In this document: positions 1-64,000 of the stretch, one piece after another | How the letters are laid out: each line of letters starts with the position of its first letter | How positions within the stretch are numbered: the first letter of the stretch is position 1 | From: Paraburkholderia sp. Tr-20389 | GTDB lineage: Bacteria; Pseudomonadota; Gammaproteobacteria; Burkholderiales; Burkholderiaceae | Length of the DNA stretch: 64,000 nucleotides | Assembly: GCF_017104565.1 (NCBI RefSeq) | Contig: NZ_JAAGPD010000001.1 | Coordinates: 62,001-126,000 of the forward strand | Direction of reading: 5' to 3' | Position numbers and translations under genes: made by a program | Notes under the pieces: model-generated | The model's input: the letters and a program-made list of their open reading frames with translations, nothing else | What the model was told of the DNA's origin: nothing | Databases searched by the model: none

Positions 1-1506
1 ACGATTCACGACGACTTCGGGTTGCCAGCCATCGAAGAACCAGTCCCCTTGTTCGTCGAACTGTGCGTGCAGCCTGCCGAGCATCTGCCGGAAGGCGATG
101 GCCTCGCGGATCGCATCGCCTGTGAGCGCCTCGCCGCCGGGACCGTCCATCATCGCGGCGCTGACATCGTTGGACGCAATGATCGCGTACTGCGGCGAGG
201 TCGACGCATGCATCATGTACGACTCGTTGAAGCGCGCATGCTCGATGGGATTGCGGCCGTCGCGGATATGAATGAACGACGCCTGCGACAGCGCCGCGAG
301 CAGCTTGTGCGTGGAATGCGTGGCGAACACGGTCGGCTTCGACGCATCGTGATCGGCCGGGTCGCCGTGCATCGCGAAGCGGTCCTTGTACAACGGATTG
401 AAACGCGCATAGCCGTACCAGGCTTCGTCGAAATGCAGACGGTCGACGCTTTCGCCCAGCAGTTCTTCGAGACGCGTCACGTTGTAGCATAGTCCGTCGT
501 AGGTCGAATTCGTCACGAGCGAATGAACGGGCGTGGGGTCCACACCGTCGCGATCCTTGACGAGCGGATTCTGCTCGATCAGCAGACGAATCGCCGCTGC
601 CGTGAGCCGCTCGGGCATGATCGGGCCGATGATGCCGTAGCGGTTGCGCGACGGAACCAGATACGTCGGTATCGCGCCCGACATCGTCATCGCATGTTCC
701 GCCGACTTGTGGCAGTTGCGGTCGCACAGCGCGATCTGGTTGCGCGTCACGCTCGCCATCAGGATCACGCGGTTTGACATCGACGAGCCGTTGGTCACGT
801 GATACGTGCGGTGCGAGCCGAACACGCGCGCAGCGTAGCGCTCGCTTTCGCCGATCGGCCCGCTATGGTCGAGCAGCGAGCCAAGCTCGCCAACTGAAAT
901 GGACAGGTCGGAGCGGAATAGCTGTTCGCCGAAGAACTCGAAGAACGCCTGGCCGACGGTCGACTTCATGAATGCCGTGCCGCCCGTGTGCCCCGGCGTG
1001 TGCCACGAATACTCGAAGACCTTCGAAAAGCGCGCGAGCGCGCCGAACATCGGCGGCAGCACGGATTCGCGGTAGCGATCGATCGACGCGATGATCCGGC
1101 CGGCGATGAACGAAGTCGTGTCTTCCAGCATCCAGATGAAGTCGTCGGCTTTCTGCATCGCGTCGACGGGGATCGTCGCGGCGCTCGTGCGGCTGGCGAG
1201 CAGGAAGATCGGCACCGTCGCGCTGCGCACCCGCTGCGCATCGAGCACGCTCTGCGCCTGCTGATGGGTTTCATCGTCGCCGAGTTCCCAGCTCAGCAAC
1301 AGACACTGAATCAGCGGATCGGCGCGGATCACCGACACGGCGTCGTCGGCGGACGCCGCTGTGACGACACGCACGTGCCGCTCTTCCAGTTCGGCTGCAA
1401 GCGATTGGGCTGCGCGTCCGCTTGCGGTACGCGCGTCGAACTCGTGGTGCACCAGCAGCGCCTTCATGCCGAGGCGGCGATAGACGGATTCCGTCGCGGA
1501 AGACAT
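1..1506 (-). CDS. adiA: Biodegradative arginine decarboxylase, AdiA-like (C-terminus cut by window edge)
   Basis: PLP-dependent decarboxylase of the Orn/Lys/Arg fold-type I family, predicted to convert arginine to agmatine and CO2 in the cytoplasm and so consume a proton. The visible 502 residues hold an N-terminal receiver-like wing domain (about 1-130) and most of the PLP domain. The PLP lysine lies in the motif ATHSTHK, and HTPGH, DRNCHKS and HFDEAWYGYARF are present. These blocks match my memory of E. coli AdiA better than CadA/LdcC, so arginine is the preferred substrate; lysine cannot be excluded. The start ATG follows the antiporter stop by 18 nt, so the gene is the third in a leftward operon. 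About 250 residues are missing beyond position 1. Whether the C-terminus is intact cannot be seen. Confidence 0.85.
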   Translation of the reverse strand, partial: MSSATESVYRRLGMKALLVHHEFDARTASGRAAQSLAAELEERHVRVVTAASADDAVSVIRADPLIQCLLLSWELGDDETHQQAQSVLDAQRVRSATVPIFLLASRTSAATIPVDAMQKADDFIWMLEDTTSFIAGRIIASIDRYRESVLPPMFGALARFSKVFEYSWHTPGHTGGTAFMKSTVGQAFFEFFGEQLFRSDLSISVGELGSLLDHSGPIGESERYAARVFGSHRTYHVTNGSSMSNRVILMASVTRNQIALCDRNCHKSAEHAMTMSGAIPTYLVPSRNRYGIIGPIMPERLTAAAIRLLIEQNPLVKDRDGVDPTPVHSLVTNSTYDGLCYNVTRLEELLGESVDRLHFDEAWYGYARFNPLYKDRFAMHGDPADHDASKPTVFATHSTHKLLAALSQASFIHIRDGRNPIEHARFNESYMMHASTSPQYAIIASNDVSAAMMDGPGGEALTGDAIREAIAFRQMLGRLHAQFDEQGDWFFDGWQPEVVVNR

Positions 1507-1524
1507 GTGCATTTCCCTCGCGGT

Positions 1525-3774
1525 TTACTCGGGCAGGATGGCCGCCCGATAGAAATTCTTTGTGTCCTCATCCGGCTCGCCGAACCACTTCACAAAGAGC
1601 CCGCGATAGGCACCTGACTTGTACATCTTGCTGAGCGACTGATCGACGAACAGACGCATGTCTTCGTCCTCGCGCGCGACACCGAGCGAAACGGGCACGA
1701 CAGTGAAGCGGCGCTGCAAGACCTGCAGGCTGTCCGATGCCGTGCTGCGCTTGACGGCATCCTGCAGGATCTGCCGCTCGGCGAAGAAGACATTGGTTTT
1801 GCGGTCGAGCACTTGCCGTACACCTTCTTCATAACTCGACACATTGACGACGTGCGCGGTCAGCTTGAACTCGCTGATGCGGTCGTTGAGCCAGCGCGCC
1901 GTGGGCGTATCCTTCACGGCCGCGAACGTCTGCGCATTCAGCAGCTGCGCAGGCGAAGCACGCCAGATCGGCCCGTGAGGCTGAACATCCCCGCTCAGCA
2001 GTTCCTTGAGGCCGCGCGTCGCGTCCGTGCGCATCAGCGCGCCGACGCCGCCAGGATAGACGGGCACCGAATAGCTGATGAACTGGCGGCCCGTCAGCGT
2101 TTCAGGATCGCCGCACAACAGGTCGATACGGTGATCCTGCAGCGCGCGGTAGCGTTCGTCCGAAGAGACCTGCGTCCAGTTCACCGTCAGCGCGGCAAGT
2201 CCCAGTCCGCTCTTCACCTGATCTGCGACGCCCTGGCAGATGCCCGCGAGGTAGCCCACCGCGCGGCCTTCGCTGTCGCGGTAGACGAACGGGCTCGCCA
2301 CGTCGACATAGCCGATGTTGATTTTGCCCGTCTGCTTGATCCGCGCGAGCGCGCCCGACTGCGCGGTACTCGCGCCCGCCGCATGCGCCGGGCGCGGAGC
2401 CGGGGCGCACAGCACGAGGAAGGCGATGATGCTGGCGGCAGCAATGACGGGCTTGCCTGCCTTGGCGCCCTTGAGCCCAAGACGCGGCGCGATGAAGCCG
2501 TAGATCACATAGCCGATCGCCATCACCAGCATGCCACCGAGCACCGCATCCTTGCCCGATGCGTAGAGCGCGTAGACCGAGTACACCATCGCAATCACGG
2601 CGACGACGCCATTACGTCGGTAGACAGCGGGTTCCGTGCCGGCGTCGCGCATCATCACGAACAGTGCCGACAGCGAGATGATGTAAGGCACCACGTTGGT
2701 CACCACGGCGAGATTGACGAGCGCCGCGAACTGCTCGGCCAGGTTGGGCGAGATCGTCGACAGCGCCATCAGCGACTGCACGACGCCCATGATGATCATG
2801 CCGGGGATAGGCGCACCGTTATGGCTGGCCTTGCTGAAAATCGACGGAAACATGTTGCTGTCGGCGGCGTCCTTTGCGGTCTGCGCGAGCGTGAATTGCC
2901 AGCCGAGCAGCGAGCCGACGCACGCCATTGCCGCGAGCGCCATCACGATCGAGCCGATCATGGGGCTGAACATATGCGCGAACGCGAGACCGAACGGACC
3001 CGTCGATTTCGCGAGGTCCGCGTTGGGCACGATGCCCTGGATCGCGGTCGTCGACAGCACGTAGATGACGGCGGCGCCGAGTGTGCCGAACAGGCACGCG
3101 AGCGGCACGTCGCGCTTCGGGTTTTCGACGGCAGACGAGTTCTGCACGGCCGACTCCATCCCGAGGAACGCCCACAGCGTCAGCGCGATACTGGAGCCCA
3201 TGCCGTCGATCAGCCGCAGTCCCTGCGGATTCCACGCGGCGGCGAAGAGGTCCGGCTTGAACCAGAACCATCCCGCGATCGACATGAAGCCGACGGGCAG
3301 AATCACGCCCCAGACCGTGATAGAGCCGATGCGCCCCGTCAGCTTCGGCCCGCCGAAATTGGCCGCGGTGGTGATCCACAACAGCGCGATCACGCCGATG
3401 CAGGTCGCCACGGGCGACGCGGTCAGAATGGGGAAGAACGCGGCCAGATAGCCGAGCGCGGAACTCGCGACGGCGACGTTCGCGATCGCCAGTGACAGGA
3501 AATACAAAAAGAACACCTGGAAGTAGCCGGGTTTGCCGTACGCGTCTTCCGCATAGGCAGCCATGCCGCCCGCGCGCTGGTTGATGATCCCCGCCTGCGC
3601 GAAGCCATAGGCGATCGCCATCGACCCCAGTGCCGTCACGATCCACGACAGCAGCGAGATCGCGCCGACTTTCGCCATATTGGTAGGTAGCATGATGATG
3701 CCCGAGCCCATCATGTTCACGGTAACGATGAACGTCAGTTGCACGACGTTCATTTTTTTCGGTTGATCAGCCAT
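1525..3774 (-). CDS. potE: PotE-type ornithine/putrescine antiporter fused to a periplasmic solute-binding domain
   Basis: 749-residue two-part protein. Residues about 1-445 are an APC-family antiporter very like E. coli PotE (motifs MNVVQLT, NMMGSGIIMLPT, SITVWGVI, TLWAFLGMES, GSLLGWQFT), with the usual 12 membrane helices. A further hydrophobic stretch ending in a signal-peptide-like PAHAAG (about 450-475) leads into a 270-residue family-3 solute-binding domain (GKINIGYVDV, YRALQ, DLLCGDPET, GLFVKWFGEP). PotE alone is about 440 residues, so the tail is an addition. With 13 segments the binding domain would face the periplasm. The gene sits 32 nt after ornithine decarboxylase and 18 nt before the AdiA-like gene, which points to ornithine/putrescine or arginine/agmatine exchange. 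No frameshift is needed, so the fusion reads as a true single ORF. Confidence 0.88.
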   Translation of the reverse strand: MADQPKKMNVVQLTFIVTVNMMGSGIIMLPTNMAKVGAISLLSWIVTALGSMAIAYGFAQAGIINQRAGGMAAYAEDAYGKPGYFQVFFLYFLSLAIANVAVASSALGYLAAFFPILTASPVATCIGVIALLWITTAANFGGPKLTGRIGSITVWGVILPVGFMSIAGWFWFKPDLFAAAWNPQGLRLIDGMGSSIALTLWAFLGMESAVQNSSAVENPKRDVPLACLFGTLGAAVIYVLSTTAIQGIVPNADLAKSTGPFGLAFAHMFSPMIGSIVMALAAMACVGSLLGWQFTLAQTAKDAADSNMFPSIFSKASHNGAPIPGMIIMGVVQSLMALSTISPNLAEQFAALVNLAVVTNVVPYIISLSALFVMMRDAGTEPAVYRRNGVVAVIAMVYSVYALYASGKDAVLGGMLVMAIGYVIYGFIAPRLGLKGAKAGKPVIAAASIIAFLVLCAPAPRPAHAAGASTAQSGALARIKQTGKINIGYVDVASPFVYRDSEGRAVGYLAGICQGVADQVKSGLGLAALTVNWTQVSSDERYRALQDHRIDLLCGDPETLTGRQFISYSVPVYPGGVGALMRTDATRGLKELLSGDVQPHGPIWRASPAQLLNAQTFAAVKDTPTARWLNDRISEFKLTAHVVNVSSYEEGVRQVLDRKTNVFFAERQILQDAVKRSTASDSLQVLQRRFTVVPVSLGVAREDEDMRLFVDQSLSKMYKSGAYRGLFVKWFGEPDEDTKNFYRAAILPE

Positions 3775-3806
3775 GACTCCACTCCTTGGTGGCTTTGCCT
3801 TATCGC

Positions 3807-6170
3807 TTACTCACTGACCACGTAGGTATAGAAACGGATGCGACCGTCTTCGCGTTCCTGGAACACGCCCTGGACTTCGTAATTGAAGCCGGGGAAGCGA
3901 TTGAACGATTCCTGAAACGCCATGAAGTAATCCAGCATGGGTTGGGCACGGTCATCCCAACGTTCTCCGGGCAGCACGACGCCGATGCCTGGCGGATAGA
4001 TCAGCGCCAGCGTGGCGGAAACGCGGTTCTTTGCCTGATCGAGCGGCACGTAGTCGACGCGATTCGCGACGAGCGCTTCGTAGGCTTCTTCCGGCGACAT
4101 CGCGAGTTCCGGAAAGCTCGACGCGCGGAAGCACAGCCTCTGCAGATTCTTGACGTTCGCTTCGCGATAGAACGTGTGCATCTCGTTGCACACCTGGCGC
4201 AGCGTGTAGCCTTCATAGCGGCTGCCGTGCGCCGCGCACAGCGAAGGCAGGACTTCGGCCAGTGCGGCGTCGCGGTCCCACAGGTTCTTGAATTTGACGA
4301 AGCGTGCGATCAGCGTGTTCAGCTTGCTTTCGTCTTCGGCGGGCGTCATCAGGAAGAGCAGGCTGTTCAGGTCGCATTTCTCCGGGACGATGCCTTCCTC
4401 GCGCAGATAGTTCGCCACCACCGTCGCGGGCACGCCGAAGTCGAGATACTCGCCCGTCTTCCTGTCGATGCCCGGTGTCAGCAGATTCAGCTTGTTCGGA
4501 TCCACCATCACGTAGCCGTCGGCGTAACCCGTATAGCCGTGCCACGCCGCTTCCGGACGGAACTCCCAGCATTGCTGCTCGTGCTTGATGACGTCCGTCG
4601 GAATGTCTTCCCACGGGATACTCGACGCGTCGGCCATGAAATTCGAGTTGCGGATATCGACGACGTCCGGCACGAAAGGATCGAAGAACCATTGCTCCTG
4701 CGCGTTCCTGCCCGTCATCTCGTAGTGACGGGCGAACTGGCGAAACTTCTTGCGCGCCTCGATGCCGAGTTCGATGCAGCTGTCCCAGAGCATCTCGCCC
4801 GCTTTGCCTTCGTGGACCTTCGCGTTGACGTCGAGCGACGCGAACAGCGGATAGAAGGGTGACGTGCTCGCGTGGATCAGGAACGATTCGTTGAAACGCT
4901 TGTGCTCGATATAGCGCTTCTGTCCGCGAATGTGATCGTCTCGCTTGTGAACCTGGGAGGCCTGCGAAAAGCCGGCGCCCTGCTTATGAACGGACTGGGT
5001 CGAGAAAAGGCCCGGCATGTCCGGCGTCAGATCCTTCAGGCGCATCGGACTGTGATCGTTGAACAGCGGATGGAACGCGTTGTAGCCGATCCACGCTTCG
5101 TCCCACAGCACGTAGTCGCACAGGTGGCCGATCCGTTCCAGCACTTTGCGGACGTTGTAGATCGTTCCATCGTAGGTCGCGAGCTGAATGCAGGCGAGCC
5201 GGAACGGCCGTTCGGCGCCCGCGCGTTCGCGGTCTTTCACGAGCGGGCTGTTGCGGATCTGCTCGCGCAGATAGTCTTCGTTCCATGCTTCCCAGTCGAC
5301 GCCGCCGATCATGCCGAACGCGTTGCGCGACGTCGGCAGGAAGATGGGAATGGCGCCTGCCTGCACCAGCGCACCCTGATGCAGCGACTTGTGATTGTTG
5401 CGGTCGAATAGAACCAGATCGCCGCGTTTGAGCACGGCGCCCGTCACGATCTTGTTGGACGTGCTGGTTCCGTTGAGCACGAAGTAGGTCTGGTCTGCGC
5501 CGAATATCTCGGCGGCGTGGCGCTGGGCGTCGGCGGCGGCGCCCTCGTGAATCAGCAGATCGCCGAGATCGACGTCGGCATTGCACAGGTCGTTTCTGAA
5601 GATGCTTTCGCCGAAGTGCTTGAAGAATAGCTGGCCGGCGGGCGACTTCCGATAAAACTGCCCGCCTTGATGACCGGGACAATCGAACGCAATGTTGGCT
5701 TCCGCATCGTACGCAACGAGTCCGCCGAAGAACGGCGGCAGCAGGCTCAAGCCGTATTTGACGACGCTGCCCATCACCTGCTTCGCGTAAAAAGCGGGCG
5801 TTTGCTGTCCCAGATAGATATAGCCGTCGACTTCACCGAGTCCGCCCGTTACGGCAAGGTCCGACAGCCGGTGCGAGTTGGCCAGCGCCCAGAGCGGCGT
5901 ACGGAAGCCGAGCGACCGCACGGCCGCAGCGAGCTTGCGTGCAGGCTCGAGGCATGCGCCGTCGATCAGGATGATATAGGCGCCGACCTCGGCATCTTCG
6001 TTGACATCGCGTGTGTAGCTGTCGGTGACTTCGACCCGGTAATGCTCGGCGGTGATATCCGCAAGCAACTCGCCGGTCTGCGCGTCGTTGCCGTCGACGA
6101 TCGCGACGACCTTCAACAGTTTGTGAAAGGCAATCGGAATGGTTGGCGCTTTGATGGATCGAGGGACCAT
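3807..6170 (-). CDS. speF: Ornithine decarboxylase, inducible SpeF/SpeC type
   Basis: PLP decarboxylase that converts ornithine to putrescine and CO2. The 787-residue length suits bacterial ornithine decarboxylases (about 710-740) with an extended wing. Visible motifs are DCPGHQGGQFYRKSP, DRNNHKSLHQGAL, YVLWDEAWIGYNAF, the PLP lysine in STQSVHKQGAG, and HASTSPFYPLFASLD. An upstream in-frame ATG at 6251 exists, but the ATG at 6170 has a strong AAGGAGT Shine-Dalgarno 4 nt away, so I chose it. It is first in an operon with the PotE-like antiporter and an arginine decarboxylase. Its putrescine could be exported against ornithine, the product of the divergent arcAB genes. speF rather than speC is an inference from the antiporter neighbour. 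Confidence 0.9.
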   Translation of the reverse strand: MVPRSIKAPTIPIAFHKLLKVVAIVDGNDAQTGELLADITAEHYRVEVTDSYTRDVNEDAEVGAYIILIDGACLEPARKLAAAVRSLGFRTPLWALANSHRLSDLAVTGGLGEVDGYIYLGQQTPAFYAKQVMGSVVKYGLSLLPPFFGGLVAYDAEANIAFDCPGHQGGQFYRKSPAGQLFFKHFGESIFRNDLCNADVDLGDLLIHEGAAADAQRHAAEIFGADQTYFVLNGTSTSNKIVTGAVLKRGDLVLFDRNNHKSLHQGALVQAGAIPIFLPTSRNAFGMIGGVDWEAWNEDYLREQIRNSPLVKDRERAGAERPFRLACIQLATYDGTIYNVRKVLERIGHLCDYVLWDEAWIGYNAFHPLFNDHSPMRLKDLTPDMPGLFSTQSVHKQGAGFSQASQVHKRDDHIRGQKRYIEHKRFNESFLIHASTSPFYPLFASLDVNAKVHEGKAGEMLWDSCIELGIEARKKFRQFARHYEMTGRNAQEQWFFDPFVPDVVDIRNSNFMADASSIPWEDIPTDVIKHEQQCWEFRPEAAWHGYTGYADGYVMVDPNKLNLLTPGIDRKTGEYLDFGVPATVVANYLREEGIVPEKCDLNSLLFLMTPAEDESKLNTLIARFVKFKNLWDRDAALAEVLPSLCAAHGSRYEGYTLRQVCNEMHTFYREANVKNLQRLCFRASSFPELAMSPEEAYEALVANRVDYVPLDQAKNRVSATLALIYPPGIGVVLPGERWDDRAQPMLDYFMAFQESFNRFPGFNYEVQGVFQEREDGRIRFYTYVVSE

Positions 6171-6903
6171 AGTCACTCCTTCTTCGCCAGGCTTTCGAGA
6201 GCGTGCGAAGTCGACGCGGCGGCGAACCGGCTGCCGCCGTACCGCGCGCACGGATTCATCAGCCGGCTGCGTTCAGCGTTGTGAGCAAGTTTCTTATTAC
6301 GGTCGAACAGGAAGCGGGAAGGTCAACCACACTGCGTCTACCTGAATTCTGCTACTCGACAATGCGATGCAAGAGCCGGACTGAAAATGGCGGGCTCTCG
6401 GTCTCCTGGTTTTTGTCCGTGTTCGGCAATGGGCCGGACGATGCATAGGTTGCATGTGCTACGTATATGGTTGGCAAGCTTTTCGAACAATGCAAGTTTT
6501 TTACACCTTGCGAAATCGTGATTTGGCTGCATGCATGTCATAAGTAGCTTAAAGAAAAGCGTGATCATGAAATGAGCCAATGCGTCTTTCGTTTCCCGTT
6601 ATTGAACGAGTACGAGTGATTATTCGGTTGGATAAATGCGGGTTGAATGATTACGCTTTTGCGCAGCATGCTTATCAATGACGGGCTTAGTGTCGAAAGG
6701 GCGACAGTTGCTTGCGACAGCGCTCCCCGTCACCTATAACAGCCGACGGACCTGTCAGTACTCGGTCTGAATTCATGCCATCGCCGGACGACAGCGCTGG
6801 CGCCTGCGTGTGTGTCATTGCGCAATGCGCGTTCGCGCCACTATCTCCACGTTCCTTCAACAACCTGTTTCTGTAACGGTGGGTTCATCATCGGGAGAAG
6901 ACC
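6171..6903. other. Long divergent intergenic region between the decarboxylase operon and the arc side
   Basis: About 730 bases without a convincing gene. The part from about 6290 to 6680 is clearly richer in A+T than its surroundings, as expected for promoters and regulator binding. It must hold the leftward promoter of the ornithine decarboxylase operon and the rightward promoter of the small exported protein. I see a 12-bp palindrome CATTGCGCAATG at 6816-6827. A minus-strand 80-codon ORF (6338-6580) has no visible ribosome site or family resemblance. I could not find a clear FNR/ANR or sigma-54 site by eye. Confidence 0.6.
6175..6181 (-). promoter_or_regulatory. Strong ribosome binding site that fixes the ornithine decarboxylase start
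   Basis: Reads AAGGAGT on the minus strand, 4 nt before the ATG at 6170. The longer in-frame start at 6251 has no comparable site, so the shorter protein is preferred. Confidence 0.8.
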
Positions 6904-7161
6904 ATGACGTTCATCAGACTTATGCTGTCCGCTGTCGCATTTTCATTTGCACTGACCGCATGGGCGCAGAACGATGCGGCATCGGCGCCTGCCGCGAATG
7001 CGGGCAGCAACGATGCGATCGTGAAGATGCGCCAGGAAGAAGCTGCCGCGAATCGCGCTTATGACAAGAAGGTGGCGGCGGCAAAGAAGGTCTATGACCA
7101 CAAGAAAGCTGAAGCCAAGAAAGAACGCGATGCGGCTATTGCTGCGGCTCGAACTCAATGA
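6904..7161 (+). CDS. Small exported lysine/alanine-rich protein
   Basis: 85 residues. Residues 1-21 are a signal peptide ending in TAWAQ, and the mature part is a short, highly charged helix with repeated AAAKK / KKAEAKKERD elements, probably a coiled coil. A GGGAG ribosome site lies just upstream of the ATG. Similar small periplasmic proteins are common in Burkholderiaceae but I know no function. It lies between the ornithine decarboxylase operon and arcA, so a periplasmic role in acid or envelope stress is possible but unproven. It is followed by two perfect hairpins. Confidence 0.7.
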   Translation: MTFIRLMLSAVAFSFALTAWAQNDAASAPAANAGSNDAIVKMRQEEAAANRAYDKKVAAAKKVYDHKKAEAKKERDAAIAAARTQ

Positions 7162-7200
7162 TCGGACGTGACCGGTAAGCTGCTTCGTCATTCTTTTTTC

Positions 7201-7225
7201 TGAAAATATCGAGTGGATATTTTCA
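7201..7225. terminator. Perfect 10-bp hairpin with 5-nt loop
   Basis: TGAAAATATC, loop GAGTG, GATATTTTCA. The stem is AT-rich and preceded by a T-run (TTCTTTTTTC) but not followed by one. It lies 40 nt after the small exported protein gene and may be a terminator or a dyad operator upstream of arcA. Confidence 0.5.
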
Positions 7226-7231
7226 TGTTCC

Positions 7232-7255
7232 ATCACGCCGCTAGGGCGGCGTGAT
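7232..7255. terminator. Perfect GC-rich 10-bp hairpin, probable terminator
   Basis: ATCACGCCGC, loop TAGG, GCGGCGTGAT. It directly follows the AT-rich hairpin at 7201-7225. The strong GC stem fits a transcription terminator between the small exported protein and the arc operon, though no clean T-tract follows. Confidence 0.55.
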
Positions 7256-7452
7256 CCATATTCTCATGTCATTTATTTGGAATCTTGAACAAAATGGTTT
7301 CATCTACCAGAATGATCTGCAGACGGCGTGCCGATTAGAAAGATCGCAATGACGGGAAAGCAGGTAACAGGTAGAAGCGCACGTCGCAGCCAACGCAAAG
7401 AACTCATTGTTAACGGACTCCTGACACTTCTATCTGAACAAGGGAGAACGCG

Positions 7453-8706
7453 ATGAATGCGGAAACCACCAGGCTCGGGGCATACTCCGAAGTCGGCAAG
7501 CTGCGCATGGTCATGGTCTCGTCGCCGGGGCTTGCTCACCAGCGGCTGACTCCCAGCAACTGCGACGAACTGCTGTTCGACGACGTGATCTGGGTGAGTC
7601 AGGCCAAGCGCGATCACTTCGATTTCGTGACGAAGATGCGTGAGCGCGGCGTCGAGGTGCTGGATGTGCACAACCTCCTGACGCAGACGCTGGATGTTCC
7701 CGACGCGCGCAAATGGATACTCGACAGAAGAATCAGCGACGATAGTGTCGGCGTCGGTCTGAGTACCGAGGTGCGCGCGTGGATGAATGAACTGGATTCG
7801 CGCCGGCTCGCCGAGTTTCTGATCGGCGGCCTGTCACTCGACGATATTCCGAGCAGCGACGCGCCCGTCGTCAAGCTGTTCCGCGAGTATCTGGATTACT
7901 CCAGCTTCCTGCTCTCGCCGCTGCCGAACACCGTGTTTACGCGCGACACCACCTGCTGGATCTACGGCGGCGTGACGCTGAACCCGATGTACTGGCCGGC
8001 ACGGCGACAGGAAACGCTGCTCGAAGCGGCGATCTACAAGTTCCATCCGACCTTCGCCAATGCGAACTTCGAAGTCTGGTGGGGCGACCCCGATGTCGAT
8101 CACGGTGCGTCGACGCTCGAAGGCGGCGACGTGATGCCGATCGGCAAAGGCATTGTCCTGATCGGCATGGGCGAGCGCACGTCGCGTCAGGCCATCGGGC
8201 AAGTTGCACGCGCGCTGTTCGAGAAAGGCGCGGCTGAGCAGGTGCTGGTTGCGGGCATGCCGAAGTCGCGCGCGGCGATGCATCTCGACACGGTGTTCAG
8301 CTTCTGCGACCGCGATCTCGTCACGGTGTTTCCCGACGTGGTCGCGCAGATCGTCACGTTCACGATCCGGCCTGACGAGAAGGCGTCTTACGGCATGAGC
8401 ATCCAGCGCGAAGACAAGCCGTTCATCAAGGCAGTGGGCGATGCGCTGGGCCTGAAAGAACTGCGGGTCGTCGAAACGGGCGGCAACCGCTTTGCGGCCG
8501 AGCGCGAGCAATGGGACGACGGTAACAACATGGTGTGTGTCGAGCCCGGTGTCGTGATCGGTTACGACCGCAACACGTTCACCAACACGCTGCTGCGCAA
8601 GGCGGGCGTCGAGGTGATCACGATCGCGGCCAGCGAGCTTGGGCGTGGGCGCGGCGGCGGACATTGCATGACTTGCCCGATCGCGCGCGACCCTGTCGAT
8701 TACTGA
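7453..8706 (+). CDS. arcA: Arginine deiminase
   Basis: Hydrolyses arginine to citrulline and ammonia, the first step of the arginine deiminase pathway. Its 417 residues are the usual family length. Catalytic blocks are all visible: [17 protein letters not shown] with the active-site histidine, and the nucleophile cysteine in GGGHCMTCP near the C-terminus. A ribosome site AAGGGAGA precedes the ATG. It is first of arcA-arcB-arcC, with gaps of 49 and 93 nt. No arcD arginine/ornithine antiporter follows; the PotE-like fusion to the left is the nearest candidate exchanger. Regulation by arginine or anaerobiosis is expected, but I could not identify the sites. Confidence 0.97.
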
Positions 8707-8755
8707 GCGGCGTGCCGCGCCGGACGGCGCGTCTGCCCGACAACGGAGACAACTG

Positions 8756-9766
8756 ATGGCGTTCAATCTGCGGAACCGTAGCCTTTTGAGCCTGATGCAT
8801 CACAGCGGGCGGGAGCTGCGCTACCTGCTGGATCTGTCGCGCGATCTCAAGCGCGCCAAATACGCGGGCACGGAACAGCAGCATCTGCAGCGCAAGAATA
8901 TCGCGCTGATCTTCGAAAAGACGTCGACGCGCACGCGCTGCGCATTCGAAGTGGCCGCGCACGACCAGGGTGCGCATGTAACGTATATCGATCCGACCTC
9001 GTCACAGATCGGACACAAGGAGAGCATGAAGGATACGGCGCGCGTGCTGGGCCGTATGTTCGATGCGATCGAATATCGCGGTTACAGTCAGGAGATCGTC
9101 GAAGAACTCGCGCACTATGCATCGGTGCCCATCTTCAACGGCTTGACTGACGAATACCATCCGACGCAAATGCTCGCCGACGTGCTGACGATGCGCGAGT
9201 ATGCCGACAAGCCGTTGCACGACATCAGCTACGCGTACCTCGGCGACGCGCGCAACAACATGGGCAATTCGCTCTTGCTGATCGGCGCGAAGCTGGGCAT
9301 GGACGTGCGCATCGCGGCGCCGAAGGCGCTGTGGCCGAACGAAGAGCATCTCAATGCGTGCCGGCAATTCGCGAAGGAAAGCGGCGCGCGCATGACGCTC
9401 ACCGAAGATCCGAAAGAAGCCGTGAAGATGGTGGACTTCATTCACACGGACGTGTGGGTGTCGATGGGCGAACCCGTCGAAGCCTGGGACGAAAGAATCA
9501 AGGCCTTACTGCCTTATCAGGTGAACAAGGCGCTGATCGAATCGACGGGCAATCCGCGAACCCGCTTCATGCACTGCCTGCCTGCATTCCACAACTGCGA
9601 GACCAAGGTCGGTCAGCAGATTGCGGAACGCTATCCGAATCTGGCGAACGGCATCGAGGTCACCGAAGAGGTGTTCGAGTCCGACTACAACATTGCGTTC
9701 GAACAGGCCGAAAACCGGATGCATACGATCAAGGCCATCCTCGTGTCGACCCTCGCCGATATCTGA
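8756..9766 (+). CDS. arcB: Ornithine carbamoyltransferase, catabolic
   Basis: 336-residue transferase. In this setting it runs in the catabolic direction, splitting citrulline with phosphate into ornithine and carbamoyl phosphate. The carbamoyl-phosphate loop STRTRCAFE and the ornithine/catalytic motif [14 protein letters not shown] are intact, as is [12 protein letters not shown]. Its place between arcA and arcC, rather than next to arginine biosynthesis genes, supports the catabolic ArcB assignment. A GGAGA ribosome site lies in the 49-nt gap after arcA. Confidence 0.96.
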
Positions 9767-9859
9767 GGGCACCGGCATCGCGAGGATGATCGCGGCCATG
9801 CGGCGCCTGTTCCGGGCGCCCGCGTGGCGCATCGACGCAATCAGCAGGAGGGAGACATC

Positions 9860-10798
9860 ATGCGCATGGTCATTGCACTCGGCGGCAATGCGCTATTGCA
9901 GCGCGGCCAACCGATGACGGAAAGCCAGCAGCGCGAGAACGTCAAGGTCGCCGTTGCGCAGATCGCCAGAGTAGCTGCGGGCAATGAACTCGTCATCGCA
10001 CATGGCAATGGTCCGCAGGTGGGATTGCTGGCGCTGCAAAGCGCTGCCTACACGGAAGTCGCACCTTATCCGCTCGACGTGCTCGGCGCGCAGACGGAAG
10101 GCATGATCGGCTATCTGATCGAGCAGGAACTGGGCAATCTGCTTCCGTTCGAGGTACCGTTTGCGACGATCCTGACGCAGGTCGAAGTCGATCTCGCCGA
10201 CCCGGCCTTCGGTCATCCGACCAAACCAATCGGCCCTGTGTACACCAAAGAAGAGGCGCAGAAACTGGCGCAGGAAAAAGGCTGGAGCATTGCGGAAGAC
10301 GGGGACAAGTATCGCCGGGTGGTCGCCAGTCCGCGTCCGCAGCGGATCTTCGAAATCAGGCCGGTGAAGTGGCTGCTCGAGCGGGGAACCGTGGTCATCT
10401 GCGCGGGCGGCGGCGGGATTCCGACCTGCTACGACGAGAACCGCAAGCTGCGCGGCGTGGAAGCCGTGATCGACAAGGATCTGTGCTCGGCGCTGCTGGC
10501 GCAGGAACTGGAGGCGGACCTGCTCGTCATCGCGACCGACGTGAACGCGGCCTACGTGGACTGGGGCAAGCCGACGCAGAAAGCCATCGCGAGCGGCCAT
10601 CCCGATGAACTCGAAAAACTCGGTTTCGCGTCGGGGTCGATGGGCCCGAAGGTGCAGGCGGCCATCGAGTTCGCGCGGAAGACGGGCAAGGACGCCGTGA
10701 TAGGTGCGCTGCCCGATATCGAGGCGATCACGCAGGGTACGGCGGGGACGCGCATCAGCGTGCGCGATCCCGGCATCACGTTCTATCCGCGCGCGTAG
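9860..10798 (+). CDS. arcC: Carbamate kinase
   Basis: Makes ATP from carbamoyl phosphate and ADP, releasing CO2 and ammonia: the energy-yielding last step of the arginine deiminase pathway. The protein has 312 residues, the family norm. Motifs [43 protein letters not shown] and [12 protein letters not shown] are visible. An in-frame ATG 36 nt upstream exists, but the ATG at 9860 has a GGAGGGAG ribosome site and begins at the conserved [11 protein letters not shown], so it is the start. Confidence 0.97.
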
Positions 10799-11148
10799 GT
10801 TGGCTGTCGCGTTCGAGCGTCGCGATTGCTTTCGCGTCTGCGTTCGGCCGGGCGCATACACGCTGCAAGATGGGCCCGTGCTTCGGCATCTGCTATTGCG
10901 GGACGGCAACAGCCGACGGCATGCCCGTCGGCGTCATTCTCTTTTCGACTCGGCTTTGCCCTGCACGACAGGCGATCTACGGCGCGAATTGCCGGGTTTC
11001 GCTACCTGATCGCGCGCAAGCTGCGTGTTTCTATCGGGCTGGATGTCGCTCAACGCGTTCTGCATTCGAGTCGGCAGTGCATGGCGATAGCCCGCCGTGA
11101 AGCGCGATGCAATTGCCGAGTGCCGTTGCGATCGACTCGAGGAGTTCA
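10799..11148. other. Gene-free stretch between arcC and the MipA-like gene
   Basis: 350 bases. Apart from the hairpin at 10912-10932 I see only short overlapping ORFs without ribosome sites. The last 60 bases must hold the promoter and the GAGGAG ribosome site of the following outer membrane protein gene. Confidence 0.6.
10912..10932 (+). terminator. Candidate terminator of the arc operon
   Basis: An 8-bp perfect stem GCCGACGG/CCGTCGGC with a 5-nt loop, followed by the pyrimidine-rich stretch TCATTCTCTTTT. It lies 114 nt after the arcC stop in a gene-free stretch. Confidence 0.55.
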
Positions 11149-11955
11149 ATGATCAAGCTGTCGAGGCATATCGTTGCACTGGGGGCGGTTGCCGTCCTGC
11201 ACGACGCGGTGGCAAGTCCCGTCGACCTGTCGAATGAATTGCCGAACTTCTTCGGTGCGGGTATCGGCTCGACTACCGAGTACGCGGGCGGAAAAGATCG
11301 CATCGTCGGAGTGGTGCCGGGCATGCGTTATGTGACGAGCGGCGGCCATCTGTTCGAGTGGTACGGCACTTATGCGCAATACAATTTCGGCAACCTGACG
11401 GGCTTCCAGTGGGGACCCGCGCTCGCGCTGCGGCTCGGTAGGCGCGATGTTGACGATCCCGTCGTCTCCCAGGTGCACAGCGTCGATACGACACTTGAAG
11501 GCGGCGGGTTCGTCGGCTACGAATATAGCCATGTCGGCGAGGTGCCGTACCGTCTGCGGGGCGAGGTCACGGTGGTCACGAATGCGGGCGTCGTCTATTC
11601 GGGCGCACGTGTTTCGCTGAACACCAGCGCATGGTTTCCGGTCCACTCGCGCGTATTCATCGGCGGTGGACTGGGGGCGACGTGGGTCAGCGGCGGCTTC
11701 AACGAGACGTACTACGGTGTCACCCAGCAGGACTCCGCGAAGAGCGGACTTCCCGTGTATACGGCAGGCGGCGGTTTGAACCAGATCACCAGCTGGATTG
11801 CAGCGATTTACCAGATCAACCCGAGCTGGTATGCGGGCGCGATGGTGTACTACCAGCGCCTGATGGACGACGCGGCCAACAGTCCCATCGTCACCCAGCG
11901 GGGAACCCGTAATCAGATCACATACGGCGTGGGCATCGCCTACGCGTTTCGCTGA
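11149..11955 (+). CDS. MipA/OmpV family outer membrane protein
   Basis: 268 residues with a signal peptide ending near AVASP, then amphipathic beta-strands and a terminal aromatic residue pattern (VGIAYAFR) typical of outer membrane barrels. The block LPNFFGAGIGSTTEY and the later NQITYGVGIAYAF match MipA/OmpV proteins, which act as outer membrane scaffold or porin-like proteins. I chose ATG 11149 because GAGGAG stands 6 nt before it and the signal peptide begins there; a longer ORF starts at 11107. The MarC gene follows 29 nt after, probably in the same transcript. Confidence 0.85.
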   Translation: MIKLSRHIVALGAVAVLHDAVASPVDLSNELPNFFGAGIGSTTEYAGGKDRIVGVVPGMRYVTSGGHLFEWYGTYAQYNFGNLTGFQWGPALALRLGRRDVDDPVVSQVHSVDTTLEGGGFVGYEYSHVGEVPYRLRGEVTVVTNAGVVYSGARVSLNTSAWFPVHSRVFIGGGLGATWVSGGFNETYYGVTQQDSAKSGLPVYTAGGGLNQITSWIAAIYQINPSWYAGAMVYYQRLMDDAANSPIVTQRGTRNQITYGVGIAYAFR

Positions 11956-11984
11956 GATGCTTTTCGTGCAAGCGGGGAGCCAGG

Positions 11985-12665
11985 ATGCTGAACCAGTTTG
12001 CTGAGACGGTGCTTCTCGTCGTCGCGGGTCTGTTTCCCGTGATCAATCCGCCGGCGGCGGGATTCATCGTGCTGAGCCTCGTACCGCACGCGACGCAGAA
12101 AGAGCGGGCCTTTCTGGCCAGAAGCATATCGATCAACAGCCTGGTCATTCTGTTCGCGTCGCTTTCGATCGGCGCTTACGTGTTGTCTTTCTTCGGTATC
12201 TCGCTGCCCGCGTTGCGCGTGGCGGGCGGACTCGTGATCGCGTTTGCGGGCTGGAATCTGCTGCACGAACCGGCGGATACGGATCGCGAGCCGGAGCAAG
12301 GGCCGGCGCAAGACGCAACACGCGAAGTCTCGCTGCGCTCGAAGGCTTTTTATCCTCTGACGCTTCCCATCACGGTCGGACCCGGATCGATCGCAGTCGC
12401 AGTCGCGCTGGGCACAGGCAGGCCGCGCGGCGGCATCGCATGGGTCCACCTCGCCGGCGTGCTCGTCGCGCTGGGGATCCTGTGGGCCAGCATCTATCTT
12501 TGCGTACGCTTTGCAGCGAACCTCGAGAAGCTGTTGGGGCCTGTCGGCACCGAGATTGCGATGCGGCTGTTCGCGTTCGTGCTGTTTTGCATCGGCGTTC
12601 AGATATTGTGGCTGGGCGTCGACGATCTGCTCGAATCGGTGCCGTTGTGGGTGCGTTTCAAATGA
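11985..12665 (+). CDS. MarC family integral membrane protein
   Basis: 226-residue inner membrane protein with six predicted helices, starting at the family motif VINPPAAGF, with LPITVGPGSIAVAVALG in the second half and FCIGVQILWLGV near the end. MarC/UPF0056 proteins have no settled biochemical role. A charged insert (about residues 95-112, EPADTDREPEQGP) separates the two halves. The gene follows the MipA-like gene by 29 nt. Confidence 0.9.
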   Translation: MLNQFAETVLLVVAGLFPVINPPAAGFIVLSLVPHATQKERAFLARSISINSLVILFASLSIGAYVLSFFGISLPALRVAGGLVIAFAGWNLLHEPADTDREPEQGPAQDATREVSLRSKAFYPLTLPITVGPGSIAVAVALGTGRPRGGIAWVHLAGVLVALGILWASIYLCVRFAANLEKLLGPVGTEIAMRLFAFVLFCIGVQILWLGVDDLLESVPLWVRFK

Positions 12666-12727
12666 CGATCTGGGTGCCGCCATCTGGTGTGGCGGCGCGG
12701 GAACGAGGTCAGAAAGAGGAGCTTTTC

Positions 12728-13132
12728 ATGTCATTCCAGAAGCCGAAAAATGGTCTGATGACGCGCTGCGTGCGCCTGACATCGACGCTATTCCTATTGA
12801 TGGGCATGGCTGCCGCTCACGCGACCAATCTCAACTTTCTCAACGACACGCCGATGTCATACATCAAGAAGCCCGACATGGACTCGATCAAGGTCGCGCT
12901 CACGGACGTGCTCAACACGAAGAAAGACGGCGAGACGACACAATGGACCAACGAGGGCACGGGCAACAGCGTGAAAATCGACGCGGCGATGACACCGGAG
13001 AGCACGAGCCAGGAGGGAAACAAGACCTGCCGAAACGTCACCGTCGTACTGTCTGCAAAAGGGCAGTCGATGAACCTTCACCCCAAGTTCTGCGGCACGG
13101 GTAAAACGGACTGGGCATTGCAAAAGCGCTGA
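12728..13132 (+). CDS. Small exported surface-antigen-like protein
   Basis: 134 residues. The hydrophobic start (residues 13-32, ending AAAHA) is a signal peptide. The mature part, with WTNEGTGNSVKI, an NKTCRN block and a C-terminal FCGTGKTDWALQKR, resembles the C-terminal domain of 17-kDa surface antigens (RT0821/Lpp0805 type): two cysteines and a terminal W. The ATG at 12728 has an AGAGGAG ribosome site. It has no clear operon partner beyond the marC gene 62 nt upstream. Function unknown. Confidence 0.7.
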   Translation: MSFQKPKNGLMTRCVRLTSTLFLLMGMAAAHATNLNFLNDTPMSYIKKPDMDSIKVALTDVLNTKKDGETTQWTNEGTGNSVKIDAAMTPESTSQEGNKTCRNVTVVLSAKGQSMNLHPKFCGTGKTDWALQKR

Positions 13133-13258
13133 TGGCCGTTGGCTGTCTGAGCACCTTGCGCTACTGTGCGCGACGCTGGTCTTAAGCTTCGCTGAAGCTG
13201 CCATGTCCTACACTCGTACTCCCTCGTGACGGATTGCCGAAATCAATACAGCATTCGC

Positions 13259-13837
13259 ATGGAAAAGAGCGCATTCGATCTAGGACTGATCGCTGCGGAA
13301 AACGGCAGCGACGAGGCGATTAATCCATTTCCCGTCAGCAGTGACGAATGGCGCGACTGGTACGACGGGTTCAGGTGTGTCTGCCATGCCGACGTGCAGG
13401 CGCGACACGATCTGCAACGCTTTTTTCTGACGCCGCCCGTCGCGATCTTTACGGCCGCATTGGCGGCGCTGATCGACATCGTTTTCTTGAGTGATTGGGC
13501 AGGGCTTGCACGCCTTTTTCCAGCGGGTTTCATGCAGTGGGGCTGCGCGCTGTCGGCTGTGCTGATAGCGGCTGCGACCGCGCTTGCAGCGAGACTTCGG
13601 ATCTGGGTCGATGTGTTGTACGTTGCCGGGATACTGATGCCGGCACTGTTCATGCCGAGGCTCGAACCGTCCGCTTTCCAGCATGAATGGTTTAGATACG
13701 TCATAGGGTACGCATTCATTCTCGCGCCATTGATCGCGTGTCTGATGCTCGTCAACGACGTGAAGCGCCGCTACCGTGCATGCGCGACGAAGGCCGCACG
13801 GCAGGTGCGCGCGTCAAGAGGCGCCGTACAGCGCTAG
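13259..13837 (+). CDS. Membrane protein with an N-terminal RMF/CrpP-like motif
   Basis: 192 residues from the ATG at 13259, or 203 from a GTG at 13226; neither has a clear ribosome site. Residues about 6-42 read as a ribosome-modulation-factor-like motif: a G-x-x-A-x-x-G stretch, then NPFP, W and W..GF. This is followed by four probable membrane helices (about 62-170) and a basic tail. The combination of an RMF-like head with membrane segments is not one I recognise. Function unknown; the RMF resemblance rests on a short motif only. Confidence 0.6.
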   Translation: MEKSAFDLGLIAAENGSDEAINPFPVSSDEWRDWYDGFRCVCHADVQARHDLQRFFLTPPVAIFTAALAALIDIVFLSDWAGLARLFPAGFMQWGCALSAVLIAAATALAARLRIWVDVLYVAGILMPALFMPRLEPSAFQHEWFRYVIGYAFILAPLIACLMLVNDVKRRYRACATKAARQVRASRGAVQR

Positions 13838-13935
13838 GACTTCGAATTAATCAAGCCGCGTGAAAGATTACTAACACCTGCACGACACAGCGAATAGACT
13901 GAGAAGTGATCACGACCACCACTAAGGGGATTCTC

Positions 13936-14412
13936 ATGAACATGCTCAGCAAGCGTCGGATGTCGGTCATCGGTGTCGTTGCACTGCTTTGTTGTCAGAC
14001 CGTTGCCGAGGCGCAGCCCGTCGCTTATCCGGCCAAAGGTCAAAGTCCGGAGAAGCAGCAGCAAGATCAAGGCGCCTGCGCATCGTGGGCTAAGCAGCAG
14101 ACGGGCGTCGATCCGGCGGCTGTCGCGGCAACACCGCCGCCGCCGTCGGGTCCGGCTGTAGGCGGTGGCGAGCGCGTCGGCGGAGCCGCGCGCGGAGCGG
14201 CGGGCGGCGCGGTCATCGGCGCGATTGCGGGTGATGCAGGCAAGGGCGCCGCCATCGGCGCCGCAGCGGGCACGATGGGCGGTGGCATGCGCGCGCGTCA
14301 GAACCAGCGCAATGCACAGGCCAATTCGCAAGCCCAGCAGCAGAACGCGATGGGCGCTTTCAACCAGGCTTATTCCGCGTGCATGAGCGGCCGCGGCTAT
14401 ACGATGCACTGA
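13936..14412 (+). CDS. Exported glycine-zipper protein
   Basis: 158 residues. A signal peptide (cleavage near AEAQP) is followed by a QACASWAKQQTG-like Cys segment, a Gly/Ala-rich zipper (about residues 75-120, with AAGGAVIGAIAGDAGKGAAIGAAAG-type repeats), and a Gln/Asn-rich tail ending in YSACMSGRGYTMH. Such YMGG-type glycine zippers sit in the outer or inner membrane and can oligomerise. The chosen ATG has an AAGGGG ribosome site, and the ORF start 30 nt upstream has none. The stop codon lies in a 12-bp tandem repeat. Confidence 0.8.
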   Translation: MNMLSKRRMSVIGVVALLCCQTVAEAQPVAYPAKGQSPEKQQQDQGACASWAKQQTGVDPAAVAATPPPPSGPAVGGGERVGGAARGAAGGAVIGAIAGDAGKGAAIGAAAGTMGGGMRARQNQRNAQANSQAQQQNAMGAFNQAYSACMSGRGYTMH

Positions 14413-14449
14413 TCGATGCACTGATCGATGCACCACGCGATGCACTGAG
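14404..14449 (+). repeat. 12-bp tandem repeat across a stop codon
   Basis: Units start at 14404, 14416, 14428 and 14440: ATGCACTGATCG twice exactly, then a diverged copy and a partial one. In the gene's frame each unit reads Met-His-stop (or Met-His-His), so the repeat supplies further in-frame stops after the true one at 14410. Confidence 0.8.
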
Positions 14450-14462
14450 CCATCCGTCGTGC

Positions 14463-14484
14463 CGCGCCTGTGATCGCAGGCGCG
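14463..14484. terminator. 8-bp GC hairpin between convergent genes
   Basis: CGCGCCTG, loop TGATCG, CAGGCGCG. It sits between the glycine-zipper gene and the convergent SRPBCC gene, so it may end both transcripts. No T-tract is present. Confidence 0.45.
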
Positions 14485-14495
14485 CGCTCGCTGCT

Positions 14496-15008
14496 TCAGC
14501 CACGCGCGCGCCGTGCTGCGTCCACGAGGCCATCGAGCCATTCCTGATGGCCGTTGATCATCGGATTCGGCCGCGTCCGCGCGAGTACTTTCGCGGGCTC
14601 GCCATTCTGGGTTTCCTGCGTGAGGATACGCACGCGCTCTCCCGGCAGCGCCTCGAACAGCCACGCATGATGCACATCGAGCCGCGACTGCGCATCGCCT
14701 TCCACCCAGCCGTGCCACGCGACGCGCGCCGCTGCGCCGTCGACGGGCGGCACATACTCGGTGACTTCCGCCTCGACTGAAAAGCCAAACGTGATGAATC
14801 GAAAGCGCGCGCCCTGGCTGAGCGCAGGGCCCTGGCCGTCGTGGAAACGGATATCCGACGCGTTGCTGTAGTAGCCCGGCCACGCGGTCGTGTCGTCGAG
14901 CTGCTGCCACACGTCTGCGACGCTCAGCCCCGCCACGATCATTTCATTCGAAGCGAAGTTGTCGGAGAAGCCCGGCACATAGCCTTCGGGCCAAACGATG
15001 TCATGCAT
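14496..15008 (-). CDS. SRPBCC (START/Bet v1-like) domain protein
   Basis: 170 residues with the SRPBCC pattern: an N-terminal strand, V-x-x-VWQQLDD helix, W-P-G-Y region, and a C-terminal helix ending LVDAARRAR. These proteins bind hydrophobic ligands; this one looks like the polyketide cyclase/dehydrase type. It is divergent from a LysR gene whose start lies 89 nt away, the usual arrangement of a LysR regulator and its target. The ligand is unknown. Confidence 0.75.
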   Translation of the reverse strand: MHDIVWPEGYVPGFSDNFASNEMIVAGLSVADVWQQLDDTTAWPGYYSNASDIRFHDGQGPALSQGARFRFITFGFSVEAEVTEYVPPVDGAAARVAWHGWVEGDAQSRLDVHHAWLFEALPGERVRILTQETQNGEPAKVLARTRPNPMINGHQEWLDGLVDAARRARG

Positions 15009-15097
15009 GGTTGCCTGTCCTTGCTGATGGTTGAACAGGGGCCATCATCGGCGCTATCCTGAAATAAATCCAATCGCGTTTGATGATTTTCACCATC

Positions 15098-16006
15098 ATG
15101 CAATCTGATATCAGAACCATCGACCTGAACCTGTTGCGCACACTCGACGCGTTGCTCGACGAACGCAACGTGACGAAGGCGGCGCAGCGTCTTGCACTTA
15201 CGCAGCCCGCCGTGAGCGGCATGCTGACGCGCTTGCGCGAAGGCTTCGACGATCCGCTGTTCGTGCGCACGCAACGCGGCATCGTGCCGACACTGCGCGC
15301 GCTCGAACTCGCGGCGCCGCTCAAGCAGATTCTCGGCGAGATCGACGCGCTGCTGCGTCCCCAGGCATTCGATCCCGCAACGGCCGAACTGACGCTGACC
15401 GTCGCGTCGACCGACTACGCGTTGCAAGCGGTGGTGCTGCCGTTTCTCGAAGCATTGCGACGCAAGGCACCCGGCGTGCGGGTCGCCGTCGTGCCCGTGC
15501 AGGACGCGTTGCTGCAGACGCAGTTCGAACGCGGCGAGATCGACCTTGCGCTCGTCACGCCCGAAAGCGCGCTGCCGGACCTGCATGCGCGGCGGCTGTT
15601 CGACGAGCGCTATGTGTGCGTGATGCGCGCCGGTCATCCGGACGCGCGGGGCGGCGCGCTGTCACTCGATCGCTTTTGCGAACTCGATCATGCGCTCGTG
15701 TCGTACAGCGGCGGCAGTTTTCGCGGCATCACGGACGATGCGCTTGCGCGCCTTGGACGCGAGCGTCGCGTGACGGTATCGGTGACGAGCTTTCTGGTGT
15801 TGCCGAGCATTCTCAAGAGCAGCGACCTGATCGCCGTCGTGCCGCAGAGGCTCGTTGCGCGATCGAAGGGACTCGTGACGCTCGAACCGCCGCTGGAGAT
15901 TCCCGGCTTCACAAAAACCGTGGCGTGGCACGAGCGCACGCATCGCGCATCCGCGCATCGCTGGGTGCGCGAGCTGCTGTTCAAGACGTGCGATGCGCTC
16001 GCGTGA
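15098..16006 (+). CDS. LysR-family transcriptional regulator
   Basis: 302 residues. The N-terminal winged helix-turn-helix (DLNLLRTLDALL, RNVTKAAQRL, TQPAVSGMLTRLRE, DPLFVRTQRG) is canonical and is followed by a periplasmic-binding-like effector domain. The start at 15098 (MQSDIRTIDLN) is the family start; two more ATGs lie 15-18 nt upstream. It is divergent from the SRPBCC gene and probably controls it. Confidence 0.93.
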   Translation: MQSDIRTIDLNLLRTLDALLDERNVTKAAQRLALTQPAVSGMLTRLREGFDDPLFVRTQRGIVPTLRALELAAPLKQILGEIDALLRPQAFDPATAELTLTVASTDYALQAVVLPFLEALRRKAPGVRVAVVPVQDALLQTQFERGEIDLALVTPESALPDLHARRLFDERYVCVMRAGHPDARGGALSLDRFCELDHALVSYSGGSFRGITDDALARLGRERRVTVSVTSFLVLPSILKSSDLIAVVPQRLVARSKGLVTLEPPLEIPGFTKTVAWHERTHRASAHRWVRELLFKTCDALA

Positions 16007-16070
16007 TCACGTCGATGCCACGACGGAATGCAAAGTGGTTCGCGGCTCACGCGTTCATGCGTGACACGCG

Positions 16071-16715
16071 TTACTGCTTGCCCGATGCGAGTTGCTGATT
16101 GCGTTCCGTCAGAAAGCGCAGCAACCCATCGACGCCGCTTTGCTGGATCGTCTCGCCGAACTGCTGGCGATACGTCTGCACGAGCCATGCGCCCATCACG
16201 TTGAGGTCATACACGCGCCAGCCTTGTGGCGTCTTGCGCAGGCGGTAATCGATTTCGACGGGCTGTGCGTTCGTGAGCGCGATGGTGCGTACGACGGCGT
16301 CCGTGTCGCTCGACGAGACGCGCATCGGCGGATATTCGATCTTCTGGTCGGGCTTCAGTTGCGCGAGCGCGCCCGAATAGAGGTGGATCAGCAGCATCTT
16401 GAACTGCTGAACGAGTTGCTGCTGCTGCGCGGGCGTGGCCGTGCGCCAATAGCGCGCCAATGCAAGCTGCGTCGTATGTTCGAAGTCGATATACGGCAGG
16501 ATGTCGCGATTCACGATATCCATGATGCGCGGGATGTCCGTCGGGTCGATCGCGCGCGTGTGAACTTCATCGAGCACCTGCTGCGTCACCGCCTTGACCA
16601 GCATCTGCGGATCGGAACTGTCGACGTTCTGCGCCGATGCCGTAGCGCCGAAAGCGAGCATCGTGAAGAACAGGACGGCGGCAAGAAATCGCGATCGGAT
16701 GTGGGCAATATTCAT
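16071..16715 (-). CDS. mlaC: MlaC/Ttg2D family phospholipid-transport periplasmic protein
   Basis: 214 residues with a signal peptide (cleavage after ASAQ) and the Tol_Tol_Ttg2 fold: DIVNRDILPYIDFEHTTQLALARYWRTATPAQQ, KIEYPPMRV, and GWRVYDLNVMGAWLVQTYRQQF. MlaC shuttles phospholipids between the MlaA-OmpC complex and the inner membrane MlaFEDB transporter. No other mla gene is nearby, so this is an orphan copy or paralog; the main mla operon is probably elsewhere. Confidence 0.9.
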   Translation of the reverse strand: MNIAHIRSRFLAAVLFFTMLAFGATASAQNVDSSDPQMLVKAVTQQVLDEVHTRAIDPTDIPRIMDIVNRDILPYIDFEHTTQLALARYWRTATPAQQQQLVQQFKMLLIHLYSGALAQLKPDQKIEYPPMRVSSSDTDAVVRTIALTNAQPVEIDYRLRKTPQGWRVYDLNVMGAWLVQTYRQQFGETIQQSGVDGLLRFLTERNQQLASGKQ

Positions 16716-16820
16716 GGTGTGAATGCATAGGCGAACGATGGCCGCGAAGGGTTTCGCGGTGGCGAGAGCTATTGTAGGGGCGTTGCGCGAAATCGGCAGC
16801 GGGGGTGACAGGGACCGACG

Positions 16821-17738
16821 CTACGAAGCAGACGGACAGGCCACGCGCCGCAGCACGTTCATCGGGCCGAGCCGTTCGATCAGTTCCAGATGTGCCGCGT
16901 CGCGCACGAACAGCGAACCGGCGAACCCCAGCGCGTTGACGGACACGCCCTCCACGCGTTCCATCGAGCGCGGAACGAGCAGCATCCAGCGGCGCGTGAC
17001 GAGCAGGTTGTACGGCGTCGCGTGACACGGCTCGCCGTCTACTTCACCTGCGCCGATGCCCGCAGCATCGAGCAGCGCGCGATAGCACGCGAGTGCGGTG
17101 TGTGCGGCAGCGTCGGGCGGGGCATCGTCGAGTGCGAGGCGCGCGAACGCATGACGGAACGGCAAGCCCGGCACGCGACCAACCGGGCCAGCGCCGAAGG
17201 CCTGCGCGAGCAGTGGTTCGACGGGGACGGGAAGCTCGCTATCGCCGAGCGGCAGCGGCACGATCTGCAGATGCTTGTGCGGCTGGCTGGCGCCCGCTTC
17301 GGGGCCGGAGTTATAGAAGCCGACGCCGTCGAATCCCGCCATGCAGCGCATCAGCGCTTCGAAGTCGGCGAGATCGAGCAGCGCTTCCTGCCGTCGAAAT
17401 TCGCGCGTGACGATCAGCAGATGATGATCGATCACGTTGAACTTGTTGAGCAGCGCGAGATGCGTGCCGGAGATATCCGCGACGAACAGATCGGGTTCGT
17501 ACGGCAGGAACGGATTGACGGCAACGCGCTTCTCCGTCTGGAGCTTGCGTGCCTGCACACGCTGCTGATCCTTGCGCGTGAGGCTCGACACCTGTCGCAC
17601 GATGAAGCGGACGCCGTCGCTTTCGATGACGGTCTGCACGGTGTCGATGGGTTGCAGCGCGCCGCACTGCAGCGCGTGCGCCGTTTGCCTTTCGATGGCG
17701 GGCCAGAGCTTGCGCGGATCGAAGTGTGGAGGTTGCAT
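16821..17738 (-). CDS. Diadenosine tetraphosphate phosphorylase (ATP adenylyltransferase)
   Basis: 305-residue HIT-superfamily enzyme that phosphorolyses Ap4A to ATP and ADP. Diagnostic stretches are YNSGPEAGASQPHKHLQ with the HxHxQ catalytic triad, FNVIDHHLLIVTREF, PYNLLVTRRWMLLVPRS, and ALGFAGSLFVRD. I placed the start at 17738 (MQPPHFDPRKLW); the ORF runs further upstream through the next gene and that part is not coding. It lies 23 nt downstream of the adenosine-specific kinase gene, so the two are probably co-transcribed. Confidence 0.9.
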   Translation of the reverse strand: MQPPHFDPRKLWPAIERQTAHALQCGALQPIDTVQTVIESDGVRFIVRQVSSLTRKDQQRVQARKLQTEKRVAVNPFLPYEPDLFVADISGTHLALLNKFNVIDHHLLIVTREFRRQEALLDLADFEALMRCMAGFDGVGFYNSGPEAGASQPHKHLQIVPLPLGDSELPVPVEPLLAQAFGAGPVGRVPGLPFRHAFARLALDDAPPDAAAHTALACYRALLDAAGIGAGEVDGEPCHATPYNLLVTRRWMLLVPRSMERVEGVSVNALGFAGSLFVRDAAHLELIERLGPMNVLRRVACPSAS

Positions 17739-17761
17739 GTATCGCAATCGCAGATGTCGTG

Positions 17762-18247
17762 TCAGAGTTTGTAGCCGATCGTGCGCAGCAGGTCCTTGCG
17801 CCATTGCACGTCTTCGGCACCTTCCACACCCAGCGGCGAAAATCCGTCGATCACGCCGACGATGCCGCGTCCCTGATCCGTTTCGGCCACCAGCACCTCG
17901 ACGGGGTTCGCCGTCGCGCAGAAAATGCGGCACACCTCGGGCACGGTTTTCAGCACATTCAGCACGTTGACGGGGAAAAAGCCGTCGCCGAGAAAGACGA
18001 AGAAGCTGTGGCCCGCACCAACGTTCAGCGCGTTCTGGCTTGCCATGTCGATCAATGCATCGTCGGTGCCCGAGCGCCGCACGAGCCGCTTGCCCGACGC
18101 CTCGCAAAACGCGAGGCCGAACTTGATGCCAGGCACGGTGCCGACGAGCGCCTCGTGAATATCCTCGACGGATTTGATGAAGTGGGACTGCCCGAGAATG
18201 AAGTTGGTCGATTCGGGCTTGACGACGGTAACGGCGGACAGTTGCAT
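17762..18247 (-). CDS. Adenosine-specific kinase family protein
   Basis: 161 residues, matching the adenosine-specific kinase (formerly DUF355) family in length and blocks: FGLAFCEASGKRLVR, SGTDDALIDMASQNA, GHSFFVFLGDGFFP, VCRIFCATANPVEV, GVIDGFSPLGVEG. The archaeal founding member binds adenosine and AMP-type nucleotides; activity in proteobacteria is less certain. The start at 18247 is chosen because the conserved part begins there. The downstream Ap4A phosphorylase gene suggests a joint role in adenosine nucleotide balance. Confidence 0.85.
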   Translation of the reverse strand: MQLSAVTVVKPESTNFILGQSHFIKSVEDIHEALVGTVPGIKFGLAFCEASGKRLVRRSGTDDALIDMASQNALNVGAGHSFFVFLGDGFFPVNVLNVLKTVPEVCRIFCATANPVEVLVAETDQGRGIVGVIDGFSPLGVEGAEDVQWRKDLLRTIGYKL

Positions 18248-18464
18248 GGCGGGCCTCGCTCCGTTGCGGCAAAAACACCGGTGAACACGCACGAAAATGG
18301 CAGGGGGCACGGACGTCGGGAAGGCTCACCCGCCAGATGCTCGGTTCGAGCTTCCTCTAGCGTAGACGCAAGCGCGCGCGAGCGAAAGCGCCCGTGGCAG
18401 ACGGCCTGCTGCACGACGCGGAGTGTGCGAACATTTCCTGTCTTCATGCGATGTGGGAGCGCAT

Positions 18465-19367
18465 ATGGATCGTCTGCAGACGATGCAGATTTTCGTGCAG
18501 ATCGTCGATCTCGGCAGTTTCACGCGCGCTGCCGAAACGCTCGCGCTGCATCGGCCTGCCGTCACGAAAGCCGTGCAGCAACTCGAACAGGAACTGGGCA
18601 TCCGGCTGCTGAACCGGAGCACGCGAAGAGTCAGCATGACGGCTGAGGGCGAAGCTTTTTATGGTCGCTGCATCGAGCTTCTTGCGGGTGTCAACGATAC
18701 ATTCGCGTCGTTCTCGCAGCAGAGGGCATCGCCAAAAGGGCGTCTAAGACTCGACATAGCGGTCGCCGTCGCAAAGGCCGTCGTGATCCCCGCGTTGCCC
18801 GATTTCCAGCAGAAGTATCCGCAGATCGAACTCGTACTGGGCGCAAGCGATCAGCCGGCCGATCTGATCGGCGAGGGCATCGATTGCGTCGTGCGGCTCG
18901 GCGATCTGAAGGATTCGAGCATGATCGCGCGCAAGCTCGGCGCGATTCCAATGGTGACGTGTGCCTCGCCAACGTATCTCGCGCGCTACGGGCTGCCCCG
19001 CACACTCGACGATCTGCACGCGCACAAGGCCGTCAATTTTTTCAGCGGCCGCAATCGCAGGGTGATGGACTGGGTGTTTCGTCCCGCCGGAAAAGTCGTC
19101 GCGATGAGACTGCCAAGCGGCATTCTTACCGACAACGCCGAGGCATTTCTCGCATGCGGCCTCGCGGGAATGGGCCTGTTGCAGGGCTTGCGGCCCGCGC
19201 TGCAACCGTTCATCGTTTCGGGGCAACTCGTCGAAATCCTGCCCGGCATCGCGACGGTGCCGAAGCCCATTTCCGTGCTGTACCCGAACAAGGCGCATCT
19301 GCCCGACAAGGTGCGCGTATTCGTCGAATGGCTTACGGAGCTTGTCGCGCGCAGATATCCGGCCTGA
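18465..19367 (+). CDS. LysR-family transcriptional regulator
   Basis: 300 residues of the LTTR class often found beside oxidoreductase genes. It has the N-terminal wHTH MDRLQTMQIFVQIVDLGSFTRAAETL, HRPAVTKAVQQLEQELG, RLLNRSTRRV, then an effector domain. The ATG at 18465 follows GGGAG. The next gene, a quinone-oxidoreductase-like enzyme, starts 104 nt after its stop on the same strand and is the likely target. Confidence 0.93.
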   Translation: MDRLQTMQIFVQIVDLGSFTRAAETLALHRPAVTKAVQQLEQELGIRLLNRSTRRVSMTAEGEAFYGRCIELLAGVNDTFASFSQQRASPKGRLRLDIAVAVAKAVVIPALPDFQQKYPQIELVLGASDQPADLIGEGIDCVVRLGDLKDSSMIARKLGAIPMVTCASPTYLARYGLPRTLDDLHAHKAVNFFSGRNRRVMDWVFRPAGKVVAMRLPSGILTDNAEAFLACGLAGMGLLQGLRPALQPFIVSGQLVEILPGIATVPKPISVLYPNKAHLPDKVRVFVEWLTELVARRYPA

Positions 19368-19471
19368 TCGGATTGTTATCCGTTCGATAACAATGAGTAA
19401 TCGCGTCAGCCGTTTATCTCGCACGGGGCGCGACCTACAGTGATGCCATTCCTTTTCACTGGAGATGACAC

Positions 19472-20461
19472 ATGTCCCGAGTTATCCGTTTTCATCGTAT
19501 CGGCGGTCCGGAAGTGCTGCAGATCGACGACATCGACGTGCGCGCACCCAACGCGGACGAAGTACAAATCGAGGTCAAGGCAATCGGCATCAATCGCGCG
19601 GAAGTCATGTATCGAACGGGCGAATACACGATTCAGCCGCGCTTTCCCGCAGTGCTCGGCTACGAGGCGTCGGGTATCGTCGCCGCAGTGGGCAGCGGTG
19701 TGAAGGACTTCGCGGTGGGCGACGCGGTGAGCGTGGTGCCCGCCTTCTCGTTCGCCGACTACGGCATGTACGGCGAACGGGTGAATGCGCCCGTGCATGC
19801 CGTCGTGAAGAATCCGCCGTCGCTATCCTTCGAAGATGCCGCCGCGACGTGGATGATGTTCGCCACCGCCTACGGTGCGCTGATCGAACTCGGTCAGTTG
19901 CGGGGGGGCGAAACGGTGCTGATCGGCGCGGCGTCGAGCAGTGTCGGGCTGGCGGCGATCCAGATCGCCAACATGGTCGGGGCGATTCCCGTCGCGTTGA
20001 CGCGCAGCGAGAAGAAGCGCGATGCGCTGCTGGCGGCGGGCGCCGCGCATGTGATCGCAGGTGACGGTTCGGACTTGCCGCAACAGGTAATGGCGCTGAC
20101 GGACGGCAAGGGCGCGCGAATCGCCTTCGATCCCGTTGGCGGTCCGGCGGCTGCGTATCAATTGCAGGCGTTGTGCGCGCACGGCATCTTCTTCCAGTAC
20201 GGCGCACTCGATACGCGGGACATCCCCGTGCCCGTGATGGATCTGCTGTCGAAGCACCTGACGGTGCGCGGCTATGAACTGTTCGAGATTACGGGCGATC
20301 CGCAGAAACTGGCGGATGCGAAGCGCTTCATTACGGATGGGCTGGCTTCAGGCGCGCTGAAGCCAGCCATCGACCGTGTGTTCGGGTTTGACGAGATGGC
20401 CGACGCGCATCGCTACATGGAAGCGGGCGCGCAGGTTGGGAAGATCGTCGTCAAGGTGTGA
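19472..20461 (+). CDS. Quinone oxidoreductase-like medium-chain dehydrogenase
   Basis: 329-residue MDR-superfamily NADPH-dependent reductase. It has the GYEASGIVAAVGSGV substrate domain and a Rossmann region VLIGAASSSVGLAAIQIANMVG. Zinc ligands of true alcohol dehydrogenases are absent, so quinone or enone reduction is more likely than alcohol oxidation. A GGAGATGACAC leader gives a good ribosome site. It is preceded by a LysR gene on the same strand. Confidence 0.88.
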   Translation: MSRVIRFHRIGGPEVLQIDDIDVRAPNADEVQIEVKAIGINRAEVMYRTGEYTIQPRFPAVLGYEASGIVAAVGSGVKDFAVGDAVSVVPAFSFADYGMYGERVNAPVHAVVKNPPSLSFEDAAATWMMFATAYGALIELGQLRGGETVLIGAASSSVGLAAIQIANMVGAIPVALTRSEKKRDALLAAGAAHVIAGDGSDLPQQVMALTDGKGARIAFDPVGGPAAAYQLQALCAHGIFFQYGALDTRDIPVPVMDLLSKHLTVRGYELFEITGDPQKLADAKRFITDGLASGALKPAIDRVFGFDEMADAHRYMEAGAQVGKIVVKV

Positions 20462-20491
20462 GCGGGGTGTGATCGCCATGCAGGTCGCGCG

Positions 20492-20689
20492 TCATCGCGC
20501 GGTCTGCTCTTCTGGGACTTCGATGCCCCAGTCGCCTTCCTTGTACCATTCGTCGCCGAGCAGTTCGATGGGATGCTGTGTCCGGCTGGAGCCGTTTCCG
20601 CATTGCAGGGAATCAGTCGGACAGTAGTGATCGCATCCCCAGCAGACCCGTTCGGGATGCTTCGGATGCAGCGGAAATTTCTTGGCCAT
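20492..20689 (-). CDS. DUF3079 small cysteine-containing protein
   Basis: 65 residues: MAKKFPLHPKHPERVCWGCD, then CPTDSLQCGNGSSRTQHPIELLG and WYKEGDWG. The Cys pairs (CWGC, C-x6-C) suggest a small metal site. This matches DUF3079, which is widespread in Burkholderiaceae with no known role. It is convergent with the oxidoreductase gene, ending 30 nt from it. Confidence 0.85.
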   Translation of the reverse strand: MAKKFPLHPKHPERVCWGCDHYCPTDSLQCGNGSSRTQHPIELLGDEWYKEGDWGIEVPEEQTAR

Positions 20690-21022
20690 GTGTTATCGCC
20701 TCTTGCAAAGGAAATCGCTGCTTGTAGCAGCGTTTCACGCGGACTGATGCGATGTGGATCAAGTCCGCTGTGTCAACTTCATCGATGCTAGTCCGCTGCG
20801 CCGAATCGGCAATGCGACAAACGTTCGCAGTCGAAGAACGGGGCGCGCGAACCCAGGTCTGGCGCCCGAATGCGCGATGTAAGGCGGTCGTCCGATCTTC
20901 AGGAATCGGAATGCTCCGAAGCGAATCTCCACAGCCTTACCGGAAACATTGCGATACAAACTCGGCACGATGCTTACCTGTTGACGGATATTCGCGCCCG
21001 TCCGGTATGGGAAAATGGGGGC
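20690..21022. other. Promoter region between DUF3079 and a small exported protein
   Basis: 333 bases. A short hairpin CGCTGC-TTGTA-GCAGCG lies at 20716-20732, in the DUF3079 mRNA leader. The overlapping ORFs read here (for example 20870 onward) share the frame of the next gene but have no ribosome site. No other structure is seen. Confidence 0.5.
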
Positions 21023-21274
21023 ATGAAAACGTCCAGAATCTCACTCATCGTAGCCGTGCTGGCGCTCGCCAGCCCGTTGGCGCATGCGAGCCTCGCAAGC
21101 GGCGCGCATCAGTTCAAGACCGATGCCAAGGCGGCGGGCAAAGAGACCGGGCACGCCGTTCGCAACGGCGTGCATGCGATCGGACATGGCGCGAAGTCGG
21201 CGGGCCATGCCGTGGCCGACGCGACGAAACACGGTTATCACGCGACCAAGAAGTTCGTGACGGGACACGGTTAA
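21023..21274 (+). CDS. Small exported histidine/alanine-rich protein
   Basis: 83 residues. A signal peptide (cleavage near AHASL) is followed by a repeated pattern of A-H-x2-x-x-K/G-x-A (GHAVRNG, GHGAKSAGHAVADATKHGYHATKK). The regular histidines could bind metal or nucleic acid, but this is a guess. A GGGG run stands just before the ATG. Homologues are small unknown proteins in Burkholderiaceae. Confidence 0.65.
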   Translation: MKTSRISLIVAVLALASPLAHASLASGAHQFKTDAKAAGKETGHAVRNGVHAIGHGAKSAGHAVADATKHGYHATKKFVTGHG

Positions 21275-21400
21275 CGCGCCCCGCATCGCTGCGAGCCGGC
21301 CGGCTGGGCAGCGTGTGAGCGCAAGCCACTGAAGCCGGTTCAGGCGTACGATTAAGGCATCGCCCCGTTGCGGACACCCGCCATCTGACGGAGAGCCGAT

Positions 21401-21910
21401 ATGAGACGCCTTTATTTCCTCGCCCCCGACACACCCACGGCCAGGGCGATCGTCGACGACCTGCTGCGCGCGCGCATCACATGGCGGCACATCCATGTGC
21501 TCGCGAATCACAGCGTCACACTCGAAGCCTTACCTCAAGCCTCGTTGCTGCAGAGCAGCGATGTCGTGCATGCGCTGGAACGCGGCGTGGCGTTCGGCGG
21601 CGCGACGGGCGCGCTGCTCGGCCTCGTGGCCCTGGCATTTCCGCCTGCCGAACTGGCCATCGCAGGCGGCGCTGTCGTCATGCTGACGCTGGCGGGCGCG
21701 GGCTTCGGCGCGTGGACGGCATCGATGATCGGTGTCAACGAGCCGAACACGCAGCTCGAACGCTTCCGCGAAGCGATCCGCGCGGGCCAGTTGCTGATCA
21801 TGGCGGACGTGCCGGGATCGCGGGAACACGAGATCGAGCAGCTGATTGCGCAGCATGTGCCGCGCGCCGATCTCGAAGGCGCGGAGCCGACCACACCGAT
21901 CTTTCCGTGA
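21401..21910 (+). CDS. DUF1269-like protein with a glycine-rich membrane hairpin
   Basis: 169 residues. Residues 1-55 look like a ferredoxin-like or stress-protein fold (MRRLYFLAPDTPTARAIVDDLL). Residues 62-115 form two hydrophobic Gly/Ala-rich helices (GGATGALLGLVALAF, GGAVVMLTLAGAGFGAW), followed by an acidic tail. This matches general-stress proteins of the DUF1269 type. A GGAGAGCC ribosome site precedes the ATG. Its role is unknown. Confidence 0.75.
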   Translation: MRRLYFLAPDTPTARAIVDDLLRARITWRHIHVLANHSVTLEALPQASLLQSSDVVHALERGVAFGGATGALLGLVALAFPPAELAIAGGAVVMLTLAGAGFGAWTASMIGVNEPNTQLERFREAIRAGQLLIMADVPGSREHEIEQLIAQHVPRADLEGAEPTTPIFP

Positions 21911-22212
21911 GCGCTATCTTGCGGGCGGCGTGACTCTCCTCTGAGGCTCGCTGTAAGGTATTCGACAACGAAGTCCAAATCGTCGAAAATCTGAGGCCCT
22001 GCGCGCGGGGAATGGTTCGAGAGCGGGCCCACCAAGGGCTCGTCGGACGGCCTGCCAAACGGCTCAACGAAGCTTCAACACGCTTCGTCGCAACGGCACC
22101 GCTGTGCCGTCGATAAAGCATCGACATTCCTCCCGCCGCGCTATTCCATCCAGGCGAAAGACGCCTCGCCGGTCCGGGCGCGCTTTCGTGCAAGACCTGC
22201 TGGCGAATATCG
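21911..22212. other. Gene-free stretch before the EamA transporter
   Basis: About 300 bases. Only weak overlapping ORFs are present, none with a ribosome site. A short direct/inverted pattern (ACGGC...GCCGT near 22095-22110) is not convincing. The EamA promoter is expected here. Confidence 0.5.
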
Positions 22213-23160
22213 ATGAGAAAGACTCTGGACGGCGTCGCCGTTTCAAGCATGGTGGTGCTGTGCCTGATCTGGGGGCTGCAACAGGCTGCGATGAAATCGA
22301 TCGCGGCAGACGTCGCGCCGCTGCTTCAGGTATCGCTGCGCTCCGGCGTCGCCGCCGTGCTGGTCTGGGTATTCGGCCGGCTGATCGTGCGCGACAAGTG
22401 GCTCAAAGGCGTCGCGCTGGGGCCGGGATCGGTGGTCGGCGTCCTGTTTGCCGCCGAGTTTCTGTTCGTCGCCGAAGGGCTGCGCTGGACCACGGCATCG
22501 CATATGGCCGTGTTTCTATACACGGCGCCGATGTTCGCCGCCGTCGGCCTGCAACTCGCGCTGCCGTCCGAACGCATGACGCGCGCGCAATGGGCGGGGA
22601 TCGCGGTTTCGTTCGTGGGCATCGCGGTCACGTTCGTGGGTCCGGGTGCGGGATCGGGCGTTGGTCGGTCGGCTTCCAACTGGATGCTGGGCGACCTGCT
22701 GGGCATCTGCGCGGGTGCTGCATGGGGCATGACGACGGTTGCCGTGCGCGTGACCCGTTTGAGCGAAGCGCCCGCCACGCAGACGCTGTTCGTTCAACTG
22801 CTGTGGGCCTTTGCCGTGTTGCTGCCGTTCGCACTGTTCTCGGGGCAGTCCGCTTTTCATGGCACGACGCTCGTGTGGGCAAGCCTGGGGTTTCAGGCGG
22901 TCGTCGTGTGCTTCGTCAGCTATGTCGCGTGGTTCTATCTGCTGCGCGTTTATCTCGCGTCGCGGCTCGGCGTACTGTCGTTCATGGCGCCGCTGTTCGG
23001 CGTTGCGCTGGGCGCGCTGCTGCTGCATGAACGGCTCGAACCGACCTTTCTCGCAGGCTCGGCGCTCGTGCTGGCCGGCATGTTCGTCGTCAATGGACGC
23101 GAGTGGATGAAATACGTGTTCGCGCGGCAACGGCGCGACGGCAAGGTCGGTTCGGCATAA
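22213..23160 (+). CDS. EamA/DMT-family transporter
   Basis: 315-residue inner membrane protein with ten predicted helices in two EamA repeats (LCLIWGLQQAAMKSIA at the start, GVALGALLLHERLEPTFLAGSALVLAGMF at the end). It belongs to the drug/metabolite transporter superfamily; the substrate is unknown but is likely an amino acid or metabolite exporter. The gene stands alone, convergent with the PAP2-MPP operon 26 nt away. Confidence 0.92.
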   Translation: MRKTLDGVAVSSMVVLCLIWGLQQAAMKSIAADVAPLLQVSLRSGVAAVLVWVFGRLIVRDKWLKGVALGPGSVVGVLFAAEFLFVAEGLRWTTASHMAVFLYTAPMFAAVGLQLALPSERMTRAQWAGIAVSFVGIAVTFVGPGAGSGVGRSASNWMLGDLLGICAGAAWGMTTVAVRVTRLSEAPATQTLFVQLLWAFAVLLPFALFSGQSAFHGTTLVWASLGFQAVVVCFVSYVAWFYLLRVYLASRLGVLSFMAPLFGVALGALLLHERLEPTFLAGSALVLAGMFVVNGREWMKYVFARQRRDGKVGSA

Positions 23161-23185
23161 CCGTCTCAGGCGCGCGCTGATCCGT

Positions 23186-23941
23186 TCATCGTGCAGCGCG
23201 GCGGCGCAGCCATTCCGCGACGAGCACGCATGCGGTGAGCCACACGGTCGACGACATGGCTCCAGCGGCGACATCGCTCGCGAAATGCACGCCGATCATC
23301 AGCCGGCTCCATGCAATCATCCCGACCAGCGCGACCGCACCGAGCACGACAGGCGGCCTCCATTGCGCGGGCAGCGTCCGCACGAGCACGTACGCGATCG
23401 CGCCGTATGTCGCGAGCGAGCCGGCGGTATGGCCGCTCGGAAAACTCCAGCTGTGCACGGACGCGAGTGCGGTGTCGTACTCGGGCCGCGCGCGCCGGAT
23501 CATATGCTTCAACGTCATGTTGAGCAGGCCGTTTCCGCCCGATGCTGCGGCGAGTGTGCAGGCGAGCAGCACGTGACGCTTCGACAGCAACGCGAGCACG
23601 CCCGCCGTGCAGCAGACGGCCAGCAGCCAGGGATCGCCGAGATGCGTCGCCGTCGCGAAGAACCGCTTCGCGCCTTGCGGAACCGCTGCGCCGAGATCGA
23701 ACGCAAAGGCGAGGTCGAAGCGGGGCAATCCGGGGTTGCTCAATAGCGCGTACGTGATCGCCACGAAAACTGCGCCGGCCAGGACGATGACGGCGACGCC
23801 GACGCGAGCGCCTGTATCGAAGGTCAGCACGCGTGCGCGGCCGATGCAAAACGCACCATACGCGATGCATTCCGCGACGACCAACGTCGCCACCATCAGC
23901 GCCACTGCATGCCGCCCTGCGAGACTTGCGAGTTCGATCAT
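23186..23941 (-). CDS. PAP2-family membrane phosphatase
   Basis: 251 residues with six hydrophobic helices and the PAP2 signature: KHMIRRARPEY (K-x6-R-P), SFPSGHTAGS, then SRLMIGVHFASDV with the SR-x5-H-x3-D motif. All three catalytic blocks are intact, so a lipid phosphate (phosphatidate or undecaprenyl-PP) is the likely substrate. It is the last gene of an overlapping four-gene operon; its ATG overlaps the stop of the metallophosphoesterase by 4 nt. Confidence 0.92.
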   Translation of the reverse strand: MIELASLAGRHAVALMVATLVVAECIAYGAFCIGRARVLTFDTGARVGVAVIVLAGAVFVAITYALLSNPGLPRFDLAFAFDLGAAVPQGAKRFFATATHLGDPWLLAVCCTAGVLALLSKRHVLLACTLAAASGGNGLLNMTLKHMIRRARPEYDTALASVHSWSFPSGHTAGSLATYGAIAYVLVRTLPAQWRPPVVLGAVALVGMIAWSRLMIGVHFASDVAAGAMSSTVWLTACVLVAEWLRRRAAR

Positions 23942-24786
23942 GACGGCCCGACTGCGTGTGCAGAATTGGACGACAGCGTTTCATCCGGACGCGCCAGCGT
24001 GAGTTCGTGCTGTAGCACGGGCACGAATGCCTTGCCGTCTTCGTCGAAGTCGTAGCGGGCGATGACAGCCTTTCTCGCGCCCGCGTCGTAGCGAATCAGA
24101 TTGACGGAGTTCGAAATCTGCCCGCGTATGCGCGTCGATACGGCCGTGCCCGCCTGCACGGCCCACACAGGCCGCGCGATCTGCATGCGTTCCGCGAGCG
24201 GCAGCACATACGGCAGATGGATATGTCCGCCGACGATCAGATCGACGCCCGCCTGCGCCCATCGGCGGATCGCGGGTTCGCGGCCATGCAGCAGGTTGTG
24301 CGTGTCGTCCGCCGTCACCGACGCGACGGGCTGATGCGTGACCACGACACGCAATTGCAACGGCGTGGCATGCTCCAGCCGCCGCGCGACGCATTCGATC
24401 TGCTCCGCCGATACCTCGCCGTCCGTATGGCGCGACGGACGTGTCGTATTCAATCCGATCACGAGCAGTTCGCGCGATTCGAACTGCGGTTCGAGATTCG
24501 CGCCGAACACGCGCCGATGGTTCGCATACGGATGCAGCACGCGAGCGAACAGATTGAAGAGAGGGATGTCGTGATTGCCGGGTATCACGAGCGAAGGCGT
24601 CGCGCCGAGACGATCGACGAACGCGCGCGCCGCCGCGAACTGGGTGCGCCGCGCGCGCTGCGTGATATCGCCGGACAGCACGGCGAGATCCGGTTGCTCG
24701 TGCGCGGCGAGTCGCAGCAACGCTTCGACCACCTCGGGCCGTTCGGTGCCGAAGTGCGGATCGGAGATCTGGAGCAGCAGTGTCAT
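23938..24786 (-). CDS. Calcineurin-like metallophosphoesterase
   Basis: 282 residues with the five metal-binding blocks: SDPHFGTERP, LSGDITQRAR, PGNHDIPL, THQPVAS, GGHIHLPYV. This is the calcineurin/MPP superfamily, with cAMP, UDP-diacylglucosamine or cardiolipin-type substrates possible. It overlaps the lipid kinase upstream and the PAP2 gene downstream by 4 nt each. Its position in a lipid-handling operon favours a lipid or nucleotide-lipid diphosphate substrate, an inference only. Confidence 0.9.
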   Translation of the reverse strand: MTLLLQISDPHFGTERPEVVEALLRLAAHEQPDLAVLSGDITQRARRTQFAAARAFVDRLGATPSLVIPGNHDIPLFNLFARVLHPYANHRRVFGANLEPQFESRELLVIGLNTTRPSRHTDGEVSAEQIECVARRLEHATPLQLRVVVTHQPVASVTADDTHNLLHGREPAIRRWAQAGVDLIVGGHIHLPYVLPLAERMQIARPVWAVQAGTAVSTRIRGQISNSVNLIRYDAGARKAVIARYDFDEDGKAFVPVLQHELTLARPDETLSSNSAHAVGPS

Positions 24787-25781
24787 GAGCGGTTCAGTGC
24801 GGCGACGTCGGCCTCGGGTTTCAGCAGATAAAGCGGCGTTTCGCCGACACGGAATTCGAGCGGCATGTCCATGTGCGTAACCTCGCCGTCCATGGCGATC
24901 TTGACACGCCTGCGCCGCTTCGACGGATGCGTGACGGTGAAGCGCCGAAACGCGAAGCCGATGATGTTGCCCGCGTCGCGCATCCGGCTGAACGCGCCGT
25001 GCAGCGACAGCACGATATGCGCAAGGCGTCCTGTCGCGCGCGGCGCAAGCGCAACCAGCAAGCCTTGCGCCAGCAAAGGCGCTTCCGCCGCGCCGACCTG
25101 TTCGAGCTGAAGGCGGTTGTTCGCGACGAACAGCGTCGAGGTGCGAATTTCCTGCATCGTGCCTTCGTGATCGACATGCAGGCGCAAATGCCTATGTCGC
25201 CGCAACAACATCAGGATGGCCGACCCGAGTGCAACGAGGCGGCTGCGTCCGAATTGCCGCTTGTAGAGTTCGCGGTGTTCGAGCATCTTCGGATACAGCC
25301 CGAGACTCGCGTTGACGAGGAACATGCGCTCGTTGACGAAGCCGACTTGCACGGGATGCGCATGCGCCGTCAGCAGCAGATCGATGGCTTGCGGGAGATC
25401 GGCGGGAATGCCGTGATCGCGGCTGAAGTAATTGAACGTGCCGCACGGCAGCACACCGAATACGCAGCCGCTGCCGATCGCCGCCTGCGCGACGGCGCAC
25501 AGCGTGCCGTCGCCGCCCGCACCGACGACCGCGCCGCCGCGCGGCTGCGCGAACTCGACGGCGCGCTTCGCAGTCGCTGCGAGTTGCGACGGATCGTCGA
25601 CGAGCATCAGTTCGTACTCGCGATTCGCCTTGCCAAATGCGTCGGCGAGAAGGGCGGCGGTGGCGTTACCGTGCTTGCGGCCCGAGCCCGCGTTCATCAC
25701 GATCGCGAAAGGCGCGCGTGCGTCCATCCGGCGGGCAGCGTAGTGCGTGGCATCGGCGGATGGACGCGCGTCGAAGGTCAT
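24783..25781 (-). CDS. Diacylglycerol/lipid kinase family protein
   Basis: 332 residues with the DAGK catalytic pattern: FAIVMNAGSGRK, GGDGTLCAVAQAA with the catalytic GGDGT, LPCGTFNYFSRDHGIP. The C-terminal part carries DGEVTHM, like YegS/DAG kinases. It phosphorylates a diacylglycerol- or sphingosine-type lipid with ATP. I took ATG 25781, which overlaps the acylase stop as ATGA; a longer ORF to 26162 exists but is inside the acylase gene. Confidence 0.9.
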   Translation of the reverse strand: MTFDARPSADATHYAARRMDARAPFAIVMNAGSGRKHGNATAALLADAFGKANREYELMLVDDPSQLAATAKRAVEFAQPRGGAVVGAGGDGTLCAVAQAAIGSGCVFGVLPCGTFNYFSRDHGIPADLPQAIDLLLTAHAHPVQVGFVNERMFLVNASLGLYPKMLEHRELYKRQFGRSRLVALGSAILMLLRRHRHLRLHVDHEGTMQEIRTSTLFVANNRLQLEQVGAAEAPLLAQGLLVALAPRATGRLAHIVLSLHGAFSRMRDAGNIIGFAFRRFTVTHPSKRRRRVKIAMDGEVTHMDMPLEFRVGETPLYLLKPEADVAALNRS

Positions 25782-28198
25782 CGCGTCAATGCGCCGGGCA
25801 CGAGATGGATGCGCTTTTCGGTTGCCTGTTCGACGGCGGCGCGTGTGTAGAGCAGCGGGAAGTACTCGCCGTTCAGCCACATCGGCGCGAGGTCGCGATA
25901 ATGCGGGTTGTCGGGATCGCCCGATTCGCCGGGCAGATTGACGGCACGCGAGTTGTCCCAGTTGCCGACGTCGACGATCACGCGAAACGACGGTCCGTTG
26001 GTCTGCCGGAAATCGCTCGCACGATACGTCGACTGATTCGGCGTGTACGCACTGCCGCCTTTGCCCGTCGGCCCGACGTTGAGCTTTGCGCGCATGCCGG
26101 CGTCGACGAGATCGGCGAACGGATGGGCGTTCAGGTTGGTCTGCAGCTTGCCCCATTGCCATGCGCCAGCGTCCGCGCCTTGCAGACGCACCATCTCGCG
26201 ATACGCGTCGCCAAGACTCGACAGCAGCACGGTGTCGCGCTTCGTCTGCGCGCCATCGCCGAAGCGTGTCTCGGGATGTTCGAGCGTGTCGAGCAGCACG
26301 GCCGTGTCCGGGGCGTCGAACGCATCCGCGGCTGTCTTCGGCAAGACGGCCTGCTTGAACGCGCGGCCGAGATGGCGCGACAGCCAGACTTCTTCCAGCG
26401 CGGCTTGCGCGGAGTTCGCGCCCATGTGCGCGTCCCAGCCCTTGAGCAGCGCGAGCGCGGCGCGCGTGTCGGCATCGTCGCCCGAAAGCGGCGCGAGCAA
26501 CGCGACGAGCCGTCGCGCGGGAATCGACACGTCGTCGTTCTGCAAACGCTCGCTGTCTTCAATCGACACTTTCGGCGACGCCTTCAGCACTTCGTCGATG
26601 CGCCGATGACGCGATGCGTTGGTCCATTCGAACCCGAGCTTACGCTCCTTGTATGGATAGCCCTCGGGCAGATTCATTTCGTTCGATGTGGTGAAGTAGC
26701 CGTCCTTCGGATTGAATGCGGATGGCATCTCGTCGCGCGGCCAGAAGCCGGCCCATTCGTAGCGCCCGTCGCCCGGCACGGGCAGCAGACCGTCCCAGTT
26801 CGGACGCTTCGGTGCAAGTCCGCTCGGTACCCAGCCGATGTCGCCATGCGTGTCCGCGTACACCTGGTTCACGGTCGGCGCACCCCATGTCGACAGATCG
26901 CGCTTGAACTGCGCGTAGTTTTTCGCGCGCATATAGCGCACGGAATCGAAGTAGGGCGACATGCCGGGTTCGAGCCACGCGGTGCGCACGGCGAACGCGC
27001 GATGCTTCGCCGCCTCGGTATAGATCACGGGCCCATGCCGCGTGAACGCGAGTTCCGCCGTGACGGGCTGGCCGCCGCGCACGGCGATCTGTTCGCGCAC
27101 GATGCGCATCGGCTCCCAGCGCCCTTTGTAGCGATACTCGTGCGGATTGGCGGGATTCAGCTCGTAGACGTACAGGTCTTCCTGATCGATGTTGAAGATC
27201 GTGAGGCCAAACGCAATCGTGCCGTTGTGTCCGATCGACACGCCCGGCGCGGACGGTTCGCCGCCGCCGATCAGATCGAGTGTCGGCGCGCTGACCTGCT
27301 GGATGTAGCGCAGGCTCGGCGCGGCATACGCGCGGTGTGGATCGTTTGCCATGATGGCGCGGCCCGTCGCTGATTTGTCCGGCGCGATCACCCAGTTGTT
27401 GCTGCCCTCCGTCACTTCTTCGGGATTCCGCGCGGCCGCGATGATGGTGGTCGATGCATCGGCGCTCTTGAGCGACTCGCGCGTCACGCGCACTTCCTGT
27501 GTAGCGAGCGTGAAGACCTTGAGCACGTCGTCGGGCAGGCACGGGTCGAGTCCTTCCGGCATGTGCGGCTGCCACGGCGGTTGCAAGCCGAAGCGCACCG
27601 AATCGGCATCGAGGTTGCTCTTGCAGGCGACTTTCGCGCGTGCCACTTCGCTGGTCAGATTGCGCGTGAGGCCATGACTGCGGATGCGGACCACGTCGTC
27701 GGCGGACCATTTCGCTGGCCAGTAGCCGACCGTGCGAAATTCGACCGGCAGGTGCTCGGGATGCGCGGCGAGCCAGTCGATATATGCATTCACGCCCGCT
27801 GCGAAACGTGTCGCGACCGGCTTCGCATCGGGCCCGTAGCGTTGCCACTCTGCCGCCATGTCGCCGCGATACACGAAGAGCCGCGTTGCCTTGTCCTGCT
27901 CGACATACGCGGGACCGAACACTTCCGCCAGTTGGCCGAGGCCGCGGCGGCGCCACAGATCGATCTGGAACATCCGGTCGCGCGCCGCGTTGAAGCCTTG
28001 CACGAAGAACGCGTCGTGCTCGTTCTCCGCGAAGATATGCGGCACGCCCCATTTGTCGATGAGGATATCCGTGGGGCGAGACAGCCCTTCGACCGTGATC
28101 GTTTCGTCGGGTGCGCGCTCCGCGTGCGCCGGTTGAACGGACGACGCGCCGAGCGCCGCAAAGGCAAATATGACCGCAAGAGAGTGTCTGGCCTGCAC
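25778..28198 (-). CDS. Penicillin acylase family N-terminal nucleophile hydrolase
   Basis: 806 residues; a large periplasmic Ntn-hydrolase made as a precursor. A signal peptide (cleavage after PAHA) is followed by an alpha-chain-like region, a spacer, and the beta-chain starting at the nucleophile Ser about residue 266 in EGSNNWVIAPDKS. Known family members cut acyl-amide bonds: penicillins, acyl-homoserine lactones (PvdQ/QuiP) or pyoverdine precursors. The start is a GTG at 28198 with an AAGGAGG ribosome site; the upstream ATG at 28273 lacks one. It is first in an overlapping operon with lipid kinase, metallophosphoesterase and PAP2 genes. The substrate is unknown. Confidence 0.9.
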   Translation of the reverse strand: MQARHSLAVIFAFAALGASSVQPAHAERAPDETITVEGLSRPTDILIDKWGVPHIFAENEHDAFFVQGFNAARDRMFQIDLWRRRGLGQLAEVFGPAYVEQDKATRLFVYRGDMAAEWQRYGPDAKPVATRFAAGVNAYIDWLAAHPEHLPVEFRTVGYWPAKWSADDVVRIRSHGLTRNLTSEVARAKVACKSNLDADSVRFGLQPPWQPHMPEGLDPCLPDDVLKVFTLATQEVRVTRESLKSADASTTIIAAARNPEEVTEGSNNWVIAPDKSATGRAIMANDPHRAYAAPSLRYIQQVSAPTLDLIGGGEPSAPGVSIGHNGTIAFGLTIFNIDQEDLYVYELNPANPHEYRYKGRWEPMRIVREQIAVRGGQPVTAELAFTRHGPVIYTEAAKHRAFAVRTAWLEPGMSPYFDSVRYMRAKNYAQFKRDLSTWGAPTVNQVYADTHGDIGWVPSGLAPKRPNWDGLLPVPGDGRYEWAGFWPRDEMPSAFNPKDGYFTTSNEMNLPEGYPYKERKLGFEWTNASRHRRIDEVLKASPKVSIEDSERLQNDDVSIPARRLVALLAPLSGDDADTRAALALLKGWDAHMGANSAQAALEEVWLSRHLGRAFKQAVLPKTAADAFDAPDTAVLLDTLEHPETRFGDGAQTKRDTVLLSSLGDAYREMVRLQGADAGAWQWGKLQTNLNAHPFADLVDAGMRAKLNVGPTGKGGSAYTPNQSTYRASDFRQTNGPSFRVIVDVGNWDNSRAVNLPGESGDPDNPHYRDLAPMWLNGEYFPLLYTRAAVEQATEKRIHLVPGALTR

Positions 28199-28204
28199 TT
28201 GTTT

Positions 28205-28211
28205 CCTCCTT
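28205..28211 (-). promoter_or_regulatory. Strong ribosome site fixing a GTG start for the acylase
   Basis: AAGGAGG on the minus strand, 6 nt before the GTG at 28198, directly in front of the signal peptide. The in-frame ATG at 28273 would put 25 extra charged residues ahead of the signal peptide. Confidence 0.8.
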
Positions 28212-28446
28212 ATGGTTGCCGCGAAATGTCTCCGTGCAGGTATCGACTGTACCGGACGATCGCGGGTTTGCACGGTCGTCGGATGCGGCGCCGGGCGTTA
28301 GCGACCGTTCAATTGCGCGCGCATCGTTCAGCACCTAGTATCCATCTCGGACCAGCAGGCCGGATTGCGTCGCAGCGAGTCTGAAGCAGGCGTCGATGCG
28401 TATTCGTTCACGCTGGAAGGACTGTTCTTCGACTGGAGCAAATTCG

Positions 28447-29460
28447 ATGCGAAAGATGAGAGCGGTACAGGTCGGCGCGGCGGGCGGGGCGCTGGAACTC
28501 GTGGAGCGCGACGTGCCGGCGCCGGGCGCGGGCCAGGTGTTGATCAAGGTGCAGGCGTGCGGCATCTGCCATAGCGACTCGATGACGAAAGACGGCCTGT
28601 GGCCGGGATTGCAGTATCCGCGCGTGCCGGGACACGAGGTCGCGGGCGTGATCGATAGCGTCGGCGCGGGCGTCGAGGGCTGGAAGCCGGGCGTGCGCGT
28701 GGGCGTGGGCTGGCATGGCGGACATTGCGGGCACTGCGCGGCGTGCCGGCGTGGCCACTTCGTCGTGTGCGAAAAAGCGCAGGTGCCGGGCATCAGCTAC
28801 GACGGCGGCTATGCCGACTATCTCGTCGCGCCCGTCGAAGCGCTCGCGCGCATGCCCGACGATCTCAAGGACGTCGATGCGGCGCCGCTGCTTTGCGCGG
28901 GCATCACCACGTTCAATGCGTTGCGCAACAGCGGCGCGCGGGCGGGCGATCTGGTCGCCGTGCTCGGCATCGGCGGGCTGGGGCATCTCGGCGTGCAGTT
29001 TGCGCGGCGGATGGGTTTCAACACCGTCGCGATCGCCCGCGGCGAGGACAAGGCGCCGCTCGCGAAGCAACTCGGCGCGCATCACTACATCGACAGCCGC
29101 GCGCAGGACGTGGCCGAAGCGCTGAAGGCGCTGGGCGGCGCGAAAGTCATCCTCGCGACGGTGACGAGCGGAGACGCGATGACGGCGACTCTCGGCGGTC
29201 TCGGGCTCGACGGCAAGCTGATCATTCTCGGCGCCGCGGACAAGCCGATCGAGGTGCCGCCCGTGCAGTTCATCATGGGCCGCAACGCGGTGCAGGGCTG
29301 GCCGTCCGGTTCGTCGGCGGATTCGGAGGACACGCTCGCGTTCAGCGCGCTCGCCGACGTCAAGCCGATGATCGAGACCTATCCGCTCGAACGTGCCGCC
29401 GAAGCGTACGACCGTATGATGAGCGGCGCCGCGCGTTTCCGCGTCGTGCTGACAATGTAA
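28447..29460 (+). CDS. Zinc-dependent alcohol dehydrogenase
   Basis: 337 residues. Catalytic zinc ligands sit in GICHSD and GHEVAGVIDS, and the four structural zinc cysteines in GHCGHCAACRRGHFVVCE are complete. The Rossmann fold is VLGIGGLGHLGVQFARRMG. The family oxidises alcohols with NAD(P)+ (AdhA/propanol-preferring type). The start at 28447 has GGAG 9 nt upstream; a longer ORF starts at 28396. It is a single gene ended by a strong hairpin. Confidence 0.93.
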   Translation: MRKMRAVQVGAAGGALELVERDVPAPGAGQVLIKVQACGICHSDSMTKDGLWPGLQYPRVPGHEVAGVIDSVGAGVEGWKPGVRVGVGWHGGHCGHCAACRRGHFVVCEKAQVPGISYDGGYADYLVAPVEALARMPDDLKDVDAAPLLCAGITTFNALRNSGARAGDLVAVLGIGGLGHLGVQFARRMGFNTVAIARGEDKAPLAKQLGAHHYIDSRAQDVAEALKALGGAKVILATVTSGDAMTATLGGLGLDGKLIILGAADKPIEVPPVQFIMGRNAVQGWPSGSSADSEDTLAFSALADVKPMIETYPLERAAEAYDRMMSGAARFRVVLTM

Positions 29461-29473
29461 CAAGCGTCGGCAA

Positions 29474-29501
29474 GCCGCCGTCGCGGGCATGCGACGGCGG
29501 C
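29474..29501 (+). terminator. 11-bp perfect GC hairpin after the alcohol dehydrogenase
   Basis: GCCGCCGTCGC, loop GGGCAT, GCGACGGCGGC, 13 nt after the stop codon, followed by the pyrimidine-rich ATTCCTTCTCC. Confidence 0.7.
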
Positions 29502-29597
29502 CGCAATTCCTTCTCCGCCTTTGATAACAGGGCTCAGCGGCCGTCTAGACAGGTCTGCTGCCGCCCATCGACATCTTCCCCAGGCGGTTTCCGGTCC

Positions 29598-29618
29598 GGC
29601 AGCGTGTAAACTGCTGCC
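29598..29618 (+). promoter_or_regulatory. Inverted repeat in the leader of the stator-like operon
   Basis: GGCAGC, 9 nt (GTGTAAACT), GCTGCC, then TTTT, ending 20 nt before the first start codon of the DUF3348 gene. The TAAACT inside the loop resembles a -10 box, so the repeat may flank a promoter or form a short attenuator. Confidence 0.4.
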
Positions 29619-29638
29619 TTTTCAAGATTTCTGGTGGT

Positions 29639-30385
29639 ATGGTTCAAGCCCCTCAGCGCACTGCGGTCAGCGGCCCGACGCTGGTTCGCCTGCTCGCGCG
29701 CCTGACGGCCGCCGACGTGTCCGCCTCCAGCCAGTCGCTGTCCGATCAGTTGAGCCAGTGGCTCGGCTGGACGGACGCCATTGCGCTGTCGACGGCGCTC
29801 AACGGCAAGCCGCCCGGTGTCGTTTCCGGCGCGCGGAGTGCAGGCACGGTCGAAGAGGAGTGCGCCGGCGTGCGCGCTGCGCTGGCCGATGCCATCGCTG
29901 GCGACAGCGTGCTGTCCACGCGCCGGCGGCGCGGCGCCCCGCACGCGCAGACCGCGCCGGCACAGCCCGAGGCCAGTTACGCGGATTTTCGCCAGTGCTA
30001 CCTTGCGCTCCAGCAGACGATGGAAACCCGCATCGGCGCGCTGCGCGGCCGCCTGCGCAGCCTGCTGGCCGCGAAGACGCCCGAGATGACGCGCCTCGCG
30101 GTCGTGGACGCGATCATGGAGCGCTCGCTGGGCGCGCGCGAGCGCAGCCTCTTCGGCGCGGTGCCGGGCCTGCTCGGCGGCCATTTCGAGCGCCTCCGCA
30201 AGGCCGAGCGCGACGCGCAGGCAGCTGGCGCTCCGGCCGAAGCACAAGCTCAGACAGAGCCCGCAACCCGGCCCGGTGCGTGGCTCGACGGGTTCCGCAA
30301 GGACATGCAAAGCGTGTTGCTGGCCGAACTCGACATTCGTTTTCAACCGGTCGAAGGGCTGCTCGCCGCCCTTCGCATCAGCTAA
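29639..30385 (+). CDS. DUF3348 family protein, first gene of the stator-like operon
   Basis: 248 residues, soluble and Ala/Arg-rich, without signal peptide or membrane helix. The opening (TLVRLLARLTAADV, LSQWLGWTDAIALSTALNG) matches DUF3348 as I remember it from Burkholderia annotations. A middle Arg-rich stretch carries MEERSLGARERSLFG-like helices. No catalytic motif is seen. It ends 10 nt before the DUF802 gene, so co-expression is very likely. Its role may be as a cytoplasmic adaptor for the membrane complex, which is only a guess. Confidence 0.8.
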   Translation: MVQAPQRTAVSGPTLVRLLARLTAADVSASSQSLSDQLSQWLGWTDAIALSTALNGKPPGVVSGARSAGTVEEECAGVRAALADAIAGDSVLSTRRRRGAPHAQTAPAQPEASYADFRQCYLALQQTMETRIGALRGRLRSLLAAKTPEMTRLAVVDAIMERSLGARERSLFGAVPGLLGGHFERLRKAERDAQAAGAPAEAQAQTEPATRPGAWLDGFRKDMQSVLLAELDIRFQPVEGLLAALRIS

Positions 30386-30395
30386 CTGGGACGAC

Positions 30396-32834
30396 ATGTC
30401 CAGATATCGCATTGATTTGGTAGTTGTTTTTCTCGTAGGTCTGATTGCTGCCGGTTGGGTCGGCGCAGGCTATCTCGTGTCGAACCCGCTGGCGCTCGCC
30501 GTCACGCTGCTGGTCGTCGCCTGCTATGTGGCGGGTGCGCTGGAGTTGCAGCGCTATCAGCAGGCCACGGCCACGCTGACGCGCGCGGTGACGGAACTGA
30601 CCGAGGCGCCGACGCGGCTCGGCGTGTGGCTCGAACGGCTGGATGCCGGTTTGCGCACGCCGGTGCGCCTGCGTATCGAAGGCGAGCGCGTCGCGCTGCC
30701 GGGACCGGCGCTCACGCCTTATCTGGTCGGTCTGCTGGTGCTGCTCGGCATGCTGGGCACGCTGCTTGGCATGGTGACGACGCTGCGCGGCACGGGCCTC
30801 GCGCTGGACAGCGCGACGGACCTGCAGGCGATCCGCGCGTCGCTCGCCGCGCCCGTCAAGGGGCTGGGGTTCGCGTTCGGCACCTCGATTGCGGGCGTGG
30901 CGACGTCGGCGATGCTCGGGCTGCTGTCCGCGCTGTGCCGGCGCGAGCGCGCCCAGGCCGCGCATCTGCTGGACACGAAGATCGCGACGACGCTGCGCGC
31001 GTTTTCGCAGAGCCAGAAGCGCGACGAGACGTTCAAGCTGCTGCAACGCCAGGCCGACATGATGCCCGCGCTGGTCGACCGCCTTCAGGCGATGATGACG
31101 GTGATCGAGCAGCAGAGCGTCGCGCTGAACGAACGGCTGATCGCGAACCAGCATGCGTTCCACGGCAGAACGGAAGCGGCGTACTCGCGGCTCGTCTCGA
31201 CGGTGTCGCAGTCGTTGAAGGACAGCGCCGCCGAAAGCGCGCGCGCCGCAAGTGAAGCGCTGCAACCGGCGCTGGAAGCGAGCATGTCCGGCCATGCGCG
31301 TGAAATGGCCTCGTTGCGCGAGACCGTCGAGCAGGCGGTGCAGCGTCAACTCGACGGACTCTCGACGGGCTTCGAAGCGAGCACGACGACCGTGGCCGAC
31401 CTGTGGACCAAGGCGCTTCAGGGACAGCGGAACGCGAGCGAGTCGATGGTCGCGGATCTGCGCGCGTCGCTGGAAGGCTTCAGCCAGACCTTCGAGCAGC
31501 GTTCGAGCACCTTGCTGGACGGCGTCTCGGCGCGCCTCGATGCGACGGCGGGCCAGGTGTCGAGCGCGGCGGAAAGCGCCCGCGCCGCCGGTGCGGCGTT
31601 GCAGCCGGCGATGGAAGCGACGATGGCGGGCCATGCGCGCGAAATGGCCGCGCTGCGCGAGATCGTCGAGCAGGCGGTGCAGCGTCAGCTGGACGGTCTG
31701 TCGACGGGTCTGGAGGCCACCACGGCGACCGTCGCGGAGATGTGGAACAAGGCGCTCCAGGGGCAGCAGAACGCGAGCGAGTCGATGGTCGCGGATCTGC
31801 GCGCGTCGCTGGAAGGCTTCAGCCAGACTTTCGAGCAGCGTTCGGGCACCTTGCTGGACGGCGTGTCGGCGCGTCTCGACGCGACGGCCGGCCAGGTATC
31901 GCAAGCATGGACGGACGCGCTGTCGCAGCAGGAGCGCGCGGGTGAAAAGCTCGCCGATCACAACCGCCAGGCACTCACGACGGCTGCGGCCGCGTTCGAG
32001 CAGCATTCGGCAGCGCTGTTGCAAGCCGTCGGCCAGTCGCATGCCGGCTTGCAGGCCGAACTGGCGTCGCGCGACGAAGCGCGTCTGGCCGCATGGCGCG
32101 CGTCGCTCGAAGCCGTCGCCGCGACCTTGAACCAGCAATGGGAAGAAGCGGGCGCGCGCAGCGCGAACCGACAGCAGGAAATCTGCGACACGCTTGCGCA
32201 GACGGCCAGCGATATTTCGACGCAAACCCAGGCGCACGCGAACGGCACGATCGCGGAGATTTCGCGGCTCGTGCAGGCTGCGTCGGAAGCGCCGCGCGTG
32301 GCGGCCGAAGTGGTCGCCGAACTGCGCCAGAAACTGTCCGACAGCATGGTTCGCGACACCGCGATGCTCGACGAGCGCAGCCGTTTGCTCGCCACGCTGG
32401 AGACGCTGCTCGACGCGGTGAACCATGCGTCGACGGAGCAGCGCACGGCTGTCGATGCGCTCGTATCGACATCGGCGGGCTTGCTGGAGCGTGTCGGCAC
32501 GCAGTTCACCGACAAGGTCGAAGCCGAAACCCGCAAGCTCGGCGACGTCGCCGCGCAGGTGACGGGCAGCGCCGTCGAAGTGGCGAGTCTCGGCGACGCG
32601 TTCGGCGTCGCCGTGAAGCTGTTCGGCGAATCGAACGACAAGCTGATGGCGCATCTGCAGCGCATCGAAGCCGCGCTCGACAAGTCGTTGATGCGTAGCG
32701 ACGAGCAACTGGCGTACTACGTCGCGCAGGCTCGCGAAGTCATCGACCTGAGCATGTTGTCGCAGAAGCAGATCGTCGAAGATCTGCAGCAACTGGCGGG
32801 CAGGCGTGCTTCCGCGGGAGCCGACGCGGCATGA
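30396..32834 (+). CDS. MotA/TolQ/ExbB-like membrane protein with long coiled tail (DUF802)
   Basis: 812 residues. Four membrane helices: about 7-28, 31-50, 108-129 and 155-180. Helices 3 and 4 carry GMLGTLLGMVTTLRGTG and VKGLGFAFGTSIAGVATSAMLGLL, the signature layout of proton-channel stator proteins (MotA, TolQ, ExbB, ZorA). About 620 residues of alternating heptad-like helix follow, rich in Ala/Glu/Gln, with a 113-residue tandem duplication. Pfam DUF802 describes repeats in such tails, to my memory. The start ATG at 30396 begins at the first helix; the ORF extends upstream into the previous gene. It overlaps the MotB-like gene by 4 nt. I infer a proton-driven motor; its target is unknown. 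Confidence 0.8.
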   Translation: MSRYRIDLVVVFLVGLIAAGWVGAGYLVSNPLALAVTLLVVACYVAGALELQRYQQATATLTRAVTELTEAPTRLGVWLERLDAGLRTPVRLRIEGERVALPGPALTPYLVGLLVLLGMLGTLLGMVTTLRGTGLALDSATDLQAIRASLAAPVKGLGFAFGTSIAGVATSAMLGLLSALCRRERAQAAHLLDTKIATTLRAFSQSQKRDETFKLLQRQADMMPALVDRLQAMMTVIEQQSVALNERLIANQHAFHGRTEAAYSRLVSTVSQSLKDSAAESARAASEALQPALEASMSGHAREMASLRETVEQAVQRQLDGLSTGFEASTTTVADLWTKALQGQRNASESMVADLRASLEGFSQTFEQRSSTLLDGVSARLDATAGQVSSAAESARAAGAALQPAMEATMAGHAREMAALREIVEQAVQRQLDGLSTGLEATTATVAEMWNKALQGQQNASESMVADLRASLEGFSQTFEQRSGTLLDGVSARLDATAGQVSQAWTDALSQQERAGEKLADHNRQALTTAAAAFEQHSAALLQAVGQSHAGLQAELASRDEARLAAWRASLEAVAATLNQQWEEAGARSANRQQEICDTLAQTASDISTQTQAHANGTIAEISRLVQAASEAPRVAAEVVAELRQKLSDSMVRDTAMLDERSRLLATLETLLDAVNHASTEQRTAVDALVSTSAGLLERVGTQFTDKVEAETRKLGDVAAQVTGSAVEVASLGDAFGVAVKLFGESNDKLMAHLQRIEAALDKSLMRSDEQLAYYVAQAREVIDLSMLSQKQIVEDLQQLAGRRASAGADAA
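31233..31901 (+). repeat. 339-bp tandem duplication inside the stator-like tail
   Basis: Two copies in frame start at 31233 and 31572. Aligned by eye they differ at about 15 of 110 residues. Shared blocks include GHAREMA, VEQAVQRQLDGLSTG and SESMVADLRASLEGFSQTFEQR. The copies are longest-identical at 31432-31500 against 31771-31839. Confidence 0.9.
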
Positions 32835-33478
32835 ACGAGGACATCGACGGCGGCGTCGAGCCGACGACACCCATCTGGGCCGCGTTCAGCGATCTGATGT
32901 CGGTGCTGCTGGGCGCGTTCGTGCTGCTGCTCGTCGCCGTGATCGGCGTGCAGCTGGAACTCTCCGCGCGCCTCGACGACGCGGTGAAACAGCGGCAGAT
33001 GGAAGCGCAGCGCCGCAAGACGCTGGAGCAGGCGCTGGCGGGCCCGCTCGCGGCGGGGCGCGTGACGCTCGTCAACGGACGCATCGGCATCAGCGGCAAC
33101 GTGCTGTTCGCGCTGAACTCCGATCAGTTGCAGCCGCAGGGGCGCGATCTGTTGAAGAGTCTCGCCGCGCCGTTGTCCGCGTATCTGCGCTCGCATGACG
33201 AAATCCTGATGGTGAGCGGTTTCGCCGACGACCAGCAGGTGCGTTCCGGCAACCGGCGTTTCGCCGACAACTGGGAACTGTCGGCGCAGCGCGCGCTGAC
33301 GGTGACGCGCGCGTTCATCGATTCGGGCATTCCCGCGTCGTCGGTGTTCGCGGCGGCGTTCGGTTCGGAACAGCCTGTCAGCTCGAACGCGGACAGCGAA
33401 GGGCGCGCGAAGAACCGTCGCGTGGAAATCGCGGCGGTGCCGAGGCCGTCGTCGGCGGGCAGCGCGAATCGTGAGTAA
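32831..33478 (+). CDS. MotB-like OmpA-domain protein, stator partner
   Basis: 215 residues. One N-terminal membrane helix (about 16-38) starts WAAFSDLMSVLLGAF; its Asp21 aligns with the essential proton-carrying Asp32 of E. coli MotB (context YADFM there, FSDLM here). A short coiled linker leads to an OmpA-like peptidoglycan-binding domain (about 80-205) with DNWELSAQRALTV and AKNRRVEIAA. This is the classic MotB/ZorB architecture. It overlaps the DUF802 gene by 4 nt and precedes DUF2894 by 6 nt. Confidence 0.9.
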   Translation: MNEDIDGGVEPTTPIWAAFSDLMSVLLGAFVLLLVAVIGVQLELSARLDDAVKQRQMEAQRRKTLEQALAGPLAAGRVTLVNGRIGISGNVLFALNSDQLQPQGRDLLKSLAAPLSAYLRSHDEILMVSGFADDQQVRSGNRRFADNWELSAQRALTVTRAFIDSGIPASSVFAAAFGSEQPVSSNADSEGRAKNRRVEIAAVPRPSSAGSANRE

Positions 33479-33484
33479 AGAAAC

Positions 33485-34123
33485 GTGAGTCACGACGCGA
33501 GCCAATCGCAAGCGACGCTCGACGCATGGCGCGAGCAGGGCGCCGACGCGCACGATCCGCTGCGTTTTCATTTCATCGATGCGTTGGCTCGGCGCGCCGC
33601 ACAGCATGACGGCGAGGCACGCCGCGTGCTCGACGCGCGCCTGTCAGCTTTGCTCGATGCCTATGCCGCCGATCTCGCAGGCCATGCGTCGAAAGCCGAA
33701 GCGGTGGAAAGCAGCGCCGTGTCGGGCAAGCCGTCGCGTGGACCGCTCGCCGGACTGGTCGATTACATCGCGAGTCAGGCGGCCGAAAACGGCGGGAGCG
33801 TGCCGTCCAGTCCCGCCGTTCACGCCGAACTGAAGGCGCTCGATTACTTCCGCGAAACCTGGTCGAAGGTCAGTGCCGAGAAGCAGTTGCGTCAATCGCT
33901 CGAACAGGTGCCGGGCAATGCCGGTCCGCTCAATTCGAGCAGCCTCGTGCATCGTTCGCTGTCGCTGATGCGCGAACTGTCGCCGGGTTATCTACAGCAG
34001 TTTCTGTCGTACGTCGACGCGTTGTCGTGGATGGAGCAGCTCACGGGCGGCGGTGTGCCGCCCGTCAAAGAGGTGCCCCGCGCCGCGAGCGCGAAGAAGG
34101 GTGCGCGCGGCAAGGCGCGCTAG
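33485..34123 (+). CDS. DUF2894 family protein, last gene of the stator-like operon
   Basis: 212 residues starting at a GTG. It has no membrane helix or signal peptide. Blocks such as PLAGLVDYIASQA, ALDYFRETWSKVSAEKQLRQSLEQVPGNAGPLNS and HRSLSLMRELSPGYLQQFLSYVDALSWMEQL match DUF2894. A basic C-terminus (KKGARGKAR) may bind nucleic acid or an acidic partner. It is always near DUF802 genes in the genomes I know, so it probably forms part of the same complex. The stop overlaps that of the convergent EF-G paralog. Confidence 0.8.
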   Translation: MSHDASQSQATLDAWREQGADAHDPLRFHFIDALARRAAQHDGEARRVLDARLSALLDAYAADLAGHASKAEAVESSAVSGKPSRGPLAGLVDYIASQAAENGGSVPSSPAVHAELKALDYFRETWSKVSAEKQLRQSLEQVPGNAGPLNSSSLVHRSLSLMRELSPGYLQQFLSYVDALSWMEQLTGGGVPPVKEVPRAASAKKGARGKAR

Positions 34124-36165
34124 TCCGCGTCGGCCTGCTTCTTGTACTGCGAAGCGAGCTTGTCCTGCTGGTTCGGCGGAACGGGGTCGTAATGGCTCAG
34201 TTCGATGTTGTAGTTGCCGTGTCCGCCCGCAATCGCGTTGAGCCGCGACTGATAGTCGGTGAGTTCCGACAGTGGCACTTTCCCCGCCACCACGACGGCA
34301 TGACCCGCGAGATTGCGCGTGCCCTGCACCTGCGCGCGCCGTGACGACAGATCGCCGATGATGTCGCCCATGGTCGTCTCGGGCGTCATCACCTCGATAT
34401 TGACGATGGGTTCGAGCAGGACGGGCTGAGCCTTGAGCACGGCGTCGATGAAGGCCTTGCGGCCCGCCGTGATGAACGCGACTTCCTTCGAGTCGACAGG
34501 ATGGCTCTTGCCGTCGAACACGGTGATGCGCACGTCCTGCATCGGAAAGCCCGCAAGCGGCCCGTTTTCGATCACCTGCAATATTCCTTTCTCGACGGCG
34601 GGCATGAACTGGCCCGGAATCGCGCCGCCTTTGACGGCGTCGACGAACTCGTAGCCCGCGCCGCGCGGCAGCGGTTCGACGCGCAGCATCACTTCGCCGA
34701 ACTGTCCCGCGCCGCCCGTCTGTTTCTTGTGACGGTGATGCCCTTCCGCCTTGCCGCCGATGGTCTCGCGATACGCGATCTTCGGCGGCCGCGTGACGAC
34801 GGCCAGCTTGTACTGATCGCTGAGCCGCTCCAGCATGTGCCGCAGATGCAGTTCGCCGAGACCGCGCACGACGGTCTCGTTGGTGCCGACGGGATGTTCG
34901 ATCCGCAGGCAAGGGTCTTCGGCAGCGAGCTTCTGCAGGATTTCCCACAGACGCTGCTCGTTGCCGCGCCGCTCCGGTTCGATTGCGAGGCCGTAGATCG
35001 GCGTCGGAAAGGCGAGCGGTGCGAGATGGATGTTGCCGTCTTCGGGCGCGTCGTGCAGCACGGCATCGAAGGCTATTTCGTCCACCTTCGCCGTCGCGCA
35101 GATGTCGCCGGGGCCGGCCTGCAGCACCTCTTCGTGATCCTTGCCCTGCAAGAGCATCAGATGGGCGACGCGAAAGGGCTGGCGCGCATCGCCGATATAT
35201 AGCTGACTGTCGCGCCGCACCGTGCCTTGATGAATGCGGAACACAGCCATCTTGCCGATGTAAGGGTCGATCACGATCTTGAACACATGCGCGAGCACAT
35301 GCTTGCCGGGATCGGGTTCGGCCTGCACCGTGTCGCGCCGTCCATCGACATCGCGATAGAAGAGAGGCGGATTGCCTTCGAGCGGGTTGGGCAGCAGCCG
35401 CACGAATACATCGAGCAGTTCCTGGATGCCCGCGCCCGTTGCCGCCGATGTGAAGCACACGGGCACCAGATGACCTTCGCGCAATGCGCGCTCGAAGGGT
35501 TCGTGCAACTGTTCCGGCTCGATCGCTTCGCCCTGTTCGAGATACAGCTCCATCAGCTTCGCATCGAGTTCGATCACCTGATCGACGAGCGCGTCGTGCG
35601 CGGACCCGACGCTCAATAGATCGGCTTCGCCCGACGGATTGAAGAAGCAGTCGACCACGGCGTGCGCGTCTTGAGCGGGCAGATTGATGGGCAGACAGTT
35701 CTTGCCGAAGGTCTCTTGTATCTCTTCGAGCAGTCGCGGCAAATCGACCTTCTCGCCGTCGATGCCGTTCACGATGATGATGCGGCACAGCTTGCGTGCT
35801 TCGGCCCACGCCATCATGCGGCGCGTGGTCATTTCGATGCCGGTGCGCGCGTTGATCACGATCGCCGCTGTTTCGACAGCGGGCAATGCGCTGATGGAGA
35901 GACCGGAGAAGTCGGGGTAGCCGGGCGTGTCGGCGAGATAGATGCGGGTGTTCTGGTAGTCCAGGTGGGCGATCGCGGAAGAGAGCGAGTGATGGTATTT
36001 GCGCTCCAGCGGATCGAAGTCGCAGACCGTCGAGCCCCGGTCGACGCTGCCTGCCGCGTGGATCGCGCCGCCTTCTTTCAGCAGCGCCTCGATGAGCGAG
36101 GTCTTGCCGCAACCGGCATGGCCGACCAGCGCGATGGTACGGATGGCTTCGGGTGGATAATCCAT
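34120..36165 (-). CDS. Elongation factor G-like GTPase (EF-G paralog)
   Basis: 681 residues with all EF-G domains: GTPase (residues 8-270), domain II, III, IV (HKKQTGGAGQFGEV, TIG region) and V (VMTPETTMGDIIGDLSSRRAQ). The P-loop reads GHAGCGKTS rather than the usual GHIDAGKTT, the switch I motif RGITI is replaced by KYHHS, and the G3 box is DTPGYPDF instead of DTPGHVDF. These match the EF-G-like/FusA2 branch, not the housekeeping factor. I chose ATG 36165, which has GAGGA 5 nt upstream; the ATG at 36177 does not. It is a single gene, convergent with the stator operon. Function is uncertain: recycling or stress translation is possible. Confidence 0.88.
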   Translation of the reverse strand: MDYPPEAIRTIALVGHAGCGKTSLIEALLKEGGAIHAAGSVDRGSTVCDFDPLERKYHHSLSSAIAHLDYQNTRIYLADTPGYPDFSGLSISALPAVETAAIVINARTGIEMTTRRMMAWAEARKLCRIIIVNGIDGEKVDLPRLLEEIQETFGKNCLPINLPAQDAHAVVDCFFNPSGEADLLSVGSAHDALVDQVIELDAKLMELYLEQGEAIEPEQLHEPFERALREGHLVPVCFTSAATGAGIQELLDVFVRLLPNPLEGNPPLFYRDVDGRRDTVQAEPDPGKHVLAHVFKIVIDPYIGKMAVFRIHQGTVRRDSQLYIGDARQPFRVAHLMLLQGKDHEEVLQAGPGDICATAKVDEIAFDAVLHDAPEDGNIHLAPLAFPTPIYGLAIEPERRGNEQRLWEILQKLAAEDPCLRIEHPVGTNETVVRGLGELHLRHMLERLSDQYKLAVVTRPPKIAYRETIGGKAEGHHRHKKQTGGAGQFGEVMLRVEPLPRGAGYEFVDAVKGGAIPGQFMPAVEKGILQVIENGPLAGFPMQDVRITVFDGKSHPVDSKEVAFITAGRKAFIDAVLKAQPVLLEPIVNIEVMTPETTMGDIIGDLSSRRAQVQGTRNLAGHAVVVAGKVPLSELTDYQSRLNAIAGGHGNYNIELSHYDPVPPNQQDKLASQYKKQADAD

Positions 36166-36351
36166 GACCGTCCTCATTCTGCGGCAGTGATTCGGGCATT
36201 ATTGGTGAAAATGGCGCGTCCTGCCAGACGGCGCGCACCAATTTGCGAACTCGGGTATGCTGCGGCGCGGTATAAACGGATCGCGCGTGTTTCTGATAAC
36301 GTGCCCCGATCCACCCAATCTTCATTGATCGCTCATCGGATTGATACCGTA

Positions 36352-37005
36352 ATGACCCAACCGCTCCGCATCGATTTTGTCTCCGATATCGCCTGCCCAT
36401 GGTGCGCAATCGGGCTTTCGTCGCTACGTCTCGCGCTGTCGCGCTTCGGCGATGCCGTGGATGCGCAGATCGTCATGCATCCGTTCGAACTGAATCCGCA
36501 GATGGGGCCCGAAGGCGAGAAGATCGTCGATTATCTCGGCAAGAAATATGGGCGCACCCCGGCGGAGATCGAAGAGACGCAAGCGATGATCCGCGAGCGC
36601 GGTGCAAGCGTCGGCTTCGCATTCGGACCGCGTACGCATGTGTACAACACGTTCGACGCTCACAGGCTGCTGCACTGGGCAGGCATCGAGGGCAAGCAGC
36701 TGCCGTTGAAGCTCGCGTTGTTGCAGGCCTATCACGGCGACGGCAAGGACCCGAGCCATCACGAAGTGCTCGTCGAAGCCGCGCAATCCGTCGGTCTCGA
36801 CGCCGGGAAGGCACGCGCCGTGCTCAGCGGCACGGACTATGCGGACGAGGTTCGTGCGGAAGAACGGGAGTACCAGGCAATGGGTATCCAGTCGGTGCCG
36901 TCGATCATCTTCAATCAGCGTTACCTGGTGACGGGCGGGCAACCGGTGGAATCGTTCGAGCAGGTTATCCAGCAGATTCTCGCCGAGGACAATGCGGGCG
37001 CATGA
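36352..37005 (+). CDS. DsbA-family oxidoreductase (FrnE-like)
   Basis: 217 residues with a thioredoxin fold and inserted helices; motif DIACPWCAIGL holds the CxxC. Later blocks are NTFDAHRLLHWAG and GIQSVPSIIFNQRYLVTGGQP, with the cis-Pro loop. It matches the FrnE/2-hydroxychromene-2-carboxylate isomerase branch of the DsbA family, which is cytoplasmic. The start at 36352 is chosen because the fold begins there; the ORF runs upstream through the EF-G promoter and the divergent gene. Confidence 0.9.
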   Translation: MTQPLRIDFVSDIACPWCAIGLSSLRLALSRFGDAVDAQIVMHPFELNPQMGPEGEKIVDYLGKKYGRTPAEIEETQAMIRERGASVGFAFGPRTHVYNTFDAHRLLHWAGIEGKQLPLKLALLQAYHGDGKDPSHHEVLVEAAQSVGLDAGKARAVLSGTDYADEVRAEEREYQAMGIQSVPSIIFNQRYLVTGGQPVESFEQVIQQILAEDNAGA

Positions 37006-37159
37006 CCGTGTTTCGATTGAAAGTGGACTGCAAGAAAAAAATCTTTTGAGGTGATGGAATAACCGCTCATTGATTGCGTTTGCCCTTGAGTTGCACTGCG
37101 GGTGTTGCGAGCCGCGCTCGCGCGGCGCTCAAACAAACGTCATCAAACCTGGAGCGGTC

Positions 37160-37759
37160 TTGAGTCACAACCACAACACGGTTCAACCGGGGTGGGTGCG
37201 GATTGCGCACTGGATCAATGCGTTGGCTGTCGTGCTCATGGTCATGAGCGGATGGCAGATCTACGATGCGTCGCCCATCTTCCCCGTCATTCAGTTTTCT
37301 CCTTCGATCACGCTAGGCGGCTGGCTGGGCGGCGCGCTGCAATGGCACTTCGCCGTGATGTGGCTGCTGGTCGCGAACTTCATCGTCTATCTCGCGTTGA
37401 ATGTCGCGTCCGGCCGCTTTCGGCGCAAGCTGCTGCCGCTCAAGGCGAAACATCTTGCCGCCGATCTGCTCGCCGCGCTGCGTGGGCGCCTGAAACATGA
37501 CGATCTTGCGCATTACAACGCGCTGCAAAAGCTCGCGTATCTGGTCGTGATCGCCGATATCGTGCTGATCGTGTTATCGGGTCTTGCCGTGTGGAAGTCG
37601 GTGCAGTTTCCGCTGCTGCGCACGCTGATGGGCGGATACGACAACGCGCGCGTGGTGCACTTCGTCTGCATGAGCGTGCTGGTCGCATTCTTCGTCGTGC
37701 ATGTCGCGATGGTTGCGCTGGTGCCGCGTTCGCTGCTGCTGATGATCCGGGGGCGCTGA
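37160..37759 (+). CDS. Cytochrome b561/YedZ-like membrane protein
   Basis: 199 residues from a TTG start at 37160 with GGAG 5 nt upstream. Four or five membrane helices with conserved haem-ligand histidines (VRIAHWINALAVVLM, HFAVMWLLVANF, RVVHFVCMSVLVAFFVVHVAM) indicate a cytochrome b561-like electron carrier. It is 3 nt upstream of the molybdopterin oxidoreductase and most likely feeds or drains electrons for it, as YedZ/MsrQ does for YedY/MsrP. A longer reading frame starts at 37070 without a ribosome site. Confidence 0.85.
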   Translation: MSHNHNTVQPGWVRIAHWINALAVVLMVMSGWQIYDASPIFPVIQFSPSITLGGWLGGALQWHFAVMWLLVANFIVYLALNVASGRFRRKLLPLKAKHLAADLLAALRGRLKHDDLAHYNALQKLAYLVVIADIVLIVLSGLAVWKSVQFPLLRTLMGGYDNARVVHFVCMSVLVAFFVVHVAMVALVPRSLLLMIRGR

Positions 37760-37762
37760 ATC

Positions 37763-38554
37763 ATGACGATCCGCAAGCGCACACCACAGCCCGGCTCGTT
37801 TCTCGCCACGCATGGCGAGGCGATCGTTCGCGACGCGCAGCGCGAACTCAAATCGCCCGCGCGGCGCCTGTTCGGTCAGCGGCTGCTGACGCTCGGCGGC
37901 ATTGCGCTGCTGTCGGGCTGCGATCTCACCAACGACAAGTCCGTGAACACGGCGCTGCGCCGCATTTCGTTTTTCAACGATGACGTGCAGGCCTTGCTGT
38001 TCGATCCGAACAAGCTTGCGCCGACATATCCCGAGTCGATGATCACGCGGCCTTTCCCATTCAACGCGTTCTATGACATCGACGACGTGCCCGAGGTCGA
38101 CGCCGCTTCTTACCGCTTGCAGCTAAGTGGTCTTGCGCACGGCAAACGCACGTGGACGCTCGACGAATTGCGCGCGCTGCCGCAGGAGAGCCAGATCACG
38201 CGGCACATTTGCATAGAAGGATGGAGCGCGATCGGCCATTGGGGCGGCGTGCGCTTTGCCGATTTCCTGCGCCGGGCAGGCGCGGACACGAGCGCGAAGT
38301 ATGTGTCGCTGCGTTGCGCGGACAACTATTGGACCAGCATCGACATGCCGACCGCGCTGCACGCGCAGACGCTCTTGACGCTGACCTACGACGGCGATGT
38401 GCTGCCGCCCAAATACGGCTTTCCGATGAAGCTGCGCATGCCGACCAAGCTGGGCTACAAGAATCCGAAGCACATCGTCGCCATCGAAATCACGAACCAG
38501 TACCCCGGCGGCTATTGGGAGAACCAGGGCTACAACTGGTTCGGCGGCTCGTGA
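37763..38554 (+). CDS. Molybdopterin-dependent oxidoreductase, Tat-exported, with lipobox
   Basis: 263 residues of the sulfite oxidase/YedY Moco fold. The Moco-ligating cysteine lies in RHICIEGWSAIGHWGG; also PMKLRMPTKLGYKNPKH and YWENQGYNWFGGS. The N-terminus has SPARRLFGQRLL, a twin-arginine-like signal, followed by GGIALLSGCD, which contains a lipobox LSGC. So the enzyme is probably exported by Tat and lipid-anchored. It is transcribed with the cytochrome b gene 3 nt upstream. Substrate unknown (sulfite or protein methionine sulfoxide are candidates). Confidence 0.88.
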   Translation: MTIRKRTPQPGSFLATHGEAIVRDAQRELKSPARRLFGQRLLTLGGIALLSGCDLTNDKSVNTALRRISFFNDDVQALLFDPNKLAPTYPESMITRPFPFNAFYDIDDVPEVDAASYRLQLSGLAHGKRTWTLDELRALPQESQITRHICIEGWSAIGHWGGVRFADFLRRAGADTSAKYVSLRCADNYWTSIDMPTALHAQTLLTLTYDGDVLPPKYGFPMKLRMPTKLGYKNPKHIVAIEITNQYPGGYWENQGYNWFGGS

Positions 38555-38625
38555 CGGCATCGCGTTGTTCCGTCTCCGTTGTTGATTCCTCTCTCTAAAC
38601 CTGAACCAACCAGTTGGGAGCTTCT

Positions 38626-39240
38626 ATGTCTTTTCGCATCAAATTCGGCACCGCTCTGTTGACGGCTACGCTTGCGAGCGCTGCGTTCGCGCAGACACCG
38701 GCGACGAAGCCCGCGCGCATTCGTGGAGAAATCGTCTCGCTCGACGGCGACACGCTCAAGGTGCATCGTCGCAGCGGTGACACGGTATCGATCGAAGTGA
38801 AGCCGGCCGTGACCGTTTCATCCGTCAAGCCGATGCAGCTCTCCGATATCAAGCCGGGTTCGTTCATCGGCACGGCAGCGACGACGGGCACGGACGGCAA
38901 GCTGACGGCGACGGAAGTGGTGGTGTTCCCCGAGTCCGCGCGCGGCACGGGCGAAGGGCACTATGCATGGGATCTCGGACCGAACAGTTCGATGACCAAT
39001 GCGAACGTCGATACCGTGGTGCAGAGCACGAGCGGGCGCGATCTGAAGCTGTCGTACAAGGGCGGCAGCAACGTCGTGACGGTTCCGCCGAATGTGCCTA
39101 TTGTCACGATCGCGCCTGCCGCGCATAGCGATCTCACGCCGGGCAAGAAGGTGTTCGTCGTCGCGACGCCTGCGTCGCAAGGCGCGTATGTCGCGCAGCG
39201 CGTCGTCGTGGAAAAGGATGGTGTCGCGCCGCCGATGTAA
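38626..39240 (+). CDS. Exported DUF5666-like beta protein
   Basis: 204 residues. Signal peptide cleaved after AFAQ. The body is made of short OB-like strands (RIRGEIVSLDGDTLKVHRRSGDTV, IKPGSFIGTAA, GSNVVTVPPNVPIVTI), fitting DUF5666-type periplasmic proteins. A GGGAG ribosome site lies before the ATG at 38626. It follows the Moco enzyme by 71 nt and may belong to the same transcript. Function unknown. Confidence 0.75.
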   Translation: MSFRIKFGTALLTATLASAAFAQTPATKPARIRGEIVSLDGDTLKVHRRSGDTVSIEVKPAVTVSSVKPMQLSDIKPGSFIGTAATTGTDGKLTATEVVVFPESARGTGEGHYAWDLGPNSSMTNANVDTVVQSTSGRDLKLSYKGGSNVVTVPPNVPIVTIAPAAHSDLTPGKKVFVVATPASQGAYVAQRVVVEKDGVAPPM

Positions 39241-39330
39241 TGCGCCAGGAAGGTACCTTTATCGCTTGTTGAGCGTACGGGTTCAAAGCGGCCTCGATTA
39301 ATTTCGCCAATTTTTTTCGATTTTTGTTAC

Positions 39331-39359
39331 CGGCTGCGGAGATAAGATCGCCGCAGCCG
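39331..39359 (+). promoter_or_regulatory. 9-bp inverted repeat in the acyltransferase leader
   Basis: CGGCTGCGG, 11-nt loop, CCGCAGCCG, 19 nt before the ATG, preceded by an AT-rich run (TTTTTTTCGATTTTTG). It may be an operator or the terminator of the upstream gene. Confidence 0.45.
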
Positions 39360-39378
39360 TAATAAAAGGGAAGAAAAA

Positions 39379-40527
39379 ATGGCGATCACTTTGAACCTGT
39401 CGGTGCCGGCGAATTCGGGCAAGTCCTTGAAGATAGACGCCATTCGTTTTCTCGCGGCGTTCTGGGTGCTGATGTATCACTTCAAGCCGCCTCTTTTCAA
39501 ACAACTCCTGCCGCATCAGCTTGCTTTTCTGGGCAGCGCGCTATGGTCCGCCGCGACTGCGCTATTCGCGGGGCCCGCTGCGGTGATCGTGTTCTTCGTG
39601 ATTTCCGGCTATTGCATTCACGCTGCATATCACAAGGATGTCGCGCTTAAGCCCATCAACTATTACGCATCCAGATTTATCCGGATTGGATTGCCGCTGG
39701 TTATTCTGCTGTGCGTCGTTCAGCCATTGCCCGCCGGGCAGAATTATCTGGAATCGGTGCTGTGGTCGCTTTATTGCGAAATGGTCTATTACGCGGTTTA
39801 TCCGCTTTTGAGGCCGCGCTTTCGTTATATCGGCGAAATGATCGTCGGCTGTGTGTTGATGGCGGCTGCGATGGTCGCGTGTGTGCGGCTGTTCGGTCAT
39901 CCCGTCTGTCATGGCTGCGTCTATGAGACCTATCGCATTCCGGGCACCGCGCTGCTGTACGCGGCCGGCTGGATTTCGGGCTGCCTGATCGCGGAGACGC
40001 AGCGCAATGCCACGCAATTCCAGATTCGCGGCGCATACTCGCCGCTCACGTTGGCGCTCAGGCACGCGCTGGATGCGAGCACGCATGCGCTCGCGACGCA
40101 TCTGATCGTGCTGAGGGCGTTCGTGGTTGCGGCGGGCGCAGCGGTGATGATTCTGCTGTCCGAATCCAGTCTCAAGCCTGCCATGTTGCCGTTGATCACA
40201 CCCGACATCACGCTGCCCATATTCCAGTTCCTCGCGGTAATCTGGATCGCGACGGAAACGGCGACGCCTTCCCGCTCCCGCGTGTGGTCGACGCTGGCTG
40301 GGTGCGGCGCATGGTCGTACAGCCTCTATCTGTGCCACAAGACGGCACTCGCGCTGCTCGAAGCGATGTCGTTCGACACAAGCGGGCGTTTCGCATGGTT
40401 CGTCGAAGTGGTGCTGGCGTTTGCGATCAGCTATGCGTTCTATCGCGTGATCGAAAAGCCCTCGCATATCATTTCGCAGCGGCTGCGCAAGTACGCGCCG
40501 GATGTGCCGGGCGCGCCTGCGGCCTGA
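39379..40527 (+). CDS. Acyltransferase family membrane protein (OafA-like)
   Basis: 382 residues with about ten membrane helices. The family start LKIDAIRFLAAFWVLMYHF includes the catalytic histidine, and the end VIEKPSHIISQRL is typical of OafA/NolX-type O-acyltransferases that modify surface polysaccharides or lipids with acetyl or succinyl groups. It ends 16 nt from the convergent beta-propeller gene. Confidence 0.9.
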   Translation: MAITLNLSVPANSGKSLKIDAIRFLAAFWVLMYHFKPPLFKQLLPHQLAFLGSALWSAATALFAGPAAVIVFFVISGYCIHAAYHKDVALKPINYYASRFIRIGLPLVILLCVVQPLPAGQNYLESVLWSLYCEMVYYAVYPLLRPRFRYIGEMIVGCVLMAAAMVACVRLFGHPVCHGCVYETYRIPGTALLYAAGWISGCLIAETQRNATQFQIRGAYSPLTLALRHALDASTHALATHLIVLRAFVVAAGAAVMILLSESSLKPAMLPLITPDITLPIFQFLAVIWIATETATPSRSRVWSTLAGCGAWSYSLYLCHKTALALLEAMSFDTSGRFAWFVEVVLAFAISYAFYRVIEKPSHIISQRLRKYAPDVPGAPAA

Positions 40528-40543
40528 ACAGCTTCAGCAACGA

Positions 40544-42490
40544 TCACGGCGTCCAGCGATATACGATCACGCTCGATCCGTTGTAGTTGTCTTTCGTGAC
40601 GACGTATTCGCCCGTCGATCTGACGAACGCTCTCAGCCCATACATCGAGTCGACGTCGTTGCCGACGTCCACGTTGACCGGATTGGAATTGGTGAAGGTC
40701 GTGTCGAGACGGCCCGTCGTGAGATTGAAGGCGTCGATGTCAGGCACCGTGTGCACATAGCCGACGAACAGATAATTGCCTGCCGCCGTCATCGACTTGG
40801 GATTGGCGCTGGTGAGATTGATCACCGGGTCGGGCCGCGTCATGTTGCCCGCGCTCCAGCCGTGATACACCTCGATCCGCGTGTTCATCGCCGTCCAGTC
40901 CGAGCTACCCGCAATGCCTTGCGCGAGAATCATCGTGTCGCTTTCGGCGAGATAGACGATGCGGGTCAACGGGCGAATGCTCGTGGGTATCGGAAGCGCG
41001 ATGCCCGTGCCCCACATCGGCTTGCCGTATCCGTCGAACCCCGTCAGCGGATAGTGATAGATGTGATTCGTGCGATCGAGCCCGGCCCACACATCGCCCT
41101 TGCTGTCGATACTGAATCCGCCCGTAACCGGACGCGTCGTATTGAACGCTGAGCCGGGTATCGATGCATCGGGCACGGCGATGTAGCCTTTCGACGGTTC
41201 GAAATGAAACAAATAAAAGATCGCCGGATTTTGTCCCGACGCAACGAGAATCCGGTTGCCGCCGACGCTGACGAGTTGCCCGAAGTGTTCGTCGCGTTGC
41301 GTGTCGTTGACGTTGAGGCGCGGGTCGTCGGGGTATGAGAAAGGATCGACCGTATTCGCGACGAAGGTGCCGCCCGCCGTGCCCGAATAGATGTTCGTGC
41401 CGCTATAGAACAACGTGCCATCCGTGACCGGGTCGGGTGCCGCGACCGCTTCAAAATTGAGCGACTGCAACTTCCATAGCAGATTGCCCGCGCCGTCATA
41501 GGCGTGGAGATCGGTGCCGCCGTTGCGGCCGAGATCCCAGCCGCCGCCCCACGGATTATCGAGCACATACAGATTGCCTCCCGCGTCCTTGCCGATACCT
41601 TCGATGCGCGTGAAGCGCTTGTCGCCCACCTGGCCTTTGGTGCCCGTCGTCGTGTCGAGATAACCGCCCTGAACGCCGAACGTGCCGACGAGTTGCGGCG
41701 CGCCCGCCATGCCGCTTGTTACGCTGTAGAGCTTGATGTTCAAATCGGGCCCTTCGTCGCCGACCATCAGCAGTCCGCGTGACGCGTCGAAAAACAACGC
41801 GGAAGGGCGAGAAGTCGCGGGCATCTGAATCGAGTTCAGCAGTGCGCCCGTGGGACCATATTCGACGATCGCGGCCGCGCTCTTGCGTGCCACCCACACG
41901 TTGCCCCCGGAATCCAGCGCGAGTGCGCCCGGGCCTGCAACGCTGATGTCCTGCTGCCACGCGCCGCCGGTGGTGAACACGCGCACGCGATTGCCGAAGA
42001 AGTCACTTGCATAGAGCAGCGAGCCTGCCGTCGCGAGGCCCGAGATCGCATCGGCGCGGCTCATGGCAGTCCATGTGCTGACGTTGATGACGAGATCGCG
42101 TGTACCCGTTGCGCGGTCGTAGCGGCCCACGCCGCCCGTGCCGTATTGCGTGCCCGCCTGCATCGCCGCGAAGATCGACGTTGCATTGCCCGTGATGGCG
42201 CCGCCCTGGAATTCGCTATGGATGCCGATCGAACCTAGGCTTCGACCGTTCTGGTAGATCGCGACGCCGCCTTCGTTCTCGTCCCACATCGACGCCGTGT
42301 AGACGACGCCTTCAGGCGCGACCCACATCGAACGCGCGGCATTGCCGACGTGAGCAGCCAGCGTGCCGTATGTGTTTGCGATCCAGTCGGTGGTGTACTG
42401 CGCACGACTGACGGGCGCAAAGACGGATGAGATCATCGCGACGATTGCGCCGAAGAGCCGCGCGCGCAGTCGTATTCGTATATTGAGCAT
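40544..42490 (-). CDS. Secreted beta-propeller-like protein
   Basis: 648 residues. Signal peptide cleaved near SRAQY. The body repeats short strand units with GxxxVDxxGNVWVA, GKDAGGNLYVLDN and GGFSIDSKGDVWAGLD, typical of NHL/SMP-30 or YncE-like beta-propellers, perhaps six to seven blades or two propellers. No catalytic residues are evident; a lectin or surface-binding role is likely. A GGAGAA ribosome site precedes the ATG. Ends 16 nt from the acyltransferase. Confidence 0.75.
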   Translation of the reverse strand: MLNIRIRLRARLFGAIVAMISSVFAPVSRAQYTTDWIANTYGTLAAHVGNAARSMWVAPEGVVYTASMWDENEGGVAIYQNGRSLGSIGIHSEFQGGAITGNATSIFAAMQAGTQYGTGGVGRYDRATGTRDLVINVSTWTAMSRADAISGLATAGSLLYASDFFGNRVRVFTTGGAWQQDISVAGPGALALDSGGNVWVARKSAAAIVEYGPTGALLNSIQMPATSRPSALFFDASRGLLMVGDEGPDLNIKLYSVTSGMAGAPQLVGTFGVQGGYLDTTTGTKGQVGDKRFTRIEGIGKDAGGNLYVLDNPWGGGWDLGRNGGTDLHAYDGAGNLLWKLQSLNFEAVAAPDPVTDGTLFYSGTNIYSGTAGGTFVANTVDPFSYPDDPRLNVNDTQRDEHFGQLVSVGGNRILVASGQNPAIFYLFHFEPSKGYIAVPDASIPGSAFNTTRPVTGGFSIDSKGDVWAGLDRTNHIYHYPLTGFDGYGKPMWGTGIALPIPTSIRPLTRIVYLAESDTMILAQGIAGSSDWTAMNTRIEVYHGWSAGNMTRPDPVINLTSANPKSMTAAGNYLFVGYVHTVPDIDAFNLTTGRLDTTFTNSNPVNVDVGNDVDSMYGLRAFVRSTGEYVVTKDNYNGSSVIVYRWTP

Positions 42491-42802
42491 GCGGAAGTTC
42501 TCCTGACGTCGAGAGAGATCGGGCGGATTCGAGACGCAGGAATTTTAAGTGCCCATTTATTCGAACGGGCGTCGATTTCCGAACGTGAGTGCAGAAAATG
42601 CTGTTTGACGCAGCGGTTCGGCGACATCGTGATGTGCATCGGATAAACGCCGATGCCAGGCGCATGGTTGTCACGCGATCGACACCGCGAAAAAGGCCTT
42701 CAATCGATGCATGCCGCACTAGAATGAGTTACTGCCGCATGCGCGTTCGCGGCGATGCGGGCATCGCGTTCGCATCCAATTCTTCCGCACTGGAGGCTCA
42801 GC
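42491..42802. other. Gene-free stretch between the beta-propeller and FmdB-like genes
   Basis: 312 bases, divergent. Several weak reading frames without ribosome sites, no clear repeat. The GGAGG ribosome site of the FmdB-like gene ends it. Confidence 0.5.
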
Positions 42803-42967
42803 ATGCCGACCTATCAGTATCGTTGCGAAAGCTGTGGTGAAAAGTTCGAACACGCGGAGCACGTCGCAGAACATGCAACGGTGCAGCTGAAATGCCCCAA
42901 GTGCGGCAGCGAGAAGGTGCAGCACGCACCGGCGCCGTTCGTCGCGAAGACTACCCGCAAGAGTTGA
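42803..42967 (+). CDS. FmdB-family zinc ribbon protein
   Basis: 54 residues: MPTYQYRCESCGEKFEH with C-x2-C and a second CPKCGS give a four-Cys zinc ribbon, the FmdB/CxxC_CxxC_SSSS family (regulatory protein of formamidase operons in some bacteria). CTGGAGG stands 7 nt before the ATG. First of three tiny genes in a row. Confidence 0.9.
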   Translation: MPTYQYRCESCGEKFEHAEHVAEHATVQLKCPKCGSEKVQHAPAPFVAKTTRKS

Positions 42968-43002
42968 GCACGCGGCGGCGCGTCGTTTAGCGGGACATAT
43001 CG

Positions 43003-43215
43003 ATGAAACCCTGTGAAGCGTGCAAGGCGTTGACGGGCATGCCGTCGGCAACGCCGCCGCATGGCGATTTGAGCGCAACGGGTTCGCGAATGACGGGACA
43101 ACCGGCGCATCCCGTCAAACGCTATGACGAATATCGATGCACGGTGTGCGGTAACTGGATGCTTAGAAATGCGCAGGACGGCGACCCGCCGGGCATCTGG
43201 TCGTCCACGGCATGA
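43003..43215 (+). CDS. Small protein with two CxxC pairs
   Basis: 70 residues: MKPCEACKALTG at the start, then HPVKRYDEYRCTVCGNWMLRN. The two CxxC pairs can form a zinc knuckle. It follows the FmdB-like gene by 35 nt. No family recognised. Confidence 0.6.
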   Translation: MKPCEACKALTGMPSATPPHGDLSATGSRMTGQPAHPVKRYDEYRCTVCGNWMLRNAQDGDPPGIWSSTA

Positions 43216-43250
43216 CGCACGTCGCCGGATCTATGTGACACGAGGTTCCG

Positions 43251-43505
43251 ATGGCATGGCTTGTGATACTGCATGGCGCCTACTGGCGCGACGTTTCCTC
43301 CGATGTGTTCAAGGAGCATTCGAAGCGAGACGACTGGAGCCAGCTGACCTGCGACACGTTCGACGCCAGCGAAAACATGTGCGAAGCCGAGTGCGGCGGT
43401 TTGAAGCTGCTCATTCCGCGCAGCACGGTGATTGCCGCCGTGAACCTGCAGGATCGCGAGCGGGCATCGGGCTTTGCATTGCCCGCCCGCGACAGCAGCG
43501 CGTAG
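43251..43505 (+). CDS. Small unknown protein
   Basis: 84 residues: MAWLVILHGAYWRD start, a D/E-rich middle, and LIPRSTVIAAVNLQDRE. Cys at CDTF, MCEAEC. No family recognised; coding is suggested by its position 35 nt after the previous gene and the conserved-looking composition. Confidence 0.5.
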   Translation: MAWLVILHGAYWRDVSSDVFKEHSKRDDWSQLTCDTFDASENMCEAECGGLKLLIPRSTVIAAVNLQDRERASGFALPARDSSA

Positions 43506-43515
43506 CGTTTGACCT

Positions 43516-44835
43516 TTAGCGTTTGTCGGCGAGCGGCAGCGACGCATTGAGCGTGTCGCGTCCAGGGCGCGCATCGTTGGCACGCCGGCTGTCGTCGAAG
43601 GGCCGCTCGGGCTTCATCACGAAGCTCAATGCAATTCCGCAGACCATCACGCCGATCGACAGCATGAAGGTCACGTTCCAGTTGCCGAGCCGGTCGACTA
43701 CATAACCGGCCACGACGGGGCTCACGATCGCCGCGATGAAGCCGTTGCCGCTCATGATGCCGCTCGCGGTGCCCGAGCGATCGTAGGCGATATCCATCGG
43801 AATCGCCCACATCGGACCGATGTTCATTTCGTTGAAGAACATTGCGGCCGCAAGAAAGATCAGCGAGTACATCGGATCGTGCAGCAGCACGACAGGGATC
43901 AGCGAGAGGCCAGTGAGCGCCATGCAGCATGCAACGAGATAGCTGCGCGCGAGCCTGACGTTGCCCGATTTGCGCAACAGCCGGTCGCTCACGAGACCGC
44001 CCGCCAGATCGCCCACCACGCCCGCGATGAACACGCCCGACGTGAACACCACCGCCTTCTTGATGTTGAGATGAAAGCTGTGCATGAAGTACAGCGGCAT
44101 CCAGTCGAGCATCAGCCAGAGAATCCAGTTGTAGCAGAAGTACACGGCGGATACGGGTGCCATGCGTTTGTAGAGACGCATCCAGGTGCCCGGTGCATCG
44201 GCGGGACGCACTTTCGGCGGCGGCAATGCGGCGAGTTCGTCGCGTGTGATGCGTGGATGATCGGCGGGCCGTTCCGTGTACGTGAAGTACCACAGCACCA
44301 GCCAACCCGCGCTGAGCGCGCCGAGCAGATAGAACGAGAAGCGCAAGTTGAAGGCCGTCATCAGCGCGAGCACGAGCATCGGTGCAATCGCATTGCCGAG
44401 CCGCGCGCACGAATGCGTGATGCCCTGCGCCATGCCGCGCTTGTCTTTCGTCACCCACGCGGCCATCGCGCTCGTCGACGCGGGGAAAGTCGCGCCTTCG
44501 CCGAGCCCGAGCAGCAGCCGCGCGGCGATCAGCGAGACGAAGCCGCCTGCGAACCCGGTAAGCGCCGTCGCGACGGCCCAGACGGTCGCGCAGGCGATCA
44601 GCGTGCGCCGCGCGCCGAAGCGGTCGCTGACCCAGCCGCCGATGAACTGAAAGATGACATACGGATACGCGAATGCGGAAAAGATCAGCCCTAGCTGCGT
44701 ATTCGTGAGTCCCAGTTCGGTCTTGAACTGACCGGCCGCCGTGCTGATGTTGACGCGGTCGACGTACGTGATGAAGTACATCAGGCACAGCGTCGCGAGC
44801 ACCATCGTCGTGGCCTTGGGCTGCAATCGTTTCAT
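43516..44835 (-). CDS. MFS transporter, anion:cation symporter (ACS) type
   Basis: 439 residues with 12 helices. The MFS signature GGWVSDRFGARRTL follows helix 2, and the start TYVDRVNISTA resembles glucarate/galactarate or aromatic acid ACS transporters. It is in a leftward cluster after the crotonase and CoA transferase genes and probably takes up the organic acid they activate. It ends 10 nt from the small unknown gene. Confidence 0.9.
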   Translation of the reverse strand: MKRLQPKATTMVLATLCLMYFITYVDRVNISTAAGQFKTELGLTNTQLGLIFSAFAYPYVIFQFIGGWVSDRFGARRTLIACATVWAVATALTGFAGGFVSLIAARLLLGLGEGATFPASTSAMAAWVTKDKRGMAQGITHSCARLGNAIAPMLVLALMTAFNLRFSFYLLGALSAGWLVLWYFTYTERPADHPRITRDELAALPPPKVRPADAPGTWMRLYKRMAPVSAVYFCYNWILWLMLDWMPLYFMHSFHLNIKKAVVFTSGVFIAGVVGDLAGGLVSDRLLRKSGNVRLARSYLVACCMALTGLSLIPVVLLHDPMYSLIFLAAAMFFNEMNIGPMWAIPMDIAYDRSGTASGIMSGNGFIAAIVSPVVAGYVVDRLGNWNVTFMLSIGVMVCGIALSFVMKPERPFDDSRRANDARPGRDTLNASLPLADKR

Positions 44836-44868
44836 GTCTCCTCCTTGTGTTATCGGCCGTGCCCGTCT

Positions 44869-45633
44869 TCAGCGCCTGGCCGAGCCGGTCGTGAATGCGG
44901 CCACGCCTTCGTGGAATGCGCTGCTGCCGTAGACGGACTCGATCAGGTCCTCGTCGTCGAGACGCTGTTCGACGACGAGCCGGCGCAGGCTTTCCTTCAC
45001 CGCATGCTGCGTGACCTGCGACAGCGCGCCGAGCCGTTGCGCGAGCGTGCGCGCGGCGCCGTCTAGTGCGTCTTTTGCGCAGATCTCGTAGACGTAGCCG
45101 CATGCGAGCGCTTCGTCGGCGGATAGGAAGTCGGCGAGCAGCAGCATCTTCTTCACGCGTGGCACGCCGAATGCCGCATGAAGCCGCGCCAGATTGCGCG
45201 ACGACAGCGTGTTCGACAGCGTTTTCGCGATCGGCGCGCCGAATTTCGACGCATCGCTGCAGATGCGGAAGTCGCATGCGGTGGCGAGCGCGAGACCGCC
45301 GCCCACCGCCCAGCCGTCGATTACCGCGACAGTCGGCACGGCGATGCGCTCGACGGCATCGATCACGCGTTCGACGAGCGCTTCATACGCGACGCCCTGG
45401 CGTCCGTCGCGGAAGTCGCTGAAGTAACCGATGTCGGTGCCCGACACGAACGACTTGCCGCCAGCACCGCGAAGCAGAATGCAGCGCACGTTCGCATCGC
45501 GCCGGCACTGATCGATCAGTTCGAGCAGCGCTTCGTACATCGGTATCGTCATCGCGTTGTGACGCTCGGGACGGTCGATCAGAATCTCGGCCGTGCCCGT
45601 GTCGACCATGTTCAATGTGACGTGCTCGTTCAT
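44869..45633 (-). CDS. Enoyl-CoA hydratase/isomerase family protein lacking the usual catalytic glutamates
   Basis: 254 residues with the crotonase fold: the HNAMTIPMYEAL start, the oxyanion-hole GKSFVSGTDIGYF and WAVGGGLALATACDF. In rat enoyl-CoA hydratase the catalytic Glu144 lies in GGGCELA and Glu164 in FGQPE. Here these read GGGLALA and FGAPI, so both Glu are replaced. Hydratase activity is unlikely; an isomerase, hydrolase or decarboxylase role is possible. The ATG overlaps the CoA transferase stop by 4 nt. Confidence 0.88.
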   Translation of the reverse strand: MNEHVTLNMVDTGTAEILIDRPERHNAMTIPMYEALLELIDQCRRDANVRCILLRGAGGKSFVSGTDIGYFSDFRDGRQGVAYEALVERVIDAVERIAVPTVAVIDGWAVGGGLALATACDFRICSDASKFGAPIAKTLSNTLSSRNLARLHAAFGVPRVKKMLLLADFLSADEALACGYVYEICAKDALDGAARTLAQRLGALSQVTQHAVKESLRRLVVEQRLDDEDLIESVYGSSAFHEGVAAFTTGSARR

Positions 45634-46814
45634 GGCTTCGTCCCGTTGATCTCGGCGAGAAGTTCGTCGTTGTGCTCGCCGAGCAGCGGCGGGTGACGCC
45701 GCACCTGCTGCGGTGTGCCCAGCAGCTTGACGGGAAAGCCGATGTTCTTCACCTTGCCTTCGATGGGATGATCGATCTCCATGCACATGCCGCGCTGCTG
45801 CGCATGCTCGCTGCCGAACGCCTCGGGATACGAGAGGATCGGCCCGGCCGGAATGCCCACCGCGAGCATCGTGTCGATCCAGTCCTCGCAGTCGCGCTTC
45901 GCGAACGACTGCTCCAGCGTTTCGATCAGCGCCTCGCGGTTCTTCAGGCGCAGCGAGACGGTTTCGTATTCGGGGTGCCGCAGCAGTTCGGGACGCTCGA
46001 TCAACTCGCACAGCTTCGTCCACAGCTTCTGGTTGGTCGCGCCCATCACGAAGTAGCCGTCGCGCGCCTTGACCGCCTGATAGGGCGCGCTCATCTTGTT
46101 GCTCGTGCCGAGCGGCGTCGGCGGCACGCCCGTGCCCCAGTAGTCGGACATGTCCCAGATCGAGAACGCCATCGCCGAATCGAACAGCGACGCGTCGATG
46201 TGCTGCCCCTGGCCCGTCTTCTGCGCGCCGATGTACGCGGACAGCAGCCCGTAGACGGCAAACAGCGCACAGCCGATATCGGCGACCGGCACGCCCGCTT
46301 TCACGGGCTTGCCGCCCTTGTAGCCGGTCACGCTCATCACGCCGGACATCGCTTGTGCCATCAGGTCGAAGCCGGGTCGCGACGCCCACGGTCCGCTCTG
46401 GCCGAAGCCGGAGATGCTCGCGTAGACAATCTTCGGATTGATGTCGCGGATCGTGTCGTAGTCGATGCGCAGCCGCTGCACGACGCCCGGCCGGTAGTTC
46501 TCGACGATCACGTCGGCCGTTTTCGCGAGCTTGTAGAAGAACTCGCGGCCTTCGTCGGTCTTGAGGTCGAGCGCAACGGAACGCTTGTTGCGATTCATGT
46601 TCAGGAAGCCCATGCTGTCCGGCCCCTTCATCTTGAAGCCCATCGCGCCGCGCGTCTGGTCGCCTTCGAGCGGCTCGACCTTGATCACGTCGGCGCCGAG
46701 ATCGGCGAGCAGCATGCAGGCGAACGGCCCGGCCATCACCTGGCTGACATCGAGTACGCGGATGCCCTGCAGCGGCAAGGGCCGCGATTGACTGGTTTCG
46801 TCGGCTTGCGACAT
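45630..46814 (-). CDS. CaiB/BaiF-type CoA transferase (family III)
   Basis: 394 residues. Motifs LDVSQVMAGPFACMLLADLGADVIKVE, NRNKRSVALDLK, NYRPGVVQRL and a catalytic Asp in DASLFDSAM (equivalent of formyl-CoA transferase Asp169). It transfers CoA between carboxylic acids. I chose ATG 46814 with AGGAG 9 nt upstream; an ORF start at 46937 adds low-complexity residues. It is followed by the crotonase and the MFS transporter, so a carboxylate is imported, activated and rearranged. Confidence 0.93.
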   Translation of the reverse strand: MSQADETSQSRPLPLQGIRVLDVSQVMAGPFACMLLADLGADVIKVEPLEGDQTRGAMGFKMKGPDSMGFLNMNRNKRSVALDLKTDEGREFFYKLAKTADVIVENYRPGVVQRLRIDYDTIRDINPKIVYASISGFGQSGPWASRPGFDLMAQAMSGVMSVTGYKGGKPVKAGVPVADIGCALFAVYGLLSAYIGAQKTGQGQHIDASLFDSAMAFSIWDMSDYWGTGVPPTPLGTSNKMSAPYQAVKARDGYFVMGATNQKLWTKLCELIERPELLRHPEYETVSLRLKNREALIETLEQSFAKRDCEDWIDTMLAVGIPAGPILSYPEAFGSEHAQQRGMCMEIDHPIEGKVKNIGFPVKLLGTPQQVRRHPPLLGEHNDELLAEINGTKP

Positions 46815-47098
46815 GGATGCGTCTCCTGAAAGGTAAGGGCGTGCGTCGGCCGCGGCGTGAATGCCGTCGGTGCGGGCCGGTTTATGTCGATGGCGATGCG
46901 AGAGGGCGGGCGCAGCGCTCGAACGCTGCGCGGACACGGCTTGGCGTCAATGAAACCGAACTAGCCGTGCGTCGAGAGAAGGGTTGGTGTCATGCCGTCT
47001 CCATGTGTTTGTTGTAGGCACAACTCTCACTTACCTGCGAGACGGCGGCAAGGACGTAACGGTCATGGCTGGATTCGCGAATCGCGAAAGGGGCAGGG

Positions 47099-48052
47099 TC
47101 AATGCGGCGCTTCTGTCAGCGCGGCCACGACATTCTGCAGCGTCTGCGCCTGCGCATGCCCTTCGACGCACGACAGCACATAGCTGCGCTCGTGCCAGTC
47201 GCCTTGCAGTTCGGCGCTGGCGAGTGTGATGTCGGGGCGAAAGCTTTTCAGCACGTCGGGCGGCATCAGGCCGACGCCGAGGCCGTGCCGCACGAAAGCG
47301 AGCATCGTGTCGAAGCCGTTGACGGAGAAGTCGTTGGTGAACTGCCGGCCGCGGCTGCGATACGCGCGCTGTACCGCGGAAAGAATCGCCGAGCCTTTGC
47401 CGAGACTGACGAGGGGGATGTCGAGCAAATCGTCGAGTACGACGGGCGAGTTGGGAAAGCGGAAATGCGACGGACTGTAGACCAGCACGAGGCGGTCTTG
47501 CCGGTACGGTAGCTGCGGCAGGTCCAGAAAGCCGCTCTTTTTCTCGTAGATGCCGATATCGATCACCTTGTCGCGCAGCATCTGCTGGATGATCTTGCTG
47601 TTTTCCTCGATGACCTTCAGCGCAATGCCGGGATACTGCTGCTGGATGCCTGCGATGTCCCGCGCGAGAAATTCGATGATGACGGCCTTCGGTGCGCCGA
47701 TGATGATGCGCCCTTCGAGGCCCTGAACCAGCGCCTGCGCGTCGCCCGTCAGCCGGTCGACCAGCGTGTCGATCTGGCGGATGTAGCGCAGCAGCTTGTC
47801 GCCGGATTCGGTGACTTCGACACCGTGCGGCACGCGCCGGAACAGCTTCGCGCCGAGTTGTTCCTCAAGATCGGAAACACGGCGCGAGGCGGCCGCCACG
47901 GCGAGCCCGAGCTTGTCGGCGGCGCGGGAGATGCTGCCTTCGTCGACGATGGCGAGCACCAGCCGGACAGTGGTCGTATCGAGTCTCACAGTGGTTTCAG
48001 TCTCCAGAGTTCCGTGGCGCTTGCGCGCGGCAAATTTTGCGCGTGCAACCAT
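47099..48052 (-). CDS. LysR-family transcriptional regulator
   Basis: 317 residues from the ATG at 48052, though a GTG at 47989 (at VRLDTTTVRLVLAIVDEG) is the more typical family start. It has the wHTH SISRAADKLGLAVAAASRRVSDLEEQLG and effector domain. The CoA transferase operon begins 285 nt downstream on the same strand, with the GGDEF gene divergent; the first is the likely target. Confidence 0.9.
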   Translation of the reverse strand: MVARAKFAARKRHGTLETETTVRLDTTTVRLVLAIVDEGSISRAADKLGLAVAAASRRVSDLEEQLGAKLFRRVPHGVEVTESGDKLLRYIRQIDTLVDRLTGDAQALVQGLEGRIIIGAPKAVIIEFLARDIAGIQQQYPGIALKVIEENSKIIQQMLRDKVIDIGIYEKKSGFLDLPQLPYRQDRLVLVYSPSHFRFPNSPVVLDDLLDIPLVSLGKGSAILSAVQRAYRSRGRQFTNDFSVNGFDTMLAFVRHGLGVGLMPPDVLKSFRPDITLASAELQGDWHERSYVLSCVEGHAQAQTLQNVVAALTEAPH

Positions 48053-48235
48053 CCTCTTGTCAGCACGAACGGACAAAATTGCGGCATTATGCGTGGCTTG
48101 GCGCGCCGTCCGGCGGTCGTGCATGCGCAATTCGTGTTTACCTGACTCAACCTCACCATTTTCAGGCCGTTAATCCAAAGAACAAAGGTTGCCCTGCGAT
48201 GAGCCGGAATACAGCATCCCGATCACGGCCGAGTC

Positions 48236-49762
48236 ATGTCTGAGAAAGCCTCCATTTTCGCTTCGCTGCTCGCGACACCCACGCCCGAAAAGGCCGTCGT
48301 CAGCCCGTCGGTGCGCGCCGCGCTGCTGTCCGCGCTGTTCGACAATGCGTGGCCGCTGTTCCTGTCGGGCATTTCGAGCGTGTTCGTGGCGATCGTCGCG
48401 TGCTTCCGGCTGCATCAGACGTGGACGGCGCTCTGGTTGATCGCCGATGTCGCCGTGCTGGCGACGCGGCTCGGCATCGTCCGTATTTACGTGGCGCGCA
48501 GCCGCGTCTGCGAGGTCCATCCCGGCCCGTGGGCGGCGCGCTATGCGCCCGTGGGACTCGTCGCATGTCTGCTGCTCGGGCTCGGCACGGCGGCCTGTTT
48601 TCTGTCGCCGGACAAGGAGCTGGCAACGCTCGCGATCATGGTCGCGGCGGGCATCCTCGGCGGCATCGCGTCTCGCAACGCGGCGTTGCCGCGGCTCGCA
48701 ATCGCGCAGATCTTTCTCGGTACGGTGCCCATCGGTATCGGCGCGTTGCTTGCGCCGCAAAGTGGGGCGTGGATTCTCGTCCCGCCGCTCATCGCGTACA
48801 ACGCGGCGATGGTGTCGGTGGTGCGACGCCACTACCAGGGGCTCGTTGCGCTGATGACGGCCGAGCAGCGCCACGCCGAACTCGCCGCGCGCTTCGATGC
48901 GGCGCTCGCGTACATGCCGCACGGCCTGTGCACCGTCGACGGCGCGGGCAACGTGATCATCGCGAACCGCCGCACGGCCGAGCTGTTCGGTGCGACCGTC
49001 GAGACGCTGAAGCTGAATGTGCCGCTGCCGGAATTCATCGGCCATGTAGGCATTGCGCAGTTCGGCGAGACCTTGCACAAGCGGCTCGTGGAGCAGTGCA
49101 ATGCATGGCTCGGCGATGCAAACGGCCCGCTGGACCCGATGGATCTCGAACTCGAAGACGGCCGCCAGCTCGAATTGACTCGCAACCCGGTGCCCGACGG
49201 CAGCGCCGTCATCATCATCGAGGACGTGACGCAGCGGCGGCAGACAGAGGCGAAGATCCTGCATCTAGCGAGTCACGATTCGCTGACAGACCTGCCGAAT
49301 CGCCGCGAATTGCGCGAACGGCTCGAACAGATGCTGAGCGTGCGTGCGCGGCAGCAGGGCGGATCGATCGCGATGATGTATCTGGATCTGGACGGCTTCA
49401 AGCAGGTCAACGACCGGCTCGGCCATTGCGCGGGAGATGAAGTGCTGGAGACGGTCGCCGCGCGGCTGTCGCGGGTGCTGCGTCCGGGCGAACTGGTTGC
49501 GCGGCTGGGCGGCGACGAGTTCGCGATCATTGCCGACCACACGACGCTGCCGTCCGTGGTTGCGCTCGCGCAGCGCGTGATCCGCGACCTCGCGCTGCCG
49601 TATCACCTGTCGACGGGCGACGCGGTGAGCATCGGCACGAGCGTCGGCATTGCGCTGGCAGCGAACGACGATTCCGTCGACGGCCTGATCCGGCGCGCGG
49701 ATCAGGCGTTGTACAGCGCGAAGCAGGCGGGCCGGGGCACGTATCGCGTGGCGAACGCCTAG
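48236..49762 (+). CDS. Membrane PAS-GGDEF diguanylate cyclase
   Basis: 508 residues: five or six N-terminal helices (about 25-205), a PAS-like sensor (about 225-335, AALAYMPHGLCTVDGAGNVIIANRR) and a GGDEF domain (about 340-505) with intact RLGGDEFAII, so c-di-GMP synthesis is likely. The inhibitory I-site position reads RPGE instead of RxxD, so product inhibition may be weakened. It starts 184 nt from the LysR on the opposite strand. Confidence 0.92.
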   Translation: MSEKASIFASLLATPTPEKAVVSPSVRAALLSALFDNAWPLFLSGISSVFVAIVACFRLHQTWTALWLIADVAVLATRLGIVRIYVARSRVCEVHPGPWAARYAPVGLVACLLLGLGTAACFLSPDKELATLAIMVAAGILGGIASRNAALPRLAIAQIFLGTVPIGIGALLAPQSGAWILVPPLIAYNAAMVSVVRRHYQGLVALMTAEQRHAELAARFDAALAYMPHGLCTVDGAGNVIIANRRTAELFGATVETLKLNVPLPEFIGHVGIAQFGETLHKRLVEQCNAWLGDANGPLDPMDLELEDGRQLELTRNPVPDGSAVIIIEDVTQRRQTEAKILHLASHDSLTDLPNRRELRERLEQMLSVRARQQGGSIAMMYLDLDGFKQVNDRLGHCAGDEVLETVAARLSRVLRPGELVARLGGDEFAIIADHTTLPSVVALAQRVIRDLALPYHLSTGDAVSIGTSVGIALAANDDSVDGLIRRADQALYSAKQAGRGTYRVANA

Positions 49763-49789
49763 GTGCCCGGCAACGGCTTGAAAGTACGG

Positions 49790-50110
49790 TTACAGATAGC
49801 TGCAGACGTAGTCGAGCGTTTCGACCACATCGATATCGAAGCGGCTCTTACCGGGCACCGAGAACGACTCGCCGGCGGCATAGGTCTTCCACTCGTCGCT
49901 GCCTTCCAGGCGGATGCGGCACTTGCCGGCCTGCACTTCCATCAGTTCCGGCGCGTCGGTGCCGAAGTTGAGCGTGCCGGGCAGGATCACGCCGAGCGTC
50001 TTGCGCGTGCCGTCAGCGAACAGAACGGTGTGCGAGACGCACTTGCCGTCGAAGTAGACATTGGCTTTCTTGACCACGGAAACCTGGTCGAATTGCGTTG
50101 CGGCCGTCAT
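49790..50110 (-). CDS. ppnP: Pyrimidine/purine nucleoside phosphorylase PpnP family
   Basis: 106 residues with the small cupin fold: [46 protein letters not shown] and [13 protein letters not shown]. PpnP cleaves nucleosides with phosphate. It follows the AroQ gene by 91 nt in the same direction, perhaps on its own transcript. AGAGGGA precedes the ATG. Confidence 0.92.
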
Positions 50111-50201
50111 GGCGATGTCCCTCTGGGTCGTTGTGAATGGATTCGGCAGCGCCATGCGGATGCGACGGCGCGAGCCCGCCATCATACCAATGCCGGCACC
50201 T

Positions 50202-50645
50202 TCACCCGCGCGCAACCGCCGCGACGGCCGCACGCAACCCAAGCGCATAGCTCTCGATCCCAAAGCCGGAAATCTGTCCACTGACGATATCCGCGAACAC
50301 AGAACGATGCCGGAACGCCTCCCGCGCATGAATGTTCGACATATGAAGCTCGACCACGGGGCAGGTGAGGATCGCGAGTGCATCGCGGATGCCATAGCTG
50401 TAATGCGTCCAGGCGCCGGCGTTGATGAGCACCGCGTCTCTCTGCTCCTCGAACGCGCGATGTATCCGCTCGCACATCGCCGCTTCGCTATTGGTCTGGA
50501 ACGATTCGATCGCCACACCCAGTTCCGCGCCGAGCGCGCAGAGCATCGCATCGATATCGGCGAGCGTGACCGTCCCGTACTGCAGGGGATCGCGCTTGCC
50601 GAACATGTTGTGATTGATGCCGTGGAGCATCACGATGGTCTTCAT
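50202..50645 (-). CDS. aroQ: Type II 3-dehydroquinate dehydratase-like protein
   Basis: 147 residues, the normal AroQ length. The type II motif usually reads LNGPNLNLLG; here it is [10 protein letters not shown]. The later blocks are typical ([28 protein letters not shown] with the catalytic His and Arg; [11 protein letters not shown]). So this is a divergent AroQ, possibly catabolic. It is 19 nt after the AroE-like gene in a catabolic cluster. Substrate: dehydroquinate or a near relative. Confidence 0.85.
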
Positions 50646-50664
50646 GTGTGTCGTCTCCATGCGT

Positions 50665-51501
50665 TCAGTCGAGCGGCACCGTGAGCCGGTCGATCGCGGC
50701 GCGGGTCTCCGGGCGCACGCCGCGCCACCACGCGAAGGCTTCGGCCGCCTGCTCGACCAGCATGCCCACGCCATCCGCGATACCGTGCACGCCCGCATTG
50801 CGCGCGAGGCGCAGAAACGGCGTGAGCCGCTTGCCGTAAGCAAGCTCATAGGCGGTGCCATGTGGGCTGAATACGCTCGGCGGAACGGGCGGCAGATCGC
50901 CCGTGAGACTCGCCGAGGTCGCGTTGACCACGAGGTCGAAGGGGCCCGCAGTGGCGAGATCGCCATATCCGCAGGCGCGCAGTGCACGGCCGCGCGCGCC
51001 GGTCTGCGCCGCCAGCGCTTCGGCTTTCGACACATCGCGATTCGCGATCACCAGTTCGACGGGGCTCGCGGCGAGGAACGGCAGCAGCGCGCCGCGCGCC
51101 GCGCCGCCCGCGCCGAGCATCAGCACCCGCTTGCCGGCGAGCGGCACGCCGAGGTTGACTTCGATATCGCGCAGCAGACCGATACCGTCGAAATTCTCGG
51201 CGAGAATCCGGCCGTCTTCGAACTTCAGCGCGTTGACGGCGCCCGCCAGCGCCGCGCGTTCGCTGCGTGTGTCGGCGAGCGCGAACGCCTTGAGCTTGAA
51301 GGGCGCCGTGACGTTCATGCCCTTGCCGCCATCGGCCGCGAACTGGCGCACGACATGTGCAAAGCCGTCATCAGGGGCGAGCGGGCCTTCTATCGCAACG
51401 TAGGACATGTCCTGGCGCGTGGCTTCGGCAAACAGGCCGTGAATCAACGGAGACTTCGTGTGTCCGATCGGATTGCCGATCACCGCATACTGGTCAGTCA
51501 T
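50665..51501 (-). CDS. aroE: Shikimate dehydrogenase family protein
   Basis: 278 residues. Motifs GNPIGHTKSPLIHG, NVTAPFK with the catalytic Lys, NFDGIG with the catalytic Asp, and a Rossmann VLMLGAGGAARGALLPF. It interconverts dehydroshikimate and shikimate, or quinate analogues. The gene follows a CoA transferase by 7 nt and precedes aroQ by 19 nt, and a second AroE-like gene lies at 57189, so this is probably a catabolic paralog and not the housekeeping AroE. Confidence 0.9.
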   Translation of the reverse strand: MTDQYAVIGNPIGHTKSPLIHGLFAEATRQDMSYVAIEGPLAPDDGFAHVVRQFAADGGKGMNVTAPFKLKAFALADTRSERAALAGAVNALKFEDGRILAENFDGIGLLRDIEVNLGVPLAGKRVLMLGAGGAARGALLPFLAASPVELVIANRDVSKAEALAAQTGARGRALRACGYGDLATAGPFDLVVNATSASLTGDLPPVPPSVFSPHGTAYELAYGKRLTPFLRLARNAGVHGIADGVGMLVEQAAEAFAWWRGVRPETRAAIDRLTVPLD

Positions 51502-51508
51502 CTGGATC

Positions 51509-52720
51509 TCACTTCGAGTAGAGAACGCCTTCCGTTTGCATCGCGTCGATCTCGGCGGCGGAAAAGCCGAGCGATTGCGCGACTTCGGCGTTGTGCTGGC
51601 CGAGGTCCGGCGCGACATCGCGGATCGTCGTGTCGCAATGGGAGAAGCGAAAAGGCAGGTTCGGCAGGCGCAGCGTGCCGTAACGCGGATGCTGCTGTTC
51701 GACCACCATGCCGCGTGCCTTGATCTGCGGATCGTCGAGCACTTCGTCGATGCGCTGCACTTTTGCGCACGGCACGTCGATGCCGTCGAGCAGCGCCAGC
51801 ACCTGCGCCACCGGGCGCGCGGCCACCCAGGGCTGCACCACCGACAGAATCTCAATCCGGTGCGCGTTGCGGCCCACGCTGTCGTGATAGCGCGTATCGC
51901 CGCCGAAGCCAGCCGGGCCGCCGTGTGTTTCGATCAACGCGGCGAAGCGCTTCCATGCGTCGTCCACCTGCGCCGCGATCACGAGGTCGCCGTCAGCGGC
52001 GCGAAACACGCCATAGAGCGTCGAGGTCGGCATGTCGTGTCCCGTCTGCTCGGGCAGCACGCCGCGCAAGGTGTAGCACTGCACCGCGTACTCGTGCATC
52101 GAGACCAGCGCGTCGTACAGCGCCATGTCGATGTGCTGGCCGCGTCCGCTCGTCGTGCGGCCGAGCAGCGCAGCATTGATCGCCGCGACCGCGTGGATGC
52201 CCGTGTACATGTCGCCGAGCGAAATGCGCAGCAGCGGCGGCGGCTCGCCGGGTGTGCCGACCATTTGCATGATTCCGCTCTTCGCTTCCGCGATCAGGCC
52301 GAAGCCTGCACGATGCGCGTCGGGGCCCGTGTGTCCATATGCGGAGATCGAGCAATAGACGAGGCGTGGATTACGCGCCGATAACGTGTCATAGCCGAGA
52401 CCGAGCTTGTCCAGCGCGCCGGGGCGGTAGTTCTCGACGAACACATCGGCGGAATCGCAGAGACGCTGCATGAATTCCTTGCCCCGCGGATCCTTCATGT
52501 CGACGCTGACGCCGCGCTTGCCCATGTTCAATTGCAGGAAATAGCCGCTTTGCTGGTCGTCGAGCACGGTTGCATGCTGACGTCCGGCGTCGCCGGAGCC
52601 GGGACGTTCGACCTTGATGACTTCCGCGCCGAGGGCAGCGAGGCAGCGGCCCACGTAGGGACCGGCGAGGAAGTGGCTGTAGTCGACGACGCGTATGCCT
52701 TCGAGTGGACGGGCTTGCAT
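51509..52720 (-). CDS. CaiB/BaiF-type CoA transferase (family III)
   Basis: 403 residues with VDYSHFLAGPYVGRCLAALGAEVIKVERPG, NMGKRGVSVDM, ENYRPGALDKLGLGYD and catalytic Asp in DMALYDALVSM. A second family III transferase in the window. It begins where the MaoC gene stops (overlapping by 1 nt) and ends 7 nt before the AroE-like gene. Confidence 0.93.
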   Translation of the reverse strand: MQARPLEGIRVVDYSHFLAGPYVGRCLAALGAEVIKVERPGSGDAGRQHATVLDDQQSGYFLQLNMGKRGVSVDMKDPRGKEFMQRLCDSADVFVENYRPGALDKLGLGYDTLSARNPRLVYCSISAYGHTGPDAHRAGFGLIAEAKSGIMQMVGTPGEPPPLLRISLGDMYTGIHAVAAINAALLGRTTSGRGQHIDMALYDALVSMHEYAVQCYTLRGVLPEQTGHDMPTSTLYGVFRAADGDLVIAAQVDDAWKRFAALIETHGGPAGFGGDTRYHDSVGRNAHRIEILSVVQPWVAARPVAQVLALLDGIDVPCAKVQRIDEVLDDPQIKARGMVVEQQHPRYGTLRLPNLPFRFSHCDTTIRDVAPDLGQHNAEVAQSLGFSAAEIDAMQTEGVLYSK

Positions 52721-53178
52721 CAGTGCGCTCCCGGCCGGCGCGGCACCATCAGACGATGTTCGCCACGTTGAACTACCTGACCATCCTGATTGATCAACTC
52801 CGACGGCAGTACCACGATGCCCCAGCCGGGACGGCTCTTGCTGGGCCGCATCGCGCCCACGCGGAACTTCACGTGCAGCACGTCGTTGACCTTGATGGGC
52901 AGCAGGAAGTCCCACGTCCAGCCGAGCGACATGCCCGGCAGGAAGCGATAGTCGCTCTGCGTCTTGAGGCCGTCGGCAATCGACAGGCCGAACAGCCCAT
53001 GCGCGACGATGCAGCCGAAGTGGCTCGCGTTCGCGTAGGGTTCGTCGACATGCACGGGCGTGTGGTCGCCCGTCAGATCGGCGTAGGCGAGGATGCGTTC
53101 CTTCGTCACGGTGTAGCGCGGGCTCACGCATTCGTCGCCTTCGCGGGCGTCGTCCCAGTACTTTTCGATGATCGTCAT
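52720..53178 (-). CDS. MaoC-like hot-dog dehydratase
   Basis: 152 residues with a hot-dog fold: TKERILAYADLTGDHTPVHVDEPYANASHFGCIVAHGL carries the hydratase Asp...His pair (D-x4-H). It hydrates or dehydrates an acyl-CoA (2-enoyl/3-hydroxy). Its partner CoA transferase follows immediately. Start at 53178, 2 nt after the VOC stop. Confidence 0.9.
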   Translation of the reverse strand: MTIIEKYWDDAREGDECVSPRYTVTKERILAYADLTGDHTPVHVDEPYANASHFGCIVAHGLFGLSIADGLKTQSDYRFLPGMSLGWTWDFLLPIKVNDVLHVKFRVGAMRPSKSRPGWGIVVLPSELINQDGQVVQRGEHRLMVPRRPGAH

Positions 53179-53180
53179 GT

Positions 53181-53573
53181 TCACGCCTCCGCGCGCGGAT
53201 CGATGTTCAACGCCTGTGCCACGCACGTTGCGGGCTTCGCCTGGATCAGTTCGACGGCGAGGCCATCGGGCAGGCGCAGCCAGTTGCGTCCTTGCGGCAT
53301 GTCGCTGACGCCATAGGGTCGGGCCGCAGCCAGGGCGGCTTCGAGGTCTTCGCACATCACGCCCAGATGCGCGAGACGCCCTTCCGGGCCTTCGTGCTGC
53401 GGCGCGTGAATGAACTGCAGGCCGCCCAGCGTCCAGTACTGGCGCGGCGCGTCGACCGTACCGTCGACTTCGCGCATCGTCATGCCGAGCACGTCTTCGA
53501 AGAAGCGGATGTGCCACCGGATGTCCTTCACCCAGATCGCCACGTGTTCCACATAAGCCCTGGAGCCGTTCAT
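53181..53573 (-). CDS. VOC/glyoxalase-like protein
   Basis: 130 residues of one glyoxalase fold: YVEHVAIWVKDIRWHIRFFEDVLGM, HEGPEGRLAHLGVMC and LPDGLAVELIQ. Metal-ligand His/Glu positions are present (H, H, E). It may be a methylmalonyl-CoA epimerase-like or dioxygenase-like enzyme. Its ATG overlaps the reductase stop by 4 nt. Confidence 0.85.
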   Translation of the reverse strand: MNGSRAYVEHVAIWVKDIRWHIRFFEDVLGMTMREVDGTVDAPRQYWTLGGLQFIHAPQHEGPEGRLAHLGVMCEDLEAALAAARPYGVSDMPQGRNWLRLPDGLAVELIQAKPATCVAQALNIDPRAEA

Positions 53574-54520
53574 GCCGTTGCCTCCTTGCGCTGCACGTCG
53601 GCCATCGCGCGTTCGATGCCCTTGATGCACGACACCAGCGTCGCGTTGACGGGCGTCGGCACGCCGAGGCGCTCGCCCCAGCGCACGACCGAACCGTTGA
53701 TGAAGTCGATCTCCGTGATCGAGCCTTTTTCGAGGCTTTGCAGCATCGAGGTCTTGAATGCGGGCGAGAGACCTTCCGCCGCGAGTGTCCACGCCTGTTC
53801 GGGGTCCGTCATCGACAGCCGGATGCCGGCGGCTCCCGCTGTGGCAATCGCTTCGGATACGGCGGCGAGGGCGGTCGCCTTCAGCAGCGGTTCGTCATAG
53901 AGTTGACCGTAGGTGAGACGGGTGATGCCCGTGAGCGCGCCCGTCGCAACGTTCACGAGGAGCTTGTCCCACATGGTTCCTTTGATGTTGTCGCTGACCG
54001 TGGTCAGCAGACCCGCGTCGTTGAAGGCCCTGGCGATCGCCTGCACGCGCGGCGTGAGCCCGCCGTCGAGTTCGCCGATGCAGGTCGCCTTGCCCGTCAC
54101 GCCGGACTGGATATGCCCCGGCCCGCGCAGCACGCCGCCGACATACGTCTTGCCCGCCAGCACGCGTTCCGCACCGACGATGCCCGCGAGGATGTCTTCG
54201 TGGCCGAGGCCGTTCTGCAAGGACAGCACGCGGGTCTCGGGCCCGACCAGCGCGAGCGCGCCGCGCATTGCCGCATCGGTCTGAAACGACTTGACCAGAA
54301 CGACGACCAGATCGACTACGCCGACTTCGCCGGCATGCGTCGCCGCGCGTACGGCGATGCGGCGGGAACCGCGTTCATCCTCGACTTGCAGGCCGTCGCG
54401 CCGCATCGCATCGACATGGACGGGCGAACGGTCCAGCAGCCAGGTTTCGTGGCCGCCTTCCGTGAGTGTGGCGCCGATCGCGCAACCCAATGCGCCGGCG
54501 CCGAGAATCGCAATCTTCAA
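53570..54520 (-). CDS. Ketopantoate reductase family protein (2-dehydropantoate 2-reductase-like)
   Basis: 316 residues. An N-terminal Rossmann fold LKIAILGAGALGCAIG, then LVKSFQTDAAMRG, LQNGLGHEDIL, and the C-terminal KGTMWDKLLVNVATGALTGITR with the catalytic Lys. PanE-like enzymes reduce ketopantoate or other branched 2-oxo acids with NADPH. It starts at a TTG with an AAGGAG ribosome site 7 nt away; the upstream ATG (54637) lies in the LysR promoter. First gene of a six-gene catabolic run. Confidence 0.88.
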   Translation of the reverse strand: MKIAILGAGALGCAIGATLTEGGHETWLLDRSPVHVDAMRRDGLQVEDERGSRRIAVRAATHAGEVGVVDLVVVLVKSFQTDAAMRGALALVGPETRVLSLQNGLGHEDILAGIVGAERVLAGKTYVGGVLRGPGHIQSGVTGKATCIGELDGGLTPRVQAIARAFNDAGLLTTVSDNIKGTMWDKLLVNVATGALTGITRLTYGQLYDEPLLKATALAAVSEAIATAGAAGIRLSMTDPEQAWTLAAEGLSPAFKTSMLQSLEKGSITEIDFINGSVVRWGERLGVPTPVNATLVSCIKGIERAMADVQRKEATA

Positions 54521-54527
54521 CTGGCTT

Positions 54528-54533
54528 CTCCTT
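54528..54533 (-). promoter_or_regulatory. Ribosome site that fixes a TTG start
   Basis: AAGGAG on the minus strand, 7 nt before the TTG at 54520, where the Rossmann motif begins. Confidence 0.75.
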
Positions 54534-54637
54534 GACGTGTGACCAAACGATAGGAGTTGCCGCCTATGCTGACAATGCAATGGCCGCAATGGCATCATTG
54601 CGACACGCAATAACGCGCGATAGAGCCGATCACGCAA

Positions 54638-55564
54638 ATGACGCCGCCCGATTTACCCGACCTCAAGCTGTTGCAGCTTTTCGACCTGCTGTACGACATG
54701 CGTAGCGTTACGCGCGTCGCGGAGCAGCTCGGGCAAAGCCAGCCGACCATCAGCATCTGGCTCGGACGTTTGCGCGAGACGCTGCAGGATCCGCTCTTCA
54801 TCCGTACGCCCGGCGGCATGGCGCCGACGCCGCAGGCCGATGCGCTGATCGGGCCGTGCCGCGAGATTCTGGAGTCGCTACGGCGCTTCGTCGCGTGGGA
54901 AATCGAATTCGATCCGTCCACTGCGCAGCGGCGGTTTCGCATCTGCATGACGGATGCGAGCCACATCACGCTGTTGCCGAGACTGCTCGCACATGTGCGT
55001 GCGCAGGCGCCCGGCATCCGGCTGGACGCGGCGCGCATCGACGGCAACACGGAACGCGCGCTGGAGTCGGGCGAGGCCGATCTCGCGATCGGTTACGTGC
55101 CCTGGCTGAGCGGCGGCATCTATCAGCAGCAGCTGTATCAGCAGGACTGGGTGTGTCTCACCAACCGGCATCACGCGAAGATTCGCGCGCGGCTCAGCTT
55201 GAAGCAGTACCGCTCCGAAGGGCACGTGGTGATCGAATCGGGCACGGGCGCCCAACTGCTCGAACAGGCGCTGGCGCGCGAGCGTGTCGAGCGCGACGTG
55301 GTGCTGCAATTACCGGGATTCCTCGGACTGGGAACGATCGTCCAGACCACCGACCTGATCGCCACGCTGCCGCGCCACATCGGCGAGACGCTTGCGCAGG
55401 CCAGCGACCTCGCTGTCCATGCCTGCCCGGTTCCCGTCGAAGGATTCGCGGTGCGGCAGCACTGGCACGCCCGCTATCACCACGAAGCCGGCAACCGCTG
55501 GCTGCGCGGCGTGGTGATGCAGCTTTTCGGCAGCAGCGGGATCCCCGCACGGCAGACTGGCTAA
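54638..55564 (+). CDS. LysR-family transcriptional regulator
   Basis: 308 residues: LKLLQLFDLLYDMRSVTRVAEQLGQSQPTISIWLGRLRETLQDPLFIRTPGG is the wHTH of an aromatic-acid-type LTTR, followed by an effector domain. It is divergent from the six-gene catabolic operon (117 nt between starts) and is its likely regulator. Confidence 0.93.
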   Translation: MTPPDLPDLKLLQLFDLLYDMRSVTRVAEQLGQSQPTISIWLGRLRETLQDPLFIRTPGGMAPTPQADALIGPCREILESLRRFVAWEIEFDPSTAQRRFRICMTDASHITLLPRLLAHVRAQAPGIRLDAARIDGNTERALESGEADLAIGYVPWLSGGIYQQQLYQQDWVCLTNRHHAKIRARLSLKQYRSEGHVVIESGTGAQLLEQALARERVERDVVLQLPGFLGLGTIVQTTDLIATLPRHIGETLAQASDLAVHACPVPVEGFAVRQHWHARYHHEAGNRWLRGVVMQLFGSSGIPARQTG

Positions 55565-55627
55565 GCGCCGGACACGCCCGGCCGGCTGTCGCAAAGCCTC
55601 GCTCCGAACCCGGAGAAACCCTCAGAG

Positions 55628-55665
55628 CGTTCGATCATCGCGCAGTTGTGCGCGATGATCGAACG
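55628..55665. promoter_or_regulatory. Perfect 17-bp inverted repeat with 4-nt loop
   Basis: CGTTCGATCATCGCGCA, loop GTTG, then its exact reverse complement. It lies in the 204-nt gap between LysR and the MHS symporter, 103 nt before the symporter ATG. Neither strand shows a T-tract, so it is either a terminator of LysR without U-run or an operator for the symporter. Confidence 0.75.
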
Positions 55666-55768
55666 AAAAGGTGTATCGTTCGCTTGTGTATAAGGGCCGC
55701 GGGGCGCTACTCTGCGGTCCATCTGGTGACATCTGGGTGTCGCCAGCCTACAAAGCTAGGAGACAACC

Positions 55769-57154
55769 ATGACCGCAGTCCCGGCTCACGAGCCACACGG
55801 TAAGCACCAGTCGAAGAAGGCCGCCGCCAGCGGCTGGATCGGCTCGGCGCTCGAGTACTACGACTTCTTCATCTACGCGACCGCTTCGGCACTGATCTTT
55901 CCGCAGATCTTCTTTGCGAAGGGCAACGCGACGACGGCGATCGTCGCATCGCTGGCAACGTATGGCGTGGGCTACGTGGCGCGTCCGATCGGCGCGTTCG
56001 TGCTGGGTCACCTCGGCGACACGCACGGCCGCAAGAACGTGCTGCTGTGGTGCATGTTCATGATGGGCTTTTCGACGATCGGCGTCGGCCTGCTGCCGAC
56101 CTACGCTCAGGTCGGCGTGCTGGCGCCCGTGCTGCTCGTGGTTCTGCGTCTGGTGCAAGGCTTCGCGGTTGCAGGCGAAATCTCCGGCGCGAGTTCGATG
56201 ATTCTGGAGCATGCGCCGTTCGGCCGTCGCGGCTTCTATTCGAGCTTCACGCTGCAAGGCGTGCAGGCCGGGCAGATTCTCGCCGCAGCCGTGTTCCTGC
56301 CGCTCGCGCACTACATGCCCGCGGATCAGTTCAACACATGGGGCTGGCGCATTCCGTTCCTTCTGAGCTTCGTGGTGATCATCGCGGGCTGGATCATCCG
56401 CCGCAAGGTCGACGAAACGCCTGCGTTCAAGGAAGAAGGCAAACGCGAGTCGCGTCCGCGCTCGCCCGTGGTCGACGCGTTCAAGTACAGCTCGCCGAAC
56501 ATGCTGCGCGTGGTGTGTATGTCGCTGATGAACGTGATCCCGGTCGTCGCGACGATCTTCGGTGCGGCGTATGCAGTGCAGCCGGCTTACGGCATCGGTT
56601 TCGCGAAGGATGTCTACCTGTGGATCCCCGTGGTCGGCAACATCGTCGCGGTGGTGGTGATTCCGTATGTCGGCAATCTGTCGGACAAGATCGGCCGCAA
56701 GCCGCCGATGATCGTCGGTTCGCTGCTGGCCGGCGTGCTCGCGTTCGCTTATCTCTACGCGATCAGCATCCACAACGTACCGTTGGCGTTCGTGATGTCG
56801 CTGCTGATGTGGGGCGTGGTGTACCAGGGCTACAACGCGGTGTTCCCGAGCTTCTACCCGGAACTGTTCCCGACGCGCACCCGCGTTTCGGCGATGGCGA
56901 TTGCACAGAACGTCGGCACGGCGATTACCGCGATGCTGCCGGCCCTGTTCACGGCCGTCGCGCCTCCGGGATCGACGAACATCTGGTTGACCGTCGGCGG
57001 CCTCGCATTTGCCGTCACCGTGATCGCCTCGCTGGCTGCATTGAGCGCCCGCGAAACCTACCGCGTCCATATGAACGATCTGGGCCAACCGGACGCAAAG
57101 CCGGTGGACAAGAGCGAGTACGACCGCCTGCGGGCCGACGGATTCGCCCACTGA
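55769..57154 (+). CDS. MHS-family metabolite:H+ symporter (MFS), shikimate-type
   Basis: 461 residues, 12 helices. The start SGWIGSALEYYDFFIYATASALIFPQIFF and GHLGDTHGRKNVLLWCMFMMG are the MHS (metabolite:H+ symporter) signature; members carry shikimate, citrate, alpha-ketoglutarate or proline betaine. The adjacent AroE-like gene and the AroQ/AroE cluster point to shikimate or quinate. AGGAGA precedes the ATG. Confidence 0.9.
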   Translation: MTAVPAHEPHGKHQSKKAAASGWIGSALEYYDFFIYATASALIFPQIFFAKGNATTAIVASLATYGVGYVARPIGAFVLGHLGDTHGRKNVLLWCMFMMGFSTIGVGLLPTYAQVGVLAPVLLVVLRLVQGFAVAGEISGASSMILEHAPFGRRGFYSSFTLQGVQAGQILAAAVFLPLAHYMPADQFNTWGWRIPFLLSFVVIIAGWIIRRKVDETPAFKEEGKRESRPRSPVVDAFKYSSPNMLRVVCMSLMNVIPVVATIFGAAYAVQPAYGIGFAKDVYLWIPVVGNIVAVVVIPYVGNLSDKIGRKPPMIVGSLLAGVLAFAYLYAISIHNVPLAFVMSLLMWGVVYQGYNAVFPSFYPELFPTRTRVSAMAIAQNVGTAITAMLPALFTAVAPPGSTNIWLTVGGLAFAVTVIASLAALSARETYRVHMNDLGQPDAKPVDKSEYDRLRADGFAH

Positions 57155-57188
57155 ACCAACATAGCCGTTCGAGAGAGCACCCCTGACC

Positions 57189-58022
57189 ATGATTTCTGGA
57201 AAAACCACCCTCATCGCGCACATCGGTTTTCCGACCGAGAGCTTCAAGTCGCCGATGATCTACAACCCGTGGTTCGAGCAGAAGGGTATCGATGCCGTCG
57301 TCGTGCCGATGGGCGTCAAGCCGGAAGATTACGAGCAGAGCTTCGAGTCGATCTTCCGCTTCACCAATCTGCGTGGGGCGCTCATCACGATGCCGCACAA
57401 GGTGACGACGGTCGGACTGGTCGATGAAGTCACGCCCGCCGTGCGCATCGCGGGTGCCTGCAACGCGGTGCTCAGGCGCGCCGACGGCACGCTGCTCGGC
57501 GATCAGTTCGACGGCGCCGGTTTCGTGCGCGGCGTGTTGCGCAAGGGGCGGCAACTGAAGGGCGCGCGCGTGCTGGTGTCGGGCTCGGGCGGTGTGGGCT
57601 CGGCGATCGCGGCATCGCTGGCGGCCGCCGAAGTCGGCGAACTGGCGCTGTTCGATATGCGCGCCGACTCCGCGGAAGGGCTCGCGCAGCGGCTGCGCGA
57701 AAACTATCCGGCGCTGACGGTGCGCACGGGCTCGAACGATCCGGACGGCTACGACGTCGTCGTGAATGCGACGCCCATGGGCATGAAGGACGGCGATCCG
57801 CTGCCATTCGACGTCGCGCGTATTTCGCCGGGATGCTTCGTCGGCGAGGTCGTGATGAAGTCGGAGTACACGCCGTTCCTGCGCGCCGCGCTCGACAAGG
57901 GCTGTGAAGTGCAGGTCGGCACCGACATGCTGTTCGAGATGATCCCCGCGTATCTGGAGTTCTTCGGCTTCGGCACTGCGACGCCCGAAGAATTGCGCAG
58001 CGCTTCGACCATCGCGTACTGA
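57189..58022 (+). CDS. Shikimate dehydrogenase-like protein (second AroE paralog)
   Basis: 277 residues. The substrate motif is IGFPTESFKSPMIYN, catalytic Lys in ITMPHK and Asp in DQFDGAGF, with a Rossmann GARVLVSGSGGVGSAIAASLA. The divergence from the AroE at 50665 suggests another substrate, for example quinate or an aminoshikimate-like acid. It follows the MHS symporter by 34 nt, so they form an operon. Confidence 0.88.
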   Translation: MISGKTTLIAHIGFPTESFKSPMIYNPWFEQKGIDAVVVPMGVKPEDYEQSFESIFRFTNLRGALITMPHKVTTVGLVDEVTPAVRIAGACNAVLRRADGTLLGDQFDGAGFVRGVLRKGRQLKGARVLVSGSGGVGSAIAASLAAAEVGELALFDMRADSAEGLAQRLRENYPALTVRTGSNDPDGYDVVVNATPMGMKDGDPLPFDVARISPGCFVGEVVMKSEYTPFLRAALDKGCEVQVGTDMLFEMIPAYLEFFGFGTATPEELRSASTIAY

Positions 58023-58134
58023 GTTTTTTCTTCACGCTTCATGGCGGCAAGCAGTGTGTCTGCGTGCGAAACGATCGCGCGGGACGTACTGCTTGCCGCT
58101 TGCGTTTACGGCCGCTTCAACGCTTATGGCCGCG

Positions 58135-58635
58135 TCAATCGACGACGGCCACGATATTCACGGTTCCTTGCCTCGCCATCTTCGCGTATGGACACAGGCG
58201 CTCGGTGTTGCGCACGAGTTCTTCCACTACCGCTCTCTCGACACCCGGAATCCGCACGCGCACATCGATGACGAGTGCGTAGCCGCCGTCCATCGGATCG
58301 CGGCCGAACGCAACTTGCACGTCGACGGCGATAGCGTCGGGTTCCATGCCGATGCGTTTGCCGAGCAGGTTCAATGCGCCGTGAAAGCAGCCCGCAAAAC
58401 CTGCGGCGAACAGTTGCTCGGGATTGGTCCCATCGCCGGAGCCGCCGAGTTCTTTGGGCAGACGCAATTCCAGATCGAGGTTGCCGTCGTTCGAGCGCGC
58501 GACGCCTGACGCGCGGCCATGTCCCGTCTCGCCGCCCGAAACGGTGACGGTGGTTGTGTACAACGGCTTGAATTCGCGGCCGCGATACCGGTCGAGTAGG
58601 GAAAGCGGGGGCGCTTCCAGCTTGTTGTTGTTCAT
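58135..58635 (-). CDS. ohr: Organic hydroperoxide resistance protein (Ohr/OsmC family)
   Basis: 166 residues, slightly longer than the usual 140. Redox cysteines are in AAGFAGCFHGALN and RLCPYAKMAR, the typical Ohr pair, and the start LYTTTVTVSGG matches. Reduces organic hydroperoxides with a dithiol. A TetR gene lies divergently at 58923 and may regulate it instead of the usual MarR-type OhrR. Confidence 0.92.
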   Translation of the reverse strand: MNNNKLEAPPLSLLDRYRGREFKPLYTTTVTVSGGETGHGRASGVARSNDGNLDLELRLPKELGGSGDGTNPEQLFAAGFAGCFHGALNLLGKRIGMEPDAIAVDVQVAFGRDPMDGGYALVIDVRVRIPGVERAVVEELVRNTERLCPYAKMARQGTVNIVAVVD

Positions 58636-58922
58636 GGAACACTCTCGGGCTTGGCGACGAACGTCTCGATCTGCAACGCGACGATTCGAAGCCGGTGTTA
58701 CGGTGGCGCACCGCGTCAGCAGTGAACCCGTCTCGATGTTAGGCGACCCAGAACGCGAGCGGTAGATTCACACAGGGAATCACGGTGTTGCCCGATTCGC
58801 GTCAATCGCGCGATGCCTCACCCATGCAGGATGCGCGGCGAAGCGATTTCATTTGCGCTTGACCCGTAGAATGGTTGCCGCCACCCGGCTTGTCGGGCGC
58901 GCGACTCGAAAGGGAAACAGCA

Positions 58923-59534
58923 ATGAACGAGCGGACACCGCACAAGCGATTGCGGCCCCGTAAAACACCCACGCAGTCCCGCGCGGAAGAGACGGTCGCA
59001 TCGATCATCGAGGCCGCCGCGCAGATTCTCGAGACCGAAGGGTTCGATGGATTCAACACGAACGCGGTCGCGGCGCGGGCAGGTGTCAGTATCGGCTCGC
59101 TCTATCAATACTTTCCGGGCAAGGATGCGTTGACGGTCGCGCTGATCCGCCGCGAAACGCAGCGCTTTCACGAAGACGTGGCCGTCGCGCTCACCCAGCG
59201 TAGCGGCAAGGCCGCGCTCGAATATCTGATCGGCGCGGCCGTGCGTCAGCAATTGCAGCGGCCACGACTCGCGCGGCTGCTCGATATCGAAGAGGGCCGG
59301 CCTGCTGTGCGCGGCGAAGTGGCCAAGCCGGAGCTGGAGCGCATGGCGACCGACATCATCAAACGCGCGATTCCTCGACACGCGTCTCCCGAAGTCGCGG
59401 CGGGCGATCTCTTCGCGATGGTCAGAGGCATGGTGGATGCCGCCGGCGAACGAGGGGAAACGGATATCGAGTACCTCGAATATCGCGTCAACGCGGCTGT
59501 TTTCGGTTATCTGTCGAAGACGGGTGCACGCTGA
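58923..59534 (+). CDS. TetR-family transcriptional regulator
   Basis: 203 residues. Helix-turn-helix: SIIEAAAQILETEGFDGFNTNAVAARAGVSIGSLYQYFPGKDALTVAL. The C-terminal ligand domain is unassigned. Start at 58923 with AGGGA; divergent from Ohr with 287 nt between. A regulator of ohr or of the VOC gene that follows. Confidence 0.92.
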   Translation: MNERTPHKRLRPRKTPTQSRAEETVASIIEAAAQILETEGFDGFNTNAVAARAGVSIGSLYQYFPGKDALTVALIRRETQRFHEDVAVALTQRSGKAALEYLIGAAVRQQLQRPRLARLLDIEEGRPAVRGEVAKPELERMATDIIKRAIPRHASPEVAAGDLFAMVRGMVDAAGERGETDIEYLEYRVNAAVFGYLSKTGAR

Positions 59535-59714
59535 ATGTGAGCAACGGAGTCGTCGCAATGGGTGGTTGTGACTCGAACCGCTCTACGCAAGCGGGTTTTG
59601 CATCCATCGGCATGCGAGCGCAATGCGAGTTGTCGAATGTGAGCTTCTACTTATATTCTGAAGTCCTCGGGCAAGCGTGGCATTGGGCCACCGCTACCGT
59701 AAGAGAGACCGACG

Positions 59715-60122
59715 ATGACCGACATGACTCAAAGCATGAAGCTCAATCACCTGAGCTTTCCCTCCGCCGATACGGCCGCGACCGCGCGATTCTTCGAGCA
59801 GTACCTGGGCTTTACGATCTCGGGCATGTGGGAACATTCGTACATATTGAAACGCCCCGGTTATGACGTGGTGATCGATCACGCCAGAGACGAAGTGCCC
59901 GCATGGCCCAAGAACTTTCACGTCGGCTTTGAACTACCGAGCCTCGAAGACGTACATGTGTTGTACGAGCGTTTCAAGGCGGACGGTGTCCACATGGAAA
60001 CGGCCATCTTCAACAATGGACGTGGCTCGCGTTTCTTCTGCCGTGCACCAGGCGGCGTGATGTTCGAAATGAACACGCGTTGCGATGCTGCGCCGGAATA
60101 TCGAGGTACATTCGATAACTGA
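59715..60122 (+). CDS. VOC/glyoxalase superfamily protein
   Basis: 135 residues with a single glyoxalase fold: LNHLSFPSADTAATARFFEQYLGF, PGYDVVIDHA, HVGFELPSLEDVHVLYERFKADG, FCRAPGGVMFEMNT. Likely a dioxygenase-like or resistance protein; the substrate is unknown. 180 nt after the TetR gene and ended by a strong terminator. Confidence 0.85.
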   Translation: MTDMTQSMKLNHLSFPSADTAATARFFEQYLGFTISGMWEHSYILKRPGYDVVIDHARDEVPAWPKNFHVGFELPSLEDVHVLYERFKADGVHMETAIFNNGRGSRFFCRAPGGVMFEMNTRCDAAPEYRGTFDN

Positions 60123-60238
60123 ATTTTCGGCTTGGTGTAGTGAAGAAACCCAACTCAAACAATTAGGCATCCGGAAGAAATAGCGCGGGGTCGTGCTCGT
60201 CTTCGTCTGGCGATACGAGTGGCAGCAAGCCGCAGAGG

Positions 60239-60270
60239 AAAGGAATGACACCTGTGTGTCATTCCTTTTT
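60239..60270 (+). terminator. Rho-independent terminator, 13-bp perfect stem
   Basis: AAAGGAATGACAC, loop CTGT, GTGTCATTCCTTT, then TT: a T5 run counting the stem. It ends the VOC transcript. The stop codon of the opposite-strand micro-protein gene lies in its second arm. Confidence 0.88.
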
Positions 60271-60450
60271 CGTCTTGTGCTCCTGGGGCAGCGGCTGCCG
60301 TTCGGCACCGCGTTGCGTCGGCGCACGTGTGCATGCGTCCGGGGGCGTTGGATCTGCTACGTCATTGCAGCAGCACGCATAAACCGGAAACCCATATGCG
60401 TTGGTGCGGACGACAGTCGTTGGCCCGTGCAGCGGACAAACCGCGTTCAT
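60259..60450 (-). CDS. Cysteine-rich micro-protein
   Basis: 63 residues: MNAVCPLHGPTTVVRTNAYG and VYACCCNDVADP; C-x-x-H and CCC suggest a small metal site. An AGGAGG ribosome site stands 4 nt before the ATG, which strongly supports translation. The gene ends in the terminator hairpin of its convergent neighbour. Family unknown. Confidence 0.65.
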   Translation of the reverse strand: MNAVCPLHGPTTVVRTNAYGFPVYACCCNDVADPTPPDACTRAPTQRGAERQPLPQEHKTKKE

Positions 60451-60559
60451 GGCGCCTCCTGCAATCGATCGGTCGACGCGTTCTATCGTACACGCGGCGC
60501 GCGAATTCGACATGGCAACGCCGCGTCGTGCGTGCATCCATCGTCGCGATAACCGCGCC

Positions 60560-60970
60560 TCAAGGCATCCTGAACCGTGAACGCGGAATCTCCGCGACTG
60601 CGGTGATCTCGATCATCAGATCGGGGTGATACAGCCGTTCGATCTGCACGGTGGTGGTGACTGGGTAGGGCACGCTGAAAAACTCCGCGCGGATATCGCC
60701 TGTGGTCATGAACGCGTCGATATCGATTGCATAGTGGACGAGGGACATCACGTCCGTCATCTCGCCGCCCATTGTCGCGAGCACGTCGCGGATATTTTCA
60801 AGGACTTTTCGGACCTGCGCACGCATGTCGCCGTGTCCTGTCACGCATCCATCGACGTCGAGCGACACCTGGCCCTTCAGATGCACGATCTGTCCATCGC
60901 CTTGCACGACGGCCATCGAGAACGCACCGAATGGTTGCCACACGCCAGCAGGATTGATCGCATTGACCAT
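60560..60970 (-). CDS. RidA/YjgF family protein lacking the key arginine
   Basis: 136 residues with the trimeric RidA fold (AINPAGVWQPFGAFSMAVVQGDGQIVHLKGQV; IRDVLATMGGEMTDVMSLVHYAID). The arginine needed for imine deamination, in YPARS of true RidA, is replaced: the stretch reads YPVTTTV. So it is probably not an active 2-aminoacrylate deaminase. Divergent from the PhzF gene. Confidence 0.88.
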   Translation of the reverse strand: MVNAINPAGVWQPFGAFSMAVVQGDGQIVHLKGQVSLDVDGCVTGHGDMRAQVRKVLENIRDVLATMGGEMTDVMSLVHYAIDIDAFMTTGDIRAEFFSVPYPVTTTVQIERLYHPDLMIEITAVAEIPRSRFRMP

Positions 60971-61055
60971 GGTTCGCGCCGTTGATTGAGGAAGCGTCGC
61001 GCTAGAGTAAGGGATAATTCACGCTCCCTGCAATTCGACAGCGACACCAACGACA

Positions 61056-61847
61056 ATGAAAACCCATCGCCTGCTTTGCTTCGGCCGTCACGACAAGAGT
61101 GGCAACGCGGCGCTCGTCGTCGAAGAGTCGGCGCTGTCTGAACCGGAACGGCTGACGTTCGCGCAGCAGCAGGACGCAAGCGCGACAGTATTCGTCGAAG
61201 CGAATGCCGCCGGCGACATGCAGCTCGACTTTTACTACCCGCATGCCCGCAGCCCGCTTTGTCTGCACGCGACGCTTGCGGCGAGCGCGGTGTTCTTCGA
61301 GCGCAATCCCGACGCTGAACGAATCCGCTGTGTCACGAGCATGCATCGGCAGACGCTGGAGGTCGAACGCGTTGCAGAGACCATTTTCATCGGCGTGAGC
61401 GCGCAGCCTTGCCCGGCATTGGCCGTCGATATCGCCGATACGGCGCAGTTGCTGCGCGTCGAACCGGTTGAACTGAAAGGCGTGCCTCGACTCGCATCGG
61501 TGGGCAGCGCGAAGCTGCTGGTCGAGATGGCTGATCCGTCCGTGCTGGCCGCGCTGCGCCCCGATCTCGCGGGCATTGCGGACTGGAGCCGCAAGCACGG
61601 CGTGTCGGGCATGTACGCGTATTGCCGCGTCGATGACAACGTCTACGCGGGGCGCAATTTCAATCATCTGCAGCCGCGTTTCGAAGATGCCGCGACGGGC
61701 GTGGCGGCAGGCGCGCTGGCTCTGTCACTGGAGCGGAGCATCACGCTGCTGCAAGGCGATGCGCTCGGCCAGCCGTGCACGATGCTGGCGCGCTATCGGG
61801 ACGGGGCCGTGCAAATCGGCGGACGAGCCGTCAGGTGCGCGGGCTGA
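61056..61847 (+). CDS. PhzF-family epimerase-like protein
   Basis: 263 residues of the PhzF/diaminopimelate-epimerase fold: HDKSGNAALVVEE, the QDASATVFVE stretch, ARSPLCLHATLAASAVFFE with the usual GHAT-like motif, and EDAATGVAAGALA near the end. These enzymes isomerise small acids. It starts 85 nt from the RidA gene on the opposite strand. Confidence 0.85.
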   Translation: MKTHRLLCFGRHDKSGNAALVVEESALSEPERLTFAQQQDASATVFVEANAAGDMQLDFYYPHARSPLCLHATLAASAVFFERNPDAERIRCVTSMHRQTLEVERVAETIFIGVSAQPCPALAVDIADTAQLLRVEPVELKGVPRLASVGSAKLLVEMADPSVLAALRPDLAGIADWSRKHGVSGMYAYCRVDDNVYAGRNFNHLQPRFEDAATGVAAGALALSLERSITLLQGDALGQPCTMLARYRDGAVQIGGRAVRCAG

Positions 61848-61869
61848 TCCGTTTCACTGCGGTGCAGAA

Positions 61870-63138
61870 TCATCCACTGAAAGACGACAACTCCATGCGC
61901 TTGCGCTGCAAAAAGCGCCGCACGGCCGGATCGCGTTCGAGGCCGATCGCGAGATCGTACGCACCGAGCGCTTCCGCCGTCGCGCCGGCGCGCGCCAGCA
62001 GATTGGCGCGCGCCGCCCAGTACGGCTGGTAATCGGCCAGGCGCGGATCTTCCGCATAAGGCGCGAGCGCGTCGAGCGCGGCCTGCGGGCCGTCGCGTTC
62101 GGCCAGCGCGAGCGCGCGGTTCACGGCGACCACGGGCGACGCCGCAATCGCGAGCAACGCATCGTAGAGTTGCACGACGTCGTCCCAGTTCGAACGACGG
62201 GTGCGGCAGCGATCCACGTGCGCCGACTGCAGCGCGGCCTCGATCTGAAACCGCCCGATGGCATTGAAACGGTTCGCGTGCCGCAGCAACGTATCGGCTG
62301 CGTCGATCATCGGCGTGTTCCATGTCGCCGGGTCCTGAGCCGACAGCGGCACATAGTCGCCCGCCGCATCGCGCCGCGCATCGCAACGCGCTTGCGCAAA
62401 CAGCATCAACGCAAGCAGGCCGAGCGCCTCGGGTTCGTCGGGCAGCAGTTCGACGAGCAGGTGCGCGAGAAACAGCGCTTCCGCCGTCAGATCGCGCCGC
62501 TCTGTATCGCCGCCCACAGGATCCGTCCAGCCTTCCGCATACGCCGCATAGACGGCTTCGAGCACGGCATCGAGCCGGCCGGGCCACTCCTCGCGCTCGG
62601 GCACACTGAACGGAATGCCCGCTTCGCGAATCTTGTTCTTGGCCCGAACAAGGCGCTTGCTCATCGCGGCTGGCGACATCAGGAACGCGGACGCAATCGT
62701 CTTCGCTTCGAGTCCCAGCACGACCTGCAGCATGAGTGGCGTGCGGATGGCGGCATCGAGTGCAGGGTGCGTGCACGCGAACAGCAGTGCAAGCCGTCCG
62801 TCGGGCAGCGCGCCAGGATCATGCTCGTCAATCTCGTCGGTGAGAATCGCGAGCTGGTTCGTTACCTCGTCGCCGACGCGGCGATGGCGCGCGCCGTCGA
62901 TCGCCCGGCGGCGCGCCACCGTCATCAGCCATGCTTCGGGATTCGCGGGGCAGCCGCGCGCCGGCCAGTCGGCGAGCGCGGCCGCAAATGCGTCGGCGAG
63001 CGCGTCTTCGGCTGCGGCGATGTCGCGTGTGCGCATCGCCAGCAGCGCGACCAGCTTGCCGTAACTGCGGCGGGCGACCGCTTCGGCGACGGCCCGCGCA
63101 GCGGCGTCACCGTCGCGGCCGTCGCCGGACGAAGTCAT
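61870..63138 (-). CDS. ECF42-type RNA polymerase sigma factor with TPR-like C-terminal domain
   Basis: 422 residues. Residues 1-170 hold sigma region 2 and 4 (YGKLVALLAMRTRDIAAAEDALADAFAAALADWP, MSPAAMSKRLVRAKNKI). The long C-terminal part carries the VAVNRALALAERDGP block and TPR-like helices, as in ECF42/SigJ-like sigma factors. No anti-sigma factor lies near. It overlaps a DGPF protein gene by 4 nt, the usual ECF42 partner. Confidence 0.93.
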   Translation of the reverse strand: MTSSGDGRDGDAAARAVAEAVARRSYGKLVALLAMRTRDIAAAEDALADAFAAALADWPARGCPANPEAWLMTVARRRAIDGARHRRVGDEVTNQLAILTDEIDEHDPGALPDGRLALLFACTHPALDAAIRTPLMLQVVLGLEAKTIASAFLMSPAAMSKRLVRAKNKIREAGIPFSVPEREEWPGRLDAVLEAVYAAYAEGWTDPVGGDTERRDLTAEALFLAHLLVELLPDEPEALGLLALMLFAQARCDARRDAAGDYVPLSAQDPATWNTPMIDAADTLLRHANRFNAIGRFQIEAALQSAHVDRCRTRRSNWDDVVQLYDALLAIAASPVVAVNRALALAERDGPQAALDALAPYAEDPRLADYQPYWAARANLLARAGATAEALGAYDLAIGLERDPAVRRFLQRKRMELSSFSG

Positions 63139-63506
63139 GTCGCAGACGGCGCGTCGTAAGGGGCCGTCCAGACCGGGCGCACTTCCATTGCGCCGTGCGC
63201 CGCGCCGGGACAACGCGACGCCCACGCGATCGCCGCGTCCAGATTCGGGACGTCGATCAGGTAGTAGCCGGCGAGCTGCTCCTTCGAATCGGAGAACGGT
63301 CCGTCGAGCACCTGCGGTTTGGCATCCACAAGGCGCACCGTCGTGGCCGTGTTCGAGTGCTGCAGCCGGTTGGCGCCGACCAGCGCGCCCGCCTTGCTCA
63401 ACGATTCGGTATACGCGTGATACGCCGCGACGCCTTGCTGCCGCTCGCTGTCCGTCATCTGGTTCCAGCGGGTTTCTTCCGAATAGATCATCAACAGATA
63501 TTGCAT
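63135..63506 (-). CDS. YciI/DGPF-domain protein, ECF42 partner
   Basis: 123 residues: MQYLLMIYSEETRW start and the DGPF motif in LDGPFSDSKEQLAGYYLIDV. It is the standard neighbour of ECF42 sigma factors. I chose ATG 63506, which has GGAGG 5 nt upstream, over the ORF start at 63521. Function unknown, perhaps a small-molecule or oxidative-stress sensor. Confidence 0.92.
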   Translation of the reverse strand: MQYLLMIYSEETRWNQMTDSERQQGVAAYHAYTESLSKAGALVGANRLQHSNTATTVRLVDAKPQVLDGPFSDSKEQLAGYYLIDVPNLDAAIAWASRCPGAAHGAMEVRPVWTAPYDAPSAT

Positions 63507-63649
63507 GTGAGCCTCCGTCATGGGGTTGAGGCGGGCAATTGCATCGAGCCGCCATCACAATGACGCGCGGGCCGTAGGCTGACGGACAGGCCGCGTCGAA
63601 AAAATTGCGGAAGATGCAATTGCAATCGCCCGACTCGCGATCCGGATGC

Positions 63650-64000
63650 TCAGGCGCTCCGCACGAGGATCACAGCGTACTTGCACGCCCGCGAACTTTC
63701 ATTCTTGAAGACACAGTCGCTCGGCGGCCCGAGTTCGAGGCAGTCGCCTGCGCCCAGTTCATGACGTTCGCCGCCTTCGATAAACACCAGTTCGCCGTCC
63801 AGCACCCAGATCAACTGCTGCGAGTGCAGAAACGCGGACACGGGCATCGGAATTTCCGTCGACGGCGGCAAATCGATCTCGACCAGATTCAGCGGCGACG
63901 CCGATTTCGGCGACACGTGGCGCCGCACATAGCCGCTTTGCGGATCGACCCATAGCGGCTGATCGGCGTGTCGCAGCAGGCGTCCGTCTTCGAGTTCGGC
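63650..64000 (-). CDS. Cupin sensor domain, probably of an XRE-type regulator (N-terminus cut by window edge)
   Basis: 116 visible residues with no stop before the edge. A cupin fold: LNLVEIDLPPSTEIPMPV, LIWVLDGELVFIEGGERHELGAGDCLELGPPSDCVFKNES. Such C-terminal cupins usually follow an XRE/HipB helix-turn-helix in regulators of about 180-190 residues. The DNA-binding part would lie beyond 64000, so that part is inferred. A stand-alone cupin cannot be excluded. Confidence 0.7.
   Translation of the reverse strand, partial: AELEDGRLLRHADQPLWVDPQSGYVRRHVSPKSASPLNLVEIDLPPSTEIPMPVSAFLHSQQLIWVLDGELVFIEGGERHELGAGDCLELGPPSDCVFKNESSRACKYAVILVRSA

Follow-up and report, generated by a model that had tools for sequence, protein, structure and literature searches.

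The four-gene operon

Within the window, which here means the whole 64,000-nucleotide stretch of DNA analysed, four plus-strand genes lie at 29639..34123, and the gaps between them in the open reading frame calls are 10, -4 and 6 nt, exactly as an earlier note on this DNA had described. The genes and their features are as follows:

29639-30385, plus strand: DUF3348 protein, 248 aa (PADLOC PDLC00656, E 6.4e-106; PF11828, E 6.5e-101)
30396-32834, plus strand: ZorA3, 812 aa, with four hydrophobic helices (assigned by eye) and a long helical tail with DUF802 repeats (PADLOC ZorA3 models, E 0; DUF802 PF05650, E 1.7e-50)
31224-31862, plus strand: tandem duplication in the ZorA tail, with 300-nt copies at 31224-31523 and 31563-31862, 87% identical, at a spacing of 339 nt (113 aa)
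32831-33478, plus strand: ZorB3, 215 aa, with a single membrane helix and an OmpA-type peptidoglycan-binding domain, overlapping zorA by 4 nt (PADLOC PDLC00651, E 5.5e-117; OmpA PF00691, E 3.2e-17)
32891-32893, plus strand: codon of ZorB Asp21, the predicted ion-binding residue, invariant in 81/81 sequences and aligned with residue 24 of 8VVN_B
33104-33418, plus strand: OmpA-like peptidoglycan-binding domain of ZorB3 (PF00691, residues 92-196)
33485-34123, plus strand: DUF2894 protein, 212 aa, GTG start, predicted all-helical (PADLOC PDLC00652, E 4e-88; PF11445, E 5.1e-68; AlphaFold2 mean pLDDT 70)

All four genes are named by PADLOC profiles (ZorG3, ZorA3, ZorB3 and ZorF3 in gene order, at the E values above), and the gene order is that of Zorya type III, in which the MotA/MotB-like zorA and zorB adjoin and are flanked by the DUF3348 and DUF2894 genes. 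Judged by these matches, the four-gene set is a complete Zorya type III operon, an already described membrane motor that defends bacteria against viruses; the combination of DUF3348, ZorA, ZorB and DUF2894 received that name in 2021 (Payne et al.; PMC8565338). A new, unrelated machine is ruled out, since the profiles name all four genes, and a named system now stands where an unknown machine had stood. The two partners that the earlier note called unknown are in fact those that define Zorya type III (PMC8565338). Its suggestion of a possible anti-phage role pointed in the right direction but overlooked that the gene set had been published. It was also right that ZorC, ZorD and ZorE are not near, as PADLOC matched none of them among the operon genes and ten further flanking proteins; however, this absence is expected of type III and is no sign of a new machine without effectors. 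The names of the two partners are swapped between sources: DUF3348 is ZorF in Payne et al. (2021) but ZorG3 in PADLOC-DB 2.0, and DUF2894 is ZorG and ZorF3, respectively.

The gene set is not a chance arrangement, as tblastn over the best 80 of 351 named loci found DUF3348 in 79/80 loci and each of the other three genes in 80/80; the single miss (L040) lies at a contig end and starts partway into the operon, and a few other loci are truncated at their ends. In the order sample, DUF2894 scored above the cut-off in the same 11/250 genomes as ZorB3; within the genus, DUF3348 was found in all six tested genomes with ZorB3 and in none of the seven without it. Every gene is under purifying selection, with dN/dS below 1 in all 8 close pairs tried.

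The ZorA-ZorB motor and the ZorA tail

Two motifs had been picked out in ZorA, GTLLGMVTTLRGTG and GFAFGTSIAGVATSA; both are present and largely invariant among relatives, and the four helices and long tail also described there were recovered, the tail measuring about 630 aa. When the ZorA head was compared as a profile with the PDB, the sole chain up to E 1 was type I ZorA (8VVN_C, E 2e-4). The N-terminus of ZorB aligns best with type I ZorB, and its invariant Asp21, the aspartate of the FSDLM motif to which the earlier note had drawn attention, falls opposite the ion-site Asp24 of the solved type I ZorB (8VVN_B). The OmpA domain claimed for the third protein is borne out by the PF00691 match, from which binding to peptidoglycan is predicted. 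The profile search against ZorA and ZorB that had been proposed returned the type III ZorA3 and ZorB3 models; the description of a MotA/MotB-like ion motor that resembles ZorA/ZorB and has a partner binding peptidoglycan stands. An ordinary flagellar, Tol or Exb paralogue, unconnected with defence, is highly improbable: although the OmpA/MotB-type domain of ZorB matches many MotB and OmpA chains in the PDB, some of them better than ZorB chains, and taken alone fits MotB best, the best matches of the ZorA head, the ZorB N-terminus and the PADLOC profiles are Zorya, the type III profiles score far above all others, and DUF3348 and DUF2894 co-occur tightly with ZorB3.

The ZorA tail changes length quickly through the gain and loss of repeats. 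Across the 41-genome set used for the length figures, ZorA ranges from 698 to 1100 aa, and the differences are tandem repeats; the 113-aa unit of the window ZorA is also found in this tail survey. If a helical period close to 3.64 is assumed, the repeat-unit lengths agree with whole numbers of turns, which is suggestive of tail repeats that keep the helical register. The idea that the tail transmits force thereby becomes testable: whole-turn insertions (for example, of 29 or 51 residues) would be tolerated, and those half a turn off would not. The available text of Payne et al. (2021; PMC8565338) contains no mention of tail length variability. Tail repeats as a trait of type III only were considered and rejected; of five type I loci, three gave a readable ZorA ORF, and one of these also carries a 138-aa repeat.

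Distribution and inheritance

ZorB3 occurs in one copy each in 91/98 genomes of the genus, one genome per species. The operon and rpoB distances agree with a Mantel r of 0.77, and 17/29 supported splits are common to both trees; inheritance within the genus is mainly vertical, with exceptions, the conflicts involving two genomes plus a seven-genome clade. A recently acquired defence-island gene set is disfavoured in this genus by the wide presence, the mainly vertical inheritance, the flanks and the phage records. No clear defence island was seen, the ten flanking proteins giving a moderate match to PDC-S10 (E 2.7e-10) and one marginal PADLOC match; no full-length copy was present in phage records, and two partner scans found none in viral contigs. 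There was no "empty site" in 12 regions around an EF-G-like gene, and no other neighbour from the window lay beside that gene. The type I profile PDLC00610, taken as a control for patchiness, matched 0/98 genus genomes but was silent in control genomes too, which leaves it uninformative.

It is conceivable, if rather doubtful, that the main task of the operon is to monitor or maintain envelope tension and that it acts against phages only incidentally, when overexpressed in E. coli. The presence as a single copy in nearly every genus genome, the agreement with rpoB and the lack of full-length copies in the phage and viral material fit such a role, as do two genomes in which ZorA3 and ZorB3 are paired but neither DUF3348 nor DUF2894 was detected. 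Indeed, in Burkholderia cenocepacia K56-2, CRISPRi against the predicted defence genes, among which the text counts Zorya III, left fitness unchanged in infection with one phage, Bcep176 (PMC12584637). On the other hand, a relative directly reduced phage plaquing in E. coli (PMC8565338), and core defence systems have already been described, including the type III Zorya of Ralstonia solanacearum (PMC13064858); moreover, ZorB3 is found in only 10/121 genera of the order sample and is missing, together with DUF3348 (the two proteins scanned), from 7/98 genus genomes, one of which, G320, is 84% complete. An extended form of this idea, which we also regard as unlikely, would make the ZorA tail the shaft of a core envelope motor, free in length (its turnover is nearly as fast as with shuffled labels) and fixed in helical phase; on that view, an older ZorA3-ZorB3 machine, still surviving partnerless in two genomes of one family, would have defence as one of its outputs. 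These pairs and the near-universal presence in the genus bear on roles of Zorya beyond defence.

Proposed mechanism and comparison with known systems

We consider it somewhat more probable than the contrary that the locus, a complete Zorya type III operon, acts against phages as a ZorAB ion motor through its tail and soluble partners. Types I and II are reported to need the ZorA tail as well as peptidoglycan binding and a flow of ions (PMC11890865); going by homology with them, five copies of ZorA probably assemble with two of ZorB as an ion channel in the inner membrane, with ZorB as its anchor to the peptidoglycan. Phage DNA injection would disturb the envelope and engage the ZorB anchor, and ions passing ZorB Asp21 would move ZorA; Zorya has been reported to localise at phage injection sites (PMC13190303). 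The long bundled tail may then carry the movement into the cytoplasm, and there DUF3348 and DUF2894, both small and soluble, may act in place of ZorC, ZorD or ZorE. Several results count against the anti-phage explanation: the near-universal, mainly vertical presence in the genus, which is unlike typical accessory defence; the absence of a clear defence island; the CRISPRi result with Bcep176; and the lack of an effector domain in the partners.

Domain profile, PDB and PHROG searches found no nuclease or other effector domain in DUF3348 or DUF2894. Their solved relatives are limited to weak matches, none convincing (best E 0.054 and 0.17), and PHROG gave no match up to E 0.01. A mutual relationship between the two proteins found no support on comparison. 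The question raised is how a Zorya motor with no known nuclease stops phages. One answer, to which we give a small share of belief, is an abortive ion leak: the phage would open ZorAB as an unregulated channel, the cell would be depolarised and killed, and DUF3348 and DUF2894 would be gatekeepers rather than effectors. No enzymatic domain is recognisable in either of the two, and Payne et al. (2021; PMC8565338) proposed both as ZorAB regulators, citing an earlier proton-channel proposal; however, a tail of about 500 to 900 aa is not obviously needed for a mere leak, types I and II need a structured tail, and type II has a nickase, ZorE, as an effector (PMC11890865).

Compared with known systems, the anti-phage motor proposed here shares all four genes and families with Zorya type III (Payne et al. 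2021; PADLOC ZorA3/ZorB3/ZorF3/ZorG3), with no difference in gene content. Zorya type I (8VVN; ZorA, ZorB, ZorC, ZorD) is alike in the ZorA head, the ZorB N-terminus and the long ZorA tail, whereas DUF3348 and DUF2894 stand here in place of ZorC and ZorD. Zorya type II (ZorA, ZorB and the ZorE nickase) is alike in motor and peptidoglycan anchor; its profiles match weakly here, and its ZorA is shorter (the matched PADLOC ZorA2 models have 505 and 545 positions). The MotAB/PomAB flagellar stators share the P.W...F.DLM motif around the ion-site Asp and the OmpA-type domain, but lack the long tail in the cytoplasm and the pair of soluble partners present here. The anti-MGE defence systems described as highly conserved include a type III Zorya that 90% or more of the genomes of one species retain (PMC13064858); those systems were counted within species, whereas the presence reported here, with one genome per species, is across one genus.

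Identity of the operon and its motor

The operon in the window is an already known system, Zorya type III. The earlier note had read it as a stator-like machine, possibly anti-phage, with two unknown partners; the nature of the system was thus sensed correctly, but the known system was not recognised as such. Its positions for the four open reading frames, and gaps of 10, -4 and 6 nt, agree exactly with ours:

29639-30385, + strand, DUF3348 protein
30396-32834, + strand, ZorA3, membrane head and long helical tail
32831-33478, + strand, ZorB3
33485-34123, + strand, DUF2894 protein

Pfam matches are DUF3348, DUF802 (in the ZorA tail), OmpA and DUF2894. The PADLOC profiles matched, in gene order, are ZorG3 (E 6.4e-106), ZorA3 (E 0), ZorB3 (E 5.5e-117) and ZorF3 (E 4e-88), and the type I and II models score far below the type III ones. 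Type III was named from 6,401 Zorya motor gene pairs flanked by DUF3348 and DUF2894, lettered ZorF and ZorG, respectively (Payne et al. 2021, PMC8565338); relative to this defining paper, the two labels are swapped in PADLOC-DB 2.0 models PDLC00652-00658. Between window positions 29300 and 34300, a search for sigma-70-like promoters gave zero matches, and there is one terminator-like site, below the shuffle mean of 3.5.

The motor assignment extends to solved structures. With a profile of 23 ZorA heads, the single PDB chain reached up to E 1 was 8VVN_C, a type I ZorA (E 2.2e-4). With the full ZorB profile, MotB and OmpA-domain chains outscore ZorB chains via the periplasmic domain. A profile of the first 70 ZorB residues (15 sequences) found as its third match, below a PomB construct, 8QYD_F (E 0.009), an E. 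coli ZorB, with Asp21 opposite its residue 26. The top match of this profile was 8VVN_B (E 1.2e-5), where Asp21, invariant in all 81 sequences, lies opposite residue 24, the ion-site Asp (Mariano et al., PMC11890865).

As for function, a type III operon cloned from Stenotrophomonas nitritireducens into E. coli significantly lowered plaque formation by one or more phages (PMC8565338). In B. cenocepacia K56-2, infection alters expression of the leading gene, or the leading two, of Zorya I and III; knocking down predicted defence genes made no difference against the single phage Bcep176, a null result for which the authors give several possible reasons (PMC12584637). Type III is also named in a Variovorax defence list (PMC11953036) and mentioned in PMC12584637 and PMC13064858.

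Distribution and partner proteins

The motor is nearly universal in the genus: ZorB3 occurs in 91 of 98 genomes, single copy in each. It was found in 11 of 250 genomes of the order sample (10 of 121 genera) and 10 of 369 of the class sample. DUF2894 exceeded its cut-off in the identical 11 order genomes, with an extra sub-cut-off match in genome G164. In the seven genus genomes lacking ZorB3, searched for both proteins, DUF3348 is also absent; it is present in all six tested that carry ZorB3. The Corynebacterium glutamicum control genome, an actinobacterium, gave a DUF2894 match above the Pfam cut-off and no ZorB3 profile match; this may be a false positive.

The order and class searches yielded 18 operons outside the genus, 15 of them with all four genes in order and one (G237) interrupted by a contig end. 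Two, from one family, hold only the ZorA3-ZorB3 pair:

L206:1537-4059, pair without partners (genome G374)
L207:3563-6117, pair without partners (genome G519)

The first pair is flanked by genes including a Y-family polymerase and a MutS-like gene, the second by genes including a peptidyl-arginine deiminase. Genome-wide searches detected neither DUF3348 nor DUF2894 in these two many-contig assemblies (93% and 90% complete), and two control genomes matched; possibly a partner has diverged below detection.

In larger alignments, the 27 invariant positions of DUF3348 all lie within residues 118-244, and the 16 of DUF2894 within residues 123-180. Neither gave a convincing relative among solved structures. 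The AlphaFold2 model of DUF2894 has seven helices (mean pLDDT 70, pTM 0.41), confident over about residues 1-70 and only moderately so in the conserved half; an all-helical adaptor of this kind would be compatible with a tail- or motor-binding role. In eight close pairs, dN/dS spanned 0.02-0.23 in ZorB, 0.06-0.18 in the ZorA head and 0.06-0.15 in its tail; the two partners, usually with the highest ratios, gave 0.05-0.31 (DUF3348) and 0.15-0.42 (DUF2894). These ranges indicate that all four genes are maintained.

Inheritance

In a set of 41 genomes, made up of that of the window plus 40 of the 91 ZorB3-bearing genus genomes, protein distances for all four genes correlate with rpoB distance (Mantel r 0.66-0.78, a level reached by 0 of 999 permutations). 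The rpoB tree also contains 17 of the 29 well supported splits in the joint four-gene tree, against a shuffled mean of 0.17; together these results point to mainly vertical inheritance with exceptions. Nine of the 29 conflict: two are shallow (genomes G301/G328 and G314/G333), three involve G339, and the other four are deep, grouping a seven-genome clade (G279, G297, G311, G318, G319, G321, G342) plus G263 with another part of the genus. Such conflicts may reflect transfers, or else the limits of relying on a single reference gene. The window's host is Paraburkholderia-like, its ZorB sharing 99.1% identity with a copy carried by a 1.9-Mb Paraburkholderia phymatum STM815 replicon. Plasmid records with ZorB3 (E up to 1e-30) number 27, 20 called non-mobilizable and seven mobilizable; the 20 listed are each at least 589 kb. 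Phage records gave 12 partial matches, all below 60% identity and none over 80% of the protein, and pattern-based scans of viral contigs with DUF3348 and DUF2894 gave no confirmed match. Core retention of type III has already been published for Ralstonia solanacearum (PMC13064858).

The flanking genes are less stable, with 12 context clusters in the 41 genomes, the largest of 18 (counted for the Zor locus alone). An EF-G-like GTPase gene (34120-36177, - strand) runs towards the operon and shares 4 nt with its end. This gene was found in 7 of the 80 named loci (L009-L015), and strong matches to it occur in 56 of the 98 genomes of the genus; in the 12 regions fetched around it, it is accompanied by none of the other genes that flank it in the window. 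A calcineurin-like phosphoesterase gene (23938-24786, - strand) moderately matches the PADLOC candidate PDC-S10 (E 2.7e-10).

Repeats in the ZorA tail

Across the 41 genomes ZorA ranges from 698 to 1100 aa, against 214 to 221 aa for ZorB, and many ZorA lengths are classes produced by tandem repeats: steps of 87 aa (698, 785, 872, 959), a 113-aa unit in the clade of the window, and units of 29/58, 33, 51 and 76 aa elsewhere. Tail class undergoes 26 changes on the rpoB tree, where shuffled labels average 29.3 with a minimum of 25, and 24 on the Zor tree, where they again average 29.3 with a minimum of 24. These counts are so close to shuffled values that little phylogenetic signal remains; tail class differs in 12 of 18 genome pairs with rpoB distance below 0.03.

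The repeats seem to keep helical register, as their unit lengths suggest without proving. Six unduplicated tails have a hydrophobic period peaking at 3.66-3.67 residues per turn (centroid 3.644 or 3.65, depending on the residue set). Eight units whose copies share 70% identity or more (29, 33, 51, 76 and 113; 69 and 131, seen outside the genus; 138, from type I ZorA) each fall at most 0.12 turn off whole turns at period 3.64. Here 87 was treated as 3 x 29, and 22, 73 and 95 were omitted because weak coiled-coil self-matches favour in-phase offsets and 22 was measured over 22 residues only; including them gave a similar fit. With the period free within 3.5-3.75, 1 of 20,000 random sets fits equally well, or 35 of 20,000 with units 29 and 138 dropped. 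At fixed period, the chance counts per 400,000 are 3 at 3.64 and 134 at 3.65, but 27,468 at the spectral peak of 3.665, so the fit is only suggestive.

Among the publications listed (for one search, 10 of 167), nothing was found on ZorA tail length or repeats. Structures of types I and II have been solved (Mariano et al. 2025, PMC11890865); on type III, the available text of that paper gives gene content and distribution only, with Paraburkholderia among the hosts. The tail of a type I ZorA at locus L184 (genome G402) contains a tandem repeat of 138 aa, with 72% identity between copies over 50 aa; thus, tail growth by repeats is not peculiar to type III.
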